NCBI GenBank assembly: GCA_947258435.1
Contig: CAMYID010000013.1
Span: forward strand, 62,001 to 126,000
Direction: 5' to 3'
Source: an uncultured Alphaproteobacteria bacterium
Lineage (GTDB): Bacteria; Pseudomonadota; Alphaproteobacteria; UBA11222
Length of the DNA stretch: 64,000 nt
Shown here: positions 1 to 64,000 of the stretch, one piece after another
How positions within the stretch are numbered: the stretch's first letter is position 1
How the letters are laid out: every line of letters starts with the position of its first letter
The notes under the pieces: generated by a model
What the model was told of the DNA's origin: nothing
Databases searched by the model: none
The model's input: only the letters and a program-made list of their open reading frames with translations
Translations under genes and position numbers: made by a program

Positions 1-780
1 ACCTCGATGGTGCCGTTCTGTCTGAAAGCAATTGCCGGTCAGCCCGTACCCGATCACAGTTACCGCATGTGGGGCAATGGTGTTTGCGATCTGCCGTCTG
101 ATGCGCATTTCGGGGTCAAGACCATCGGCTGGTGGGGGATGACCGAGACGATCAGCGTCGGTACCGTCGGCCTGCCTTATACGCAGAACACGCCGATGAC
201 GATGGGGTTGCCCTGCCCGGACCGAGAAATTGCCATTCTGCGGCCCGATGGCACCCCGGTAGAGCCCGGGGAAACCGGTGATTTCCGGATCCGGGGTGTG
301 CCGGGCCTCAGCCTGTTTGCCGAATATATCAATAATCCGCAGGCGACGGAGGATTCCTTTGACGATGACGGGTTCTTCATAACCGGCGACCGGGTCACAT
401 TGCGCGAGGATGGTTATCTGCAATTTGCCGATCGCGATAAGGATATGCTCAAGGTGGGAGGTGAAAATGTCGCGGCGTCTGAAATCGAGCGGGTGATCAT
501 GGAATCCGGGCTTGTGGCGGAAGCGGCAGTCGTTGCCCGCCGGCATCCAATGCTTGATGAAGTGCCGGTGGCGTTCGTCCTTGTTCCGGGCGGACCGGAA
601 GCTGCCGCGCCCGATGCGCCCGATCGCATTCTTGCCAATTGCCGCGAAAGGCTTGCGGATTTCAAGGTGCCGCGTGAAATCCGGATCGTGTCGGAATTGC
701 CCCGTTCGACACTTGAAAAAATCGCCAAGGCGCAGCTCCGCGATCTGTTGGCCCAGGAGGATACGAAGGCCAAAAGCTGA
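1..780 (+). CDS. Acyl-CoA synthetase (AMP-dependent ligase), C-terminal part
   Basis: The gene is cut by the left edge: the frame is open from base 1, and 259 residues plus a stop are visible. It is the C-terminal half of an ANL-superfamily ligase, which activates a carboxylic acid to an acyl-adenylate and passes it to CoA. Visible motifs are GWWGMTE (the A5-type motif, near residue 45), FFITGD and DRDKDMLKVGGENV (hinge and the start of the mobile C-terminal domain), and the near-terminal catalytic lysine in STLEKIAKAQL. The GMTE motif and the surrounding sequence resemble the crotonobetaine/carnitine-CoA ligase branch, but the N-terminal substrate pocket is missing, so the substrate cannot be assigned. 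The gene converges on glpD, with about 110 bp between their ends and no obvious terminator. Confidence 0.9.
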   Translation, partial: TSMVPFCLKAIAGQPVPDHSYRMWGNGVCDLPSDAHFGVKTIGWWGMTETISVGTVGLPYTQNTPMTMGLPCPDREIAILRPDGTPVEPGETGDFRIRGVPGLSLFAEYINNPQATEDSFDDDGFFITGDRVTLREDGYLQFADRDKDMLKVGGENVAASEIERVIMESGLVAEAAVVARRHPMLDEVPVAFVLVPGGPEAAAPDAPDRILANCRERLADFKVPREIRIVSELPRSTLEKIAKAQLRDLLAQEDTKAKS

Positions 781-893
781 CCTGAGCGGTTGCGGTTGCG
801 GGTGCTGATCGCCATGGTATTCGCGAAATTGATGAGCCATTGGCGGGGGATGCTGCGCCGCCGCCTGCCGTGCGAGGGGGTTACAGGGAACGA

Positions 894-2567
894 TCAAGCG
901 GTCCGGCGGAAGGGGGCAAGCCTTTCTTCAACGTCCCTGATCTGGGCTGCGCGGGTGTCTTCATCCCAGCCAAGCTCAGCGCCCATCAGCTCGGCGGCGC
1001 GCCTCAGGGCGGCTGTGCCCGGGTCGCCAAGGGTGCACAGTCCCGTGCGCCGGAACACCGCATCGGCCAGTGTGAACGCCATCTCCGACCGGGCCGCATA
1101 GACGATCTGGGCGCCGATCTCGGGCCTGTCGGGGGCAAGCGGGGCGGCAAGCGCTGGCATCTCCGCTATCAGGGCCAGCAAACGATCTATCTGGTAGCCG
1201 TAACATTGCCATAGAAACATTTGCGTATCGTCCGGCAGCGATACAGGCTCAGACGAGGTTTGCGCAGGCGGCATGCCGCCCGGCAGAAGGCTCTGCGCGG
1301 TGAGACAGGGGCGGGGCGCGTCATCGAGCTGCAGCCCGACAAGATTGACGACTTTTTCCGCAAGGCTGCGCGAGGTGGTCCACTTGCCCCCGATTGCCGA
1401 AATCAGTCCCGCCGGCCCGCCTTCTGCCCCGTGATCGAGGATTTCCGAACCCCGGCTCGCGCCATAGGTATCGACTGCCGGATTGGCCGGGTCGGCCACG
1501 AGCGGTCGCAATCCCGCATAACCGAACAGCACATCATCGCGGGTAAGCCGCGCTGCCGGTAATCCCGTATTCACCGTATCGAGGAGCAAGGCGATATCCG
1601 CCTCTTCAACGCGCACATCGTCGGGATCACCGGTAAAGGGGGTATCTGTTGTCGCAAGCAGCGAATGACCGCGCCAGGGCAGGACAAAAAAATGCGCGCC
1701 GCGGTTGAGCACGGCGATGGCGTGATGGCGCGAAAGCGGCCGGGTAATCAGATGAATACCTTTGGAGTAGCGCAGCCGGGGCGTGGCAGACAGAGGTTTT
1801 TGCGTGTCTGTTCCGGGTTGCGCCAGCTCGATCAGCCTGTCGGCCCAGGGACCGGCTGCGTTCACAATGCAGCGGGCGCTGGCTGTATGCCGGCGGCCAC
1901 CGAGCCGATCGAGGAATTCGGCACCGGTGATCTGTCGCCCGTTCCGCCGGAATGCGGCAAGCTCGGCATAGTTCAGGATTGTTGCGCCTGCGTCCGATGC
2001 GCCGCGCAACATCTCCCAGGCCAGCCTTTCAGGCATATGCATCTGGCAATCGTAATAGCGTAGCGCGCCGCAGGTCGCGACACCGTCAAGCACGGGCTCG
2101 GCGGCTCCGCTATCTGTGCGCGATAAGGCCTTATGCCGTGGCAAATGCGACGCCGCGAAGGGCAGCCTGGGTGCGGTGAGCGACAACAGGTCATAGAGCC
2201 ACAGTCCAAGCCGCAGGGTAAGTTTATCGATCTGGCCCGAAGCAGGGACAAGAAAGGGGAGCGCGGTAACAAGATGCGGTGTAGCATGCCGCCAGATCCG
2301 TCGTTCCCGCAAGGCTTCACGCACAAGACCGAATTCCAGATTGGCGAGATAGCGCAGCCCGCCATGAATCAATTTGGACGAGGCACCGCTTGTCGCTTGC
2401 GCGAAGTCGCCTTTTTCGATCAGGGCGACCTTGTAGCCGCGCAACGCTGCGTCCCAGGCGACCGCAGCCCCTGTCGCGCCGCCGCCGATGACAAGAATAT
2501 CGAATTCTTCACGCGAGAGACTGTCGGGCGCACGTGCAGGACCCGCTATGCCGCCTGTTCGTGCCAC
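894..2567 (-). CDS. glpD: Aerobic glycerol-3-phosphate dehydrogenase (FAD)
   Basis: 557 residues. It oxidises sn-glycerol 3-phosphate to dihydroxyacetone phosphate at the inner membrane and passes electrons to quinone. The FAD-binding motif DILVIGGGATGAA lies near residue 24, followed by the family signature SGASSKLIHGGLRYL. The length fits GlpD (about 500-560 residues), and the C-terminal domain is complete. The start is a GTG three bases downstream of the stop of the methyltransferase gene, so the two are probably co-transcribed. No glycerol kinase, transporter or GlpR is visible nearby, so this glpD stands apart from a glp regulon. Confidence 0.93.
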   Translation of the reverse strand: MARTGGIAGPARAPDSLSREEFDILVIGGGATGAAVAWDAALRGYKVALIEKGDFAQATSGASSKLIHGGLRYLANLEFGLVREALRERRIWRHATPHLVTALPFLVPASGQIDKLTLRLGLWLYDLLSLTAPRLPFAASHLPRHKALSRTDSGAAEPVLDGVATCGALRYYDCQMHMPERLAWEMLRGASDAGATILNYAELAAFRRNGRQITGAEFLDRLGGRRHTASARCIVNAAGPWADRLIELAQPGTDTQKPLSATPRLRYSKGIHLITRPLSRHHAIAVLNRGAHFFVLPWRGHSLLATTDTPFTGDPDDVRVEEADIALLLDTVNTGLPAARLTRDDVLFGYAGLRPLVADPANPAVDTYGASRGSEILDHGAEGGPAGLISAIGGKWTTSRSLAEKVVNLVGLQLDDAPRPCLTAQSLLPGGMPPAQTSSEPVSLPDDTQMFLWQCYGYQIDRLLALIAEMPALAAPLAPDRPEIGAQIVYAARSEMAFTLADAVFRRTGLCTLGDPGTAALRRAAELMGAELGWDEDTRAAQIRDVEERLAPFRRTA

Positions 2568-2570
2568 TGG

Positions 2571-3350
2571 TTAAACGCCGCGCGGGGGATCAGTGCGCCG
2601 GGCAATCAGTTTGATTCCCGGCTTGAAGGCAAGCTGCCGGCGAATGACTGAAAAGCCGCATGCCTCAAGTAATGTCTTGAGACTGGCCGGTGTGAAATAG
2701 ACGCAGTGCGAAGGGGGGCAGTACCCGTCCCATCTGGTCACATCCCGGGGCCGCCGGGGGTGGGAAATATCGGGGGTTGTGAGATAGAATATCGCGCCGG
2801 GTCTGAGCAAGCGGTGCACATGCGTCAGAAAGGCACGCGGCGCGGGGATATGTTCGATCACCTCCGAACAATAGGCGAGATCGAACAGAAGCGGTGCGGC
2901 GTCGGGGCCGTTGGGTGCGAAGCTTTCAATCGTGCCTTCGGTAAAATGGCAGTTGGGGAAATGCGTGCGTCCATAGCGGATGGAAACGGGATCAGGTTCG
3001 ATCCCCCATGCGTCATAACCGGCTTCCCGTGCCGCCTCGGCCATGAAGCCGCCATTGCAACCGATATCGAGGAACTTTGCCGGTGGCGGTGCATATTTGC
3101 GCAACAGACGCATACGACCGCGGCTGCGGCGCAGCTTTTTCTCCGGTTTTGAGAAATAGCCCGTTGCCGCCCCCTCATAGGCATCTGTGTAAAGCGCGGC
3201 GAGGGCCCCTTCATCGGGCATTGGATCAAGATAGATGGTGCCGCATTCGCCGCAACGATAAGCAGGCCATTGCGGGTCTGCCCGAAACAGTGCGCGTTCG
3301 GAATTTGTGCAGACCGGACAGGCGCCAAGGCTTTGTATTTTCTGATCCAT
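2571..3350 (-). CDS. Class I SAM-dependent methyltransferase with N-terminal zinc-ribbon-like motif
   Basis: 259 residues. An N-terminal Cys4 knuckle (C11-x2-C14 and C33-x2-C36) precedes a Rossmann methyltransferase core with the SAM-binding loop FLDIGCNGGFMAEAA (about residue 92) and the acidic GIEPD end of strand 2. The later LAYCSEVIEHIPAP segment is the motif of the Methyltransf_23/UbiG-like fold. This architecture is common among uncharacterised methyltransferases acting on sugars, lipids or small molecules; the substrate is unknown. It sits immediately upstream of glpD, and its own upstream region (3351-3515) is shared with the divergent PhyH gene. Confidence 0.85.
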   Translation of the reverse strand: MDQKIQSLGACPVCTNSERALFRADPQWPAYRCGECGTIYLDPMPDEGALAALYTDAYEGAATGYFSKPEKKLRRSRGRMRLLRKYAPPPAKFLDIGCNGGFMAEAAREAGYDAWGIEPDPVSIRYGRTHFPNCHFTEGTIESFAPNGPDAAPLLFDLAYCSEVIEHIPAPRAFLTHVHRLLRPGAIFYLTTPDISHPRRPRDVTRWDGYCPPSHCVYFTPASLKTLLEACGFSVIRRQLAFKPGIKLIARRTDPPRGV

Positions 3351-3515
3351 AATCCCATTCCTAACAGGAAGGCGTGGGGTGTGCAGTATTAATCCCTCAT
3401 GGCGGTGGGTTGATCGCCTAGCGCATAATTCCGCCCGTCCTAATCATTCCTTAAAGATCAAACTTTATCTTTCCGCATGTTTTGAGCAGGCAACCTATTT
3501 TGGCGGAGCGGATTT

Positions 3516-4316
3516 GTGCTTGGTTCCAATTGGCAGCGGAATTTTCTGAAACAGGGCTTTTTGCAGTTGCGCGAAGCAGTGCAGCCGATGGTCTGCGGTG
3601 TCATCCGTGATGAGGTGGTGCAGCTCATACGCGAAGCAGGCGGTCCACCGCAATCGGGCGCCGACTGGATCCGCGGGGAACGTGAAGCGCTGATTGTAAT
3701 GCGTGATCCCGCGATGCCGCACAAGTCAGATCCGGTTGCCAATGTTGCCAGTCTGTTCAATCTGCATGAATGGCCGGCATTGCGGCATGTTCTTATTCCG
3801 GATGTGACACAGCTCCTTTGCGCGTTCCTGGGCAAGAATGTCGATATGGTGCAGAGCCAGATTTATTTCGCGCATCCTGACAGTGCAGGCTTTCCGTGGC
3901 ATCAGGATACGGTTCTGTTGCCGGTCGATAGCCGTCAGGCGGTGGGCATGATGGTGGCGCTCACCGAGCTCAACCTTGAATGCGGCGCGCCGACGCTTGT
4001 TCCCGGCAGCCATCGCAGCGGTGATGTCCGCTATCACCATCATGCGCAGACGCTTTTTCCCGGTATGGTCAAGGTCGCCCAGGATGAACCGCGTCATACC
4101 GCGGTCATGGGAGTGGGGGATGTCATGCTGATCCACCCGAAGCTTGTTTACAGGCTGTCTGAAAACTGTACCGGGCAGCGTGGACTGATCTTGTTTCTGC
4201 AGTTTGCCCGGCAGGGGGCAAAGCCGCTGAAAGGCAAAAATCTGGATAGCTACCTGCCGGTCGCGGCAAGTCGCGGCAGTGTGACAGAGGCGGAAGAACT
4301 ACGTGCAGCGGGATAA
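3516..4316 (+). CDS. Phytanoyl-CoA dioxygenase (PhyH) family protein
   Basis: 266 residues, a predicted Fe(II)/2-oxoglutarate-dependent oxygenase. The iron-binding HxD motif is PWHQD (H129, D131), with the distal histidine in MLIHPKL (H207). A downstream arginine (R213 or R222) could bind 2-oxoglutarate. The family signature GAPTLVPGSHRSGD (around residues 157-170) is present. The start is GTG at 3516, with GGCGGAG a few bases upstream; no in-frame ATG is available before conserved sequence begins. PhyH-family enzymes hydroxylate very diverse substrates (acyl-CoAs, small metabolites, natural products), so function cannot be narrowed. Confidence 0.85.
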   Translation: MLGSNWQRNFLKQGFLQLREAVQPMVCGVIRDEVVQLIREAGGPPQSGADWIRGEREALIVMRDPAMPHKSDPVANVASLFNLHEWPALRHVLIPDVTQLLCAFLGKNVDMVQSQIYFAHPDSAGFPWHQDTVLLPVDSRQAVGMMVALTELNLECGAPTLVPGSHRSGDVRYHHHAQTLFPGMVKVAQDEPRHTAVMGVGDVMLIHPKLVYRLSENCTGQRGLILFLQFARQGAKPLKGKNLDSYLPVAASRGSVTEAEELRAAG

Positions 4317-4365
4317 TTCCGTGCAGCCTCGCCAACAGGTTGTTCAGGTGATGTCTGTCAGTGTC

Positions 4366-5295
4366 TCAATCGCTGCCCAGCCGTCGCTCAAGAAAATCGA
4401 GCACTGTTTCCAGAAACTGCTCACGATAAAGCAGGTAGGACAGAACGTGGCTGCCCTGTCGGCCTGCATGGCGCATAACCGGATTATCCGCGGCAGGTTT
4501 GGGCGTGATCCACACTTCAGCGTCAGGCAGGCTCGCCTTTAGCTTGTGCGCGCCCGATGCCGGGCTGACCGGATCGGCTTCATTATGGATGAGGAGTAAC
4601 TTTGACCCCTCAAGCCGCTTCCCGATCTCGATGGCATTCTCTTTGGGCCAAATTCTGTGCACATGCTGCATCGACCAGACGATCTGACGCGCAAGAAAGG
4701 GTGGAACGTTCCGCTCCTGCACCATGAAATTATAACTTGCCTCAAGCGGTTCAAAAGCGCCGTCTACCGTGACAAGCGCGTCTATCCGATTGTCACCTGC
4801 GGCAGTTCGAATGACCACGTCACCACCAAGTGAGACGCCGATAACGCCAATCGGTTGCGCGGGTGCCTGCGCTTTGACCCAGTTGATTGCCCCGGTCAGA
4901 TCATGGGGCAAGTCCGCAATCACCAGATCGCCATTCGGGCCCTCATCGCTTTCACCGTGATTGCGCAGATCGAAAGACAGAACGGAATAGCCTGCCTCTA
5001 TCAACTGCGCGGCGAGGGCAATACCGCCAAAGCGGGGTATCTCCCGTTGACCGCGAAACCCGTGAACAAGGATGATGACGCCGCGCATCTCCTCGGCGGG
5101 CATCCACCAACCGGTTAGCATGAGGGGGTGTTGGGTTGAGGGAAAGCGGATGGTTTCGTGTGCGATTCCCGCGCTTTCCGGAATGGGGCTGACTGTGCGA
5201 CGTGTTTCGGGTAAGCCAAAGAACATCGGCGCAATCAATATGAAACCTGCATAGAACAGCGCGATCAGACCGGCAAATGTCAGCAACTTGCGCAT
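4366..5295 (-). CDS. Membrane-anchored alpha/beta hydrolase
   Basis: 309 residues. One N-terminal hydrophobic helix (about residues 4-26) looks like an uncleaved membrane anchor. The alpha/beta hydrolase core follows: oxyanion loop VHGFRG (about 77-82), nucleophile elbow GVSLGG with Ser155, acid residue probably D241 in NEADPVSPASG, and catalytic histidine H283 in QGSHVLSYL. The triad is therefore intact. Related sequences are annotated as BAAT/acyl-CoA thioester hydrolase-like or peptidase-like, but nothing here fixes a substrate. It lies downstream of the thiolase-like gene on the same strand, but an intrinsic terminator at 5368-5400 separates them. Confidence 0.85.
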   Translation of the reverse strand: MRKLLTFAGLIALFYAGFILIAPMFFGLPETRRTVSPIPESAGIAHETIRFPSTQHPLMLTGWWMPAEEMRGVIILVHGFRGQREIPRFGGIALAAQLIEAGYSVLSFDLRNHGESDEGPNGDLVIADLPHDLTGAINWVKAQAPAQPIGVIGVSLGGDVVIRTAAGDNRIDALVTVDGAFEPLEASYNFMVQERNVPPFLARQIVWSMQHVHRIWPKENAIEIGKRLEGSKLLLIHNEADPVSPASGAHKLKASLPDAEVWITPKPAADNPVMRHAGRQGSHVLSYLLYREQFLETVLDFLERRLGSD

Positions 5296-5367
5296 CGGGT
5301 TTACCTTACGGAAATTTCAGGCAGTTCTTCGGTTCCTTCGATTGTGAACCGGGACCGGTGCCGTTGG

Positions 5368-5400
5368 CAAAGAAAAAGGGCTGGCGCGGAGGCCAGCCCT
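5368..5400 (-). terminator. Rho-independent terminator after the thiolase-like gene
   Basis: A perfect 8-bp stem (AGGGCTGG at 5377-5384 with CCAGCCCT at 5393-5400) has a short loop. Read on the minus strand it is followed by a run of T residues (TTTTTC). It lies about 40 bp beyond the stop of the thiolase-like gene and before the hydrolase gene, so it should end the DUF35-thiolase transcript. Confidence 0.8.
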
Positions 5401-5438
5401 GAGACTTTGTTGAATCAGCGCATGGCGCGCTGTGCAAA

Positions 5439-6599
5439 TCAGGCTTTTTGCAGGATATGTACCGCGCAGACAGAGCCCGCACCCATCATATGCACCAGCG
5501 CGTTTTGCGCGCCTTCAACCTGGATCTTGCCCTGTTCGCCACGCAACTGCCTGGTCGCGTCCCACACCTGGGCAAGACCGGTCGGCCCTCCCGGGTGACC
5601 GCGGGCGATCAGGCCGCCATCGGTTGAGAACGGAATGCGGCCGCCGATCTGGGTTTCCCCGTCATGCAGCAGCTTGTCGCCTTCGCCCGGTCCGCAGATA
5701 CCCAGCAGTTCATAATACATCAGCTCCTCGATCGGGAAGGCGTCATGCACATGCACAAGGCTCAGATCATCGGGACCGATACCGGCTTCCTCATAGGCAA
5801 GCTTGGCTGTCCGCTCGGTCGAATAGGCCGGGCCAACCACCGCACCCATGAAGATATGGCCGTCGGTATAGACTTCGGAGCAAAGCTGCGAGGCGGTGAC
5901 TTTCACCATCGGCCGCCCGTTTGCATGCTTCTTGGCCCATTCTTCGGTTGCGACGATCGCGCAGGCCGCGCCCGCGCCGCTGGCGCAGGCCATCATCGCG
6001 GTGTGCGGATAGGCGACCATGTCCGCAGCCAGCACTTCCTCGGCCGTTACTTCGTGATCGGCGCGGCGCTGGGCCATCGGGTTGTGACGCCCATGGTTCC
6101 AGTTCTTGGCCGCGATTTTCGCGTAAGTTTCGACCGTCGTGCCTGCTTCATGCATGCGGCGCACGGCCCACATGGCAAAGAAACCGGCCGGCAACAGCGT
6201 GTTTTCAAAGGACGGTACCCGCCGGTCCACGCCCGGTGCGGGCTTGCGCCGGGCCATGCCCATGCGTGCCATATCGTCAAAGCCAAGCGCCATGGCGACA
6301 TCGGACGCACCGCCCGATACAGCCCAGACCGCCTCGCGAAATGCCGAAGAGCCGGTGGCGGAGGCATTCTCCACATGGACGACCGGAATGCCGGTAAGAC
6401 CAAGATCCTTGGCGTAGCCCGTGCCTTCCATCATGGTGCCGCCGATATAGCCGTTATACAGATAACCGACATCGCGAAAATCGATGCCCGCATCCTTCAG
6501 CGCTTCAACGCCTGCGGTGAAATACATGTCCCGGATCGGCACATATTCCTTGGTGAAACGGTGCATCCCCACACCGATGACATAAACGTCGCGGTTCAT
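5439..6599 (-). CDS. Thiolase-fold protein with the nucleophilic Cys replaced by Ser (SCP2-thiolase/Ltp2-like)
   Basis: 386 residues, the full length of an SCP-x-type thiolase. The N-terminal half ends with the segment VENASATGSSAF; the active-site cysteine of thiolases (NACASGSSA in relatives) is Ser80 here, read directly from codon TCC. The C-terminal half retains the histidine in GHPGGPTG and a cysteine near the end (GAGSVCAVHIL). In established families, Cys-less SCP2-thiolases paired with a DUF35 protein, such as Ltp2 with ChsH2-DUF35 of steroid side-chain degradation, act as retro-aldolases and not thiolases. The DUF35 gene is 2 bp upstream here, so I infer an aldolase or another non-thiolytic C-C enzyme. 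A lipid-transfer role is the alternative. Confidence 0.85.
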   Translation of the reverse strand: MNRDVYVIGVGMHRFTKEYVPIRDMYFTAGVEALKDAGIDFRDVGYLYNGYIGGTMMEGTGYAKDLGLTGIPVVHVENASATGSSAFREAVWAVSGGASDVAMALGFDDMARMGMARRKPAPGVDRRVPSFENTLLPAGFFAMWAVRRMHEAGTTVETYAKIAAKNWNHGRHNPMAQRRADHEVTAEEVLAADMVAYPHTAMMACASGAGAACAIVATEEWAKKHANGRPMVKVTASQLCSEVYTDGHIFMGAVVGPAYSTERTAKLAYEEAGIGPDDLSLVHVHDAFPIEELMYYELLGICGPGEGDKLLHDGETQIGGRIPFSTDGGLIARGHPGGPTGLAQVWDATRQLRGEQGKIQVEGAQNALVHMMGAGSVCAVHILQKA

Positions 6600-6601
6600 G
6601 G

Positions 6602-7024
6602 TTAACCCTCCTTCACCGGTACAAACTTAAAGCCGCAATATTGCGTGCCGTCTTCGGCGGTATACATCGGATTGGCCACAAGCTGCATCTTCATGCCGAT
6701 TTTGAAATCCTCCTGTTCGCCGTCAATGACGGACTGGATACGCACGCCTTCGGGCAGATCGATCTGACCCACGCCATAGCCGCCGCCTGAGTCAACCTTG
6801 CGGCTGCCCATTTTGGGCATGCGGATGAACGACCAGGAATAAAGCTCACCGACGGGCGAGAGTTCGACCGTTTCGACGTCTTTTTCGGTGATCGGGCAGC
6901 GTTTGCGGATCGGAAAATAATGTTTGTCCGCGGCTTTGCTATAGGATCCGAGCAGCCGGCACGGTTCGTCCGAACTCTCAGGGATGACCATATAGCCCTC
7001 TTCCAGGGGCACTCGTTTTGTCAT
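6602..7024 (-). CDS. DUF35 / OB-fold domain protein, partner of the thiolase-like enzyme
   Basis: 140 residues. The C-terminal OB-fold (about 55-138: GELYSWSFI, YGVGQIDLPEGVRIQ, GCKFVPV-like end) matches the DUF35/ChsH2 C-terminal domain. The preceding rubredoxin-like zinc ribbon is degenerate: only isolated cysteines (PCRLL, KRCPIT) remain instead of two CxxC knuckles. Such proteins bind CoA substrates and form stable complexes with SCP2-type thiolases or aldolases. It is the first gene of a tight two-gene operon, with 2 bp to the next start. Its upstream region (7025-7328) is shared with a divergent CMD-family gene. Confidence 0.82.
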   Translation of the reverse strand: MTKRVPLEEGYMVIPESSDEPCRLLGSYSKAADKHYFPIRKRCPITEKDVETVELSPVGELYSWSFIRMPKMGSRKVDSGGGYGVGQIDLPEGVRIQSVIDGEQEDFKIGMKMQLVANPMYTAEDGTQYCGFKFVPVKEG

Positions 7025-7328
7025 CGTTCCCTTCTCTCTATTTGTTATGAGATATTCTGCCCTTGGTGATCGCGTCTGGGGCGGGGATTGTCAAGCCGGA
7101 TTGCACGTTGCGCGATAAATCATACCCCTGTGCAGCAATATGGTGCGCTGCCGCGTGTGATGAAGCACGAAGGCTAGTCAGCGCATTTTTCTGCCGCTAG
7201 GATGCGTGCCGCAGGCATTGCGATATGCCTCTATCAATAATCGGCCGGTGGCGGTCCGCCGCATTCTTGTGAACAGGGGCGGCGGGTACAAGCAGGAATG
7301 GCTGAAACAAGACAGGCAGGGGGAAACC
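7025..7328. promoter_or_regulatory. Divergent intergenic region between DUF35 and CMD-family genes
   Basis: A 304-bp gap between divergently read genes, which should contain promoters in both directions. An open frame extends upstream of the CMD-family start to 7206, but it has no homologous extension in the 185-residue paralogue at 14527, so I treat 7206-7328 as leader. AGGCAGGGGGAAACC just before 7329 supplies a ribosome-binding site. I see no convincing -35/-10 pair or operator. Confidence 0.4.
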
Positions 7329-7886
7329 ATGCGACTAAGCGCACCGCGCATCACACCGCTTCCCGAAAGCGAGTGGACCGAAGAACAGAAAAAGATGACC
7401 GCACCGACCAGGGAACGGTTTGGCATGGTCTTCAATGTGCTGAAGACATTGATGCGGCATATGGATCTGCTGCGGTCGTGGAACGGTTTTGCGAACCACA
7501 TCATGGGGACTTCCTCGCTGGATCCGAAACATCGCGAAATGCTGATCATGCGGGTCGGCTGGCTGACGCAGTCCGAATATGAATGGGGCCAGCATGTGCT
7601 GATGAGCAAGCCTGCGGGGCTTGAGCATGCGGATCACCTGCGCATCAAGGAAGGGCCAAAGGCGGAAGGCTGGAGCGAGCTTGAGGCGACGTTGCTGCAG
7701 GCCGCAGACGAGCTGATTGATGATGCGATTATCGAGAATGCGACCTGGGACACATTGTCGAAACATCTCAGCACCGAGCAGCTGATGGATGTGGTGTTTA
7801 CCGTCGGCCAATATAATATGCTGGCCATGGGGCTGAACACGCTGGGTGTCCAGCGCGAGGAAGGCGTGCCGGGTTTTCCTGACTGA
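7329..7886 (+). CDS. Carboxymuconolactone decarboxylase (CMD) family protein, copy 1
   Basis: 185 residues. The CMD/AhpD-like all-helical fold is recognisable from RERFGMVFNVLKTLMRHMDLL, the central LDPKHREMLIMRVGWLTQSEYEWGQH and the C-terminal LSTEQLMDVVFTVGQYNMLAMGLNTLGV. It has the EYEWGQH histidine but no CxxC redox pair, so it belongs on the decarboxylase/isomerase side and not the AhpD peroxidase side. Start 7329 is chosen over the upstream in-frame start for its strong ribosome-binding site and because it gives exactly the length of the paralogue at 14527-15084. A clear terminator follows. The substrate is unknown; the CoA-rich neighbourhood suggests catabolism. Confidence 0.87.
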   Translation: MRLSAPRITPLPESEWTEEQKKMTAPTRERFGMVFNVLKTLMRHMDLLRSWNGFANHIMGTSSLDPKHREMLIMRVGWLTQSEYEWGQHVLMSKPAGLEHADHLRIKEGPKAEGWSELEATLLQAADELIDDAIIENATWDTLSKHLSTEQLMDVVFTVGQYNMLAMGLNTLGVQREEGVPGFPD

Positions 7887-7926
7887 CATGCCGCACTGCT
7901 CCCATCCGGGGCGGCATATGAATATG

Positions 7927-7962
7927 GGCGCCATCAACCGGTTTGATGGCGCCTTCTGTTTT
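7927..7962 (+). terminator. Rho-independent terminator after CMD copy 1
   Basis: A perfect 11-bp stem (GGCGCCATCAA at 7927-7937, complement at 7943-7953) with a 5-base loop is followed by TTCTGTTTT. It lies 40 bp after the CMD-family stop and before polA. Confidence 0.85.
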
Positions 7963-8033
7963 GGCGCAACAGAGGTGGCAGAACAGCGCTGGCGCAATTG
8001 CAACCAGGCTGACAGGCAGATAACAGGTGCAGG

Positions 8034-10892
8034 GTGACGAGCGATAACAAACCATTTGGGCCGGGGGATCACCTCTATCTGATCGATGGGTCGGGCTATA
8101 TTTTTCGCGCCTATCATGCTTTGCCACCGCTCACCCGCAAACGTGATGGTATGCCGGTCGGTGCGGTCAGCGGTTTTTGCAATATGCTCTACAAGCTGCT
8201 GGAAGATACCCGGGCCGGCGAAACCGTGACCCATATCGCGGTGATTTTCGACACCGCGCGCAAGACATTCCGAAATGATATCTACCCTGATTACAAGGCC
8301 AATCGCGACGAGCCGCCTGAGGATCTGAAGCCGCAATTCGCGCTTATCCGCGATGCGGTGCGCGCTTTCAACGTACCTGCAATCGAGATGGAGGGGTTTG
8401 AGGCCGACGATCTTATTGCGACTTACGCCGGGCAGGCGCAGGCATGCGGCGCGCAGGTAACGATTGTGTCTTCCGACAAGGATCTGATGCAGCTTGTCGG
8501 CGGCGGGGTGGATATGCTCGATACCATGAAGAATGTGCATATCGGGCCCGAGCAGGTGGTGGACAAGTTCGGGGTCGGCCCTGAAAAGGTTGTCGATGTG
8601 CAGGCGCTTGCCGGCGATTCTACTGACAATGTGCCCGGTGTGCCCGGCATTGGTATCAAGACGGCGGCACTTCTTATCAATGAATATGGCGATCTCGATA
8701 CGCTGCTGTCCCGGGCAGAGGAGATCAAGCAGAAGAAGCGGCGCGAAAATCTTGTCGAATTTGCCGAGCAGGCGCGCATCAGCCGCGAACTTGTGAGGCT
8801 GCGCAATGATGTGGAGACCACGGTTGCGCTCGACGGGATGGCTGTGGCGCAGCCCGATCCCGATACGCTGCTGCGTTTTCTTGTGGAGATGGAGTTCAAT
8901 ACGCTGACCCGCCGCATCTCGGCGGAGATGGGGGTCACGCCGCCCGCGCCGGATGATCCGGGGTACGCAAAGATTGTCGCCCCTGAACGTACCGACCGGG
9001 GCGTGCCGGGTGCGGTCGACCCTGATCTTGATTCTCCGATCGATCCTGAATCCTATGAGACTGTTACCGATGAAGCGGCGCTTGACAGCTGGATCGCGGC
9101 GGCGCTTAAGGCCGGTGTTGTTGCTGTCGATACAGAGACGAATTCGCTGAATGCGATGCAGGCAAAGCTTGTCGGCATCTCCCTGTCAGTTGCGCCGGGC
9201 AAGGCCTGCTACATTCCGCTTGCGCATTGCGGCAGCGATGCGGAGGGCGGGCTCGCATTGTCGGATAATGCACCCGATCAGATTGATTTCGATACCGCGA
9301 TTGCTGCCCTCAAATCCCTGCTGGAGGACCCTTCCGTCCTCAAGGTCGGGCAGAATCTCAAATATGATCTGCTGGTATTGGCGCGGCATGGCGTGACCGT
9401 TGCGCCGATCGACGATACGATGCTGATATCCTATGCACTTGATGCTGGCGTGCATGGGCATGGCATGGATGAGTTGTCCGAAATCCACCTCGGCCACAAG
9501 CCAATTCCCTTCAAGGAGGTGGTCGGCAGCGGTAGATCGCAAAAGACATTCGATCAGATCCCGCTTGATGCGGCAACCCGCTACGCGGCGGAAGATGCCG
9601 ATGTGACGGGGCGGCTGCACGGCCTGCTGAAACCACGGCTTGTGTCGGAAAGAATGACCGCCGTCTATGAAACGATGGAACGTCCGCTTGTGCCCGTGCT
9701 GACGGAGATGGAGCGGGCCGGTGTGAAAGTTGATAGCGGCTTGCTGCAACGCCTCTCAAGTGAATTTGCCCAACGTATGGCTCAGTATGAGGATGAAATC
9801 CATGCCTTGGCGGGGGAACCGTTCAACATCGGTTCACCCAAGCAGCTTGGCGAAATCCTGTTTGGCAAGCTGGGGCTTGAAGGCGGCAAGAAGACCAAAT
9901 CCGGGGGCTTTTCCACCGGCGCCGATGTGCTTGAGATGCTTGCGGCACAAGGCCATGACCTGCCCGCAAAGGTAATTGACTGGCGGCAGTTGTCAAAACT
10001 CAAGGGAACCTATACGGAGGCATTGCAGCAACATATCAATCCCGAAACCGGCCGGGTGCATACCTCTTACTCGCTGGCGGCGACATCGACAGGGCGGTTA
10101 TCGTCGAATGATCCCAATCTGCAGAATATCCCGATCAGGACGGAAGAAGGGCGCAAGATCCGCGAAGCCTTTATCGCGGAACCGGGCAATGTGCTGATCA
10201 GCGCCGACTATAGTCAGATCGAATTGCGCATTCTGGCGGAAATTGCCGATATTGCGACGCTCAAGGCGGCTTTCTCGGAAGGTCAGGATATTCACGCCAT
10301 GACTGCAAGTCAGATGTTCGGTGTGCCCATTGAGGGGATGGACCCGATGATCAGACGGCGCGCCAAGGCAATTAACTTCGGTATCATTTACGGTATTTCC
10401 GCATTCGGTTTGTCAAACCAGCTCCGTATTCCGCAGTCGGAGGCAAGAAGTTATATCGATGCCTATTTCGAACGTTTCCCGGGTATCCGCGATTATATGG
10501 AAACGACCAAGGCATTCTGCCGCGAGCACGGCTTTGTCGAGACGATTTTTGGCCGTAAAATTCATCTTCCCAATATCAATCAGAAAAACGCAGCCATGCG
10601 TGCCTTTACCGAACGTGCCGCGATCAATGCCCCGATCCAGGGCGCGGCTGCCGATATCATCCGCCGCGCCATGATCCGTATTCCGCCGGCATTGGCCGAG
10701 GCCGGGCTCTCGGCGCGCATGCTGCTGCAGGTGCATGACGAATTGGTGTTTGAGGCGCCTGAAGCAGAAGCGGATGCCGTCAGAAAAACCGTGTCGCAGG
10801 TGATGGAGCAGGCCTGCACGCCGGCGCGTGAGCTATCCGTGCGGCTGACGGTTGATACAAATGCGGGCCTCAACTGGGAGCAGGCGCATTAG
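8034..10892 (+). CDS. polA: DNA polymerase I
   Basis: 952 residues, with all three domains. The 5'-3' exonuclease comes first (LIDGSGYIFRAYHAL near residue 14; DGVDADD-like EGFEADDLIATYAG). The 3'-5' proofreading exonuclease keeps its DxE motif (VAVDTETNSL near 364). The family A polymerase has motif A SADYSQIELR (about 722), motif B RRRAKAINFGIIYG and motif C QVHDELVFE (about 900). The start is GTG at 8034 and gives the conserved N-terminus. The enzyme acts in Okazaki fragment maturation and excision repair. It is probably expressed alone: a terminator precedes it and the next gene is convergent. Confidence 0.97.
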   Translation: MTSDNKPFGPGDHLYLIDGSGYIFRAYHALPPLTRKRDGMPVGAVSGFCNMLYKLLEDTRAGETVTHIAVIFDTARKTFRNDIYPDYKANRDEPPEDLKPQFALIRDAVRAFNVPAIEMEGFEADDLIATYAGQAQACGAQVTIVSSDKDLMQLVGGGVDMLDTMKNVHIGPEQVVDKFGVGPEKVVDVQALAGDSTDNVPGVPGIGIKTAALLINEYGDLDTLLSRAEEIKQKKRRENLVEFAEQARISRELVRLRNDVETTVALDGMAVAQPDPDTLLRFLVEMEFNTLTRRISAEMGVTPPAPDDPGYAKIVAPERTDRGVPGAVDPDLDSPIDPESYETVTDEAALDSWIAAALKAGVVAVDTETNSLNAMQAKLVGISLSVAPGKACYIPLAHCGSDAEGGLALSDNAPDQIDFDTAIAALKSLLEDPSVLKVGQNLKYDLLVLARHGVTVAPIDDTMLISYALDAGVHGHGMDELSEIHLGHKPIPFKEVVGSGRSQKTFDQIPLDAATRYAAEDADVTGRLHGLLKPRLVSERMTAVYETMERPLVPVLTEMERAGVKVDSGLLQRLSSEFAQRMAQYEDEIHALAGEPFNIGSPKQLGEILFGKLGLEGGKKTKSGGFSTGADVLEMLAAQGHDLPAKVIDWRQLSKLKGTYTEALQQHINPETGRVHTSYSLAATSTGRLSSNDPNLQNIPIRTEEGRKIREAFIAEPGNVLISADYSQIELRILAEIADIATLKAAFSEGQDIHAMTASQMFGVPIEGMDPMIRRRAKAINFGIIYGISAFGLSNQLRIPQSEARSYIDAYFERFPGIRDYMETTKAFCREHGFVETIFGRKIHLPNINQKNAAMRAFTERAAINAPIQGAAADIIRRAMIRIPPALAEAGLSARMLLQVHDELVFEAPEAEADAVRKTVSQVMEQACTPARELSVRLTVDTNAGLNWEQAH

Positions 10893-10934
10893 TCCTGCAT
10901 GCTTGGGGGCCTCGCGCGGCATCGCGCTAGGGTT

Positions 10935-12659
10935 TCAGGCCGCCGCCGATTGTCCTAACACCGTATGCGGATCAATACCCGCCTGTTGCAGTAATAAAGT
11001 CAACTCTTTCTTCCGGTTGTCCGCCTGATTGGCGCTGCTGTGGAGATAGTCGTTCAATACGCCCGGTTCACGCAGATAGGAAAGCGCCTGACGCTGCGCT
11101 TTTTCGCGGGCCTTGCCGCGGGTCAGCATATCGGATGCCGCAAGTTTCAGCAGCGATAACGCCTTCTCCAGCGCATTTGGCTGGTTGCGGATCATCTTCT
11201 CCAGCAGCTCATGGGATGTAACGATGCTGGTGCAAAGATAATCGAGCCGTTCGGTCGTTACGCGTTTGGTGGGGCTATCGATCTCGGATTGCAGTATCTT
11301 TTCCTGAAGCGCGGTCAACTGCCGCAACCGTTCGGAAACGGGTGTGTTGTTCGACAGGAAATATTCGTTAAGCGCATGTTCGGTCACCATGCCCGTCAGA
11401 ATTTTTGCAAGCTGTCGTCGGTTTGCGTTGCCAACCAGATGTTCCGAAAGTGCAATGAGTTTTTCAACGCGCTTCGCGGGGTTGGTTGCGCTGGCCAGTA
11501 CCTGTTCAAGTGTTTCGGGAACCAGAAAGCGCCTGGTCCGCTCCCGGAAAGCGGCGAGGACTTGCTCCTGGGGCAGAAAACTGTTGGATGCAAGAGTGAT
11601 TTGCGACCCGATCTTCTTTGTAATGATAAGTTCGTCTTCGATGGATGTATGCGTGAGCCGCTGGTTACCGCCAAGTTCTTCCAGAATACGCTTGGCGATT
11701 GACATTCTGGATTGCGGTAGCCGGTCTGTCGCCAGATAGCGATTGAGTGCCAATATCCCCTTGCCCAGATTATTGTCGTCGGCAAGCTGCCCCGAGAACA
11801 GCCGCACCAGCAGCGCAATGGCGTCGCCAAGGCTCTCCTGCTGGCCGAGAATATCTTTTACAGCCGACGGCGCGGACATGATTTCCGCCACAAATCCGTC
11901 GATACTGTTAAGCGCCTGCCGGTTTGCGGTTTCATTTGCCGGCAATTCGGTGATCCATTGCAGGACGGTTGACAGCTTCTGATCCCAGCTTTCGCATTGC
12001 GCAAGCTGATCCGAAATCGCACAGTTGAGGAGATATTCCGAACGCGGATGCCCGTCGAGCTTTTCGGCAAGCGCCGCAAAGTCGGTTCTGTCGAATTTGG
12101 GCAGCCGTTCCTTGCTGTGATCGACAAAGACGGTTTTCATGGCGTCGGAAATCAGCTTGTGCAGGGTTTTGACCCGCTCCGCGACCGATCCTTCACCCGC
12201 CTGCGACTGCGCGATTGCAACCTTCTGGACCGCCGCCTGAAGAACCGTTCCAGTGCTTTCAAGCCGTTCGAGATGACCGGGATGGTGCAAGAGTTCAAGC
12301 GGTGTGATCTGCCAGCGTGACAGGCTGTCGCGCATCAGGCGTGCAATTGTCTGCCGGGATTCGAAGGAATACAGATCGCCGGGCTGAAAACAGGGCAGTG
12401 CCTCGACAAGATCGACTTTCCCCGCATTCGGATCGCGCGCCCAGCTGTTGGTCGTGCCTTCACGAAAAATACATACCGACAGGTAGTTTCCCTCACCAGG
12501 TTGATGCGTTTCCTTGGTCACCTGTACGGCCATGCCGCTGCCCGAAAGCTCCCGCGCATGGCGGATCGCGGCATCACGCGATTCCATAACACCGGCCATC
12601 TTCCATTTACCTTTGGCAGGCTTGATGTGAATTTCGTAGTGTATTTTGCCTGTCGCCAT
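10935..12659 (-). CDS. Uncharacterised 574-residue helical protein
   Basis: I do not recognise a family. I start it at the ATG at 12659 (MATGKIHYEIHIKP), because AAGGAAAAGCCG precedes it; a longer frame opens at 12704. The first ~70 residues form a small alpha/beta-looking module (KWKMAGVMESRDAAIRHARELSG, then beta strands with GEGNYLSVCIFREG), as in compact N-terminal sensor or adaptor domains. Residues 80-574 are almost entirely predicted amphipathic helix, rich in Leu, Ala, Gln, Glu and Lys, and include LEKALSLLKLAAS and KKELTLLLQQAGIDP. There is no signal peptide, transmembrane segment or catalytic motif. It has its own divergent promoter region with the sorbosone dehydrogenase gene. The frame is intact with ordinary codon use, so it is a real gene. 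Confidence 0.75.
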   Translation of the reverse strand: MATGKIHYEIHIKPAKGKWKMAGVMESRDAAIRHARELSGSGMAVQVTKETHQPGEGNYLSVCIFREGTTNSWARDPNAGKVDLVEALPCFQPGDLYSFESRQTIARLMRDSLSRWQITPLELLHHPGHLERLESTGTVLQAAVQKVAIAQSQAGEGSVAERVKTLHKLISDAMKTVFVDHSKERLPKFDRTDFAALAEKLDGHPRSEYLLNCAISDQLAQCESWDQKLSTVLQWITELPANETANRQALNSIDGFVAEIMSAPSAVKDILGQQESLGDAIALLVRLFSGQLADDNNLGKGILALNRYLATDRLPQSRMSIAKRILEELGGNQRLTHTSIEDELIITKKIGSQITLASNSFLPQEQVLAAFRERTRRFLVPETLEQVLASATNPAKRVEKLIALSEHLVGNANRRQLAKILTGMVTEHALNEYFLSNNTPVSERLRQLTALQEKILQSEIDSPTKRVTTERLDYLCTSIVTSHELLEKMIRNQPNALEKALSLLKLAASDMLTRGKAREKAQRQALSYLREPGVLNDYLHSSANQADNRKKELTLLLQQAGIDPHTVLGQSAAA

Positions 12660-12864
12660 CGGCTTTTCCTTACGCAAACCGTTTCGGGTGCGGTGGCACG
12701 TCATGCTGCCGCAAATCGCGAATGTGAGTTTGAGCTGAAAAGACTAGAGGGCAGTAAGTTAAGGTAGGGTGAACCGTATAAGCGGCATTTGTTGTAAATA
12801 TGTCGTCATCTGCAGAAGTCAGGATGAAGTTTCCAGATAGATACTGCCAATCGGGGAGTAAGTT

Positions 12865-14400
12865 TTGAACATGCAACGGATAAGCCGGATATTGCTCGCT
12901 CTGCCGGTGTGGTTGGGCGTTACCTCAGTCTCTGAAGCCGGGCTTTTGCCCGAACGGTTCTCGATCAATGCGCCGATCATGAACTCTCTGTTCGGCTGGG
13001 ATGCGGATGCGCCAGGGGAATCCGAGCTGCAAAACCGGTTGCAGGTGCCCGATGGTTTTGCATTGAACCGGTATGCGGTTGGGGTAAATAACGCACGGGA
13101 ATTGCTGGCAACGTCTGCGGGCGATCTTCTGGTCAGCGCGCCGCGCCGCAATCGGGTCATGCTGCTGTCCGCCGATAAAGACGGCGATGGCCGTGCCGAT
13201 GGCAAGCGCGTACTGATCGACGGGCTTGACGGACCGCATGGTATCGACCTGCATGCGGGATATCTCTACATCGCTGAACGCAGCGCAGTGGGCCGGATCG
13301 CTTTCGATGCGGCGTCGGGTACAGTATCCGGGCGGTATCGGCATATCGTGACCGGGCTGCCTGACGGGGGAAATCACTGGACACGTACGGTGCGGGTGGG
13401 GCCCGACGACAGGCTCTATGTCAGTGTGGGGTCGAGCTGCAATGTCTGCATCGAAGAGGATCCGCGCCGCGCCGCCATTCTGCGCTATGACCTGGAGGGC
13501 GGTGAGGGGGAGATCTTTGCACGCGGCCTGCGCAATTCTGTCGGGATGGACTGGCGGCCCGCCGACGGGGCGCTTTATGCGGTCGATAATGGCCGGGATT
13601 TGCTGGGCGATGATTTTCCGCCCGAGGAGATGAACCGGGTCGTGGCGGGCGGCCACTATGGCTGGCCCTTCTTTCATGGAGACAATGTACCGGATCCGGA
13701 ATTCGGCACGCATCCGCAGGTTGCACAAATCCGCGACAAGTTGCGCGGGCAGGTTTACGGCTTTACCGCGCATATGGCGCCGCTCGGCATTACCTTCATG
13801 CGCAATCGGAACGCGCCGGACGGGCTTGCCGGCGCGGCGCTTGTTGCATTCCATGGCTCATGGAACCGCTCGCGCAAGAGTGGCTACAAGGTTATGTCGG
13901 TCCATTGGGGCCCGGACGGGGCGATCAGTGCACGCGATTTCCTGTGGGGGTTTGAAAAAGATGAAGATGTCATTGGACGTCCGGTCAGTGTGGCGGAAGC
14001 TATCGATGGCGCAATCTATGTCTCAGACGATTATACCGGCACGATCTACCGTGTGGTCTGGGTCGGAAAAGGCAAACAGGTGATGCGCCGCCCTGCCGCT
14101 ACGTCCCCTGAGACAGGGGCGAGGGCGGCTCCCGATCCGCTTGCCGGTCTGAGTGACGCGGAAAGCAAGCGGCTGTCGCGGCGTGGCAGCGAAATTTACG
14201 CGGCCACGGGATGTGTCAATTGTCATGGTCCGCAAGGGGAAGGGCGGGCTGCGCCTGCACTGGCCGGGCTTGCGCGACGGTTTGGAATCGCGGACCTGAT
14301 GGCCCTGTTTGAAAAACCGCCTGCAAATATGCCGCCGGCCCGGTTGAGCGGGGAAGAAGGCCGCGCGCTTGCTGTCTATCTTCTGGATGTGAACGGGTGA
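12865..14400 (+). CDS. Secreted sorbosone dehydrogenase-type beta-propeller fused to cytochrome c
   Basis: 511 residues. A signal peptide (about 1-26, ending SVSEA) is followed by a glucose/sorbosone dehydrogenase-type propeller, the PQQ-dependent fold: NNARELLATSAGDLLVSAP, VSVGSSCNVC, FARGLRNSVGMDW, VAFHGSWNRS and YVSDDYTGTIYRV. A C-terminal monohaem cytochrome c domain starts near residue 430 with CVNCH and a likely axial Met in PPANMPPARL. It should oxidise a periplasmic sugar or alcohol and pass electrons to its own haem. The start could be TTG 12865 (six bases after GGGGAG) or ATG 12871; the TTG has the better spacing. A 21-bp tandem repeat spans the stop codon. Confidence 0.85.
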   Translation: MNMQRISRILLALPVWLGVTSVSEAGLLPERFSINAPIMNSLFGWDADAPGESELQNRLQVPDGFALNRYAVGVNNARELLATSAGDLLVSAPRRNRVMLLSADKDGDGRADGKRVLIDGLDGPHGIDLHAGYLYIAERSAVGRIAFDAASGTVSGRYRHIVTGLPDGGNHWTRTVRVGPDDRLYVSVGSSCNVCIEEDPRRAAILRYDLEGGEGEIFARGLRNSVGMDWRPADGALYAVDNGRDLLGDDFPPEEMNRVVAGGHYGWPFFHGDNVPDPEFGTHPQVAQIRDKLRGQVYGFTAHMAPLGITFMRNRNAPDGLAGAALVAFHGSWNRSRKSGYKVMSVHWGPDGAISARDFLWGFEKDEDVIGRPVSVAEAIDGAIYVSDDYTGTIYRVVWVGKGKQVMRRPAATSPETGARAAPDPLAGLSDAESKRLSRRGSEIYAATGCVNCHGPQGEGRAAPALAGLARRFGIADLMALFEKPPANMPPARLSGEEGRALAVYLLDVNG

Positions 14401-14427
14401 GGAAATGATGTGAACGGGTGAGGAAAT
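14386..14427. repeat. 21-bp perfect tandem duplication spanning a stop codon
   Basis: The 21 bases at 14386-14406 are repeated exactly at 14407-14427. The first copy contains the last codons and TGA of the dehydrogenase-cytochrome gene. The second lies just downstream and still reads as a would-be tail with its own stop. A 13-base part (GGAAATAAAGTCA) beginning in the second copy recurs at 14501-14513, just ahead of the next gene's ribosome-binding site. This looks like a recent slippage duplication. Confidence 0.95.
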
Positions 14428-14526
14428 AAAGTCATAACAGATGACTATCAAAGGGCGGCGGATTTATGGCATTTTGGCGAATAACCGCACCATCGATTGC
14501 GGAAATAAAGTCAGGGAGGGGATAAT

Positions 14527-15084
14527 ATGCGTTTGCAGAAACCACGGGTACAGCCGCTTGAAGATGCCGATTTGTCGGCCGAGCAAAAGGAGATTCTCGA
14601 ACCGTTGGGCCGCGGCGGACGGGTGTTCAACATTTTCCGGACGATGATTCACCATCCCGTATTGTTCAAGAACTGGCTTGGTTTTGCCAATTACGTGCTG
14701 GGACGTCGCAGCACACTTGGCGCGCGGGAGCGGGAGCTGGCGATCCTGCGTATTGGTTGGCTGTGCCAGGCGGAGTATGAGTGGGGCCAGCATGTCATTA
14801 TCGGCAAGCAGTCCGGTCTCAGCGATGAGGATATCGATCGCATCGCCAAAGGTCCCGACGCCGAAGGCTGGGATCCGTTCGATGCGTTGATCTGCCGTGC
14901 GGTGGATGAACTTCACACTGACAAGATGATCGGCGATGCAACCTGGAAGGGCTTGTCTGAGCGCTATAGCGAGCAGCAGATGCTCGATCTTGTATTTGCG
15001 GTGGGGCAGTACAACCTTGTTTCCATGGCGCTCAATACCTTCGGTGTGCAGCTTGATCCCGGCATCGAAGGTTTCAAAAAGTGA
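14527..15084 (+). CDS. Carboxymuconolactone decarboxylase (CMD) family protein, copy 2
   Basis: 185 residues, the same length as the copy at 7329 and clearly paralogous along its whole length: GRVFNIFRTMIHHPVLFKNWLGFANYVLG, RELAILRIGWLCQAEYEWGQHV, IAKGPDAEGW and LVFAVGQYNLVSMALNTFGVQ all have counterparts. It has the EYEWGQH histidine and lacks the AhpD CxxC pair. GGGAGGGGATA precedes the ATG. Its stop overlaps the GTG start of an alpha/beta hydrolase (GTGA), so the two are translationally coupled. The pairing recalls pcaC (carboxymuconolactone decarboxylase) with pcaD (enol-lactone hydrolase), but no other beta-ketoadipate gene is nearby, so the substrate stays open. Confidence 0.88.
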   Translation: MRLQKPRVQPLEDADLSAEQKEILEPLGRGGRVFNIFRTMIHHPVLFKNWLGFANYVLGRRSTLGARERELAILRIGWLCQAEYEWGQHVIIGKQSGLSDEDIDRIAKGPDAEGWDPFDALICRAVDELHTDKMIGDATWKGLSERYSEQQMLDLVFAVGQYNLVSMALNTFGVQLDPGIEGFKK

Positions 15085-15947
15085 ACGACACACAGTTTGG
15101 CTTCAGCGGAGCGGATTGGTCGGCTGCTGCCGCCACTTATGCGGAAGTTGGTGATCGGGCGGCGCGTGTGACCACCCCTTGCGGGGAAGGGAAGATGGTG
15201 TGGCGGATCTGGGGGCGCGGCGAACCGCTTGTGCTTGTGCATGGGGGGGCGGGAAGCTGGTCCCACTGGATCCGCAATATTCCTGCCTTTGAAGGCGACA
15301 GAATGGTGATGGCACCCGATTTGCCGGGGCTGGGCGAGTCGGATATGCCGCCGCTGCCATATTCGCCAGAGAGCATCGCCGCGATCGTGGCGGAGGGCAT
15401 TGTCGAATTGCTGCCCCGGGGCGCACGCTTTGATATGGCCGGTTTTTCCTTTGGTGGCATGATCAGCTCGATCGTCGCGGGTATACTGGGCGATCGGGTG
15501 CGCACCGAAACCATCATGGGGGGCAGCGGGCTGGGCGGCAAATTCGGCAATCTGAAGCCGACTGTAAAGCTTCCTTTGAGTGGTACGGAAGACGAGATGT
15601 ATGCTGCGCATCGGCATAATCTGCTCGCCTTCATGATTGAGGATCCGGCAAAGCTCGATGCGCTTGCGCTTTATACGCAAGGGCAGAATGCGCCGCGTAC
15701 CCGCATTCGCAGTCCCGAACATGCAACAAGCGAGAAGGCGCTGGTGGCCCTGCGTAAGGCGACAGCCCGGCTGAACAGTATCTGGGGTGAGTATGACATC
15801 ATCAGGCCCTATTTCGATCACAGACGGGAGCTGTTGGCGGAAATCTGTCCGGAAGCGGAATTTCACGTCATATCCGGGGCAGGCCACTGGGTGCAGTATG
15901 AAGCGGCGGACACGGTGAACCAATTGCTGCGCCGGTTTACTTCATAA
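15081..15947 (+). CDS. Alpha/beta hydrolase coupled to CMD copy 2
   Basis: 288 residues. The motifs are oxyanion region LVHGGAGSWSHW (about 52-63), nucleophile elbow GFSFGG with Ser123, acid residue in GEYDIIRPYF (about 240) and catalytic His269 in GAGHWVQYE. The HGGxGSWxHWxRNI pattern is typical of hydrolases acting on ring-cleavage products, enol-lactones and esters. The GTG start overlaps the CMD stop by 4 bases, so both enzymes probably act consecutively on one pathway intermediate. It ends 34 bp from the convergent enoyl-CoA hydratase gene. Confidence 0.85.
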   Translation: MNDTQFGFSGADWSAAAATYAEVGDRAARVTTPCGEGKMVWRIWGRGEPLVLVHGGAGSWSHWIRNIPAFEGDRMVMAPDLPGLGESDMPPLPYSPESIAAIVAEGIVELLPRGARFDMAGFSFGGMISSIVAGILGDRVRTETIMGGSGLGGKFGNLKPTVKLPLSGTEDEMYAAHRHNLLAFMIEDPAKLDALALYTQGQNAPRTRIRSPEHATSEKALVALRKATARLNSIWGEYDIIRPYFDHRRELLAEICPEAEFHVISGAGHWVQYEAADTVNQLLRRFTS

Positions 15948-15981
15948 ATCCCGGTCCGGTTGCATGGGGGTGTCTGCCGGA

Positions 15982-16881
15982 TCAGCGATATTTGCGTCCC
16001 TGCCACCATTTGAATAATTGCGGCATATCCCGGCTGACCTTCAGGGGGAAGTCGGGGCGGCGCTTCTTCAGGAAGGCGCCTATCCCCTCGCGCGCATCCG
16101 CGGAGCGTCGGGCAAAGGCAATCGCTTCGCATTCAAGTTGATGGGCGGTCATCGGGTGATCTGCGCCCAGTGTTTTCCACATCATCTGCCGGGTCAGGGC
16201 CACCGATACGGGCGATGCGTTCTGGGCAATATCGGTGGCAATGGCGCGGGCGGCGGGTAATAGCTCGTCAGCCGGATGCACCGCGCGGACAAGCCCTGCC
16301 TCAAGGGCTTCTTCCGCAGCTACCAGGCGGCCCGAATAGCACCACTCAAGCGCGCGTGAGATGCCGACGATGCGCGGCAAAAACCAGCTTGAGGCCCCTT
16401 CCGGAACGATGCCGCGGCGTGCGAAAACAAAGCCGAACCGCGCCTGTTCGGCGGCAAGCCGGATATCCATGGCAAGTTGCATGGTCGCCCCCACCCCGGT
16501 CGCGGGGCCGTTTGCCGCTGCGATCAGCGGCTTGACGCATTCAAACAGTCGCAGGGTCAGCATGCCGCCCCGGTCACGCGAAGGCCAGTCGCGCCAGTCA
16601 ATGCCGCGCCTGTCGATCCGCCCACCGCCGGCGGAGTAGCCGTCGGGAATGAAGCTTGTATCGTCATCGGTGCCGCCAAGCGCCGCACCGGCGCAGAATG
16701 CGCGGCCCGCGCCGGTCACAATAATCGCGCGTATCCCGTCATCGGCGTCAGCCAGATCAAGTGCGGTCATGAATTCACGATAGAGCGTGTTGGTCATCGC
16801 ATTCAGCGCATCGGGGCGGTTGAAAGTGATAGTCAGGATATGATCTTCAACCGAATAAAGGATTTCGCGAAATGCCGGCAT
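15982..16881 (-). CDS. Enoyl-CoA hydratase/isomerase family protein
   Basis: 299 residues when started at ATG 16881 (MPAFREILYSVEDHI), which has AAGGGGC eight bases upstream; an in-frame extension to 17022 lacks family sequence. Crotonase features: FNRPDALNAMTN, oxyanion hole GAGRAFCAGAAL, the second oxyanion glycine region ANGPATGVGATM, and a candidate catalytic glutamate in GIVPEGASSWFLPRIVG. The C-terminal tail FKWWQGRKYR is short. Divergent from an acyl-CoA ligase and next to a MaoC hydratase gene, it likely hydrates or isomerises a CoA ester made by that ligase. Confidence 0.87.
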   Translation of the reverse strand: MPAFREILYSVEDHILTITFNRPDALNAMTNTLYREFMTALDLADADDGIRAIIVTGAGRAFCAGAALGGTDDDTSFIPDGYSAGGGRIDRRGIDWRDWPSRDRGGMLTLRLFECVKPLIAAANGPATGVGATMQLAMDIRLAAEQARFGFVFARRGIVPEGASSWFLPRIVGISRALEWCYSGRLVAAEEALEAGLVRAVHPADELLPAARAIATDIAQNASPVSVALTRQMMWKTLGADHPMTAHQLECEAIAFARRSADAREGIGAFLKKRRPDFPLKVSRDMPQLFKWWQGRKYR

Positions 16882-17030
16882 ATAGCTTGCCCCTTCTTGC
16901 TGGGTGTTTTGCCGCAAGCATAACCTGAATCGCCCCGCATAGAGTCGCGCTTTTGCGCAAAAAGGGGTATGCATGGCAGCAATATGTCCCGCCAGACGGG
17001 GCCAGAGTTCAGTAGGGAGCAATTAACACC

Positions 17031-18572
17031 ATGTATCCAGGCACATATGCCGCAAAAAACCCCGAGAAGCCGGCTTTCATCATGGCCGAAAGCGGTGAAA
17101 CGGTCACCTATGGGGAGCTTAACGCCCGCTCCAATCAGGGGGCGCATCTGTTTCGCGAACTGGGGCTTGAACCCGGTGACAGTATCGCGATTTTTATGGA
17201 GAACACGCCACGCTATCTTGAGATCTGCTGGGCAGCGCAGCGGTCGGGGCTTTACTATACCTGCATCAGCTCGCGCCTGACGGCAAGCGAAGCCGATTAC
17301 ATTATCGGGGATTGCGAAGCGAAAATTGTCCTTGTCTCGAAGGGCAAGGCCGATGTGGCTGCGGAATTGCTGACGCTGATGCCGAATGTGCAGCAGCGTT
17401 TCATGGTTGATGGCACGATTGAGGGCTATGCCTCCTATGAAGAAGCCATTGCCGATAAACCCACCGATAACATCGCCGATGAGGTGAATGGTGCGGATAT
17501 GCTCTATTCCTCCGGCACGACGGGGCGGCCCAAGGGAATTCGCGTGGCGCTTGACGGGTCGCCGCCTGATGCGACCTCGAACCTGCTGATGCTTGTTCAG
17601 GCGCTTTATGGTTTTGACGAGGAGATGATCTACCTCTCGCCGGCGCCGCTCTATCACTCAGCGCCTTTACGTTACAATATGGCGGTGCTGCGCGCCGGCG
17701 GCACCTCGGTCATCATGGAACATTTCGATGCCGAGCGGGCGCTCGAATTCATCGAGAAATACAAGGCAACCCACAGCCAGTGGGTGCCCACCATGTTTGT
17801 GCGCATGCTGAAACTGCCAAAAGAGGTGCGGGAGAAATATGACGTTTCCTCTCTCAAGGTCGCGATCCATGCGGCCGCGCCTTGTCCGGTCAAGGTGAAG
17901 GAGCAGATGATCGATTGGTGGGGCAAGGTGATCTATGAATATTATGCGGGAACCGAAGGCAATGGTTTCTGCGCAATCAATTCCGAAGAATGGCTCACCC
18001 ATCGCGGTTCGGTCGGCAAGCCCTTGTTGGGCGAGTTGCATATAGTCGATGAGGCTGGTGAAGAACTGCCGCCCGGCGAAGCTGGCACCATCTATTTTTC
18101 CGGCGGCGGTGAATTCGAATATCATAATGATCCCAAGAAGACCGAGGAATCGCGTAATGCGAAAGGCTGGTCGACACTTGGGGACGTTGGTTATGTCGAT
18201 GAGGAGGGGTATCTCTACCTGACCGATCGCAAGGCCTTCATGATTATTTCCGGCGGCGTCAATATCTATCCGCAGGAAACCGAAGATACGCTGATCACCC
18301 ATCCCAAGGTGGCCGATGTCGCCGTCTTTGGCGTCCCGAACGAGGATTTCGGGGAGGAGGTGAAGGCTGTTGTCCAGCCTGCCAATATGGATGAGGCGGG
18401 GCCTGCGCTTGAGGAAGAGCTCATCGCATTCTGCCGCGACAATCTTGCGCATCTGAAATGCCCGCGCAGTATCGATTTTCAGGCGGAGCTGCCGCGTCAT
18501 CCAACCGGAAAGCTCTATAAACGGCTGCTGCGCGACCGTTATTGGGGTAACAAGGATTCCAAAATCGTCTAG
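17031..18572 (+). CDS. Acyl-CoA synthetase (AMP-dependent ligase)
   Basis: 513 residues, a complete ANL ligase. Motifs: P-loop-like YSSGTTGRPKG (about 162), the A5-type YYAGTEGNGF (about 304), GDVGYVDEEGYLYLTDR, hinge DRKAFMIISGGVNIYPQE, and the catalytic lysine in HPTGKLYKRLLRDRYW at the C-terminus. The sequence resembles medium/long-chain or bile-acid/steroid-type acyl-CoA ligases more than acetyl-CoA synthetases, but the substrate is not determinable. The MaoC-type hydratase gene follows by 14 bp, so the two form an operon; an enoyl-CoA hydratase gene is divergent. Confidence 0.92.
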   Translation: MYPGTYAAKNPEKPAFIMAESGETVTYGELNARSNQGAHLFRELGLEPGDSIAIFMENTPRYLEICWAAQRSGLYYTCISSRLTASEADYIIGDCEAKIVLVSKGKADVAAELLTLMPNVQQRFMVDGTIEGYASYEEAIADKPTDNIADEVNGADMLYSSGTTGRPKGIRVALDGSPPDATSNLLMLVQALYGFDEEMIYLSPAPLYHSAPLRYNMAVLRAGGTSVIMEHFDAERALEFIEKYKATHSQWVPTMFVRMLKLPKEVREKYDVSSLKVAIHAAAPCPVKVKEQMIDWWGKVIYEYYAGTEGNGFCAINSEEWLTHRGSVGKPLLGELHIVDEAGEELPPGEAGTIYFSGGGEFEYHNDPKKTEESRNAKGWSTLGDVGYVDEEGYLYLTDRKAFMIISGGVNIYPQETEDTLITHPKVADVAVFGVPNEDFGEEVKAVVQPANMDEAGPALEEELIAFCRDNLAHLKCPRSIDFQAELPRHPTGKLYKRLLRDRYWGNKDSKIV

Positions 18573-18586
18573 TCGGGAGAAGTTAT

Positions 18587-19048
18587 ATGTTGTCAGTTGC
18601 CTATCAGGACCTGCCCGGATTGGCCGGAAAGGAGATCGGGGTTTCCGATTGGATTACACTGGACCAGGATCGGGTCAATCTGTTTGCCGACGCGACCGAG
18701 GATCATCAGTGGATCCATGTCGATGTGGACCGTGCCAAACGCGAAATGGATACCGGCGGCACCATCGTCCATGGCTACCTCACCCTGTCTCTGATCCCCA
18801 AGATCATGTACGAACTTGTCGAGGTGACGGAAACCAGCCAGCTCATCAATTACGGTGCGAACAAGGTGCGGTTCACCAATATGGTGCCAACCGGTTCGAA
18901 AGTGCGCGGCCGAATCAGGGTTGCGGGTATCGAACAGAAAGGCCCCGGCACCTCCATGACCTATGAGGTGACGATCGAGATCGATGGCCAGGAACGTCCA
19001 GCCTGTATTGCCGAGGTGATCATGATGGCGTTTCCCGCTGAAGGCTAG
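18587..19048 (+). CDS. MaoC-like (R)-specific enoyl-CoA hydratase
   Basis: 153 residues, hot-dog fold. The hydratase-2 signature is visible: FADATEDHQWIHVD supplies the catalytic Asp and His dyad, followed by GGTIVHGYLTLSL. It hydrates trans-2-enoyl-CoA to (R)-3-hydroxyacyl-CoA. Within an operon after an acyl-CoA ligase it would process the activated acid. GGGAGAAG precedes the ATG. An intrinsic terminator follows immediately. Confidence 0.88.
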   Translation: MLSVAYQDLPGLAGKEIGVSDWITLDQDRVNLFADATEDHQWIHVDVDRAKREMDTGGTIVHGYLTLSLIPKIMYELVEVTETSQLINYGANKVRFTNMVPTGSKVRGRIRVAGIEQKGPGTSMTYEVTIEIDGQERPACIAEVIMMAFPAEG

Positions 19049-19074
19049 GCGGCAGCCGGATCAGGGCGATCACC

Positions 19075-19106
19075 ATGCCGGGGGACTCGTTCCCCGGCAT
19101 TTTTGT
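19075..19106 (+). terminator. Rho-independent terminator after the ligase-MaoC operon
   Basis: Stem ATGCCGGGG (19075-19083) pairs with CCCCGGCAT (19092-19100), followed by TTTTTGTT. It ends the acyl-CoA ligase/MaoC transcript just ahead of msrB. Confidence 0.85.
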
Positions 19107-19147
19107 TGCTATATAGGCAGGTGAGGACACGCAGATAGGAACATAAG

Positions 19148-19582
19148 ATGGCAAACGCGAAGAATAAGACTGAGGAACCGAAAGTCTCAAAAAGCGACGC
19201 GGAATGGCGTGAGCAGTTGACGCCGCTGCAGTATGAGGTAACCCGCAAGCATGGCACCGAACGCCCCTTCAGCGATAACGGCCATGACAGCAAGGATGAA
19301 GGTGTCTATCACTGCGTTTGCTGCGGTGCCCCCTTGTACAAATCAGACACGAAATATGATTCAGGTACCGGATGGCCAAGCTTTTTCGCCCCGATCAGCG
19401 AAGAAGCGGTTGCCTATCGCGATGATCGCAGCCTGTTCCGCCGGCGTACCGAAGTGATTTGCGCCAATTGCCATGCCCATCTTGGCCATGTGTTTGAAGA
19501 TGGGCCAAAGCCGACCGGTCTGCGCTATTGCATGAATGGTGCGGCGATGGAGTTGCAAAAGGAAGAGGGGGGCGAGGAGTAA
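19148..19582 (+). CDS. msrB: Peptide-methionine (R)-S-oxide reductase
   Basis: 144 residues. It repairs methionine-R-sulfoxide in proteins. It is a zinc-containing MsrB: C56/C59 (CVCCG) and C105/C108 (CANC) form the zinc site. The catalytic cysteine is C128 in GLRYCMNG, where most relatives read RYCINS; the substrate-pocket sequence GTGWPSF is conserved. It is cytoplasmic (no signal peptide) and a single gene between two terminated units. An MsrA is not present in the window. Confidence 0.94.
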   Translation: MANAKNKTEEPKVSKSDAEWREQLTPLQYEVTRKHGTERPFSDNGHDSKDEGVYHCVCCGAPLYKSDTKYDSGTGWPSFFAPISEEAVAYRDDRSLFRRRTEVICANCHAHLGHVFEDGPKPTGLRYCMNGAAMELQKEEGGEE

Positions 19583-19681
19583 AAACCGCCCCGCCCCTGA
19601 TGAGGTTCTGCCCCACAATCTGCTGACCTGAGCCGCTACCTGCAAACTGGCGTGCGTGTCTTGCCGGGGCCGGGGCAGCGG

Positions 19682-20485
19682 TTACTGCGCCAGATAGCCG
19701 CCATCGATCACAAGCTCGGTTCCCGTGATAAATGAAGAATCGTCGGATGCGAGGAACAGCACCCCGTTCGCAATATCCTTCGGCCTGCCCAGCCGGCCGA
19801 TGGGTGTCGCATTGATCATATCCTGACGGGCTGCTTCTTTCGCCTCATCGCCGCTGCTGCGGGCGATGGCGCGCATCGCGCTTTGCAGGCCCTCTGTCTC
19901 GATATAGCCCGGATGAACTGAATTCACGCGGATATTGAAACCAAGCTTTGCGCATTCAAGCGCGGCGGCCTTGCTGCCTATCCTGACACCGCCTTTGGAG
20001 GCGCAATAGGCTGTGGAACCGACATCGCCGATAAATCCCATGATCGAGGAGATGTTGATGATGGAACCACCCCCTTCCCAAAGGCGCGCGCGCTCGCGCA
20101 GCTGCGGAATTGCGTGTTTCATGCCAAGGAATACGCCCTCCATGTTGATCGACATGAGATGCCGCCAATCCTCAAGCGCCATCTTGTCGATCCGGCCGCC
20201 CGTGCCGATGCCTGCATTGTTCACAAGCACATCGACCCCGCCGAAATGCGACTTGGCCAGTGCCACGACGCGGCTCCAGTCATCTTCGCTTGCCGCGTCA
20301 TGGGGCGCGAATACTGCCTCCCCCCCTGCTGCAATAATCGCCTGCGCCGTTTCCTCTCCAAGTTCTGCGCGCTGATCGGTCAGGACGATCTTTGCCCCGC
20401 CTTCCGCCAGGCGGCGGGCCGATGCCGCGCCCAGGCCGCGCGCCGCGCCGCTGACAATTGCAATCTTTCCATCGATCCGGTTCAT
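19682..20485 (-). CDS. Short-chain dehydrogenase/reductase (SDR)
   Basis: 267 residues, classical SDR. NAD(P)-binding TGxxxGxG-type SGAARGLGAA (about 13-22), VLVNNAGIGTGG, catalytic Ser in INISSIMG, and Tyr/Lys in AYCASKGG (about 160-165); the C-terminal FITGTELVIDGGYLAQ is typical. An aspartate after strand 2 (VLTDQRA) favours NAD over NADP. Likely a 3-hydroxyacyl-CoA or alcohol/steroid dehydrogenase. GGGAGGGG precedes the ATG. It lies 30 bp after the CoA-transferase gene on the same strand, so the two form an operon. Confidence 0.9.
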   Translation of the reverse strand: MNRIDGKIAIVSGAARGLGAASARRLAEGGAKIVLTDQRAELGEETAQAIIAAGGEAVFAPHDAASEDDWSRVVALAKSHFGGVDVLVNNAGIGTGGRIDKMALEDWRHLMSINMEGVFLGMKHAIPQLRERARLWEGGGSIINISSIMGFIGDVGSTAYCASKGGVRIGSKAAALECAKLGFNIRVNSVHPGYIETEGLQSAMRAIARSSGDEAKEAARQDMINATPIGRLGRPKDIANGVLFLASDDSSFITGTELVIDGGYLAQ

Positions 20486-20515
20486 ATTCGGCCCCTCCCT
20501 GTCTTGATGCGCCGA

Positions 20516-21700
20516 TCAGGCGATGATCCCGCGTTCACGCATGGCGGTACACTGTTCCGCGCTGATGCCCAGCTCCGCAAGCACCGCATCGGTATCGCCG
20601 CCAAGCTGGGGCGCGTGGCGGCGGATGTCGGCGGGGGTTCGGGAAAACCGGATGGGGGGTGCCGGATAACGCAGCTTGCCCGATTGCGGGTGCTCTGACT
20701 CGATAATCGAATTGTTGTGCCGGATTTGCGGGTCGTCCGCGATATCGGTGCGCAGATTGATTTTTGCGCCCGCCACCTGCTCCTTTGTGAAGCGGGCCAG
20801 AATTTCGGCGGTGCTGAATTCCGCGATCTTTGCATTGGCGATGGCATTCAGCTCAGGCATGTTGGGCACACGCGAGGCCAGTTTTTCAAAGCGCGGATCC
20901 TTGCTGAGGTCGGACATATCAAGTGCGCGGCACAAGCCCTGATATTCGTCATCGCTTGTGACGTACCATGTGATAAACCCGTCCGCGGTCGCGGTGACAT
21001 TGGCGGTATCGCCCAAATCGGGAACCTTTGGCACATCGTCGCCAAGATAAGTATGGTTCGACATCGCATCGGGCCACAGAAAGGCAAGTCCTGCATCGAC
21101 CATGGTAATGCTGACATGCTGTCCGCCTGCGCCCCTTTCCTTTGCGTACAGGGCGGCAAGCGCCCCTTGCACCACGGTCATGGAAGTTACCTTGTCGCAG
21201 ACAATATTGCGCACCGGCGCGGGCTGCTTTGTTCTGGGGTCCGTCTGTACACCCATAAAACCTGTCACAGCCTGGATGACGTGATCATATACCCTGTCAT
21301 CCGCATAGGGGCCGGTTTCGCCAAATCCGCTGATCGATATGTAGATGATATCGGGATTGATGTTCTGGCAGGCCTGGTAGCCGACGCCCAGCCGGTCGAC
21401 GACGCCGGGGCGGAAATTCTGCAGTACAAGATCGGCATCTTTTACAAGTTGCAGGAAAAGGTCCACCCCATCTTTTGACTGAAGGTCAAGCGCGACAGCC
21501 CGCTTGTTTCTGTTCATCACGGCAAAACCCGATGAAATACCGCCACGCACCGCACCAAACCGGCGCGCAATATCGCCGCCGCCCGGCTGCTCCACCTTGA
21601 TGACATCAGCCCCCATATCCCCAAGCATGGCGGTAGCGAATGGACCGGAAACAACTGCAGTCAGATCGACGATTTTTACCCCATTCAATGGCCCGGGCAT
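20516..21700 (-). CDS. Class III CoA-transferase (CaiB/BaiF family)
   Basis: 394 residues from ATG 21700 (MPGPLNGVKIVDL), which has GGGAGG eight bases upstream; an extension to 21730 is less likely. Family landmarks are KIVDLTAVVSGPFATAMLGDMGADVIKVEQP at the N-terminus, the NKRAVALDLQSKDG segment and GGQHVSITMVDAGLAF carrying the probable catalytic aspartate. These enzymes move CoA between carboxylates, or act as racemases in the Amacr branch. Operon with the downstream SDR gene. Confidence 0.9.
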   Translation of the reverse strand: MPGPLNGVKIVDLTAVVSGPFATAMLGDMGADVIKVEQPGGGDIARRFGAVRGGISSGFAVMNRNKRAVALDLQSKDGVDLFLQLVKDADLVLQNFRPGVVDRLGVGYQACQNINPDIIYISISGFGETGPYADDRVYDHVIQAVTGFMGVQTDPRTKQPAPVRNIVCDKVTSMTVVQGALAALYAKERGAGGQHVSITMVDAGLAFLWPDAMSNHTYLGDDVPKVPDLGDTANVTATADGFITWYVTSDDEYQGLCRALDMSDLSKDPRFEKLASRVPNMPELNAIANAKIAEFSTAEILARFTKEQVAGAKINLRTDIADDPQIRHNNSIIESEHPQSGKLRYPAPPIRFSRTPADIRRHAPQLGGDTDAVLAELGISAEQCTAMRERGIIA

Positions 21701-21810
21701 GGCAAGACCTCCCCACATTCTGGCCGGCAATGGTTGCCAGCTTGTTATTATTGCGGATAATCCTGCCAGAAAGGTGGGCTGGCGCCCAAGAAAAAATCGT
21801 GCGCGGCAGT

Positions 21811-23067
21811 TCAGGCGGGGTGAATGAGAATATGTCGTTTCTTGCCGGCGCTCAGCTTGATAACACCGTCAGTCGAAATATCGTCAGCACCGATTATTGC
21901 GGTATCTGTTTCGATCACTTGATCGTTTAACCGCGCGCCCCGGTTCTTGATGAGCCGCCGCGCCTCGCCGCCTGAGGCGCATAGTCCCGCACGCCGCAGC
22001 AATTCGAAGGCGGCAATGCCTTCATCAAGCTCTGCCTGCGGAATATCGATTGTGGGCAGACCGGCGGCGCTTGCGCCTTCCTCAAAAGTCCGGCGTGCGG
22101 TCTCGGCTGCGCCTTCCGCTGCGTCTCGCCCATGCAGAAGTGCGGTCGCCTCGGTCGCGAGAATTTTCTTCGCCTCATTGAGCTCCTGCCCGCCGAGTTG
22201 CTCAAGCCGTTCGATCTCGGCAAGCGGTAATTCTGTGAACAGGCGCAGGAAGCGACCGACATCGGCATCTTCGGTATTGCGCCAATATTGCCAGTAATCA
22301 TAAGGCGACAGCATATCCTCATTGAGCCAGACCGCGCCGCCTTCCGATTTGCCCATCTTCTTGCCCGATGCCAGCGTCAGCAGCGGTGTCGTCAGCCCGA
22401 ACAGATGGCTGCCATCGGCGCGACGGCCCAACTCGACCCCGTTGATGATGTTGCCCCACTGATCCGATCCGCCCATCTGCAAGCGGCAGTTGTAGTTCCG
22501 GTTAAGTTCAACAAAGTCATAGGCCTGCAGCAGCATATAGTTGAATTCAAGGAAGGTCATCGGCTGCTCACGGCTCAGCCGCAGCTTGACACTGTCAAAT
22601 GTCAGCATACGGTTGATTGTGAAGTGTGTGCCAAAATCGCGGAGGAACGGAATATATTCCAGCTTGTCGAGCCAGTCGGCATTGTTCACCATGATTGCAT
22701 CGGTCGGGCCGTCGCCAAAGGTCAGGAACCGTTCGAAGGCCTTGCGGATGCCGCTGATATTGGCGTTGATATCGGCATCGGTCAGAAGCGGGCGGGATTC
22801 GTCCTTGCCGGTCGGATCGCCAACCCGGGTTGTACCGCCACCGATCAGCACGATAGGCTTGTGCCCCGAACGCTGCAGCAGGCGCAGCATCATGATGGAA
22901 ATAAGGTGGCCCACATGCAGGCTGGGCGCAGTACAGTCATATCCGGTATAGGCAATAATCGTTTCATTGCCCGCAAGCGTGTCGAGCGCTTCAAGATCGG
23001 TGCATTGATGCAGATATCCGCGTGCAACAAAGTTTTTCAGGAACTCGGATTTCGCTGTATGTGTCAT
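21811..23067 (-). CDS. tyrS: Tyrosyl-tRNA synthetase
   Basis: 418 residues, class Ic aminoacyl-tRNA synthetase. Motifs: HIGH equivalent APSLHVGHL (about 48-56), KMSKS equivalent [10 protein letters not shown] (about 235), and a C-terminal S4-like RNA-binding domain ([28 protein letters not shown]). It charges tRNA-Tyr. The divergent pairing with anmK is widespread in Alphaproteobacteria. Confidence 0.97.
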
Positions 23068-23201
23068 TATCTGGGCCGGAAATAATCAGGAAACCATGCC
23101 GTCTGGCGCGGCGCGGTGAGATGTAACACCTTTGCGGGGCAGGGAAAAGACGGCAGGCGGCGACCGCATGTGTGATCTTCTGATACAGGACGGAGAAGAG
23201 G

Positions 23202-24323
23202 GTGGCTGAACTCACGGTTATCGGCATGATGAGCGGCACCTCCGGCGATGGGGTGGATGCGGCGCTGATCCGCACAGACGGGACGCGCGTGTCATGGCAC
23301 GGCCCCTGGCTGAGCCTGCCTTATGAGCCGGATCTGCGTTTGCAGCTGTCCGATGCCATGCGCCGGGCAGCGATACTTGCGGCAGATGCGCCCCGGGATG
23401 CGGCGATATCCGCGCTTGGCCGGACCCTGAGTGCGCGCCATGCCGAAGCGGTGCGGCAACTGCTCGCCCGGGCAGGGATGAGCCGGGGGGATGTTGATCT
23501 GATCGGGTTTCACGGTCAGACCCTGTTTCATCAACCCGATGCCGGCATAACCGTGCAGATTGGGGATGGGGAGCTTTTGGCCAGGCAAACCGGAATTGAT
23601 GTGATTTGCGATTTCCGCAGCGCGGATGTCGCCGCAGGCGGGCAGGGCGCGCCGCTGGCACCGCTATATCATCGCGCGCTGGCGCTTTCGGGCAACATCT
23701 CGGTACCGCTCGCATTTCTCAATCTTGGCGGTGTCGGTAATCTGACCTGGATCGATCCGGCGGAGGACGGGCAAATCCTTGCCTTCGATACAGGCCCCGG
23801 CAACGGGTTGCTCGATGATTGGTGTATGCGTCACTTTGGCGAATCCTGCGACCGTGACGGGCGGCATGCCGCACGCGGGCAGGTTGATCGCACGGCGCTC
23901 GCGCGGATGCTTGCCGATCCCTGGTTCGATTTGCCCCCGCCCAAATCATTGGATCGGCATGACTTCGATTCCGGAGCGCTGGGGCGCTGTGCGCCCGATG
24001 ACGGCGCGGCGACACTAACGGCGTTCACCGCCCGGACCGTAGTGAAGGCTGCCCGGTTTCTGCCAGCCGTGCCCCGACACTGGATGGTGTGCGGCGGCGG
24101 CAGGCACAATCCGGTGCTTATGGCGATGCTGGCGCGGGCGCTTTCGGCGCCTGTTCTGCCTGTTGAGGAAAAGGGGTGGCGTGGCGATGCACTGGAAGCT
24201 GAAGCTTTCGCGTATCTCGCCGCCCGGTCGCTATTGGGACTGCCGCTCAGCCTGCCTGAAACGACCGGCGTCAGCGCCCCGCAGACAGGCGGGGTGTGTT
24301 GCCCCGCCCCGCAGGAGGCCTGA
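23202..24323 (+). CDS. anmK: Anhydro-N-acetylmuramic acid kinase
   Basis: 373 residues. It phosphorylates and opens 1,6-anhydro-MurNAc to MurNAc-6-phosphate during peptidoglycan recycling. The signature MSGTSGDGVDAALI is at residues 10-23, with GFHGQTLFHQP, FDTGPGNGLLDDW and a VCGGGRHNPVLM nucleotide-binding loop. The start is GTG with GGAGAAGAGG directly upstream. Divergent from tyrS. Confidence 0.95.
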   Translation: MAELTVIGMMSGTSGDGVDAALIRTDGTRVSWHGPWLSLPYEPDLRLQLSDAMRRAAILAADAPRDAAISALGRTLSARHAEAVRQLLARAGMSRGDVDLIGFHGQTLFHQPDAGITVQIGDGELLARQTGIDVICDFRSADVAAGGQGAPLAPLYHRALALSGNISVPLAFLNLGGVGNLTWIDPAEDGQILAFDTGPGNGLLDDWCMRHFGESCDRDGRHAARGQVDRTALARMLADPWFDLPPPKSLDRHDFDSGALGRCAPDDGAATLTAFTARTVVKAARFLPAVPRHWMVCGGGRHNPVLMAMLARALSAPVLPVEEKGWRGDALEAEAFAYLAARSLLGLPLSLPETTGVSAPQTGGVCCPAPQEA

Positions 24324-24348
24324 TCGTCAGCACAGTCGTCAGCGCCGG

Positions 24349-25011
24349 TCAGGCGGATTTGGCTGCGTCCACAATCTGCATCTGTTCGCTCAGATAGCTG
24401 CTGACATGCTCCGAAAGCTGATCAAGATGCTTGTCATAGAAGTGATTGGCGCCTTTGATCTTCGTATAATCGACAAGGATATTTTTTTGCGCCGACAGCT
24501 TCTGAACCAGTTTTTCAATCGGTTCCTGCCCGACTACCTGATCATTCGTGCCGTGGATGATGGTGCCCGATGCGGGACATGGCGCAAGGAAGGCGAAATC
24601 ATACATATTCGCGGGCGGCGAAATTGTGATGAAACCGGAAATTTCGGGCCGACGCATCAGAAGCTGCATGGAAATCCACGCACCAAATGAAAAACCTGCA
24701 ATCCAGCATTGCGGGGCGTTCTCGTTAAATTGCTGTAACCAGTCAAGCGCCGCGGCCGCATCAGACAATTCCCCGATACCATTATCGAACTCGCCAACGC
24801 TGCGTCCGACGCCACGGAAGTTGAACCGCAAAACCGAAAATTCATGTTGCTGGAATACCTGAGTGATTTGCTTGACTACCGGGTTGTTCATGGTCCCCCC
24901 ATAGGCGGGGTGCGGATGCAGGACCAGGGCAATCGGCGCATCGGGTTTAGGGGAAACATGATACCGGCCTTCGATCCGGCCGGCAGGGCCATTGAAAAAT
25001 ATTTCCGTCAT
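24349..25011 (-). CDS. Alpha/beta hydrolase (COG2945-type)
   Basis: 220 residues from ATG 25011 (MTEIFFNGPAGRIEG); a GTG four codons upstream is also possible. Features: LVLHPHPAYGGTMNN oxyanion region, RFNFRGVGRSVGEFD, nucleophile elbow AGFSFGAWI, acid residue in GTNDQVV, and histidine in IKGANHFYDKHLDQL. This family is widespread and poorly characterised (predicted esterase). It converges on anmK and lies upstream of, and divergent from, the SUF operon leader. Confidence 0.87.
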   Translation of the reverse strand: MTEIFFNGPAGRIEGRYHVSPKPDAPIALVLHPHPAYGGTMNNPVVKQITQVFQQHEFSVLRFNFRGVGRSVGEFDNGIGELSDAAAALDWLQQFNENAPQCWIAGFSFGAWISMQLLMRRPEISGFITISPPANMYDFAFLAPCPASGTIIHGTNDQVVGQEPIEKLVQKLSAQKNILVDYTKIKGANHFYDKHLDQLSEHVSSYLSEQMQIVDAAKSA

Positions 25012-25141
25012 AATTTCAATCACTTCTCGGTTTATGTGACGGGGAAGACAGTGCTGAATCCGGCCGGTTGGAGGCCATGGCGGCGCGCGCTTCTGTACCT
25101 AAGGGATATCGTATTGCTGGCGTAGGGGTTCACTTTTGCCA

Positions 25142-25173
25142 AAACTTGACTATTTTACTTAGGTGTCTAGAGT
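25142..25173 (+). promoter_or_regulatory. Candidate SUF promoter with an overlapping type 1 IscR operator
   Basis: TTGACT (25146-25151) and TAGAGT (25168-25173), 16 bp apart, form a plausible sigma70-type promoter. The 25 bases at 25142-25166 match about 21 positions of the enterobacterial type 1 IscR consensus as I recall it (core GACT-RWWWY-A-T). It lies about 200 bp before the iscR start. Inference: holo-IscR represses its own operon here. Confidence 0.55.
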
Positions 25174-25212
25174 GCCTGTTTCAATTTCGCGCGTGGGCGC
25201 GTATTTCGCCCG

Positions 25213-25227
25213 TGTCATAGCATGACA
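25213..25227. promoter_or_regulatory. 15-bp palindrome in the SUF operon leader
   Basis: TGTCATAGCATGACA is a perfect inverted repeat (6-bp arms, 3-bp centre) between the candidate promoter and iscR. It could bind a regulator. No family is assigned. Confidence 0.4.
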
Positions 25228-25255
25228 AGCGGCGGATTTGGAAAGAATTACTAAC

Positions 25256-25336
25256 CGGTTGTTGCAATCGGGGCCTTGCGCCCTGGTCTTTGCAATCTGG
25301 CTGTTGCAATCGGTTACTGGCTGTTGCGGGCGCAAT
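25256..25336. repeat. Imperfect direct repeats in the SUF leader
   Basis: GTTGCAATCGG occurs exactly at 25261-25271 and 25303-25313, 42 bp apart, close to four helical turns. Partial copies (TTTGCAATCTGG near 25290 and CTGTTGCGGGCGCAAT at 25321) fill the same 80 bp directly ahead of iscR. They may be operator half-sites or simple sequence expansion in the 5' leader. Confidence 0.6.
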
Positions 25337-25374
25337 GCGGCGCGGCGGCGATTTGAAAGAATGGGAAGATTGCT

Positions 25375-25896
25375 GTGAAATTAAGCACACGTGGCAGATA
25401 TGCAGTAATGGCGATGGCTGATCTTGCGCGCGCAGCCACCGATCATCCGGTCGCGCTGGCAGATATCGCGGAACGGCAGGAAATCTCGTTATCTTATCTG
25501 GAGCAGCTGTTCTCCAAACTGCGCAAGGGCGGCATCGTAACAAGCGTGCGCGGGCCGGGCGGCGGTTATCAGCTTGCAAGCCCGATGTCGGAAACGCGCA
25601 TTTCCGACATTATCCTTGCTGTTGATGAGCCGATCAAGACCACGCGCTGCGAGGTAGGGTCCTCGAAAGGGTGCACCAAGGGTAACGGGCGTTGCATCAC
25701 CCATGATTTGTGGGAAGAGCTTGGCCATCACATTCATATCTTTCTAAGCTCGGTAACGCTTGCCGATGTGGTGCACCGCAAGGTGCTTGGCAAGAGCGGC
25801 GCATTGGTGACGGAGGCCGCGCGGATGCGAACGCCGGTCGGGGAGGCCTGGTCCTTCGATGAACGGGAGCCTGTCAGCGTGGCGGCGGGTGAGTGA
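25375..25896 (+). CDS. iscR: Rrf2-family [2Fe-2S] regulator IscR
   Basis: 173 residues. The N-terminal winged helix (MKLSTRGRYAVMAMADLA, EISLSYLEQLFSKLRKGGIVTSVRGPGGGYQL) is followed by the cluster-binding loop TRC-x7-C-x6-C-ITHDLW. That loop gives the three cysteines and downstream histidine that ligate the [2Fe-2S] cluster in IscR, which separates it from NsrR or RirA. The start is GTG with GGGAAG upstream. First gene of the SUF operon; it should sense iron-sulfur status and adjust transcription, very likely including its own. Confidence 0.92.
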   Translation: MKLSTRGRYAVMAMADLARAATDHPVALADIAERQEISLSYLEQLFSKLRKGGIVTSVRGPGGGYQLASPMSETRISDIILAVDEPIKTTRCEVGSSKGCTKGNGRCITHDLWEELGHHIHIFLSSVTLADVVHRKVLGKSGALVTEAARMRTPVGEAWSFDEREPVSVAAGE

Positions 25897-25911
25897 TACG
25901 GACAAGCTGCT

Positions 25912-27045
25912 GTGAGCGTGGTTTATCTCGACTATAACGCGACCGCCCCTCTGCGCCCCGAAGCGATTGAGGCGATGGCGGACGCGTTGCGGGTGGTCGG
26001 CAACCCGTCAAGTGTGCACGGGCCGGGCCGGGCAGTGCGCGCGCGGGTTGAGCGCGCCCGCGTTGAGGTGGCGCAGCTCGTCAATGCGGCGGCAAGCGAG
26101 ATCTATTTCACAAGCGGCGGGACGGAGGCGAATTATCTCGCCCTGGGTGGATTGCCCGCCCTCTGCCAGCCCGGTCAGATTGCGGTATCCGCTATTGAAC
26201 ATGATGCGGTGCTGCATGCGGCCCCTGAGGGGTGTCGCCGGATACCGGTCGGCGGGAATGGCCTTGTCGATCTTGCCGCTTTTGAGCGGATGCTCGCGGA
26301 TGACCGGGGCAGTGAGATCGGGCTTGTATCGGTCATGCTCGCCAATAATGAGACCGGCGTCATTCAGCCGGTTTCCGAAATTGCCCGGCTGACCCATGCC
26401 CATGGTGCGTATCTGCATTGCGATGCGGTGCAGGCGGTCGGCAAGACCCCTGTCGATATCGTGGCGCTGGGGGCGGATATGTTAAGCCTGTCGGCCCACA
26501 AGCTGGGTGGCCCGCAAGGGGTGGGTGCGCTTGTTGTACGCAACAATGTACCGCTTCGCGCCATCCAGCGCGGCGGTGGGCAGGAACGCGGCCTGCGCGG
26601 CGGGACGGAGAATATGCCTGGCATCGTCGGGTTCGGCGCAGCCGCAATTGCAGCTCAGCGCGAGCTTGCGCAGGTGACAGCGCTTGCCGATCTGCGCAAC
26701 AGGCTTGAACGCGCCATTGCCCGGCTTGCGCCCGATGCGGTGTTTTTCGGGCAGACGGTCGCGCGGTTGCCCAATACCGCGAATTTCGCTGTCCCGGGCC
26801 TGCGCAGCGAGTTGCAGCTTATGCGGCTTGATCTGTCAGGGATCGCGGTCAGTGCCGGGTCGGCCTGCGCCTCGGGCAAGGTTGCGCGCTCGCATGTGCT
26901 GAGCGCGATGGGCATTGCACCCGAAATTGCCGAATGTGCATTGCGGGTGAGTTTGGGCTGGCAAACCGTGCCGGCCGATATCGAAGCATTTCTTGCCGCA
27001 TGGGCGGCTATTGCCGCGCCCGATACGCTGAAGAAGGCAGGCTAG
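25912..27045 (+). CDS. Cysteine desulfurase, NifS/IscS-like
   Basis: 377 residues, PLP-dependent class V aminotransferase fold. YLDYNATAPLRPEAIEAM begins the protein; the PLP lysine is in SLSAHKLGGPQGVG (about 197) and the persulfide cysteine in SAGSACASGKV (about 319). The GxGGGQERGLRGGTEN loop is typical of group I desulfurases. It supplies sulfur from cysteine. The GTG start is 15 bp after iscR. The operon also encodes the group II enzyme SufS, so two desulfurases are co-transcribed. It is somewhat shorter than IscS (about 400 residues) and closer to NifS-like proteins. Confidence 0.92.
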   Translation: MSVVYLDYNATAPLRPEAIEAMADALRVVGNPSSVHGPGRAVRARVERARVEVAQLVNAAASEIYFTSGGTEANYLALGGLPALCQPGQIAVSAIEHDAVLHAAPEGCRRIPVGGNGLVDLAAFERMLADDRGSEIGLVSVMLANNETGVIQPVSEIARLTHAHGAYLHCDAVQAVGKTPVDIVALGADMLSLSAHKLGGPQGVGALVVRNNVPLRAIQRGGGQERGLRGGTENMPGIVGFGAAAIAAQRELAQVTALADLRNRLERAIARLAPDAVFFGQTVARLPNTANFAVPGLRSELQLMRLDLSGIAVSAGSACASGKVARSHVLSAMGIAPEIAECALRVSLGWQTVPADIEAFLAAWAAIAAPDTLKKAG

Positions 27046-27082
27046 GCGTAGGCGGCTGAACTTGAAGAGGTTGGAGTAGGTA

Positions 27083-28537
27083 ATGGCTGCGTCACAGGAT
27101 ACGATCGAAAAGGCCGAGGCGCTTGGCGAATCCTATAAACATGGATTTGTTACCGAGATTGAATCGGAGTTCGCGCCAAAAGGTCTGAACGAGGATATTG
27201 TCCGTTATATTTCCGCCAGGAAGAATGAGCCTGAATGGATGCTTGACTGGCGGTTGCGCGCCTATCGGCGCTGGTGCGAGATGGAGGAACCGCAATGGGC
27301 AAAGGTCGATTTTCCGCAGATCGACTATCAGGATGCCTATTACTATGCGGCCCCGAAGGGGTATGACGACCGTCCCAAAAGCCTGGATGAGGTCGACCCT
27401 GAATTGCTTGAAACTTATGAAAAGCTTGGCATTCCGTTGGCGGAGCAGGCGATGCTGGCCGGGGTTGCGGTCGATGCGGTGTTCGACAGCGTGTCGGTGG
27501 TGACCACCTTCAAGGACAAGCTGGAAGAGGTCGGGGTGATCTTCTGCTCGATCTCCGAGGCGGTGCAGGAACATCCCGAGCTTGTGCGCAAATATCTGGG
27601 TAGTGTGGTGCCCTATTCAGATAATTTTCACGCTACGCTCAATTCCGCGGTGTTCAGCGACGGCACCTTTGTCTATGTGCCCGAAGGGGTGCGTTGCCCG
27701 ATGGAGCTATCGACCTATTTCCGCATCAATGCGCAGCATACCGGCCAGTTCGAGCGTACCCTGATCATTGCCGATAAAGGCTCATATGTCAGCTATCTGG
27801 AAGGTTGTACCGCGCCCATGCGCGATGAAAACCAGCTGCATGCGGCGGTTGTCGAACTTGTCGTGCTCGATGACGCGGAGATCAAGTATTCCACGGTGCA
27901 GAACTGGTATCCGGGCGACAAGGAAGGGCGTGGCGGTATCTATAACTTCGTGACCAAACGCGGTGCATGCCGGGGGCGCAATTCGAAGATTTCCTGGACG
28001 CAGGTTGAAACCGGCTCGGCCGTCACCTGGAAATATCCAAGCTGTATCCTGCAGGGCGATAATTCGGTGGGGGAATTTTTCTCCATTGCTATCACCAATA
28101 ACCGTCAGCAGGCCGATACCGGGACCAAGATGATCCATCTGGGACGCAATACAAAAAGCCGGATCATCGCCAAGGGAATTTCAGCGGGACACAGCCAGTC
28201 GACCTACCGCGGGCTGGTGAGCGTTCACCCCAAGGCAGAGGGCGCGCGTAACCATACCCAGTGTGACTCGCTGCTGATCGGCGATGAATGCGGTGCCCAC
28301 ACCGTGCCCTATATCGAAGTGAAGAACCCCTCCGCCCAGATCGAGCATGAGGCGACCACCTCCAAACTCAGTGAGGAACAGCTTTTCTACTGCCGGCAGC
28401 GCGGGCTCGATGCGGAAGCGGCAGTGGCGCTGCTTGTGAATGGTTTCTGCAAGGAAGTATTGCAGAAACTGCCCATGGAATTTGCTGTCGAGGCGCAGAA
28501 ACTTGTCGGTGTCAGCCTCGAAGGCAGCGTCGGATAG
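27083..28537 (+). CDS. sufB: Fe-S cluster scaffold subunit SufB
   Basis: 484 residues, full length. Signature segments: [64 protein letters not shown] and [29 protein letters not shown], which carry the core beta-helix cysteine and glutamate residues. It forms the SufBC2D scaffold on which [4Fe-4S] clusters are assembled. Good ribosome-binding site (GGAGTAGG). Confidence 0.97.
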
Positions 28538-28570
28538 CCGAAGAGCAAAAGTCGAATGTGTTGAAATCCT

Positions 28571-29335
28571 ATGTCTGAAGTTATGCTGAAAATCGAAAAT
28601 CTGCACGTTACCGCCGAGGGTACGGAAATCCTGCGCGGCATCAACCTTGAGGTCGGCGCCGGCGAAGTGCATGCGATCATGGGCCCCAATGGCGCGGGCA
28701 AGAGCACCCTGTCGAATGTGCTGTCCGGCCGGCCCGGCTATGAGATCACCGCTGGCAGTATAAGCTATTTCGGGGAAGATCTTGCCGCGCTTGAGCCGGA
28801 GGAGCGGGCCGCGAAGGGCATCTTCCTTGGCTTTCAGTATCCGGTGGAAATCCCCGGCGTCGCCGCGATGAGCTTTCTCAAGACCGCGATCAATGCCCAG
28901 CGCAAGCTGCGTGGCGAGGAAGAGCTTGATGCGCGTGGGGTCATGACCCTTGTGCAGGGGGAGGCAAAAAAGCTCAATATCGGGGCCGATATGCTGAAAC
29001 GCTCGATCAATGTCGGCTTTTCGGGTGGCGAAAAAAAGCGCAATGAAATCCTGCAGATGGCTGTGCTGCAGCCAAAGCTCGCCATTCTTGATGAGACCGA
29101 TTCCGGGCTTGATGTCGATGCGCTCAAGCTGGTGGGTGAAGGGGTTACAGCCCTGCGCGCGCCGGACCGGGCGATGATCGTGATCACCCATTATCAGCGG
29201 CTTCTGGACTATATCGTGCCTGATTTCGTGCATGTGCTGGCGAAAGGGCGGATTGTCCGTTCTGGTGGCGCGGAGCTGGCGCGCGAGCTTGATCAGCTTG
29301 GCTATGGCGACCTGGCCAAGGTTCCGGCAGCATGA
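28571..29335 (+). CDS. sufC: Fe-S assembly ATPase SufC
   Basis: 254 residues, cytosolic ABC-type ATPase. Walker A GPNGAGKST (about 38), signature FSGGEKKRNEILQ, Walker B with LAILDETDSGLDVD, and switch histidine in VITHYQRLLDYI. ATP hydrolysis drives conformational change in SufB-SufD. It lies 33 bp after sufB. Confidence 0.97.
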   Translation: MSEVMLKIENLHVTAEGTEILRGINLEVGAGEVHAIMGPNGAGKSTLSNVLSGRPGYEITAGSISYFGEDLAALEPEERAAKGIFLGFQYPVEIPGVAAMSFLKTAINAQRKLRGEEELDARGVMTLVQGEAKKLNIGADMLKRSINVGFSGGEKKRNEILQMAVLQPKLAILDETDSGLDVDALKLVGEGVTALRAPDRAMIVITHYQRLLDYIVPDFVHVLAKGRIVRSGGAELARELDQLGYGDLAKVPAA

Positions 29336-29348
29336 GCGGGGATGCGGT

Positions 29349-30677
29349 ATGGCTGATCGAGACATGAACAGGGACGTGATGAACGGGCCGGGCATGGCTG
29401 AGCAGGCCTGGGTTGACGCGCTGGCTGACAGGGCCGCGGCGGGCGGCGCTGCGCGGGCGGCGGCCTTGACGGCGTTTGCAGATCTGGGATTGCCGGACCG
29501 TCGGCGCGAGGGATGGCGCTGGACCGACCTCAATCCGCTGCGTTCAGGTGAATTCACCACGGTCGCGCCGAAAAACACGGGCAAGGTGCCGCCTGAGTTG
29601 TTGTCTGATCCGTTTGCAGTTGCGCGCGGCCACCGGCTGGTGTTCGTCAATGGCTATTTCCGCGAGGATCTGTCCGACACATCCGGTCTGCCGGAAGGCG
29701 TGCTGCTTGGCTCGCTTGCGGCGGCGGGGGAACAATGCGACCCGTTCGGCCCGGACACAGGTTTCAGTCTGCTCAATCAGGCGGGCGCGACCGACGGGGC
29801 GCTTGTCCGGGTGGCGCCGGGTGTGGCGCTTTCGCGGCCGGTCCATCTTCAGTTTGTGAATATGGATGGTGGCTGCCACATGCAGACGCAGGTGAAGGTG
29901 GAACTGGGGCAGGGCGCGCGCGCGACATTGTTCGAAACCCATGACGGGGTGACGGACGCGGCCTATTTCGCCAGTCAGCTTGCCACAGTCAGCCTGGCTG
30001 ACGGGGCGCGGCTTGACCACTATCGGCTGCAGGACGAAGCCAAGAGCAGTTTCCATTTCCGCGATCTGCGCGCAGCGCTTGCCGCGCAGGCGGGTTATGA
30101 GAGTTTCACGCTGAGCACCGGTGCGCGCCTGTCGCGCAATAGCGGCTTCATCCGCTTTGACGGGGCAGAGGCGGAATGCGGCTATCACGGCGCTTATCTG
30201 TTAGGCGGGATGCAGCAGGCCGATACGGTCACGCAGCTTCAGCATGCGGCACCCGAATGCGTGAGCGCGCAGAACTTCCGTGGCGTGCTTGACGATCGCG
30301 CGCGCGGCACCTTTCAGGGTTGCATCACGGTGGAAAAACCCGCCCAACGCACCGATGCGCAACAATCGATCAAGGCGCTGCTTTTGTCCCCCCGGGCCGA
30401 GCAGGATGCAAAGCCCGAGCTTGAGATTTTTGCCGATGACGTGAAATGCGCCCATGGCGCATCGACCGGCAATCTTGATCCGGATGCACTGTTTTATCTG
30501 CGCGCGCGCGGCATTCCGCAAGCGCAGGCCCGCGCCCTGCTGATAGAAGCATTCGTTTCAGAAGTTCTCGATAACCTTTCGGCGGTAACTTTACCGCAGG
30601 ACGGAGCCGGTCAGTTGCGCGACGGTTTGCGTGCGCGGATGGAAATGTGGCTTGCGGAAAATGGTACAGGTGAATGA
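29349..30677 (+). CDS. sufD: Fe-S assembly scaffold subunit SufD
   Basis: 442 residues when started at ATG 29349, 13 bp after the sufC stop; the frame is open further upstream inside sufC, but that part is a shadow. Conserved SufD features: DLGLPDRRREGWRWTDLNPL at the N-terminus, and the C-terminal CAHGASTGNLDPDALFYLRARGIPQAQARALL, which contains the KCAHGA-type motif with the conserved His. It pairs with SufB in the scaffold. The stop overlaps the sufS start. Confidence 0.94.
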   Translation: MADRDMNRDVMNGPGMAEQAWVDALADRAAAGGAARAAALTAFADLGLPDRRREGWRWTDLNPLRSGEFTTVAPKNTGKVPPELLSDPFAVARGHRLVFVNGYFREDLSDTSGLPEGVLLGSLAAAGEQCDPFGPDTGFSLLNQAGATDGALVRVAPGVALSRPVHLQFVNMDGGCHMQTQVKVELGQGARATLFETHDGVTDAAYFASQLATVSLADGARLDHYRLQDEAKSSFHFRDLRAALAAQAGYESFTLSTGARLSRNSGFIRFDGAEAECGYHGAYLLGGMQQADTVTQLQHAAPECVSAQNFRGVLDDRARGTFQGCITVEKPAQRTDAQQSIKALLLSPRAEQDAKPELEIFADDVKCAHGASTGNLDPDALFYLRARGIPQAQARALLIEAFVSEVLDNLSAVTLPQDGAGQLRDGLRARMEMWLAENGTGE

Positions 30678-31939
30678 TGAGTGAGCGTGGCGTAGCCGAA
30701 ACCCTGCAAGGCACAAGTCCGGCCTTTGATGTTGAACGGGTACGGAAGGATTTCCCGATCCTCGATACCCGGGTGCATGACAAACCGCTGGTCTATCTTG
30801 ACAATGCGGCTTCAGCGCAGAAACCGCAAGCGGTGCTCGATGCGGTGCAGCAGATGTATGCCACAAGCTATGCGAATATTCACCGCGGGGCGCATCATCT
30901 GAGCACGCTTGCGACCGATAAATATGAAGGTGCGCGGGAGACGGTGCGTCGTTTCCTCAACGCAGGCGATGCGTCGGAGATTATTTTCACAAGCAACGCA
31001 ACCGCCGCGCTTAATCTGGTGGCGACAAGTTATCTGCGCCCGCGGATCGAGCCGGGCGATGAAATCATCCTTTCGGTGATGGAACATCATTCGAATATCG
31101 TACCCTGGCATTTCCTGCGCGAGGAAAAAGGCGCCGTGCTGAAATGGGTGCCGGTCGATGGGCAGGGGGAATTGCAGCTTGACGCCTTTGAGGAACTGTT
31201 GAGCGAGCGGACAAAACTGGTCGCGCTTACCCATGTCTCGAATGTGCTTGGTACCGTCACACCGGTCAGGGAAATCGTACGTCTGGCCCATGCACAGGGG
31301 GTTCCTGTGCTGATCGATGGCAGTCAGGCAGCGCCGCATCTGTCTGTGGATGTGCAGGACCTTGATTGCGATTTTTACGCCTTTACCGGCCACAAGGTTT
31401 ATGGGCCCACCGGGATTGGCGCGCTTTATGGCAAGGCGGAACTGCTTGCGGATATGTCGCCATTTCTGGGCGGTGGCGAGATGATCATGCAGGTCACCCG
31501 CGACAAGATCAGCTATGCCGATCCGCCCTACAGGTTCGAGGCGGGTACGATGCCTATCGTCCAGGCGGTTGGGCTTGCTGCCGCGATCGAGTATGTTGAG
31601 GCGCTGGGCCGGCCGCAGATCCTGGCGCATGAGCAGGACCTGCTTGACTATGCCACCGCGCGGCTGTCGGAAATCAACAGTCTGCGGATCTATGGGCAGG
31701 CGCGCGAAAAAGGGGCAATCATTGCTTTCGGGCTTGAGGGGATTCATCCCCATGATGTGGCAACCGTGATCGACCGGTCAGGGGTGGCCGTACGCTCCGG
31801 GCAGCATTGCGCAGAACCATTGATGGACCATCTGGGCGTCACGGCAACGGCACGTGCTTCTTTCGCGCTTTATAATACGCGTGACGAGATCGAGATATTT
31901 GCACGCGCGCTTGAAGATTGTCGTAAACTTTTTACATGA
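30674..31939 (+). CDS. sufS: Cysteine desulfurase SufS (group II)
   Basis: 421 residues. Motifs: VYLDNAASAQKPQAVLDA, MEHHSNIVPWHFL, PLP lysine in FTGHKVYGPTGIGALYG, and the active-site cysteine in VRSGQHCAEPLM typical of group II enzymes. It transfers cysteine sulfur to SufE/SufU or SufB. No SufE or SufU gene is visible in the operon. Its ATG overlaps the sufD stop and its own end overlaps the start of sufT, so translation is coupled. Confidence 0.96.
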   Translation: MMSERGVAETLQGTSPAFDVERVRKDFPILDTRVHDKPLVYLDNAASAQKPQAVLDAVQQMYATSYANIHRGAHHLSTLATDKYEGARETVRRFLNAGDASEIIFTSNATAALNLVATSYLRPRIEPGDEIILSVMEHHSNIVPWHFLREEKGAVLKWVPVDGQGELQLDAFEELLSERTKLVALTHVSNVLGTVTPVREIVRLAHAQGVPVLIDGSQAAPHLSVDVQDLDCDFYAFTGHKVYGPTGIGALYGKAELLADMSPFLGGGEMIMQVTRDKISYADPPYRFEAGTMPIVQAVGLAAAIEYVEALGRPQILAHEQDLLDYATARLSEINSLRIYGQAREKGAIIAFGLEGIHPHDVATVIDRSGVAVRSGQHCAEPLMDHLGVTATARASFALYNTRDEIEIFARALEDCRKLFT

Positions 31940-32334
31940 TGAGCGGATCGGAAAAGGACATGGATTTACAGAACAGCATGCCGCCCGCTGACGAGGCGGC
32001 GGAGAATATGTCGCCGGATAAGGTAGACCCTTACAAGCTGCATGATCCGATTGTGGCGGCGATCAAGACTGTCTTCGATCCGGAAATCCCGGTCGATATC
32101 TATGAGCTTGGGCTGATCTACAAGCTTGATATCGACGAGGCGGGCACGGTTGAGGTCGAGATGACGGTGACCGCGCCGGGCTGCCCTGTGGCGGCCGATA
32201 TGCCCGGCTGGGTGCAGGATGCGGTCCGCACGGTGGATGGGGTGCGCGATGTGAATGTGCGCATGACGTTCGATCCGCCCTGGGATCCGTCACGCATGTC
32301 GGACGAGGCGCGTGTCGCACTCGATATGTTTTAA
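31936..32334 (+). CDS. sufT: SUF system maturation protein, MIP18/DUF59 family (SufT-like)
   Basis: 132 residues. After a variable ~35-residue N-terminal tail comes a DUF59 domain: DPIVAAIKTVFDPEIPVDIYELGLIYKL, the family's conserved cysteine in VTAPGCPVAADMP, and VNVRMTFDPPWDPSRMSDEAR. Members help mature or transfer Fe-S clusters. Position within the suf operon supports the SufT assignment. The start overlaps the sufS stop by 4 bases. Confidence 0.9.
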   Translation: MMSGSEKDMDLQNSMPPADEAAENMSPDKVDPYKLHDPIVAAIKTVFDPEIPVDIYELGLIYKLDIDEAGTVEVEMTVTAPGCPVAADMPGWVQDAVRTVDGVRDVNVRMTFDPPWDPSRMSDEARVALDMF

Positions 32335-32357
32335 GGGGCGCAAGCAAGGAGACGGTT

Positions 32358-32741
32358 ATGGACATCATCGATAGCGCAACCTCACCGACGCGGCGTGAAC
32401 GCCCTAAAGCCATTACCTTGACGGACCGGGCCGCGGCGCGGGTCAAGGAAATTATCGCGCGCTCGGACAAGCCGGTTGCGGGCGTGAAGCTTAGCGTGAA
32501 GAATACAGGCTGTGCCGGGCTTTCCTATGGGATGGAATATGCAACCGAGATCGACCCGCTGGATGAGGTCGTGGAAGATAAGGGTGTGACCATCCTGATC
32601 GAGGCGAAGGCGGTATTGTTCCTGATCGGGACCGAAATGGATTACAGGACAGACCGGTTTGAATCGGGTTTTGTCTTCAGTAACCCGAATGCGGTGGATA
32701 CCTGCGGTTGCGGTGAATCCTTCCGAGTGGAAACCGCGTGA
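32358..32741 (+). CDS. sufA: A-type Fe-S carrier SufA/HesB family
   Basis: 127 residues. The A-type fold KAITLTDRAAARVKEII is followed by the three conserved cysteines: one in NTGCAGLSYGMEY and two in the C-terminal CGCGESF. It carries clusters from the SufBCD scaffold to apo-targets. AAGGAGACGG precedes the ATG. Last core suf gene. Confidence 0.94.
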   Translation: MDIIDSATSPTRRERPKAITLTDRAAARVKEIIARSDKPVAGVKLSVKNTGCAGLSYGMEYATEIDPLDEVVEDKGVTILIEAKAVLFLIGTEMDYRTDRFESGFVFSNPNAVDTCGCGESFRVETA

Positions 32742-32767
32742 GCGTGTAAGCGGATTGGCGACAGCGC

Positions 32768-33139
32768 GTGCGTGTCAGTCCCGCTTATAAGCTGTTCGTT
32801 GCCGATCTGTTCGCGCCATTCGGCGAAGTCAGTGTGCGCGCCATGTTTGGCGGTGGCGGCATATATCACCAGGGGGTAATGATGGGGCTCATTGCGGATG
32901 AGCAGATCTATCTCAAGGTTGATGAAGAAAATCGCCCCGCATTCGAGGCGGCCGATCAGCCTCCCTTTATTTTTGAACGCGGTGACGGTCGCCAGATCGC
33001 CATGTCCTTTTATCTTGCGCCAGATGAGATCTTCGATGACCCCGATGCGCTGATCCGGTGGACTGAGGGGGCCTTTGCCGCCGCGCGCCGCGCCGCCGCG
33101 CGAAAAAAACCCAAAAGGTCTGAAAAGCGGCGCGGTTGA
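32768..33139 (+). CDS. TfoX/Sxy N-terminal domain protein
   Basis: 123 residues. SPAYKLFVADLFAPFGEVSVRAMFGGGGIYHQGVMMGLIADEQIYLKVDE matches the TfoX_N domain, which in gammaproteobacterial Sxy is linked to competence activation. Here it stands alone without a TfoX_C domain and has a basic, Ala/Arg/Lys-rich tail (ARRAAARKKPKRSEKRR). Its GTG-type start lies 26 bp after sufA, so it may be read with the SUF operon. Its role in alphaproteobacteria is not established. Confidence 0.87.
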   Translation: MRVSPAYKLFVADLFAPFGEVSVRAMFGGGGIYHQGVMMGLIADEQIYLKVDEENRPAFEAADQPPFIFERGDGRQIAMSFYLAPDEIFDDPDALIRWTEGAFAAARRAAARKKPKRSEKRRG

Positions 33140-33159
33140 CCCGTTTCGTGCGTAGTAAA

Positions 33160-33789
33160 TCAGGGTTGTTTGAAGGCCTCGATCTCAAAAATCATCTCGA
33201 CTTTATCCCCCAGTACCGGCAGCCCGTAAGTCATGCCGAAATCGGATCGCTTCAAAGTTGCGGTTGCTGAAAAACCGGCCACGGTCTTGTCAGGTGCGGC
33301 CGGGCTTGGCCCTGCCTTGTTCAGCGTGACATCAAGGGTTACGGGTTTTGTCACCCCGAGCATGGTCAGATCGCCAGTCACCATGGCTGTGTTCTCACCG
33401 GTCTGGGAGATTTCGGTGCTCTTGTAGGTGATTGTCGGATGCGCTGCGACATTGAAAAAATCACTGCCGCGCAGATGGTCATCGCGTTTTTCCAGATTGG
33501 AGTCGATGCTGCTTGCATCAATCGTCACCTCGACAGAGCTGTTTTCGGGATTGGACGCATCCAGAGTGATAAGCCCCTCCGAACGGTTGAAGCGACCATA
33601 GGTTTTGGAAAAGCCAAGATGCGAGACCGCGAACAGAATATCTGTATGGGTATCGTCGAACACAAACCGTTCCGGCGCGGCCTGGGCCGCAGATGTCAGA
33701 TATGTGGCAAGACCAATTGCCATCAGGGCGAAGACGCGTACCGCTTTTCGCGGAAATTCAGAAAGTCGCATGATGCTGTTCCTTTTCAT
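33160..33789 (-). CDS. YceI family periplasmic protein, copy 1
   Basis: 209 residues. A signal peptide (about 1-38, ending SAAQA) is followed by a YceI lipocalin-like barrel: FVFDDTHTDILFAVSHLGFSKTYGRF, VTIDASSIDSN, LRGSDFFNVAAHPTITYKST and FSATATLKRSDFGMTYGLP. Members bind polyisoprenoids or amphiphiles. AGGAACC precedes the ATG; a second ATG six codons on is also plausible. Last gene of a b561-YceI-YceI cassette, 48 bp after copy 2. Confidence 0.92.
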   Translation of the reverse strand: MKRNSIMRLSEFPRKAVRVFALMAIGLATYLTSAAQAAPERFVFDDTHTDILFAVSHLGFSKTYGRFNRSEGLITLDASNPENSSVEVTIDASSIDSNLEKRDDHLRGSDFFNVAAHPTITYKSTEISQTGENTAMVTGDLTMLGVTKPVTLDVTLNKAGPSPAAPDKTVAGFSATATLKRSDFGMTYGLPVLGDKVEMIFEIEAFKQP

Positions 33790-33837
33790 GGTTCCTGGTT
33801 TTTGGTTCTAAGTGCGAATTTTGGTTCCAAGTGTGAA

Positions 33838-34446
33838 TTAAGACCCCCGGGTCGCATGGATAAGAATATGAATGGCGACCGGGTCGGCGACAATATCGGT
33901 GCCGGCCCATTGCCCCTGACCGATACCGAAATCGCTGCGCAGAATGGTAAGCGCCCCTTCCGCAACTGCCTGGTTTCCTGTGATATCGAGGGTGAAGGGC
34001 AAGGTGACCGGCCGGCTTACATCGCGGATCGTCAAAGTGGCTTTTGCCGCATAGCTGCCATCGGGCTGGCGGGAAATCTCTTCCGCTGTGAATGTCGCCT
34101 GCGGCCAGCGACCGGTATCGAACAGCTCAGGTGATTGCAGCAGCGTATCGCGGTTGGCGTTTTCGGTATTGATGCTGGTTGTATCGATGATCGCGCTGAT
34201 TGTGCCGTTTTCAGGTGCGGCGGGGTCCAGTTCTATCGCCGCGCTGAAGCGCTCAAACCGCCCCTCAAGCTCGCTTCCCGACTGGGTGAAACGGAATGTC
34301 AGCGCACTTTCGGGAAGTATGCGCCAGTTCGCTGCATCGGCATAGGCCGAAAAAGGGGCAATAAACAGCAGTGCACAGACAACCATTATCGGAAATCCTG
34401 CGGTCCGACCCGACGCAAATTGGGGATTCTGATCTGTGCGGAGCAT
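33838..34446 (-). CDS. YceI family periplasmic protein, copy 2
   Basis: 202 residues. Signal peptide (about 1-37, ending SAYADA) and a diverged YceI barrel: WRILPESALTFRFTQSGSELEGRFERF, IIDTTSINTENANRDTLLQSPELFDTGRWPQATF and GALTILRSDFGIGQGQW. It shares only the fold and landmark segments with copy 1, so it is an old duplicate. It begins 21 bp after the cytochrome b561 stop, consistent with a transcript that includes all three genes. Confidence 0.9.
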   Translation of the reverse strand: MLRTDQNPQFASGRTAGFPIMVVCALLFIAPFSAYADAANWRILPESALTFRFTQSGSELEGRFERFSAAIELDPAAPENGTISAIIDTTSINTENANRDTLLQSPELFDTGRWPQATFTAEEISRQPDGSYAAKATLTIRDVSRPVTLPFTLDITGNQAVAEGALTILRSDFGIGQGQWAGTDIVADPVAIHILIHATRGS

Positions 34447-34467
34447 GTGTCCCTGTCTGGCTTACGG

Positions 34468-35034
34468 TTAGTGCTTGTCCGGATTGTCTGCAGATATCGG
34501 CAGCATACGGCGCAAAATATCGTCGCGCCGCACGAAATGGTGCCAAAGCGCGGCCCCCGCATGCAATGCGATCAGGCTCACGATTGCGTTACCGGTCCAG
34601 CTATGGGCCGTGCTCAGCCATTCGGCTGCCTGCTTGTCGGGGGTCAGGGGATTGGGCAAGCTGAACAGCTTGAAAAAGCCAATCGGTGCATTGGCCTTGA
34701 AGCTCAAGGCGATACCAAGGCCGATTTGTGCGAACACCATGCCATAGAGCGCAAAATGCGTGAATTTTGCTGCCAGCCGCACCAAGGGTGGCAACTCGGT
34801 TGGCAGGGGCGGGGGCGGATTACGCCAACGCCACAGCAGGCGAAGCAGCAGGACTGCAAAGACAATCAGCCCCAGCGATTTGTGCAACTGATAGGCCTCG
34901 AATTTCTCAAGCCCAAGCGGCAGGTCTGTCATGTACCAGCCAAGCGGAAACAGGATCATCAGCAGCAGCACGATCCCCCAGTGAAATGCCTGCGCGGGCA
35001 GGCCATAACGCGTCCTGCTGTTTCGCCATTGCAT
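34468..35034 (-). CDS. Cytochrome b561
   Basis: 188 residues, four transmembrane helices. Histidines placed as haem ligands occur in AFHWGIVLLLMILFPLG (helix 1), YQLHKSLGLIVFAVLL (helix 2), FTHFALYGMVFAQIGLG (helix 3) and AHSWTGNAIVSLIALHAGAALWHHFV (helix 4). The family moves electrons between quinone and periplasmic partners. It heads a cassette with two YceI genes, an arrangement like yceJ-yceI of enterobacteria. It lies 11 bp beyond the stop of the convergent-looking but same-strand PaaG-like gene upstream. Confidence 0.92.
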   Translation of the reverse strand: MQWRNSRTRYGLPAQAFHWGIVLLLMILFPLGWYMTDLPLGLEKFEAYQLHKSLGLIVFAVLLLRLLWRWRNPPPPLPTELPPLVRLAAKFTHFALYGMVFAQIGLGIALSFKANAPIGFFKLFSLPNPLTPDKQAAEWLSTAHSWTGNAIVSLIALHAGAALWHHFVRRDDILRRMLPISADNPDKH

Positions 35035-35045
35035 ACCGGGCCTCT

Positions 35046-35837
35046 TCAGTTACCTGTGAAGTCGGGGCTGCGTTTCTGGAAGAAGGCGCGCATGGCTTCA
35101 CGGGAATCTTTGGTGCGGGTGGCGTCGCGCTGGGTGTTGCGCTCAAGCCAGAGCTGGTCGTTGAAATTATTGTCATAGCCTTGCCAGATGGCGCGGCGTG
35201 TCATCCCGTATAGCCGTGTGGGCCCGTTCGCAAGTTTTCGTGCCACGCTCATGGCGGCATCAGGCAACGCATCATCATCATGCACCGCATTGATCAGCCC
35301 CCATTCCAGTGCTGTCTCCGCTGGCAACCTGTCGCAGAAATAAGCAAGCTCAAATGCGCGTGCTTTTCCCACAAGCCGCGGCATCAGATAGGTCAGCGCG
35401 CCATCGGGGATAAGGCCCACATTTGCAAAAGGCTGCAGAATATAGGTGGAGCGTGCTGCAAGAATGATATCCCCCATCAATGCAAGGCCAACCGACACAC
35501 CGACAACAAGGCCATTAAGTGCGGTCACAATCGGCACATCAAGCGCGCGCATCCGCAACATTATCGGGGAAATCACCGTCTCGAGAATTTGCCCGCCATC
35601 GGGCAGGTCAAGTTCCGGGCCGCCAGGATCGGCCAAATTCATACCCGCAGAAAAGGCGCGGCCATTGCCGGTCACAAGCAGGCAGCGAATGCCGCTGTCC
35701 TCGCGGCTGCACAGATCAAGAACCGTATCAAATTCAGCAAGCATCTGCCGGGTCAGGGAATTCAGACTGTCAGGCAGATTGAAAGCGACGCGGGCGACAC
35801 CTTCATTGCAATCGAATTGGATCTGTTCAAACTGCAT
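35046..35837 (-). CDS. Enoyl-CoA hydratase/isomerase family, PaaG-like
   Basis: 263 residues. Crotonase landmarks: NLPDSLNSLTRQM, oxyanion hole GNGRAFSAGMNL, LNGLVVGVSVGLALMGDIILAA, and catalytic-position aspartate in NVGLIPDGALTYLMPRLVG. Asp at that place and loss of the other hydratase glutamate are features of PaaG/MenB-like isomerases and not of hydratases. The C-terminal AFFQKRSPDFTGN is typical. GGAGGAG precedes the ATG. A 17-bp tandem repeat lies just upstream. The substrate is not known. Confidence 0.88.
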   Translation of the reverse strand: MQFEQIQFDCNEGVARVAFNLPDSLNSLTRQMLAEFDTVLDLCSREDSGIRCLLVTGNGRAFSAGMNLADPGGPELDLPDGGQILETVISPIMLRMRALDVPIVTALNGLVVGVSVGLALMGDIILAARSTYILQPFANVGLIPDGALTYLMPRLVGKARAFELAYFCDRLPAETALEWGLINAVHDDDALPDAAMSVARKLANGPTRLYGMTRRAIWQGYDNNFNDQLWLERNTQRDATRTKDSREAMRAFFQKRSPDFTGN

Positions 35838-35878
35838 GATATCTCCTCCGCCCGGATAGTCCTTGGTGGGTATGGTGA

Positions 35879-35912
35879 TGAGTATAGCCTATTACTGAGT
35901 ATAGCCTATTAC
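35879..35912. repeat. 17-bp perfect tandem repeat upstream of the PaaG-like gene
   Basis: TGAGTATAGCCTATTAC is present twice, back to back (35879-35895 and 35896-35912), 42 bp upstream of the crotonase ATG (minus strand). It lies where a promoter would be. It may be a slippage duplication or a doubled regulatory half-site. Confidence 0.9.
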
Positions 35913-35975
35913 AGGGCATGGCTTCATCACTATCGGCGAAGATGCTTGCGGTATGATGGCTGATTGCGGAAATTG

Positions 35976-37034
35976 TCAGCCGGCAACTGCGGCTTGCTCG
36001 CCTCCCGTATCAGGAAGATCTGCTTCGGTCCTCACGCAATTTCGCCCGCCATGCTTGGCTGCATACAAGGCGGTGTCAGCGCGCTCGATCAGGCTTGGCA
36101 AGGGTTCGCCGAACATAAATTGCGCAACCCCAAACGACATTGTCACCGTACCCACCGTCGTGCCGGAAGCGCGGTTCATAACACGTTTTTCCGATAATGC
36201 CAGACGCAGCAGATTGGCCAGATCGCAAGCGCGGTCAAGTTGCTGCCCGGGGACGACAATTGCAAATTCTTCACCCCCGTAGCGGCAGCAAATCGCCCGA
36301 TTGTCCGAGGTTTCGGTCAGGCATTGCGACACAAGTTCGAGCACTTTGTCGCCAATTTGGTGACCCCATTGGTCATTAATCTTCTTGAAATGATCGATGT
36401 CGCACATGATCAGGCACATATCGGTGCCGTCTTCCATCGCATTCATGGCATTTTCACGCAGGTAATTATCAAATGCCTTGCGGTTACCGATACCCGTCAG
36501 CGGATCGGTCAGGGCCTCTGTACGGACGGACTCCAGATCGTTACGCAGGTCCTGAATCTGATGACTGGATTGATTGAGTTGGCGCTCAAGCTTCACGGTC
36601 CGCTGTTCCATGCGCTGTGTGGCGGTCAGCAAAGCTGCAATGAGGGCTTTTGTTTCACCCTTGGCTTCATTGAGTGAATCGAGCTTGTCTTTGACTTCAC
36701 TCAGCGCATTGCCGAACTGGTTGGTATCTTCGCTTGCTTCAAGAATCTGGGCAATTGTCCCGGCGATGGACTCTTCGACATTCTCCGCCAATGCAGCGAC
36801 AAGGGCCGTATCATCGGCTTTCCCAAAAAACTGAAAATAAAGATCATCGCACCAGGCATCGGTAAATCTACGGCCATCGGCAATCAGAATATCCATTGTT
36901 TTCTTAAGAGCCGGATTGTCGTTCGCGGCGTAGCTATACCAAACCTGATAATTGTTCGGCGTTGCCGGGACGTCAAATCGCTCCATCAGATCCATGGCTG
37001 CCTGGCCGAAATCGCCAGTATTCTCAGCAAGCAT
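35976..37034 (-). CDS. Diguanylate cyclase (GGDEF domain)
   Basis: 352 residues, cytoplasmic (no transmembrane helix or signal peptide). The N-terminal ~120 residues (MERFDVPATPNNYQVWYSYAANDNPAL, then helical) are a conserved input domain of unknown ligand. A coiled-coil stretch rich in Glu, Gln and Lys (about 120-185) leads into the GGDEF domain: DPLTGIGNRKAFDNYL, CDIDHFKKIND and active site RYGGEEFAIVVPG. The A-site is intact, so it should make c-di-GMP. No RxxD inhibitory site is evident at the usual spacing. No EAL domain. Confidence 0.93.
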   Translation of the reverse strand: MLAENTGDFGQAAMDLMERFDVPATPNNYQVWYSYAANDNPALKKTMDILIADGRRFTDAWCDDLYFQFFGKADDTALVAALAENVEESIAGTIAQILEASEDTNQFGNALSEVKDKLDSLNEAKGETKALIAALLTATQRMEQRTVKLERQLNQSSHQIQDLRNDLESVRTEALTDPLTGIGNRKAFDNYLRENAMNAMEDGTDMCLIMCDIDHFKKINDQWGHQIGDKVLELVSQCLTETSDNRAICCRYGGEEFAIVVPGQQLDRACDLANLLRLALSEKRVMNRASGTTVGTVTMSFGVAQFMFGEPLPSLIERADTALYAAKHGGRNCVRTEADLPDTGGEQAAVAG

Positions 37035-37350
37035 CTCAGCACCCCTAGTGCAGTTCGGCGGCTATTTTCAAACGAATATCCGATAGCCTGCATTTACATC
37101 CTGTCCCCATGAAAGGTTCTAATAGAAAACTCCTAATTAGCTGTTAATCTGTGAAGGGTGACGGCGGTGTGGAGAAGTTACCTGAAGAGAAAATGTCATA
37201 TGCTTGTAACGAATAACAATCTGTATATTATCGGTTTTTTCTATTTTGTTTTATGTGTTTTCGGATTTCTGAAAGTATTGCTTGAGGGTGTCGGAGTATA
37301 GAAAAAACAACAAATAACAAACCTGATATGTTCGGGAATGGAGGAAGTCG
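37035..37350. promoter_or_regulatory. AT-rich divergent region between the GGDEF and aldehyde dehydrogenase genes
   Basis: A 316-bp gap, distinctly AT-rich in its right half (37190-37330), holding the promoters of two divergent genes. GGAGGAAGTCG directly precedes the dehydrogenase ATG. I find no strong inverted repeat or coding potential in it. Confidence 0.4.
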
Positions 37351-38781
37351 ATGTCGGAATCACTTGATGTGCGTATGGGGAAAGTTCTGGAACGGCAGCA
37401 GCATGCCCATAGACGCGATGGTGCCCCATCGGCGGAGGCCCGTATCGATCGTATTGACCGGACGATCGGTTTGCTTGTCGATTACAAGCAGCAGATTTGC
37501 GAGGCTTTGCGGGAAGATTTCGGACATCGCAGTCCCGACCAAAGCCTGATTACCGATGTATATGGCTGTTTGGGCGGATTGAAACAGGCGAAGAAAAACC
37601 TGCGCAGATGGATGCGGCCTGAGCGGCGGAAAACGATGTTTCCGCTCAACCTCTCCGGTGCACGGTCCCGGATCATGTTCCAGCCACTCGGCACGGTCGG
37701 GATTATCAGCCCCTGGAATTTCCCCGTGCAGCTGACATTTACACCGCTGGCGGGTGTGTTCGCCGCGGGCAACCGCGCCATGATCAAGCCATCGGAATTC
37801 ACGCCGCGGACATCCGCATTGATGGCGGAAATGTTTGCTGACGCTTTTGACGAGGAAGAGGTTGCGGTATTCACCGGCGGGCCGGAAGTCGGTACCGCGT
37901 TCAGCGCCCTGCCATTCGATCATCTGCTGTTCACCGGCGCAACAACGGTTGCGCGGCATGTGATGCGTGCGGCGGCCGACAATCTGGTGCCGTTGACACT
38001 CGAACTTGGCGGGAAATCGCCCGTCATCCTCGGGCAGTCTGCGAATATGCAGCAAAGTGCCGACCGCATCATGAACGGAAAGATGTTGAATGCCGGGCAG
38101 ATTTGCCTCGCGCCCGACTATGTTCTTGTACCGCAGGGCCGGCGTGATGAGTTCGTTGCCGCTTCCCGGCAGGCCGTTGCGGCAATGTATCCGACGTTGA
38201 AAGATAATCCTGACTACACCTCGGTGATCAATCAGCGTCATTATGACCGCCTGCAATCCTATCTGAGCGATGCTGCGGAAAAGGGGGCGCAGCTTGTCGA
38301 GATCAACCCCGCGGGGGAAGATTTCACACAACAGCCGCATCACAAGATGCCGCCGACACTGGTGCTTGATGTCACCGACGACATGGCAATCATGCAGGAG
38401 GAAATTTTTGGCCCGCTGCTGCCTGTGAAAAGCTATGGCGATGTTGGCGAGGCGATTGACTATATTAACGGGCGGCCACGTCCCCTTGGGCTTTACTATT
38501 TCGGTGAAGATGGTGCTGAACAGGACCGTGTTTTGGGCAGCACAACCTCGGGCGGTGTGTCAGTGAATGATGTATTGATGCATTGCGCGCAGGAAGATCT
38601 GCCTTTTGGCGGCGTCGGGCCAAGCGGTATGGGGGCCTATCACGGTTATGACGGGTTTCGGCAGTTCAGCCATGCAAAGGCTGTATTCGCGCAAGGCAGG
38701 CGATTCGATCTTGCGCGAATGACCCGGCCACCATTTTCGCCGCGGTTGCGGAAAATGATCGACGGCCAGATTAAACGCTGA
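37351..38781 (+). CDS. Aldehyde dehydrogenase, coniferyl-aldehyde-dehydrogenase type
   Basis: 476 residues, NAD(P)-dependent class 3-like ALDH. Catalytic glutamate in TLELGGKSPVI (about 218) and nucleophilic cysteine in NAGQICLAPDYVLVP (about 252); substrate-lid segment EEIFGPLLPVKSYG. The N-terminal ALREDFGHRSPDQSLITDVYGCLGGLKQAKKNLRRWMRPERR pattern and MFPLNLSGARSRIMFQPLG match enzymes annotated as coniferyl aldehyde dehydrogenase, which accept aromatic and medium-chain aldehydes. Monocistronic; start by a strong ribosome-binding site. Confidence 0.9.
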   Translation: MSESLDVRMGKVLERQQHAHRRDGAPSAEARIDRIDRTIGLLVDYKQQICEALREDFGHRSPDQSLITDVYGCLGGLKQAKKNLRRWMRPERRKTMFPLNLSGARSRIMFQPLGTVGIISPWNFPVQLTFTPLAGVFAAGNRAMIKPSEFTPRTSALMAEMFADAFDEEEVAVFTGGPEVGTAFSALPFDHLLFTGATTVARHVMRAAADNLVPLTLELGGKSPVILGQSANMQQSADRIMNGKMLNAGQICLAPDYVLVPQGRRDEFVAASRQAVAAMYPTLKDNPDYTSVINQRHYDRLQSYLSDAAEKGAQLVEINPAGEDFTQQPHHKMPPTLVLDVTDDMAIMQEEIFGPLLPVKSYGDVGEAIDYINGRPRPLGLYYFGEDGAEQDRVLGSTTSGGVSVNDVLMHCAQEDLPFGGVGPSGMGAYHGYDGFRQFSHAKAVFAQGRRFDLARMTRPPFSPRLRKMIDGQIKR

Positions 38782-38837
38782 CCCCGGTAACATGACTGCT
38801 GCCGGTGCGGTGGCGGCGGCTATATTATGCCGACCTG

Positions 38838-38919
38838 GAACATACTGAAAACAAACTTGAAATCTCTTTATTTTAAAAAGACTTGACACGCATGGCATAA
38901 TTGAGAACAAAATAAGTAC
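38838..38919 (+). promoter_or_regulatory. Candidate recA promoter region with two LexA (SOS) boxes
   Basis: Two elements close to the alphaproteobacterial SOS box GAAC-N7-GAAC are present: GAAC-N7-AAAC at 38838-38852 and GAAC-N7-GTAC at 38905-38919, each with one mismatch in the second half. A TTGACA (38883-38888) lies between them. The second box would cover the -10 region. Position 110-190 bp upstream of recA supports LexA control. Confidence 0.5.
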
Positions 38920-39026
38920 AAGATGCTTCATTTCGGAGGGCATGGCCGGTTGGTCGCCATCGCGCCTTTGCTGGGCAGGGCAATTGCACCTGTCAGATGC
39001 ATGTGAAATATGAAAGGATAGCTGAA

Positions 39027-40124
39027 ATGGCAAATTCGTCGCTGCGTGTGGTTGGTGAGGGCGGAATGGATAAGCAAAAGGCGCTGGAAGCGGCCCTGGG
39101 TCAGATTGAGCGGGCGTTCGGCAAGGGCTCGGTAATGAAGCTTGGTCAGGGCGGCACTGTTGAGCAGATCGCCGCCATATCAACAGGCTCGCTCGGGCTT
39201 GATATTGCATTGGGGATTGGCGGCTTGCCGCGGGGCCGGATTGTGGAAATTTACGGGCCTGAATCCTCGGGCAAGACAACGCTGACACTGCATGTTGTGG
39301 CGGAGGCGCAGAAGCAGGGGGGTGTCTGCGCATTCGTTGATGCTGAACATGCGATTGATCCGGGTTATGCCCGCAAGCTGGGAGTCAATCTTGACGAATT
39401 GCTGATTTCGCAGCCCGATACGGGGGAGCAGGCGCTGGAAATCGCCGATACCCTTGTCCGTTCAGGGGCAGTTGATGTGGTGGTTATCGACTCGGTCGCC
39501 GCACTGACTCCGCGGGCCGAGCTTGAGGGGGAAATGGGGGATTCCCATGTCGGTTTGCAGGCACGGCTGATGAGCCAGGCATTGCGCAAGCTGACGGCTT
39601 CCATCTCCCGCTCAAACTGCATGGTGATTTTCATCAATCAGATCCGTATGAAGATTGGCGTCATGTTCGGCAGCCCGGAAACGACCAGCGGCGGCAATGC
39701 CCTGAAATTCTACTCATCGGTCCGGCTCGATATCCGGCGGATCGGGGCGTTGAAGGACCGTGATGAGGTCATCGGCAATCAGACGCGGGTGAAAGTCGTC
39801 AAGAACAAGGTCGCACCGCCCTTCAAGCAGGTTGAGTTCGATATCCTGTATGGTGAGGGAATTTCCAAGATGGGCGAATTGCTTGATCTTGGGGTCACCG
39901 GCAATGTGGTGGAGAAGGCGGGTTCCTGGTTTTCCTATAGTGGTCAGCGTATCGGGCAGGGGCGTGAGAATGCCCGGCGTTTCCTGCTTGAAAACCCCGA
40001 TATTGCGGATGAGATTGAGTTGGCAATCCGTCGTAATGCGGGGCTGATTTCTGATCATGCATTGACCGGCTCGCTCAGCGACGACGATTCCAAGAAGGAC
40101 GAAGTTGGCGAAGCGTCGGCCTGA
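39027..40124 (+). CDS. recA: Recombinase RecA
   Basis: 365 residues from ATG 39027 ([13 protein letters not shown]), preceded by AAAGGATAG; an in-frame start at 38997 is less likely. Walker [10 protein letters not shown], Walker B-type [13 protein letters not shown]1/L2 DNA-binding loops ([50 protein letters not shown]), then a C-terminal domain with an acidic tail ([10 protein letters not shown]). It catalyses homologous pairing and stimulates LexA self-cleavage. alaS follows, the usual alphaproteobacterial order. Confidence 0.98.
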
Positions 40125-40250
40125 CAGTCGGGCCCGGACGGGGCCGGTCTGGCCGTGCGGGCGCGCTGTTGCTGGACAGGGAACGGGGGCGGAGGTAAAA
40201 ACGCCGCATCCGTTCATGGCCGCTGAAGGCCGCAGGCAGTAAAGGCTTTC

Positions 40251-42938
40251 ATGTCAAACCTGAGTGATATCCGCGCCACATTCCTGGATTTCTTTGCGGC
40301 ACAGGGCCATGAGATTGTGCCTGCTGCGCCGCTTGTTCCGCGCAACGATCCCACATTGATGTTCACCAATGCGGGGATGGTGCAGTTCAAGAATCTGTTC
40401 ACCGGGCAGGAACAGCGGTCCTATCAGCGCGCCGCCTCATCGCAGAAATGCGTGCGTGCGGGGGGCAAGCATAACGATCTGGATAATGTCGGCTATACCG
40501 CCCGGCATCTGACATTCTTTGAAATGCTCGGCAATTTCTCCTTCGGAGATTATTTCAAGGAAGCGGCAATCGATTTTGCCTGGCGGCTCGTCACGCGCGA
40601 GCTTGGGCTATCGTCCTCAAGGCTTTGCGTGACCGTTTACGCGGAAGACGAGGAAGCCTTTGATCTGTGGCGGCGTATAACGGATTTGCCTGAGCAGCGG
40701 ATTATCCGGATCGGCACCTCGGATAATTTCTGGTCGATGGGCGATACCGGGCCATGCGGTCCCTGTTCGGAAATTTTCTACGATCATGGGGACGATGTGC
40801 CCGGCGGCCCGCCCGGCAGCCCTGAGGAGGATGGCGACCGGTTCGTCGAAATCTGGAACCTCGTATTCATGCAATATGAGCAGATGGCAGACGGTTCGCG
40901 GATCGCCTTGCCCAAGCCCTCAATCGACACGGGCATGGGGCTTGAGCGGATCGGCGCCGTTTTGCAGGGCGTGCATAATGTATTTGAGACGGATTTGTTG
41001 TCCGCACTTGTTGCGGCGGCGCAGGATGCAATCGGTACGGCACCCACCGCCGAAAATATCGCAAGCTATCGCGTCATTGCGGATCATCTGCGGTCAAGCG
41101 GTTTTCTGATTGCTGACGGGGTGCTGCCGTCAAATGAGGGACGCGGCTACGTTCTGCGGCGGATTATGCGCCGCGCCATGCGACATGCGGAAATGCTGGG
41201 GGCGCATGAGCCGGTTTTGGGGCAGCTTACCAACGCATTGGTCGCCCAGATGGGCGCGCATTATGGCGAATTGCGGCAGGCCCAGGCGCTGATCGAGGAA
41301 ACGATCGAGCTTGAGGAAATCAGGTTCCGCAAGACCCTGGACCGTGGCCTGAAACTTCTGGATGACGAAACGTCCGAGTTGTCTGAGGGGGATCGTCTGT
41401 CGGGCGCTGTGGCATTCAAGCTTTACGATACATATGGTTTCCCGCTCGACCTCACACAGGATGCACTGCGCAATCGCGGGATTTCCGTTGATACTGAGGC
41501 GTTTGAGGCGGCGATGGCAAAGCAGCGCGCGGATGCGCGGGCTGCCTGGTCCGGGTCTGGCGAAACGGCGACCGATGCGGTCTGGTACAGCATATTGGAG
41601 CGGATTGGGGCGTCTGAATTTCTGGGCTATGAGGCCGACGAGGCTGAGGCGCTTGTTACCGCGATTGTCATTGACGGGCAGGAAGTGCAGGCCGCGGCAG
41701 CCGGGGCGGAGGTTGCGCTGTTACTCAACCAAACGCCCTTTTACGCGGAGTCAGGGGGGCAGGTCGGTGATTGCGGTGAGTTGAGCGGCACGGGCGGCGC
41801 GCGAGTTGAGGTGCGCGACACCCAGAAGCTGCTGGGGGAATTACATGTTCATGTCGGCACGCTGCAGGGGGGGGATTTACGTGTCGGCGATGTTGTGAAA
41901 GCACGCATTGATGTGGCCCGCCGGGACCGGATCAGGGCCAACCATTCGGCGACGCATCTGCTGCACGCGGCACTGCGCCGGGTGCTGGGCGATCATGTGA
42001 CGCAGAAAGGGTCGCTCGTGGAGGCGGACAGGCTGCGGTTTGATTTTGCCCATAACAAGCCGCTCAGTGATGCGGAATGCTGTGCAATCGAGGCCGAGGT
42101 TAACGCGGTGATCCGGCAGAACGCAGTTGTGACGACCCGGATTATGAGTCCGGAAGAGGCAATCGATGCGGGGGCGATGGCCCTGTTCGGCGAAAAATAT
42201 GGTGAAGCCGTGCGGGTGCTGAGCATGGGGCAGGATCCGCAGGGTCAGGCCGCTTATTCAACCGAGCTTTGCGGTGGCACGCATGTTGCGCGCACCGGGG
42301 ATATTGCCTTGCTCCATATTCTGGGCGATAGCGCCGTGGGGGCGGGGGTGCGCCGGATGGAGGCACTGACAGGTGAGGTTGCGCGCGCGTTCCTTGAGAA
42401 ACGTGATGACATTGTCCTCGAAACCGCCCAGCTGCTCAAGACAGCCCCCGATGAACTATCCGCCCGGGTCGCCACGCTGGTTGCGGAGCGCAGGAAGCTT
42501 GAGCGCGAATTGGGCGAGTTGCGTAAAAAGCTTGCGCTGAGCGATGCGGCCGGTGGGCCGGCACAGGCGGGTGGTTCATCCGAACCGGCTGCTGAACGGA
42601 TTGGTGATACCGGTTTTGTTGCCCGCATTCTGAACGATGTGCCGGCAAAGGAGCTGCGCGGGCTGATTGATGCGGCCAAGCAAAGCCTGGGTTCGGGCGT
42701 TGCGGTATTTATTGCGGTGAATGAGGGTAAGGCGGGGATCGCGGTCGGGGTAACCGACGATCTGACCGATCGTTTTGATGCGGTTGAGCTTGTGCGTTTG
42801 GGCGCGCAGCAATTGGGGGGAAAGGGCGGCGGCGGGCGCCCCGATATGGCGCAGGCCGGCGGACCGGATGGCGATAAGGCGGACGTGGCGATCGCTGCGA
42901 TCAGACAGAATCTCAGCGAAGAGCAGGCGGCAGGATAG
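40251..42938 (+). CDS. alaS: Alanyl-tRNA synthetase
   Basis: 895 residues, class II. Catalytic domain with [37 protein letters not shown] and [18 protein letters not shown]; editing domain with the zinc/hydrolysis motif [12 protein letters not shown] and the later [13 protein letters not shown]-terminal DHHA1 domain with [13 protein letters not shown]. Complete length. It charges tRNA-Ala and clears mischarged tRNA. It begins 126 bp after recA. Confidence 0.98.
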
Positions 42939-42959
42939 GCGGCGATCCCCGGGGGCGTC

Positions 42960-44132
42960 ATGTTCAGGCAGATCAAGAGACGTCTTTATCATATCCTTGA
43001 GACCGGCAGGACGCCGGATCTAGCCAGCAAGTGCGCCGACTGGATTATCGGCGGGCTGATTGTGGCCAATATCATTATCGTCTGTATCGAGACAGTACCG
43101 GCGATCCAGGCTGAGATTGGGCGATACTTCACCTATTTCGAATGGTTTTCTGTTGCGTTCTTCACATTGGAGTACGGGCTGCGGATCTGGGTTTGTGTGG
43201 AGCATCCGCCCTTGCAGGATATGCATCCGCTACGGGCGCGATTGCATTATGCGCTCACGCCGCTTGCGCTTGTCGATCTGATCGCGATCGCGCCCTTTTA
43301 CCTGCAGTTCCTGATTGGTGTTGATCTGCGTGTAATGCGGATCTTCCGGCTGCTGCGTTTTATGAAGCTTGCGCATTTTTCACCCGCGCTTGTTTCGCTT
43401 GGTCGGGCCCTGACGGCGGAACGGCGGGCATTGGGCGCGGCCTTGCTTGTTATGGTGGGCATGTTGCTCGTTTCCGCGGCACTGATTTATGCGGTCGAGG
43501 GAGAAACGCAGCCCGAAGCATTCGGTAGCATTCCGCAAGCCATGTGGTGGGCGCTTGCGACGCTGACGACAGTCGGCTATGGCGATATCGTGCCGCTGAC
43601 GCCGATCGGCAAGATTATTGGCGGTGTTGTCATGCTGCTCGGGCTTGCCATGTTTGCCTTGCCAATCGGAATTATCGCCACCGGATTTGCGCGGGAGATT
43701 CACACGCGGGACTTTGCCGTGACCTGGGGAATGGTTGCGCGGGTGCCGGTATTCCGGCATGTCGATGGGCAGACAATTGCGCGCATCGTGGGGCTGCTTG
43801 CGGCGCGGTCTGTGCGTCCGGGCGGAATTATCGTCGGACGCGAGGAAGAGTTGCGCGGTCTGTATCTGATTTCCAGCGGTGAAGTCGAAATCGAAGGCGA
43901 AACCGGCCAGCGCACGCTCCTCCGCACTGGCGATTTTTTTGGTGAGAATGCGCTGTTTGGTGCAGAGCCCGGCCGCAGTAGCGTCCGCGCCGTAACACAG
44001 GTTGATCTGCTTTTTCTCGGTGCTTACGAGCTGTCCGAACTGATCCGGGACAATCCACAGCTTGCTGAGGAAATTGATGTCCTGATGCGTTCAAGACAGG
44101 CAAGCCTGGCAAACAAGACTAGAGAAATTTGA
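42960..44132 (+). CDS. Voltage-gated-type K+ channel with cyclic nucleotide-binding domain
   Basis: 390 residues. Six transmembrane segments: S1 about 26-46, S2 59-80, S3 100-118, S4 121-138 with arginines R124, R127, R130 and R133 at every third position, S5 157-180, pore helix with selectivity filter TVGYGD (204-209), S6 215-243. A C-terminal cyclic-nucleotide-binding domain follows directly without a C-linker: GGIIVGREEELRGLYLISSG, FFGENAL (327-332) and the phosphate-contacting arginine R339 in GRSSVRA. The layout matches MlotiK1-type bacterial CNG channels. The gene is 21 bp after alaS, perhaps co-transcribed. Confidence 0.9.
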   Translation: MFRQIKRRLYHILETGRTPDLASKCADWIIGGLIVANIIIVCIETVPAIQAEIGRYFTYFEWFSVAFFTLEYGLRIWVCVEHPPLQDMHPLRARLHYALTPLALVDLIAIAPFYLQFLIGVDLRVMRIFRLLRFMKLAHFSPALVSLGRALTAERRALGAALLVMVGMLLVSAALIYAVEGETQPEAFGSIPQAMWWALATLTTVGYGDIVPLTPIGKIIGGVVMLLGLAMFALPIGIIATGFAREIHTRDFAVTWGMVARVPVFRHVDGQTIARIVGLLAARSVRPGGIIVGREEELRGLYLISSGEVEIEGETGQRTLLRTGDFFGENALFGAEPGRSSVRAVTQVDLLFLGAYELSELIRDNPQLAEEIDVLMRSRQASLANKTREI

Positions 44133-44167
44133 CTAGTTTCTGCGCTAAAATTAGTTGTAATTAATTA

Positions 44168-44188
44168 TTATGAGAATCATTTTCTTTT
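44168..44188. promoter_or_regulatory. Fur-box-like element
   Basis: TGAGAAT-C-ATTTTCT (44171-44185) with flanks matches about 15 of 19 positions of the classical Fur box and has 7-1-7 symmetry. It lies in an AT-rich gap after the channel gene and about 240 bp ahead of the Sel1 gene. Fur, Mur or a relative could bind; no obvious iron gene is adjacent. Confidence 0.4.
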
Positions 44189-44422
44189 TCAGGAAATCAA
44201 TGTAACTGTTTGAATTAGATGCATAATATTCGAGTTTTGAGATCTTTTCCAGGTTGCAAAATTTCGTTGTTTTTTAACGTAAAATGTTTCTTTCCTTTAC
44301 CTCTGGTTAGTATTGCCGATCCGATAATTCTTCCGTCAGAGGCTAGTGTCTGTTCGCCATCCGCTTTGAGTAACCAGGGGGCAACTGGCTCTGAGAGATC
44401 AGGATAGACGGAGTGGAAGACC

Positions 44423-44683
44423 ATGGGAAAATTGGATCTGGATTTCATCAACGCCGCTGAAAGGGGCGAAGTGGATGCATGCTTTCGGCTTGGTGTCAGC
44501 TATTCGACCGGGCGGGGTGTTCCCTATGATTTGGTGGCGGCGCATAAGTGGCTGAATGTTGCCGCGGTCAATGGTTCGCGTGAGGCGGTGAACTGGCGCG
44601 CGGAACTGGCGCGGGAAATGAGCACGGCCGAAATTGCCGAAGCGCAGCGTCAGGCACGCGAGTGGCTCGCAACGCATCATTAG
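44423..44683 (+). CDS. Small Sel1-like repeat protein
   Basis: 86 residues. One Sel1/TPR-like repeat is visible: DACFRLGVSYSTGRGVPYDLVAAHKWLNVAAVNGS, the pattern of SLR proteins, which usually carry several repeats and mediate protein-protein contacts. The C-terminal helix MSTAEIAEAQRQAREWLATHH follows. There is no signal peptide. GTGGAAGACC precedes the ATG. It stands alone between an AT-rich gap and a convergent RDD gene. Confidence 0.8.
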   Translation: MGKLDLDFINAAERGEVDACFRLGVSYSTGRGVPYDLVAAHKWLNVAAVNGSREAVNWRAELAREMSTAEIAEAQRQAREWLATHH

Positions 44684-44795
44684 GCGGTGCTGTGCGGAAA
44701 TGTTCTTCTCTTACCGCTGCTGGCGTGCAGGCATAAACCGTCTGCCGTCGCCGGGCACCGGCCAACGGAGCGCATGGCGGAAGGGGCGGGCAGGT

Positions 44796-45317
44796 TCAGG
44801 CGGGTTCAACGCCGCGCCGGCGAATGAATTTGATTCCGCTGATGAAATCATGCAGGCAGCGCCGCTCGGCGTTAAGCAGGGCGACACCCAGGATCAGAAA
44901 GCTTGTGAACGCAACCGATACATAAAACCCCGCGCTCTGCATGAAAGCCTGCGCTAACGTCACAGCGCCGCCATCCTTGCTTTGCATCTGCAATCCCATC
45001 AACTGCATGCCGGCTGTCGCCTGCTGTTTACCGCTGCAACTGACGGTGTCGTAACCCAATACCAGCAGCAGCAAGAGCGGTACGATCCCGATCCAGAGCA
45101 GCCCAAAGCTCATCAGCCCCAGAATTCCCATCACGAAAACAGCAACGGTGCCAAGCGCGCCAAGCAAGGCAATATCGAAAAGATAGGCATATATCCGGCG
45201 CAGCAATATGGTCTCGCTGTCTGCGATGCTGTCGGTTGCGGTAGTACCGGGCCGGGCATCCTGTCGCGGTTGTTGAGAAATTTGCTCCCGGTCCCCATCG
45301 AATTGCAGCTTGATCAT
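44796..45317 (-). CDS. RDD family membrane protein
   Basis: 173 residues. Typical RDD pattern: RRIYAYLFDIALLGALGTVAVFV, a second helix (LLWIGIVPLLLLLVLGY), GKQQATAGMQLMGLQM, a third helix (FYVSVAFTSFLILGVAL) and a C-terminal RRCLHDFISGIKFIRRR with the conserved Asp. Function is not established for most of the family, which includes putative transporters and membrane organisers. A ~35-residue polar N-terminal tail precedes the first helix. Divergence from neighbours gives no functional clue. Confidence 0.85.
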   Translation of the reverse strand: MIKLQFDGDREQISQQPRQDARPGTTATDSIADSETILLRRIYAYLFDIALLGALGTVAVFVMGILGLMSFGLLWIGIVPLLLLLVLGYDTVSCSGKQQATAGMQLMGLQMQSKDGGAVTLAQAFMQSAGFYVSVAFTSFLILGVALLNAERRCLHDFISGIKFIRRRGVEPA

Positions 45318-45513
45318 CGGTTCTGGTCGGTCTGTTGACGATATGAAGCAGATAGGCCCGATTGTGGTTTTAGCAAGGGTAAACGGCGTGTTTTGCGGGC
45401 GGATCAGCCTTCCACCCTTGTCTGCACGTCCATGCTTGTTTAATGGCCCCGCCTTCTTGTTTGATAGATCTGACGCTCAGCCGATCGGTTTCTGACGCGC
45501 GCGGGTTGGCCGA

Positions 45514-46470
45514 TCAGTTAAAGGAAGGTGCGAAAACCGGGGCCTCGCGCATCAGCGTGATCGAAATGCGGCGGTTGGCCGCGTTGCCCGGTTCATCGGG
45601 GAAAAGCGGGTCGGTATCCGCCTTGCCTACAACGGAAAAGAAGCGGCTCTGACTGACGCCGGATTGTTGCAGAATACGCCGGCTGGCCGCCGCACGGTTG
45701 GACGACAGTTCCCAATTGCCGAATCCGTCGCTCGCCTGAAATGGCTGGGAGTCGGTGTGTCCTGATACGGCGACCCGGTTGGGCAGCTTGTTGATGACCT
45801 TGGTGATTTCACGGAACATCGCACGGGTGCGGGGGTAGGGGTCCGCCGTGCCGGGTTTGAACATGGCGCGGCCCAACTGGTCAACCAGCTGAATGCGCAT
45901 GCCATCCGATGTATGGTCAATGATAAGCTGGCCCGAAAGTTCCGAAAGCTCCTCGATCTCGCTTATGGCCTGCTTCAGCTCCTCTTCGGCATCTTCAAAG
46001 ATGCGCCGTTCCCGGTCGGCGATGGCCTTGTTGATCGTCTCATTGGTGACGGTGTCGGTCGTCTGATCCTGCGCGACTTCGGCGAAGTCAGAATCGAACG
46101 AAGGGGGCCCTGTCGGTCGGCTGTCGGTATCGGCGTCGGCGTCGGGAGACGGTGGTTCGGGTGCAGCAAGCTGAAAGGTTACCGTGGGTGAGCCTTCGCC
46201 GATTCCCTGTCCGCTGCTCAGGCTGGCACCGGCCAGCATCCCGTTGCCGCCGCTTGTCGACTGGCTGACCTGCGCGAAGGTGAAATATTCAGCAAGCCCT
46301 TCTTTCTGGGCCTTGCTGGTCGAGCTTAACAGCCATAGCAAGAGAAAGAATGCCATCATTGCGGTCACGAAATCGGCATAGGCAACTTTCCAGGCACCGC
46401 CATGGTGGCCGCCGCCGCTTTTCTTGATTTTCTTGATGATTATCGGGCGTTCGTTTGCATTATCCGCCAT
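45514..46470 (-). CDS. motB: Flagellar motor stator protein MotB
   Basis: 318 residues. Single N-terminal membrane helix with the proton-accepting aspartate D33 in WKVAYADFVTAMMAFFLLLWLL, preceded by the basic PIIIKKIKKSGGGHHGG typical of alphaproteobacterial MotB. A plug/linker rich in Pro, Asp and Ser (about 60-150) leads to a C-terminal OmpA-like peptidoglycan-binding domain: VAVSGHTDSQPF, NWELSSNRAAASRRIL, GKADTDPLFPDEPGNAANRRISITL. The motA gene is not adjacent. It suggests a flagellated organism. Confidence 0.94.
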   Translation of the reverse strand: MADNANERPIIIKKIKKSGGGHHGGAWKVAYADFVTAMMAFFLLLWLLSSTSKAQKEGLAEYFTFAQVSQSTSGGNGMLAGASLSSGQGIGEGSPTVTFQLAAPEPPSPDADADTDSRPTGPPSFDSDFAEVAQDQTTDTVTNETINKAIADRERRIFEDAEEELKQAISEIEELSELSGQLIIDHTSDGMRIQLVDQLGRAMFKPGTADPYPRTRAMFREITKVINKLPNRVAVSGHTDSQPFQASDGFGNWELSSNRAAASRRILQQSGVSQSRFFSVVGKADTDPLFPDEPGNAANRRISITLMREAPVFAPSFN

Positions 46471-46673
46471 GGCCGCTACTCAAGTCATTGTCTGGCAAGC
46501 GGGCAGATCGACTATGTCCGCTTATAAAGCGATCCCAAACTATGCGAATGCGGTTAACAGTGTCTTTCCAGCCACGCTGATATGCCGATGACGGGCATTG
46601 CTTTCACCTGTGCGCTTCTCGTATAGGTGAGGGCATTCGCTATTTCTTACGGGCTATTACGGGGACCAGTCTT

Positions 46674-47156
46674 ATGTCGTCAGTTGATCCGCGCGAATTG
46701 CGCAATGCATTTGGAGAGTTCACCACCGGGGTCACCCTGGTGACGACGGTGGGTGCCGATGGAAAGGCGATTGGCATGACAGCCAACTCTTTTTCTTCGG
46801 TTTCATTGGATCCTCCGATGATCTTGTGGTGTATCGATAAAGGTTCGGACCGGCTCGGCACTTTCGAGGCGAGCGACCATTTCGCGGTCAATGTTCTGGC
46901 TTCAAATCATCAGGATCTGTCCAACCGGTTTGCGAAAAAAGGTGAACCTTATATGGATGGCGTGCCGCACGAAATCTGGGAGACAGGCTGCCCGGTTATT
47001 GCGGATGCGGTGGCTGTTTTCGATTGCGACGTCGCTGCCCGACATGATGCGGGCGACCATATCGTTTATGTAGGACTGGTTCGCCGGTTCGGCCGTTCGG
47101 GCAATGAGGCCGGGCCGTTGGTGTTTCATCAGGGCGGATACAAATCCGTATCCTGA
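46674..47156 (+). CDS. Flavin reductase-like FMN-binding protein
   Basis: 160 residues. Flavin-reductase-like domain: RELRNAFGEFTTGVTLVTTVGADGKAIGMTANSFSSVSLDPPMILWCIDKGS, with VLASNHQDLSNRFA and a C-terminal LVFHQGGYKS. It is similar to the reductase component of two-component monooxygenases (HpaC/RutF-type) that supply reduced FMN/FAD. No monooxygenase is adjacent, so the partner lies elsewhere. It converges on the threonine dehydratase gene with 9 bp between stops. Confidence 0.9.
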   Translation: MSSVDPRELRNAFGEFTTGVTLVTTVGADGKAIGMTANSFSSVSLDPPMILWCIDKGSDRLGTFEASDHFAVNVLASNHQDLSNRFAKKGEPYMDGVPHEIWETGCPVIADAVAVFDCDVAARHDAGDHIVYVGLVRRFGRSGNEAGPLVFHQGGYKSVS

Positions 47157-47165
47157 CTCCCCGTT

Positions 47166-48413
47166 TCAAACCGAAGGTGTGCGGGGCCTTTGCTCCGCCA
47201 TCGCCTCGACTATTCGCAGTGCATGGCCTGACTGCCGGACGTGGCGGATAATCTCTGCCATATGCCCCGCGTCCCTTGCCTCGACCATCATATCAAGCTC
47301 GGTACGTTTCGCAGGCACGTCGAGGAACAGACGCTGATGCAGGATTTCCACGATATTGCCTCCCGCCTTGCCGATAAGCGCGGCAATATCGGCCAGGCTG
47401 CCCGGTTGGTCCTCAATCTCGATCCGCAGGTTTGCAATCCTGCCATCGCGTAGCAAATCGCGCATGATGATAGAGGCCAATAGTCGCGGATCGATATTTC
47501 CTCCGCTTATAACGATCCCGACTTTTCTGCCGGCGAATCTGTCGGTATGGCTCAACAGTGCTGCCATCGCCGCGGCACCGGCACCTTCCGCGACGGTTTT
47601 CTCGATATTCAACAGCAACGTGATGGCCCGTTCGATATCGGACTCTTCAACCAGCAGAACGTCACTGACAAGTGCACGGGCGATATCGATTGTACGCTGT
47701 GCGACGTCTTTCACGGCGATGCCTTCTGCCAGGGTATTGCCGTTGCATTCTGCCGGGGTACCGTTGAGGGCGGCATGCAGGGCACTGTAAGTCCTGACTT
47801 CGACGCCGACGACCGCGATCGACGGTTTCAGCGCTTTCGCCGCGATCGCCATGCCGCCAAGCAATCCGCCACCGCCAACCGGGACGATCAGCGTGTCAAT
47901 TTCAGGTGCATCCTCAAGCATCTCAAGCGCGACTGTCCCCTGTCCGGCCATCACGGCATCATCGTCATAAGGGGGAATGAAAGTCAGCTTTTCAGAGGCG
48001 ATCAGGGCGTCCGCCGCCTGTTTGGCTTGCGACAGATTGTCACCTGACAGGATAACCCGCGGGCCGAAATACTCCGTGGCCCGGACTTTGCCGAAGGGTG
48101 TGTTGCGCGGCATGACGATCGTCGCGGGAATACCCAGCCTTTCGCAGTGATAGGCAACCCCTTGTGCATGATTGCCCGCCGATACGGCGATCACGCCGGC
48201 TTTGCGTGCGGTATCAGGTAAGCTGAGCAGCTTGTTCAGGGCGCCGCGATCCTTGAAGGAGGCGGTAAATTGCTGATTTTCGAATTTCAGATAGACATCA
48301 ACGCCGGTGATCGCCGACAGGGTGCGCGAGAAACGTGTGGGGGTATGAATGACCGCATCCCGGATTCTTGCGGCAGCTTCTTTTATCTCGTTGATACTTA
48401 TAGTCATTTTCAT
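47166..48413 (-). CDS. ilvA: Threonine ammonia-lyase (threonine dehydratase) with ACT domain
   Basis: 415 residues. PLP lysine K54 in FENQQFTASFKDRGALNKL, tetraglycine loop VPVGGGGLLGGMAIA, and a C-terminal ACT domain (about 327-405: RIEIEDQPGSLADIAALIGKAGGNIVEILHQR). It deaminates threonine to 2-oxobutyrate. The single ACT domain and length match the ~400-residue class, which may be biosynthetic or catabolic; I use ilvA loosely. The start may be ATG 48413 or ATG 48407. Confidence 0.9.
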   Translation of the reverse strand: MKMTISINEIKEAAARIRDAVIHTPTRFSRTLSAITGVDVYLKFENQQFTASFKDRGALNKLLSLPDTARKAGVIAVSAGNHAQGVAYHCERLGIPATIVMPRNTPFGKVRATEYFGPRVILSGDNLSQAKQAADALIASEKLTFIPPYDDDAVMAGQGTVALEMLEDAPEIDTLIVPVGGGGLLGGMAIAAKALKPSIAVVGVEVRTYSALHAALNGTPAECNGNTLAEGIAVKDVAQRTIDIARALVSDVLLVEESDIERAITLLLNIEKTVAEGAGAAAMAALLSHTDRFAGRKVGIVISGGNIDPRLLASIIMRDLLRDGRIANLRIEIEDQPGSLADIAALIGKAGGNIVEILHQRLFLDVPAKRTELDMMVEARDAGHMAEIIRHVRQSGHALRIVEAMAEQRPRTPSV

Positions 48414-48609
48414 CCAGGGCGGAATTTCTCTATGGATTTTATTAGCCGCGATAATAGTCTAAGCTGATAGTGAATAATAACCAGTCAAGACTTTTGCTGA
48501 CAAAATATCATTTACAGTTGAATATCAGCGCTGTCTGTGATGCTATTGTCGGGCTGTTCACCGTCCTGACACAGGCGGATAAAGAAGAATAACCTTTGGG
48601 AGTGAGTGC

Positions 48610-49317
48610 ATGATCGCCGGGTTGGTCGAAGCTTTCAACGAAACAATGCCCGTACTGTCAAAGGGCGGCCCGATTGTCGGGATATTGATATTATTGTCGA
48701 TTATCGCATTTGCGATCATCGCGATAAAGATCGCGCAATTCTACAAGTCGGGCGTGTATGGCGGGGCGCATCGGCGGGAAGCCTATGTCGGGCCCGCCTT
48801 GCAGGCGATCGAAAAGGGCGAACTGAATAGCGCTCGCGAATTACTGCAGCGCGCACAGGGGCCGATCCCGCGGCTGATAGAGGCGGGAATTGCGGTTAAA
48901 TGGGACAGAAATGTCCGTGAGCAGGATGTCGAGGATGAAATCGCGCGCATTGGCGGCAATCTGCTGACCCGATTGCAGTCTTATTTCCGCTGGCTTGAGG
49001 TGATTGGCAATATCGCACCCTTGCTTGGCCTGCTTGGTACGGTGATCGGTATGATCGGCGCGTTTCAGGCGTTGGAGGCGGCGGGCAGTAAAGTCGATCC
49101 CTCGATTCTGTCCGGCGGAATCTGGATTGCCTTGCTGACGACCGCGGTCGGTCTGACCGTTGCGATCCCGGCTGTTACTGCGCTTAATCTGTTTGAAAGC
49201 CGGCTTGATGTGTTCCGGCAGGAAATGCGCGATGTGTCCGCGCGGCTGCTTGCAGCGCTGCATACCCAGCAGGATCAGGCCCTGGCGGTCGAACCGGCCA
49301 AAGACGCCGCGGAGTAG
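48610..49317 (+). CDS. exbB: ExbB/TolQ/MotA-family proton channel protein
   Basis: 235 residues, three transmembrane helices (about 20-42, 131-155, 168-195) and a cytoplasmic helical domain between the first two. The channel-lining segments are IAPLLGLLGTVIGMIGAF (Thr144) and ALLTTAVGLTVAIPAVTALN (Thr177/178), as in ExbB. The glutamate found in E. coli ExbB just before ALIATAIGL (E176) is Ile173 here by alignment. First of four genes that form an ExbB-ExbD-ExbD-TonB-like operon. It probably uses the proton gradient to move the TonB-like protein. Confidence 0.92.
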   Translation: MIAGLVEAFNETMPVLSKGGPIVGILILLSIIAFAIIAIKIAQFYKSGVYGGAHRREAYVGPALQAIEKGELNSARELLQRAQGPIPRLIEAGIAVKWDRNVREQDVEDEIARIGGNLLTRLQSYFRWLEVIGNIAPLLGLLGTVIGMIGAFQALEAAGSKVDPSILSGGIWIALLTTAVGLTVAIPAVTALNLFESRLDVFRQEMRDVSARLLAALHTQQDQALAVEPAKDAAE

Positions 49318-49322
49318 CGCCC

Positions 49323-49763
49323 TTGGCCCTGTTTGATGAACCGATACGCCATTCGCGTCGGCTGTCACTGACGCCATTGATCGATGTCGTGTTTCTTTTG
49401 CTGATCTTCTTTATGTTGGTCAGCACATTCAGCGACACACAGATCCTGCGTTTTGTCACGCCGGCGGGTGAACGGCAATCGACCGAACAGCAGTTCGAAC
49501 TCATTCCGGTCTTACTGGCGGCTGACGGTACGATTTCAATCGACGGGCGGACAATTGCCCCCGAATTGCTCAAGCTCGAAATGGAAAAGACCGCTGCCGC
49601 GGCCGATGAGGTCACGGTCGTGATGATTGCTGAACCCGGCGCCAAGACACAACTTCTGATCATGGCTGTAGAAGCCGCACGGGGTGCGGGCATCGTGAAT
49701 ATCGCCATGAAGAAGGCGGCGGATGCGCGATCGCTGCTGAAAGGAAAGGGCGGCGCGCCATGA
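49323..49763 (+). CDS. exbD: ExbD/TolR-family protein, catalytic-type
   Basis: 146 residues: one membrane helix (about 14-36) and a periplasmic domain. It carries the essential proton-binding aspartate D21 in SLTPLIDVVFLLLIFFML. The start is TTG at 49323 (no alternative before the conserved helix), six bases after the exbB stop. The periplasmic part (ADGTISIDGRTIAPELLKLEM ... VVMIAEPGAKTQLLIMAVEAARGAGIVNIAM) is of ordinary ExbD type. The stop overlaps the start of the second ExbD by 4 bases. Confidence 0.92.
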   Translation: MALFDEPIRHSRRLSLTPLIDVVFLLLIFFMLVSTFSDTQILRFVTPAGERQSTEQQFELIPVLLAADGTISIDGRTIAPELLKLEMEKTAAAADEVTVVMIAEPGAKTQLLIMAVEAARGAGIVNIAMKKAADARSLLKGKGGAP

Positions 49764-50161
49764 TCGAGTTCAAGGATCAACAGAAACGCCGGACATATGA
49801 GGCGGTTGTGCCGCTTATCAATGTCATCTTTCTGCTGCTGATCTTTTTCCTGCTTGCGGGAACGATGCAGCAAGCGGAGCCGGTGGATGTGACCTTGCCC
49901 ACAGGTGAGCTTGATGAGATCAAGCCGCCGGAGGCCGTGACGATCTATGTCGCCGAAGACGGGTTCGTTTATATCTTCGATCAGATTATCGAAGCACGAT
50001 TTGCCCCTTTCATGCTGCGCAGCTTTTTTCTGAAAGAAGGGCACAGATCGGTTCAGGTCAAGGCGGATCAGAATGCGGATGCGGAAACGATCATCGATCT
50101 GATGGCGCAGATGCGCGAAATCGATGTTGAGGAAATCAGTATTATTACTGAACGGAAGTAA
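49760..50161 (+). CDS. exbD: ExbD/TolR-family protein lacking the essential Asp (Asn21)
   Basis: 133 residues. The membrane helix reads VVPLINVIFLLLIFFLLAG: the position of the indispensable aspartate is Asn21 (codon AAT), one of the few differences in an otherwise canonical helix. The periplasmic domain (EAVTIYVAEDGFVYIFDQIIEA ... VQVKADQNADAETIIDLMAQMREIDVEEISIITE) is intact, so the protein should fold and pair with ExbB and ExbD1. As structural models place two ExbD helices inside a pentameric ExbB, I infer a D/N heterodimer with a single protonatable site. It overlaps the preceding gene by 4 bp and is 6 bp before the TonB-like gene. Confidence 0.9.
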   Translation: MIEFKDQQKRRTYEAVVPLINVIFLLLIFFLLAGTMQQAEPVDVTLPTGELDEIKPPEAVTIYVAEDGFVYIFDQIIEARFAPFMLRSFFLKEGHRSVQVKADQNADAETIIDLMAQMREIDVEEISIITERK

Positions 50162-50167
50162 GAAGCT

Positions 50168-51016
50168 GTGCCCGGTACGACCCTGGAAAATCCGACAAGA
50201 AAACATTTTACGGCGTTTTTGCTGTTGTCTGTGCTGCTGCACGCGCTGTTTGCGATCTGGTTTGCCTTGCGGGGGCAGGATATGTTCCTGGGCGGCCCGC
50301 TGGGCATTGGCGGTGGCACTGATATCGTCTTCCAGCTTGCAGCCGGCGACCCGCTTCTGGATGTGCCGACAGATTATGACTTTGAAGTTGAGTCTGAACT
50401 GAATGTTCAGGAGGAAATTCCTGAAGAAGTCGTCGTCGAGAAAGTGGTTGAAGTTCCCGTGATCGAGGAAGCCGCAATTCCGGTGGCGCCGGCAAAGGAA
50501 GTGCCACCGGAGAAACCTGCAAAACCTGAACCGCAGGAGGCGGCCGCACCAAAGAAAAGCGGTCAGCAAGGCGATGCGGATGAAAGCAAGAAAAACCGGC
50601 CCGGCACGGCCTTGACGGGACAGGAAATTTCAGCCGCATTTTCCGGCCGGACACTCAATCTGACGGCGGGGCGGCTTGATATTCCCTCAGGCAATCGCCT
50701 GATGGATGTTAAAATGCATCTCTATCCCGATGGAACTTCCCGCGTTCAGCTTGTTTATTTCCACTACAAGACCTTCCACCGGGAGGAAACCTCCACACGC
50801 CGGTTCAAGGGCGACGGAAAATGGTGGATCGAGGGGAATAAATTCTGCCATCGCGCGATGGTCGTGGACTATGGCGCGATCAATTGTTATGAGCTGAACC
50901 AGCGCTCAAACGGCGATTTGGAGCTTTATTTCGAGGATTGCGGCGGAAAATCCTCGGCAATTTGTTCAAATGGCAGACTGGGTGCCAAAGGCCGTTTGCA
51001 AAGCGGCATAAACTAG
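50168..51016 (+). CDS. TonB-like energy transducer with a non-canonical C-terminal domain
   Basis: 282 residues. The N-terminal membrane helix (about 14-34) contains S21-x3-H25 (LLLSVLLHALFAIWF), the SxxxH motif by which TonB engages ExbB-ExbD. Residues 75-145 are a Pro/Glu/Val/Lys-rich periplasmic linker, as in TonB. The C-terminal domain (about 148-282) is not a TonB or TolA domain: SGRTLNLTAG, MHLYPDGTSRVQLVY, RRFKGDGKWWIEGNKFC, INCYELNQRSNGDLELYFEDC, with four cysteines (C227, C240, C258, C266) likely in two disulfides. The strand-rich pattern with a G-W-C and CY motif recalls small DUF995-like periplasmic proteins. GTG start six bases after the second exbD. I call it TonB-like only by position and N-terminus. 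Confidence 0.75.
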   Translation: MPGTTLENPTRKHFTAFLLLSVLLHALFAIWFALRGQDMFLGGPLGIGGGTDIVFQLAAGDPLLDVPTDYDFEVESELNVQEEIPEEVVVEKVVEVPVIEEAAIPVAPAKEVPPEKPAKPEPQEAAAPKKSGQQGDADESKKNRPGTALTGQEISAAFSGRTLNLTAGRLDIPSGNRLMDVKMHLYPDGTSRVQLVYFHYKTFHREETSTRRFKGDGKWWIEGNKFCHRAMVVDYGAINCYELNQRSNGDLELYFEDCGGKSSAICSNGRLGAKGRLQSGIN

Positions 51017-51093
51017 CAACCGAAAGTCCTGGTTCGACATTCCTTGCCGGACTAAACAGAATTACAGAATCGCAGATTTCGATGGAGTTGCGT

Positions 51094-51967
51094 ATGTGTG
51101 CGCAGATCGCATTCATCGGTTTGGGCGTGATGGGCTTTCCCATGGCCGGGCATCTGGTGCGGGCCGGCAATAAAGTCACCGTCTATAACCGGACCCCTGA
51201 AAAGGCGGCCCGCTGGGTCGGGGTTTACGGCGGCGATAGCGCGCCGACCCCGGCCCGGGCCGCGCGTGACGCAGAATTTGTCGTTGCCTGTGTTGGTAAC
51301 GATGATGATTTGCGTGCTGTCACGCTGGGTACTGATGGTGCATTTGACACGATGAAGCAGGGCAGTTGCTTTATCGATCACACGACCTGTTCAGCAACCG
51401 TTGCGCGTGAACTGGGCGCGGTGGCACAAAACAAGGGCATCGATTTTATCGATGCTCCGGTTTCGGGCGGTCAGGCGGGTGCTGAAAACGGCATGCTCAC
51501 AGTGATGGCTGGCGGTGAGGCGGATGCGTTTCAGCGCGCCATTCCGTTATTTGAAAGTTATGCAAAAACTTACCGCTTGATGGGGGCCGCCGGGGCGGGA
51601 CAACTGACCAAAATGGTCAACCAGATCTGTATTGCGGGGCTGCTGCAGGGGCTGGCGGAAGGGCTTCATTTCGGGCGCGCGGCGGGACTTGATCTCGATG
51701 CGGTCATCTCTGTGATTTCCAAGGGTGCTGCGCAGTCATGGCAGATGGAAAATCGTCACGAAACCATGGCGCTTAACCAATTTGACTTTGGGTTTGCGGT
51801 AGATTGGATGCGCAAGGATCTGGCGATTTGCCTGCGGGAAGCACGTGAGAATGGCGCGCAGCTGCCGGTGGCGGCACTTGTTGATCAGTTTTATGCACAA
51901 GTGCAGGCGATGGGAGGCGGGCGCTGGGATACATCCAGCCTGATTGCGCGATTGGAGAGTAAGGGCA

Positions 51968-51984
<17 letters not shown>
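51094..51984 (+). CDS. NAD-binding beta-hydroxyacid dehydrogenase (HIBADH/tartronate-semialdehyde reductase family)
   Basis: 296 residues from ATG 51094 (MCAQIAFIGLGVMGFPMAGHL), chosen because GGAG lies 7 bases upstream; the frame is open to 50938 but extends into the previous gene. Rossmann loop GLGVMGFPM, DRxx-free NRTPEKAA (NADP or NAD ambiguous), DAPVSGGQAGAENG signature, and the catalytic lysine region GAGQLTKMVNQICIAG. It oxidises or reduces a beta-hydroxy acid such as 3-hydroxyisobutyrate or 2-hydroxy-3-oxopropionate. A same-length relative lies at 61551. It overlaps the decarboxylase gene downstream, so the two may be co-transcribed. Confidence 0.88.
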
Positions 51985-54124
<2,140 letters not shown>

Positions 54125-54261
54125 TCAACTCGAATCCGGTCATTGTTCGGCCCATGCCCAATCATGCGCCGGTTAAGACAGATTGTTTAGGCGATTTTGC
54201 CCCGGGATACAAAAAAGTTGGTAATTTTGCAGGCTCGCAGGTTTTCAAGGGGGGGCAGAAC

Positions 54262-56406
<2,145 letters not shown>

Positions 56407-56739
56407 GGACTTCAATTATCTCTTTTACCAATACTCAGGCGTAAAACAGCCGCCTTAGGCTCAAATGGTTGATGCAGGGATAAAAGCTGCACCCAAAACT
56501 GCGATATCGAAATGTCTGTTCTGTAAACTTATGACTTCAGCAATCACAGAATATACGATTTTTTAACGTTGCGCGAGGGCAAATTTGTTAACCATATTAC
56601 TGTTCCGGGCGATATGGGGTCTTGGCTCGATTGCCGTGCAGGGAAATAAATGAAGAGCTGGTCTGCAAGAGGTGGCAGCAGAAAACGGGCAGATGAAAGA
56701 AAACGGGGAAATTGCGCCAATTACCGCGGGCGGGCGGTA
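56407..56739. promoter_or_regulatory. Intergenic region between the two histidine kinase genes
   Basis: 333 bp, AT-rich near 56520-56620. It should hold the promoter for copy 1 (minus strand). A TTAACCAT half-site at 56588-56595, similar to CtrA half-sites, and a 6-bp inverted repeat CCATAT...ATATGG (from 56592) occur here, but neither is convincing alone. A candidate terminator for copy 2 lies at 56722-56739. Confidence 0.4.
56722..56739 (-). terminator. Weak hairpin directly after histidine kinase copy 2
   Basis: TACCGC (56722-56727) pairs with GCGGTA (56734-56739) around a 6-base loop, immediately after the TAA of copy 2 (minus strand). The T-tract downstream is broken, so termination efficiency is doubtful. 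Confidence 0.35.
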
Positions 56740-58890
56740 TTATTGTCCTGTGGCTGTTTTGGAAGTGGCCGGGATGCCGGGATTTACCTCCATGACCCGC
56801 GCGGCGGGCAATGTCAGGGTGAGACAGGTGCCGACATTCAGCGTGCTGCTCAATTCCAGTTTACCCTGATGCTTCTCAAGCAGTGAATTGGACAGCGCCA
56901 GGCCCAGTCCAGTACCGGTTTCGTGGGTTGCGACACCAACGCTGGTGCGCGACTGGATGAATGGCTCAAGCACGCGGGGCAGATCCTCTTGTGCGATACC
57001 GATGCCGTTATCCGTCACTTGAATGACCAGATCGCCATCGGACGTAATCTGGCAATCAAAGTGGATTTCACCGCCTTCAGGGGTAAATTTCACGGCATTG
57101 CCGAGAATATTGATCAGAACCTGGGTGATCGCCCGCCGATCGCACCACAGGTAAATTTCATCGGGCAGGCTGGTATGGATTGCAATCTGCTTTGCTTTGG
57201 CCCGTTCGGAAATGATGCGGCATACCGTTTCTGCAATATCATTGATGGCGACTTTGTCTTCCAGCAGTTCGAACTTGCCCGCTTCGATTTTTGACAGATC
57301 AAGCACATCATTGATAAGCGCCAGCAGATGCGTTCCGCTATTGTGAATATCTTCAATGTACTCGGCATAGCGCGGTGAACCGATCTTGCCGAACAGCTCG
57401 TCCCGCATCACTTCTGAAAAGCCGATAACGGCATTCAGTGGTGTCCGGATTTCGTGGCTCATATGCGCCAGAAATCCCGATTTCGCGCGGTCGGCGGTTT
57501 CGGCCCGTTCCCGCGCCTGTTTCAGTTCTTCTTCATACAGAATGCGGTCGGTCACGTCGCGGGATACAGCAAAGATATGTTTGACCTTGCCGGTTTCGGG
57601 GTCACGTTCGGGATTGCTGGTTGTTTCGGTCCAGACCCAATGCCCGTCCGCATGCCGCACACGGTAGAGATGCGTAAAACCGGCAGGCCGGGCCTTCAGG
57701 CTGCCCTTGTTGAAATCGGCGAGCTGGGACAGGTCATCGGGATGTACAAAATTCTGTATTTTCTGACCAATGACGCTTTCGGGGTCATAGCCCAGCCGCG
57801 ACTGCAGTGATGGAGAGACATAGCGGCAGGTGCCGTCTGTATCGTACATCAGAATGATATCGTGGGCATGATCGGCAAAAAGGCGGAATTTTTCTTCGCT
57901 TTCGCGCAAGGCCTCCTCAGCCTCGCGGCGTGAGGTAATATCGACAAAAACACCAATAATGGATGGGGTGCTGTCATAAATCATCTGTGACGCGGAATAG
58001 AGGACCCAGAAGTCACTGCCATCCGCCCGCCGCAGATTGATTTCAAAATCTGCAATTCCCCCTTTATCGGCAAGCTCCTGCGCTAAGCGCGCCCGTTCTT
58101 CGGGGCGTTTGAAGAAATCGCTTGTCTTCGTGCCCGGCTCAACCGCTTCTTCTAGCCCCATTACTTTGACGGTGGATTTATTCATATAGAGCAGCTCGCC
58201 CGTGCTGCGCTTGCTGACAACGATCGGGATGGGAACTGCATCAAGCAGCGATTGCAGCCTCGCCCTGTCCTGTTCCAGTAATGTCTGCAATTCGGTCGAC
58301 AGGCCGCTTTCGGCCTTGCGCCGGGCGGATGTCGTAAGCGCCCTGCGGTAGCTTGAATCGACCATACGCAGAATACGCATGCCATAGCCCATAAAGATCG
58401 TCGCAATTGCGACGATCAGAAGATCTGAACTGTTGCCCTGAATAGTCATGGCCACCAGAATCGGCAATCCCGCCGGCAGAGCCGCCAGGTAAGTCAAGAT
58501 AGTGGAAGAAGCGTGCGACAGGCACCAGCCACCCACAGCAGCAATCAGCGCAATCAGCAGGACAGGCGCGGATTGCGTGTCCTGAAAGTGGAAAAGAACT
58601 ACCGATGCGACGCCCCAAACGCTGCCGTAAAGCAAGGCGCCAAACGGGATTAATCTCGGCCACAGGCGGTTACGCTCATTCTGTTTCGGATCGCGCCGGA
58701 AACGCCACAAAATGAAATTATTGATTTCAGCCGCAAGCAACACAGCCCCAAGACTTGTGAGCAGAACGGCTGTGGGAGTGTTGTGCCAGAAGGTGATGCC
58801 GAGCAGCATGACGATCAGCCAGTCCAGCCAATGACGGGTCATTGCGGTGGTCAGCTGGTTATACTCTGCCAATCCCGATGCGCTTTTCAT
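56740..58890 (-). CDS. Membrane sensor histidine kinase with two PAS domains, copy 2
   Basis: 716 residues, the same architecture as copy 1: about six N-terminal helices (residues ~20-180), two PAS domains, HisKA (HMSHEIRTPLNAVIGFSEVM, near residue 483) and HATPase (INILGNAVKFTPEGG, DNGIGIAQ, GTGLGLALSNSLLEKHQGK). The DIHNSGTHLLALINDVLDLSKIEAGKFELLEDK segment is nearly identical in the two copies, whereas the membrane regions have diverged strongly. Tandem duplication followed by sensor divergence is the simple reading. It is divergent from the valine-catabolic operon. Confidence 0.93.
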   Translation of the reverse strand: MKSASGLAEYNQLTTAMTRHWLDWLIVMLLGITFWHNTPTAVLLTSLGAVLLAAEINNFILWRFRRDPKQNERNRLWPRLIPFGALLYGSVWGVASVVLFHFQDTQSAPVLLIALIAAVGGWCLSHASSTILTYLAALPAGLPILVAMTIQGNSSDLLIVAIATIFMGYGMRILRMVDSSYRRALTTSARRKAESGLSTELQTLLEQDRARLQSLLDAVPIPIVVSKRSTGELLYMNKSTVKVMGLEEAVEPGTKTSDFFKRPEERARLAQELADKGGIADFEINLRRADGSDFWVLYSASQMIYDSTPSIIGVFVDITSRREAEEALRESEEKFRLFADHAHDIILMYDTDGTCRYVSPSLQSRLGYDPESVIGQKIQNFVHPDDLSQLADFNKGSLKARPAGFTHLYRVRHADGHWVWTETTSNPERDPETGKVKHIFAVSRDVTDRILYEEELKQARERAETADRAKSGFLAHMSHEIRTPLNAVIGFSEVMRDELFGKIGSPRYAEYIEDIHNSGTHLLALINDVLDLSKIEAGKFELLEDKVAINDIAETVCRIISERAKAKQIAIHTSLPDEIYLWCDRRAITQVLINILGNAVKFTPEGGEIHFDCQITSDGDLVIQVTDNGIGIAQEDLPRVLEPFIQSRTSVGVATHETGTGLGLALSNSLLEKHQGKLELSSTLNVGTCLTLTLPAARVMEVNPGIPATSKTATGQ

Positions 58891-59266
58891 TTCGCTAAAT
58901 TACAACTTGTTTCTTCGGGCAATATTTGCGGCACCGTCAGTGCCCGGCAAAAATTGAAGACGCCATTCGAATCTGTGACTGCACAACAAAATCAACCCTG
59001 TTAATTATTATCATTAATCTTGTTATGCGCATTTCTATTGTTCCATCCCCGCGACAGGAAGCCCCCTCCATTTAAAGCTTACTGGAACCGTTTTATTATT
59101 GCCAATAATATAATGCTGGCCTTGTTAACAAATGATTATAGAATACTTGTTCTTTGCCCTGCGTTGGATTGTCGCTACTGTCAATGAGGGGTGTGAATAC
59201 AGTTTGAATTGACAGTCTGGGTGCGCTTTTTTATCACCTGCGGGCAGACTGCAGGATGAACATATC
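58891..59266. promoter_or_regulatory. Divergent regulatory region with several inverted repeats (HK copy 2 / acyl-CoA dehydrogenase operon)
   Basis: 376 bp, AT-rich, no coding potential. It contains a perfect 17-bp palindrome TATTATTGCCAATAATA (59094-59110); a separated perfect repeat ACTGTCAAT (59177-59185) with ATTGACAGT (59208-59216), 22 bp between arms; and TTAAT-N7-ATTAA (59001-59017). TTGACA at 59209-59214 overlaps the right arm and could be a -35 with TTATCA at 59231. The repeats are likely operators for the catabolic operon, but the regulator is not identifiable. Confidence 0.55.
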
Positions 59267-60406
59267 ATGGATTTTGAACTTTCCCCGGACCAAATTGCTT
59301 TTCGCGATGTCGCTGCGGCATTTGCGCGCGACAAACTCGCGCCTCACGCGGCGGACTGGGATGAAAGTTCATATTTTCCGGTCGCGGTGCTGCGTGAGGC
59401 CGCAGCGCTTGGCTTTGCGGGAATTTATGTCCGTGAGGATGTAGGGGGTAGCGCGCTCGGGCGGCTTGAATCCACACTGATTTTTGAGAGCCTTTCGGCG
59501 GGGTGCACAGCGACGGCCGCGTTTCTGTCGATCCATAATATGGCGGCCGCGATGATCGACCGGTTCGGTGATGCGGTGCAAAGGCAGCGTTGGCTGCCGC
59601 AGCTTTGCCAGATGGATCTGATCGCAAGCTACTGTCTGACGGAACCGGGTGCGGGTTCGGATGCGGCTGCTCTTGCCACCCGTGCGGAACGTGATGGTGA
59701 TTATTATGTGCTGAATGGCGGCAAGGCCTTCATCTCGGGGGCCGGCACCTCCGATCTTTATGTCTGCATGGTCCGAACGGGCGGGGAAGGGCCGTCGGGT
59801 ATTTCCTGTCTTGTCGTTGAAAAAGACACACCGGGCCTTGGTTTCGGAAACCAGGAGCGTAAGCTTGGCTGGCGCAGTCAGCCCACAGCGATGGTGCTGT
59901 TCGATAATTGCCGCGTACCGGTGGCAAACCGGCTGGGCGGCGAGGGGGACGGTTTCAAGATCGCCATGCAGGGGCTGGATGGGGGACGGTTAAATATCGC
60001 AGCCTGTTCGCTTGGCGTTGCCGATGCCTGTATTGGCCTGGCCACGCAATATATGCAGGAACGCCGTCAATTCGGAAAGCCGCTGGCCGATTTCCAGGCC
60101 TTGCGTTTTAAGCTCGCCGATATGGCGACCGAGCTTGAAGCCGCAAGGCTATTGCTGCGTAGCGCCGCCATAAAGGTGGATGCGCGGGCCGCCGATGCAA
60201 CCAAATTCGCGGCCATGGCAAAACGTTTTGCAACCGATGCAGGCTTTCAGATCGTTAATGAGGCACTGCAGATTCACGGTGGCTATGGTTACCTTCGGGA
60301 TTTCCCGTTCGAGCGGCATTTGCGCGATCTGCGTGTGCATCAGATCCTGGAAGGCACCAATGAAGTCATGCGGGTCATTATCAGCCGCGAATTGTTTCGT
60401 GAATAA
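59267..60406 (+). CDS. Acyl-CoA dehydrogenase (isobutyryl-CoA dehydrogenase-like)
   Basis: 379 residues, flavoprotein. MDFELSPDQIAFRDVAAAFARDKLAPHAADWDE start, YCLTEPGAGSDAA FAD/substrate loop, and the catalytic glutamate near residue 362 in HQILEGTNEVMRVIISREL; QIHGGYGYLRDFPFERHLRD is typical. It forms 2-enoyl-CoA and passes electrons to ETF. The following genes make isobutyryl-CoA, to methacrylyl-CoA, the likely reaction in valine breakdown. GCAGGATGAAC precedes the ATG. First gene of a three-gene operon. Confidence 0.92.
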   Translation: MDFELSPDQIAFRDVAAAFARDKLAPHAADWDESSYFPVAVLREAAALGFAGIYVREDVGGSALGRLESTLIFESLSAGCTATAAFLSIHNMAAAMIDRFGDAVQRQRWLPQLCQMDLIASYCLTEPGAGSDAAALATRAERDGDYYVLNGGKAFISGAGTSDLYVCMVRTGGEGPSGISCLVVEKDTPGLGFGNQERKLGWRSQPTAMVLFDNCRVPVANRLGGEGDGFKIAMQGLDGGRLNIAACSLGVADACIGLATQYMQERRQFGKPLADFQALRFKLADMATELEAARLLLRSAAIKVDARAADATKFAAMAKRFATDAGFQIVNEALQIHGGYGYLRDFPFERHLRDLRVHQILEGTNEVMRVIISRELFRE

Positions 60407-60420
60407 GGAGTAGAGTGGCA

Positions 60421-61521
60421 ATGGCGCGCGAAATACCGGCAAATTCCGGCGTCGATATTGTGGTGGAAGGTCGTTGCGGGGTGATTACCCTGAACAGACC
60501 CGAAGCGCTCAACGCACTGACGCTTGAGATGTGCCACGCGATAGAGGCGGCATTGCTGGACTGGCGCGACGACCCCGGGGTAAAAGCCGTCATCATTCGT
60601 GGCGCGGGCCGTGCCTTCTGCGCCGGCGGCGATATTCGCAGCCTTTATGATAGCGGTCTGGCCGGCGAAGATTATCCTTACCGCTTCTATCACGATGAAT
60701 ATCGCCTCAATGCCCTCATTCATCATTATCCGAAACCCTATATCGCGCTGCTGAACGGGATTGTTATGGGGGGCGGGGTCGGTGTCTCGGTTCATGGCAG
60801 TCACAGGCTGGCGACCGAGAATATCCGCTTTGCGATGCCCGAAACCGGTATTGGCCTGTTCCCCGATGTCGGAGGGTCATATTTTCTTTCCCGCTGTCCG
60901 GGGGAGACAGGCGTGTTTCTTGCGCTGACGGGCACACGGATCGGCGCTGCCGACGCGGTTTACACCGGTATTGCGACAGACTTTGTCCCCGCAGACCGGC
61001 TTGATGCGCTTTATGATGCCTTTGTCACGGACGATTTTACTGAAGATGCCGCGATCGATGTGGTGAACCGGCTCATTACCCGGTTTGCCGAGCCTTGTCC
61101 CGACGCGCCGCAGCTTGCTGCGGAAGGCGACCGTATCGACAGCGTTTTTTCGGGCGAGTCCGTTGATATTATTCTGGATACGCTCGCGCAGGAGACGGAC
61201 GAGTGGGCGGAAACGACCCGGCAGACCATCCTGTCAAAATCCCCCACCAGCAGCAAAGTCGCATTCCGGCAGATCCGCAATGGGGCGGAGCGGGATTTCG
61301 ATCAATGTATGCAGATGGAATACCGCATCGCGTGCCGCTTTATCGCCGGCAAGGATTTTTATGAAGGGGTGCGGGCGACCGTGATCGACAAGGATCAGAA
61401 GCCGCACTGGCAGCCAGACCGGCTTGCAGATGTGACAGAGGCGGCGGTCGATGCCTATTTCGCGCCGCTTGGGGAAAAGGAGTTGACGCTTGGCCCCGAG
61501 GGCAGGATATCCGGTCAATAA
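60421..61521 (+). CDS. 3-hydroxyisobutyryl-CoA hydrolase (HIBCH-like crotonase)
   Basis: 366 residues from ATG 60421 (AGGAG nine bases upstream; a GTG at 60415 is too close). Longer than plain enoyl-CoA hydratases and with the HIBCH pattern: GRAFCAGGDIRSLYDSG, YIALLNGIVMGGGVGVSVHGSHRLATENIRFAMPETGIGLFPDVGGSYFLS, and the C-terminal MQMEYRIACRFIAGKDFYEGVRATVIDKDQKPHWQP with GVRA and DKD-x-PxW. It hydrolyses 3-hydroxyisobutyryl-CoA to the free acid. It lies 14 bp after the acyl-CoA dehydrogenase. Confidence 0.93.
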   Translation: MAREIPANSGVDIVVEGRCGVITLNRPEALNALTLEMCHAIEAALLDWRDDPGVKAVIIRGAGRAFCAGGDIRSLYDSGLAGEDYPYRFYHDEYRLNALIHHYPKPYIALLNGIVMGGGVGVSVHGSHRLATENIRFAMPETGIGLFPDVGGSYFLSRCPGETGVFLALTGTRIGAADAVYTGIATDFVPADRLDALYDAFVTDDFTEDAAIDVVNRLITRFAEPCPDAPQLAAEGDRIDSVFSGESVDIILDTLAQETDEWAETTRQTILSKSPTSSKVAFRQIRNGAERDFDQCMQMEYRIACRFIAGKDFYEGVRATVIDKDQKPHWQPDRLADVTEAAVDAYFAPLGEKELTLGPEGRISGQ

Positions 61522-61550
61522 GAAAATACAGCTTCAGGGAAGGCAGGGCC

Positions 61551-62441
61551 ATGGCAATAATCGGTTTTATCGGCTTGGGTAATATGGGACGGCCCATGGT
61601 CAGGAACCTGCTGAAGGCAGGATACAGAGTCCGGGCGTTCGATTTATCGACAACGGCATGCGAGCAGGCCGCCGCTGACGGCGCGGAAATCGCAGACAAT
61701 CTCGCCGCCGCCGTCACCGGTGCGGATGCCGTTATCACCATGTTGCCCGCCGGTGCGCATGTGCGCAGCGTTTATCTGGGAGAAGAGGGGGTGCTGACGA
61801 GCGGCGCAGGCAATGCACTGCTTATCGATTGTTCGACAATTGATGTGGAAACGGCGCGGGAAGTGCAACGGGCGGCCGCCGACAAGGGGGCGCAAATGGT
61901 CGATGCACCCGTTTCGGGCGGCGTTGGCGGCGCGGAAGCGGGCCAGTTGACGATCATGGTCGGTGGTGAGGATACAGCCGTTGAACGGGCGCGGCCGTTT
62001 CTTGAACCTGTCTCGCGATTGATTGTGCATGCGGGTGGCCCGGGCAACGGGCAGGCGGCAAAGGCGTGCAACAACATGCTGCTTGGCATCACGATGATCG
62101 GCGCGTGTGAAGCATTTGTGCTGGGCGAAAAGCTTGGCCTTGATCATGAAAAACTGTTTGAGGTCACCGCGAATGCTTCGGGGCAATGCTGGTCGATTTC
62201 AAGCTATTGTCCCGTAGCCGGGCCCGTGCCTGGCTCACCGGCGAATAATGACTATAAAGCGGGCTTTACCGCCGCGATGATGCTGAAAGACCTCCGTCTT
62301 GCGCAGGAGGCAGCGCAGCATAATGATGCGGCTACCCCGCTGGGCGCTCAGGCGCAGGCGATCTACAGCATGTTCAATGCCGCAGGCAATGGGGATCTTG
62401 ATTTTTCAGCGATTATCCGCTTTTTGCGGGGCGGTGGCTGA
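61551..62441 (+). CDS. mmsB: 3-hydroxyisobutyrate dehydrogenase
   Basis: 296 residues. Rossmann loop IGFIGLGNMGRPM, DAPVSGGVGGAEAG signature, catalytic lysine in GQAAKACNNMLLGI (about 170), and a C-terminal KDLRLAQEAA. Its position after an isobutyryl-CoA-type dehydrogenase and HIBCH makes 3-hydroxyisobutyrate to methylmalonate semialdehyde the likely reaction. AGGGAAGGCAGGGCC precedes the ATG. The methylmalonate semialdehyde dehydrogenase (mmsA) and methacrylyl-CoA hydratase are not in the operon. Confidence 0.92.
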   Translation: MAIIGFIGLGNMGRPMVRNLLKAGYRVRAFDLSTTACEQAAADGAEIADNLAAAVTGADAVITMLPAGAHVRSVYLGEEGVLTSGAGNALLIDCSTIDVETAREVQRAAADKGAQMVDAPVSGGVGGAEAGQLTIMVGGEDTAVERARPFLEPVSRLIVHAGGPGNGQAAKACNNMLLGITMIGACEAFVLGEKLGLDHEKLFEVTANASGQCWSISSYCPVAGPVPGSPANNDYKAGFTAAMMLKDLRLAQEAAQHNDAATPLGAQAQAIYSMFNAAGNGDLDFSAIIRFLRGGG

Positions 62442-62505
62442 CTGGGGCAGGGCACCTGTCACCCGCGGGTCCGGTTGCATCCATGCGAAGCGCAATCACA
62501 CGGCA

Positions 62506-63114
62506 TCAGCCGTCATCGGATGGCGTGGGCGAGGTGCCGCCGCCGATATTGATGAACCGGAAATTCTCGATACGGTAAAAGGCGGTTGCAAGTATCGGCT
62601 GTGGCCAGCCTTGATCCTCTTGCTCGGCAACAGCTAGGGCACCGAACAGAATGGTTGTCTGGCCCGTTCCCATCCGCACCGGAAACAGCGACAGCTCCGA
62701 TTGCAGACTTCTGCCATCTGTATAAAGATCATCAGAGCGGATGATGACGCCGCAGGGATGCTGTGCGGCGGCGTCGAGTAATTCACGCACCTTGTTGCGA
62801 CTTTGCGGCGCCGCCTGCGCCAGAAAACGCCTGCCGGTCGGTTCAAACCCCCAAAGTTCGGTTATGCCCGTACCGCTGAGCCGGACGGTGAAATGGCCGG
62901 TTTCATCACGTTCGAGCATGATAATCTGTGGCAGAATCGACCGCAAATTGCGCGGATTGATGGCATTTCTGTCCGGCAATAAGCCGGTTTTCTTCAGATT
63001 GAACCAGTAGTTGGAGATTTGCTCAGTGATGCTGAACAATTGCGGCGACTGCGCCGAGCGCCTGAATTGTTCGATCGCCTGTTGTCTGCGGCCGAGCGTT
63101 TCCTTTTCAATCAT
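62506..63114 (-). CDS. PAS_5-type domain protein
   Basis: 202 residues, soluble. It matches the alphaproteobacterial PAS_5 group: ISNYWFNLKKTGLLPDRNAINPRNLRSILPQIIMLERDETGHFTVRLSGTGI, then ELWGFEPTGRRFL and a C-terminal strand-rich half. There is no output domain, so it may sense a ligand and act through a partner, or be a small-molecule-binding regulator. It is divergent from ldtR across 388 bp, and convergent with mmsB. Confidence 0.85.
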   Translation of the reverse strand: MIEKETLGRRQQAIEQFRRSAQSPQLFSITEQISNYWFNLKKTGLLPDRNAINPRNLRSILPQIIMLERDETGHFTVRLSGTGITELWGFEPTGRRFLAQAAPQSRNKVRELLDAAAQHPCGVIIRSDDLYTDGRSLQSELSLFPVRMGTGQTTILFGALAVAEQEDQGWPQPILATAFYRIENFRFINIGGGTSPTPSDDG

Positions 63115-63502
63115 CTAATGCTCATCGACTGTGTCTGACTGCTGGTGACGGCATCGCTTCCGGGCCGGGTTTGAACATCACTTAAATACATAACTTCAGA
63201 TATTTGTCTTTATCAGATAGTTACAAGCGCATGTAAAACACGATCAATCGGCATGAATAGTGACATTCACTACAGGTTGAGAGAAATGCAGTAAGGCTAA
63301 AGGCTGAAGAATGGTTGTTTCTTAATGCTATGTTATTAATAGGGGAGATATTATCCCGGAAAATCCGGAATTTTTTGAAGGGTGCCACTTTATTACCTTA
63401 TTTGCAGAATAGGGAAAATAGTAACAGGTGAAAATTCTCAAAGATAATCCAAATGGTTAGTTAATTTTGATTATCGACGAAGACGGAATCTACGCTGTTG
63501 TT
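63115..63502. promoter_or_regulatory. AT-rich intergenic region with a palindrome and an orphan terminator-like hairpin
   Basis: 388 bp between divergent genes. TAGTGA-CAT-TCACTA at 63258-63272 is a perfect 15-bp palindrome (6-bp arms), a likely operator. CCGGA-AAA-TCCGG followed by AATTTTTTG (63356-63377) looks like a small intrinsic terminator, although no gene lies upstream on the plus strand; it may end a short non-coding transcript or be fortuitous. Confidence 0.45.
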
Positions 63503-64000
63503 ATGAATAGCCCAGATGCAGAAGAAACAGGTATGGCGCAGCCAGATAATCGCGAACAGCAGATAATCTTCGAATTCGGCGAGTTGTTGTCGATCATCGA
63601 ACGGTTGCATCGGCGTTTGCTTGATGTATTGAAAGCCGAGCTTGATCGTAGATTTCCCGCAAAGCTCAACGCGGTGCAGGCATTATTGCTTTACAATATC
63701 GGTGATTCAGTCATGACCGCCGGGGAGCTTCGCTCCCGTGGCCATTATCTGGGGTCAAATGTTTCCTACAATCTGAAGAAGCTGGTTAATCAGGGGTTTA
63801 TTCACTATTCCCGCTCGCTTGAGGATCGCCGCTCTGTCACCGTCAGGTTGACCGATGAGGGCCATCATGTCCGGCAGATGGTTGAGCAGATTTTATTGGC
63901 GCAATGCCGGACGCTGGAGGCGGAGCGTTGGCTGGGCGTGGGCGATCTTAACCAGGTCAATGAAGTCCTGCATACGCTCGAACGGTTCTGGGCTGCGCGA
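63503..64000 (+). CDS. ldtR: LdtR-like MarR-family transcriptional regulator (5' part)
   Basis: The gene runs off the right edge; 166 residues are visible. MarR winged-helix fold: IIERLHRRLLDVLKAELDRRFPAKLNAVQALLLYNIGDSVMTAGELRSRGHYLGSNVSYNLKKLVNQGFIHYSRSLEDRRSVTVRLTDEG. The AVQALLL-NIGD-TAGELRSRG-YLGSNVSYNLKKLV core is characteristic of LdtR, the alphaproteobacterial regulator of L,D-transpeptidase and cell-wall stress genes. ATG 63503 is chosen as start without a strong ribosome-binding site; a TTG at 63467 and an ATG at 63533 are alternatives. Confidence 0.85.
   Translation, partial: MNSPDAEETGMAQPDNREQQIIFEFGELLSIIERLHRRLLDVLKAELDRRFPAKLNAVQALLLYNIGDSVMTAGELRSRGHYLGSNVSYNLKKLVNQGFIHYSRSLEDRRSVTVRLTDEGHHVRQMVEQILLAQCRTLEAERWLGVGDLNQVNEVLHTLERFWAAR

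Follow-up and report, generated by a model that had tools for sequence, protein, structure and literature searches.

A four-gene Ton-type operon

The window (the entire stretch of DNA analysed here, 64,000 nucleotides from an alphaproteobacterial assembly of 2.88 Mb) carries on its forward strand, at positions 48610-51016, four tightly packed genes that encode an ExbB-type protein, two consecutive ExbD-type proteins, hereinafter ExbD1 and ExbD2, and a TonB-like protein (Table 1). ExbB, ExbD1 and ExbD2 each score above their own Pfam cut-offs, and the start of ExbD2 overlaps the stop of ExbD1 by 4 bases; the open reading frames and the profile matches (MotA_ExbB, ExbD and ExbD) thus bear out the preliminary description of this DNA, which had listed four tightly spaced or overlapping genes in this order. 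The SxxxH motif, the Pro/Glu/Lys linker and the four-cysteine C-terminal domain that it assigned to the TonB-like protein are present as well. The TonB-like protein matched no family in searches with the Pfam and NCBIfam profiles, and the sub-threshold Pfam hits to DUF1285, TraQ and DUF3116 were discarded as noise. An open frame of 461 codons runs antisense to the operon at window positions 49184-50569 (-) and bears no sign of being a gene.

Table 1. Genes and sequence features of the operon (window coordinates)
Feature	Position	Strand	Evidence
ExbB/TolQ-type pentamer subunit, 235 aa	48610..49317	+	Pfam MotA_ExbB 2e-29
ExbD1, 146 aa, TTG start, proton-carrying Asp D21 in TPLIDVVFLLL	49323..49763	+	Pfam ExbD 4.6e-19
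Codon GAT, Asp21 of ExbD1	49383..49385	+	sequence
ExbD2, 133 aa, Asn21 in place of Asp (VPLINVIFLLL)	49760..50161	+	Pfam ExbD 7.4e-18
Codon AAT, Asn21 of ExbD2	49820..49822	+	sequence
TonB-like protein, 282 aa, GTG start	50168..51016	+	sequence, homologue alignment
S21xxxH25 in the transmembrane helix of the TonB-like protein (TonB/TolA SHLS-type motif)	50228..50242	+	alignment
D-box-like segment IVFQLAA, residues 53-59 of the TonB-like protein	50324..50344	+	alignment
Pro/Glu/Lys-rich periplasmic linker, residues 61-130 of the TonB-like protein	50348..50557	+	sequence
C-terminal domain, residues 131-282 of the TonB-like protein: predicted helix and eight-stranded antiparallel barrel, lipocalin/calycin-like	50558..51013	+	AlphaFold, Foldseek, alignment

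The search for relatives of the TonB-like protein covered 60 related genomes, 84,980 named genomes and 385 genomes of the class; strong matches came from the family of the window itself, from Parvibaculaceae/Rhodobiaceae (for example, Tepidicaulis marinus, L030) and from one further family, and none was found in viral contigs. The order ExbB, ExbD, ExbD, TonB-like gene recurs in 16 distinct loci, among which ExbB is sometimes cut by a contig end or split by an assembly frameshift, and the TonB-like proteins of the loci that were compared directly are 37-90% identical. The retention of the gene order in 16 loci, together with the invariance of the four cysteines in 19 diverged homologues (see below), indicates that the operon is more than a chance arrangement. 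The window and Parvibaculaceae have a syntenic neighbourhood at a single chromosomal place: one flank carries MotB-like, RDD and flavin-reductase-like genes, and the other flank carries a 3-hydroxyisobutyrate-dehydrogenase-like gene, a decarboxylase and HemB (the names are partly read from the sequence). These operons, hereinafter called calycin-type after the predicted fold of the C-terminal domain, represent an old, vertically inherited chromosomal locus.

Several other genes around these loci and elsewhere in the genome deserve mention. A protein of the penicillin-amidase family (PF01804, 3e-216 in L030) is encoded directly downstream of, and convergent to, the operon at L030:8831-11278 (-), and a gene of this family occupies the same place in L031-L034, L036 and L105 (Parvibaculaceae/Rhodobiaceae) and is absent there in the window; it is a possible functional neighbour of the operon. 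The MotB-like gene of the window, at 45514-46470 (-), has no adjoining MotA, whereas in Parvibaculaceae a MotA-like gene adjoins it. Another MotA/ExbB-family protein, 292 aa long, is encoded on contig 23 of the genome, and the fifth member of this family in the genome lies at G000 contig 4:8975-9307 (-) (L133), on a contig with no ExbD-family match.

The engine and the anchor of the arm

ExbB of the window keeps the conserved pore threonine motifs GLLGTV and LLTTA in the alignment and has Ile at the position of E. coli E176. This position was considered as a partner that might co-vary with the Asn of ExbD2; it is occupied by E, V, I, A or Q in both kinds of operon, so no link exists.

In the TonB-like protein, S21 and H25 of the membrane helix are invariant in six aligned homologues (alignment A1); in E. 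coli TonB, the SxxxH motif contacts ExbB (PMC12215075). A strand with the conserved pattern (I/L)xFQLAAG, in which F55, L57 and G60 are invariant, displays the same alternation of hydrophobic and polar residues as the D-box, the strand through which TonB docks on ExbD (PMC10907165), and on the strength of this pattern the IVFQLAA segment is a putative, D-box-like site of ExbD docking. We class the engine with the motors of the Ton type and regard the arm as TonB-like, though not as a TonB by the defining C-terminal domain.

A predicted lipocalin-like barrel at the end of the arm

The preliminary description held that the C-terminal domain is unlike that of TonB, and this holds: none of the Pfam and NCBIfam profiles detected PF03544/TonB_C in it, and AlphaFold predicts a different fold rather than the standard TonB domain that the preliminary description had named as a refuting outcome. 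For residues 131-282, two AlphaFold2 runs, one on 10 sequences (model m515078965f41, pLDDT 83.5) and one on 19 (model m02b987b17b9b, pLDDT 84.0), gave a helix and an eight-stranded barrel with pTM 0.79, and the five models of the second run agree with one another (pLDDT 82.5-84.0). The Foldseek matches are mostly lipocalin-like barrels, with designed barrels also present and no TonB_C-like fold among the matches listed; the TM-scores are moderate, about 0.4-0.6, and the best E-value, 5e-3, falls short of 1e-3. By TM-score, the closest solved structure is the periplasmic domain of ToxS (8u2f; TMq 0.58, TMt 0.63), and the envelope-stress sensor NlpE was matched as well; a library of viral folds yielded only weak lipocalin-like matches. 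The domain is predicted with good confidence as a lipocalin-like (calycin) barrel, though at these scores the assignment is one of fold class rather than of family. The Pfam lipocalin profile matched 0 of the 19 members of the domain, and sequence searches against the solved structures of the PDB produced no match. Cysteines 227, 240, 258 and 266 are invariant in 19 sequences with identity down to 22% (alignment A4), a pattern consistent with the formation of two disulfides. The GxW..C..CY pattern is suggestive of DUF995 (PF06191), which was found neither in the C-terminal domain nor in 58 genomes; as the controls gave no hit either, DUF995 stays a possible candidate.

The same plan of SxxxH, linker and barrel was detected in TonB-like proteins of other alphaproteobacteria that have no adjoining ExbB or ExbD (L023, L109, L110 and L022), and similar proteins are encoded in L051 and L052, where the neighbourhoods were seen over short loci only. 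The domain also has weaker matches, in small secreted proteins (127-155 aa) and at the C-terminal end of a metacaspase-like protein; in all of these, it belongs to no Pfam or NCBIfam family. The small predicted secreted proteins are alphaproteobacterial (L120, L122, L123, L124 and L125) and share the G-x-W...C...C pattern; they make up a large undescribed family. The metacaspase-like protein (Peptidase_C14; L121:1414-3312 (-)), which ends in this kind of domain, comes from outside Alphaproteobacteria. The presence of the domain both in small secreted proteins and in the arms suggests that a common secreted domain was recruited as the end of a Ton arm, as appears to be the case here.

The likeness to ToxS brings up the explanation that the protein is a sensor rather than a force-transmitting arm, such that the barrel binds a periplasmic ligand and signals through ExbB and ExbD, by analogy with the part that ToxS and VtrC play for the regulators they serve. 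The periplasmic domain of ToxS, the barrel of which builds a bile-binding pocket (PMC10624426), provides the closest fold overlap, and the match to NlpE points the same way; the linker, the SxxxH motif and the D-box-like strand, however, are features of an arm that transmits force, and the operon includes no regulator gene, so we regard a sensory role as quite improbable.

Receptors of the same genome

Elsewhere in the genome, contig 1 carries a second operon with ExbB, ExbD with Asp, ExbD with Asn and the start of a TonB that is cut by the contig end; it adjoins the genes of two TonB-dependent receptors as well as what, by their sequences, look like heme-uptake genes (HmuS, T, U and an ATPase). 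The genome encodes three receptor barrels, and no other TonB_C protein was found in the assembly, in which the TonB of the heme operon is truncated. It might be supposed from these observations that the barrel has replaced TonB_C and nevertheless serves the ordinary TonB-dependent receptors, all of them or a subset, and the barrel could still bind such a receptor in a new way. Yet the barrel is similar to TonB_C neither in sequence nor in fold, two of the three receptors adjoin their own, heme-linked ExbB-ExbD-ExbD-TonB operon, and no receptor gene lies beside the calycin-type operons compared; in five calycin-type loci, BLAST with the proteins of the heme operon detected neither a TonB-dependent receptor nor a heme gene nearby. 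Service to ordinary receptors accordingly strikes us as unlikely. The exchange of the domain, along with the lack of receptor genes beside the loci searched, makes it more likely that the motor of the window does not engage a TonB-dependent receptor, as the preliminary description had supposed.

The Asp/Asn pair of ExbD proteins

The codons GAT and AAT place Asp21 of ExbD1 and Asn21 of ExbD2 in one alignment column of the pore helix, in agreement with the earlier reading of an Asn at the identical helix position. In the calycin-type operons, which were collected via the TonB-like protein, so that the residue count is free of bias towards Asn, ExbD1 has Asp in all 16, and ExbD2 has Asn in 15 and Ser in one (Lake Baikal assembly L027/L018) but never Asp; a sporadic substitution in one strain, which the preliminary description had named as the result that would speak against its reading, was not what these operons showed. 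The remainder of the ExbD2 pore-helix motif is kept, with P18, L19, I20, F24, L25, F29 and F30 invariant (alignment A3).

The pair extends far beyond these operons. Across the class, calycin-type operons included, 60 distinct tandem ExbD pairs comprised 55 D/N, one D/S and four D/D, the proportions outside the calycin-type operons being biased towards Asn by the use of an N-type ExbD2 profile (A3), and D/N pairs were found in 26 alphaproteobacterial families. A strict DNA pattern for PxINVVF-type helices matched 37 of 289 alphaproteobacterial genomes, with 0 matches of the reversed-pattern control. In a phylum-wide sample, nearly all matches to the strict Asn pore-helix pattern fell within Alphaproteobacteria; the two outside are at G555:C30:132012-132050 and G641:C3:251975-252013. 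On a tree of 99 ExbD sequences, built from few columns and with many open forks, the sequences split into a D side and an N side, and the D/N label changes 2 times compared to a mean of 32.8 after shuffling, which implies that the D/N pair is an old, maintained duplication; the N-type ExbD is, on this evidence, an old paralogue whose position in the order has been maintained over a long time. Of the D/D pairs, three group in a starred clade of their own on the tree. In L088:1504-2386, both tandem ExbDs have Asp, and the second groups with the N-type L092, possibly a reversion to Asp. An apparent natural fusion of ExbD1 and ExbD2 in L080 has a first domain without its C-terminal end, in a frameshift-like manner, and was left out as evidence of pairing.

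One part of the preliminary description is not supported, namely, that the D/N pair marks a specialised machine: the same pair accompanies TonBs of the TonB_C type across Alphaproteobacteria, including the heme-linked operon of this very genome. PF03544 TonB_C was present in all seven TonBs tested from other tandem-ExbD operons (6/6 from D/N operons and the one from a D/D operon). The pair is thus independent of the odd C-terminus, as ordinary ExbB-ExbD-ExbD-TonB operons contain it, too. The D/N variant of the engine is widespread among Alphaproteobacteria, and the arm is the special part.

The two ExbDs need not form a mixed dimer. Conceivably, ExbD1 homodimers constitute the working motor, and ExbD2 homodimers with Asn belong to another ExbB complex, itself non-conducting, with a role in anchoring, regulating or docking the arm. 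ExbD2 does have a conserved periplasmic domain of its own, and a review of 5:2 motors raises the same question of dimers for AglQ and AglS (PMC9389320). The strict pairing, the invariant order with Asp first and Asn second, and the translational overlap in many lineages suggest instead a 1:1 partner, and the two-fold D-box site that the ExbD dimer offers (PMC12215075) would seem to be best used by a matched pair; separate homodimers are, in our estimation, rather doubtful.

A proposed mechanism

Taken together, we consider it fairly probable that the operon encodes a proton-driven Ton-type motor with a D/N ExbD core and an arm that docks via the SxxxH motif and the D-box-like strand, ends in a disulfide-stabilised lipocalin-like barrel and is aimed at a partner other than a TonB box. 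Under this scheme, the ExbB pentamer would hold a pair of ExbD1 (Asp) and ExbD2 (Asn), which would leave a single core helix of the two to carry the proton. The TonB-like protein would dock on ExbB via the SxxxH helix and on the ExbD pair via the D-box-like strand, its Pro/Glu/Lys linker would cross the periplasm, and the barrel, probably stabilised by disulfides, would end the arm in place of TonB_C. The arm would pass force or position to the barrel, and the motor would push or pull the barrel against a periplasmic or outer-membrane partner other than the TonB box, or against a hydrophobic ligand. A D/N heterodimer would have a single working carboxylate and a D-box site without two-fold symmetry, so that the arm could dock one way only.

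In the current model of 5:2 motors, two core aspartates exchange protonation at each 36-degree step (PMC9389320, PMC12905483). The inactivity of E. coli ExbD(D25N) (PMC11658791) counts against a motor with one Asp, an objection tempered by the fact that D25N is the sole ExbD there. The D/N pair, maintained in 26 families, would make the rule of two-Asp alternation directly testable: a working D/N heterodimer, if true, either needs a different cycle or shows that one Asp suffices. The exchange of the TonB end for a lipocalin-like barrel, if true, would mean that Ton motors have been re-aimed at a target other than TonB-dependent receptors, a type of functional change seldom seen in so thoroughly studied a machine. 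A broader and frankly speculative extension, for which we see only a slim chance, is that many Alphaproteobacteria run Ton motors with one Asp per core dimer (ExbD1 with D, ExbD2 with N), so that two-site 36-degree alternation is not obligatory, and that in one lineage such a motor powers a calycin barrel by which a hydrophobic ligand, such as a lipid, is carried or extracted across the periplasm, in effect a proton-powered lipocalin shuttle.

Comparison with known systems

Searches of the open-access literature yielded no description of a D/N ExbD pair or of a TonB that ends in a calycin barrel, and an earlier account in subscription papers is possible. The periplasmic domains of ToxS and VtrC, as well as lipocalins, have an eight-stranded lipocalin-like barrel with moderate fold overlap with the domain of the window, but no sequence similarity to it was found, and ToxS and VtrC serve as anchored sensors for transcription factors rather than as the ends of Ton-type arms. 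The Myxococcus gliding motor AglR-AglQ-AglS likewise combines one subunit of the MotA/ExbB type with two of the ExbD/TolR type; the trio has no TonB-like arm, however, and the conserved Asp is reportedly present in AglQ as well as in AglS (PMC9389320). The Ton operons of Xanthomonas and Sphingobium also contain tandem ExbD1 and ExbD2 genes, and the Asp is retained in the two ExbDs of Sphingobium SYK-6 (PMC8599685); three of the D/D pairs of our survey form their separate clade, unlike the D/N pair of the window. TonB-ExbB-ExbD of E. coli shares the pentamer-dimer motor family, the SxxxH helix, the D-box-type strand and the Pro-rich linker (PMC12215075, PMC10907165) but differs in having one ExbD, with Asp only, and TonB_C.

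Among the closest systems are the alphaproteobacterial D/N operons ExbB-ExbD-ExbD-TonB, such as the heme-linked one on G000 contig 1, which have the same gene order and the same succession of Asp-first and Asn-second ExbDs, share the ExbB signature GGIWxALLTTA with the operon of the window and, in most of their arms, contain the SxxxH motif and the D-box-like strand as well. Unlike the heme-linked operon, that of the window has no heme or receptor genes nearby, and whereas the arm of the ordinary D/N operons ends in TonB_C in all cases tested, the arm described here ends in a predicted calycin-like barrel.
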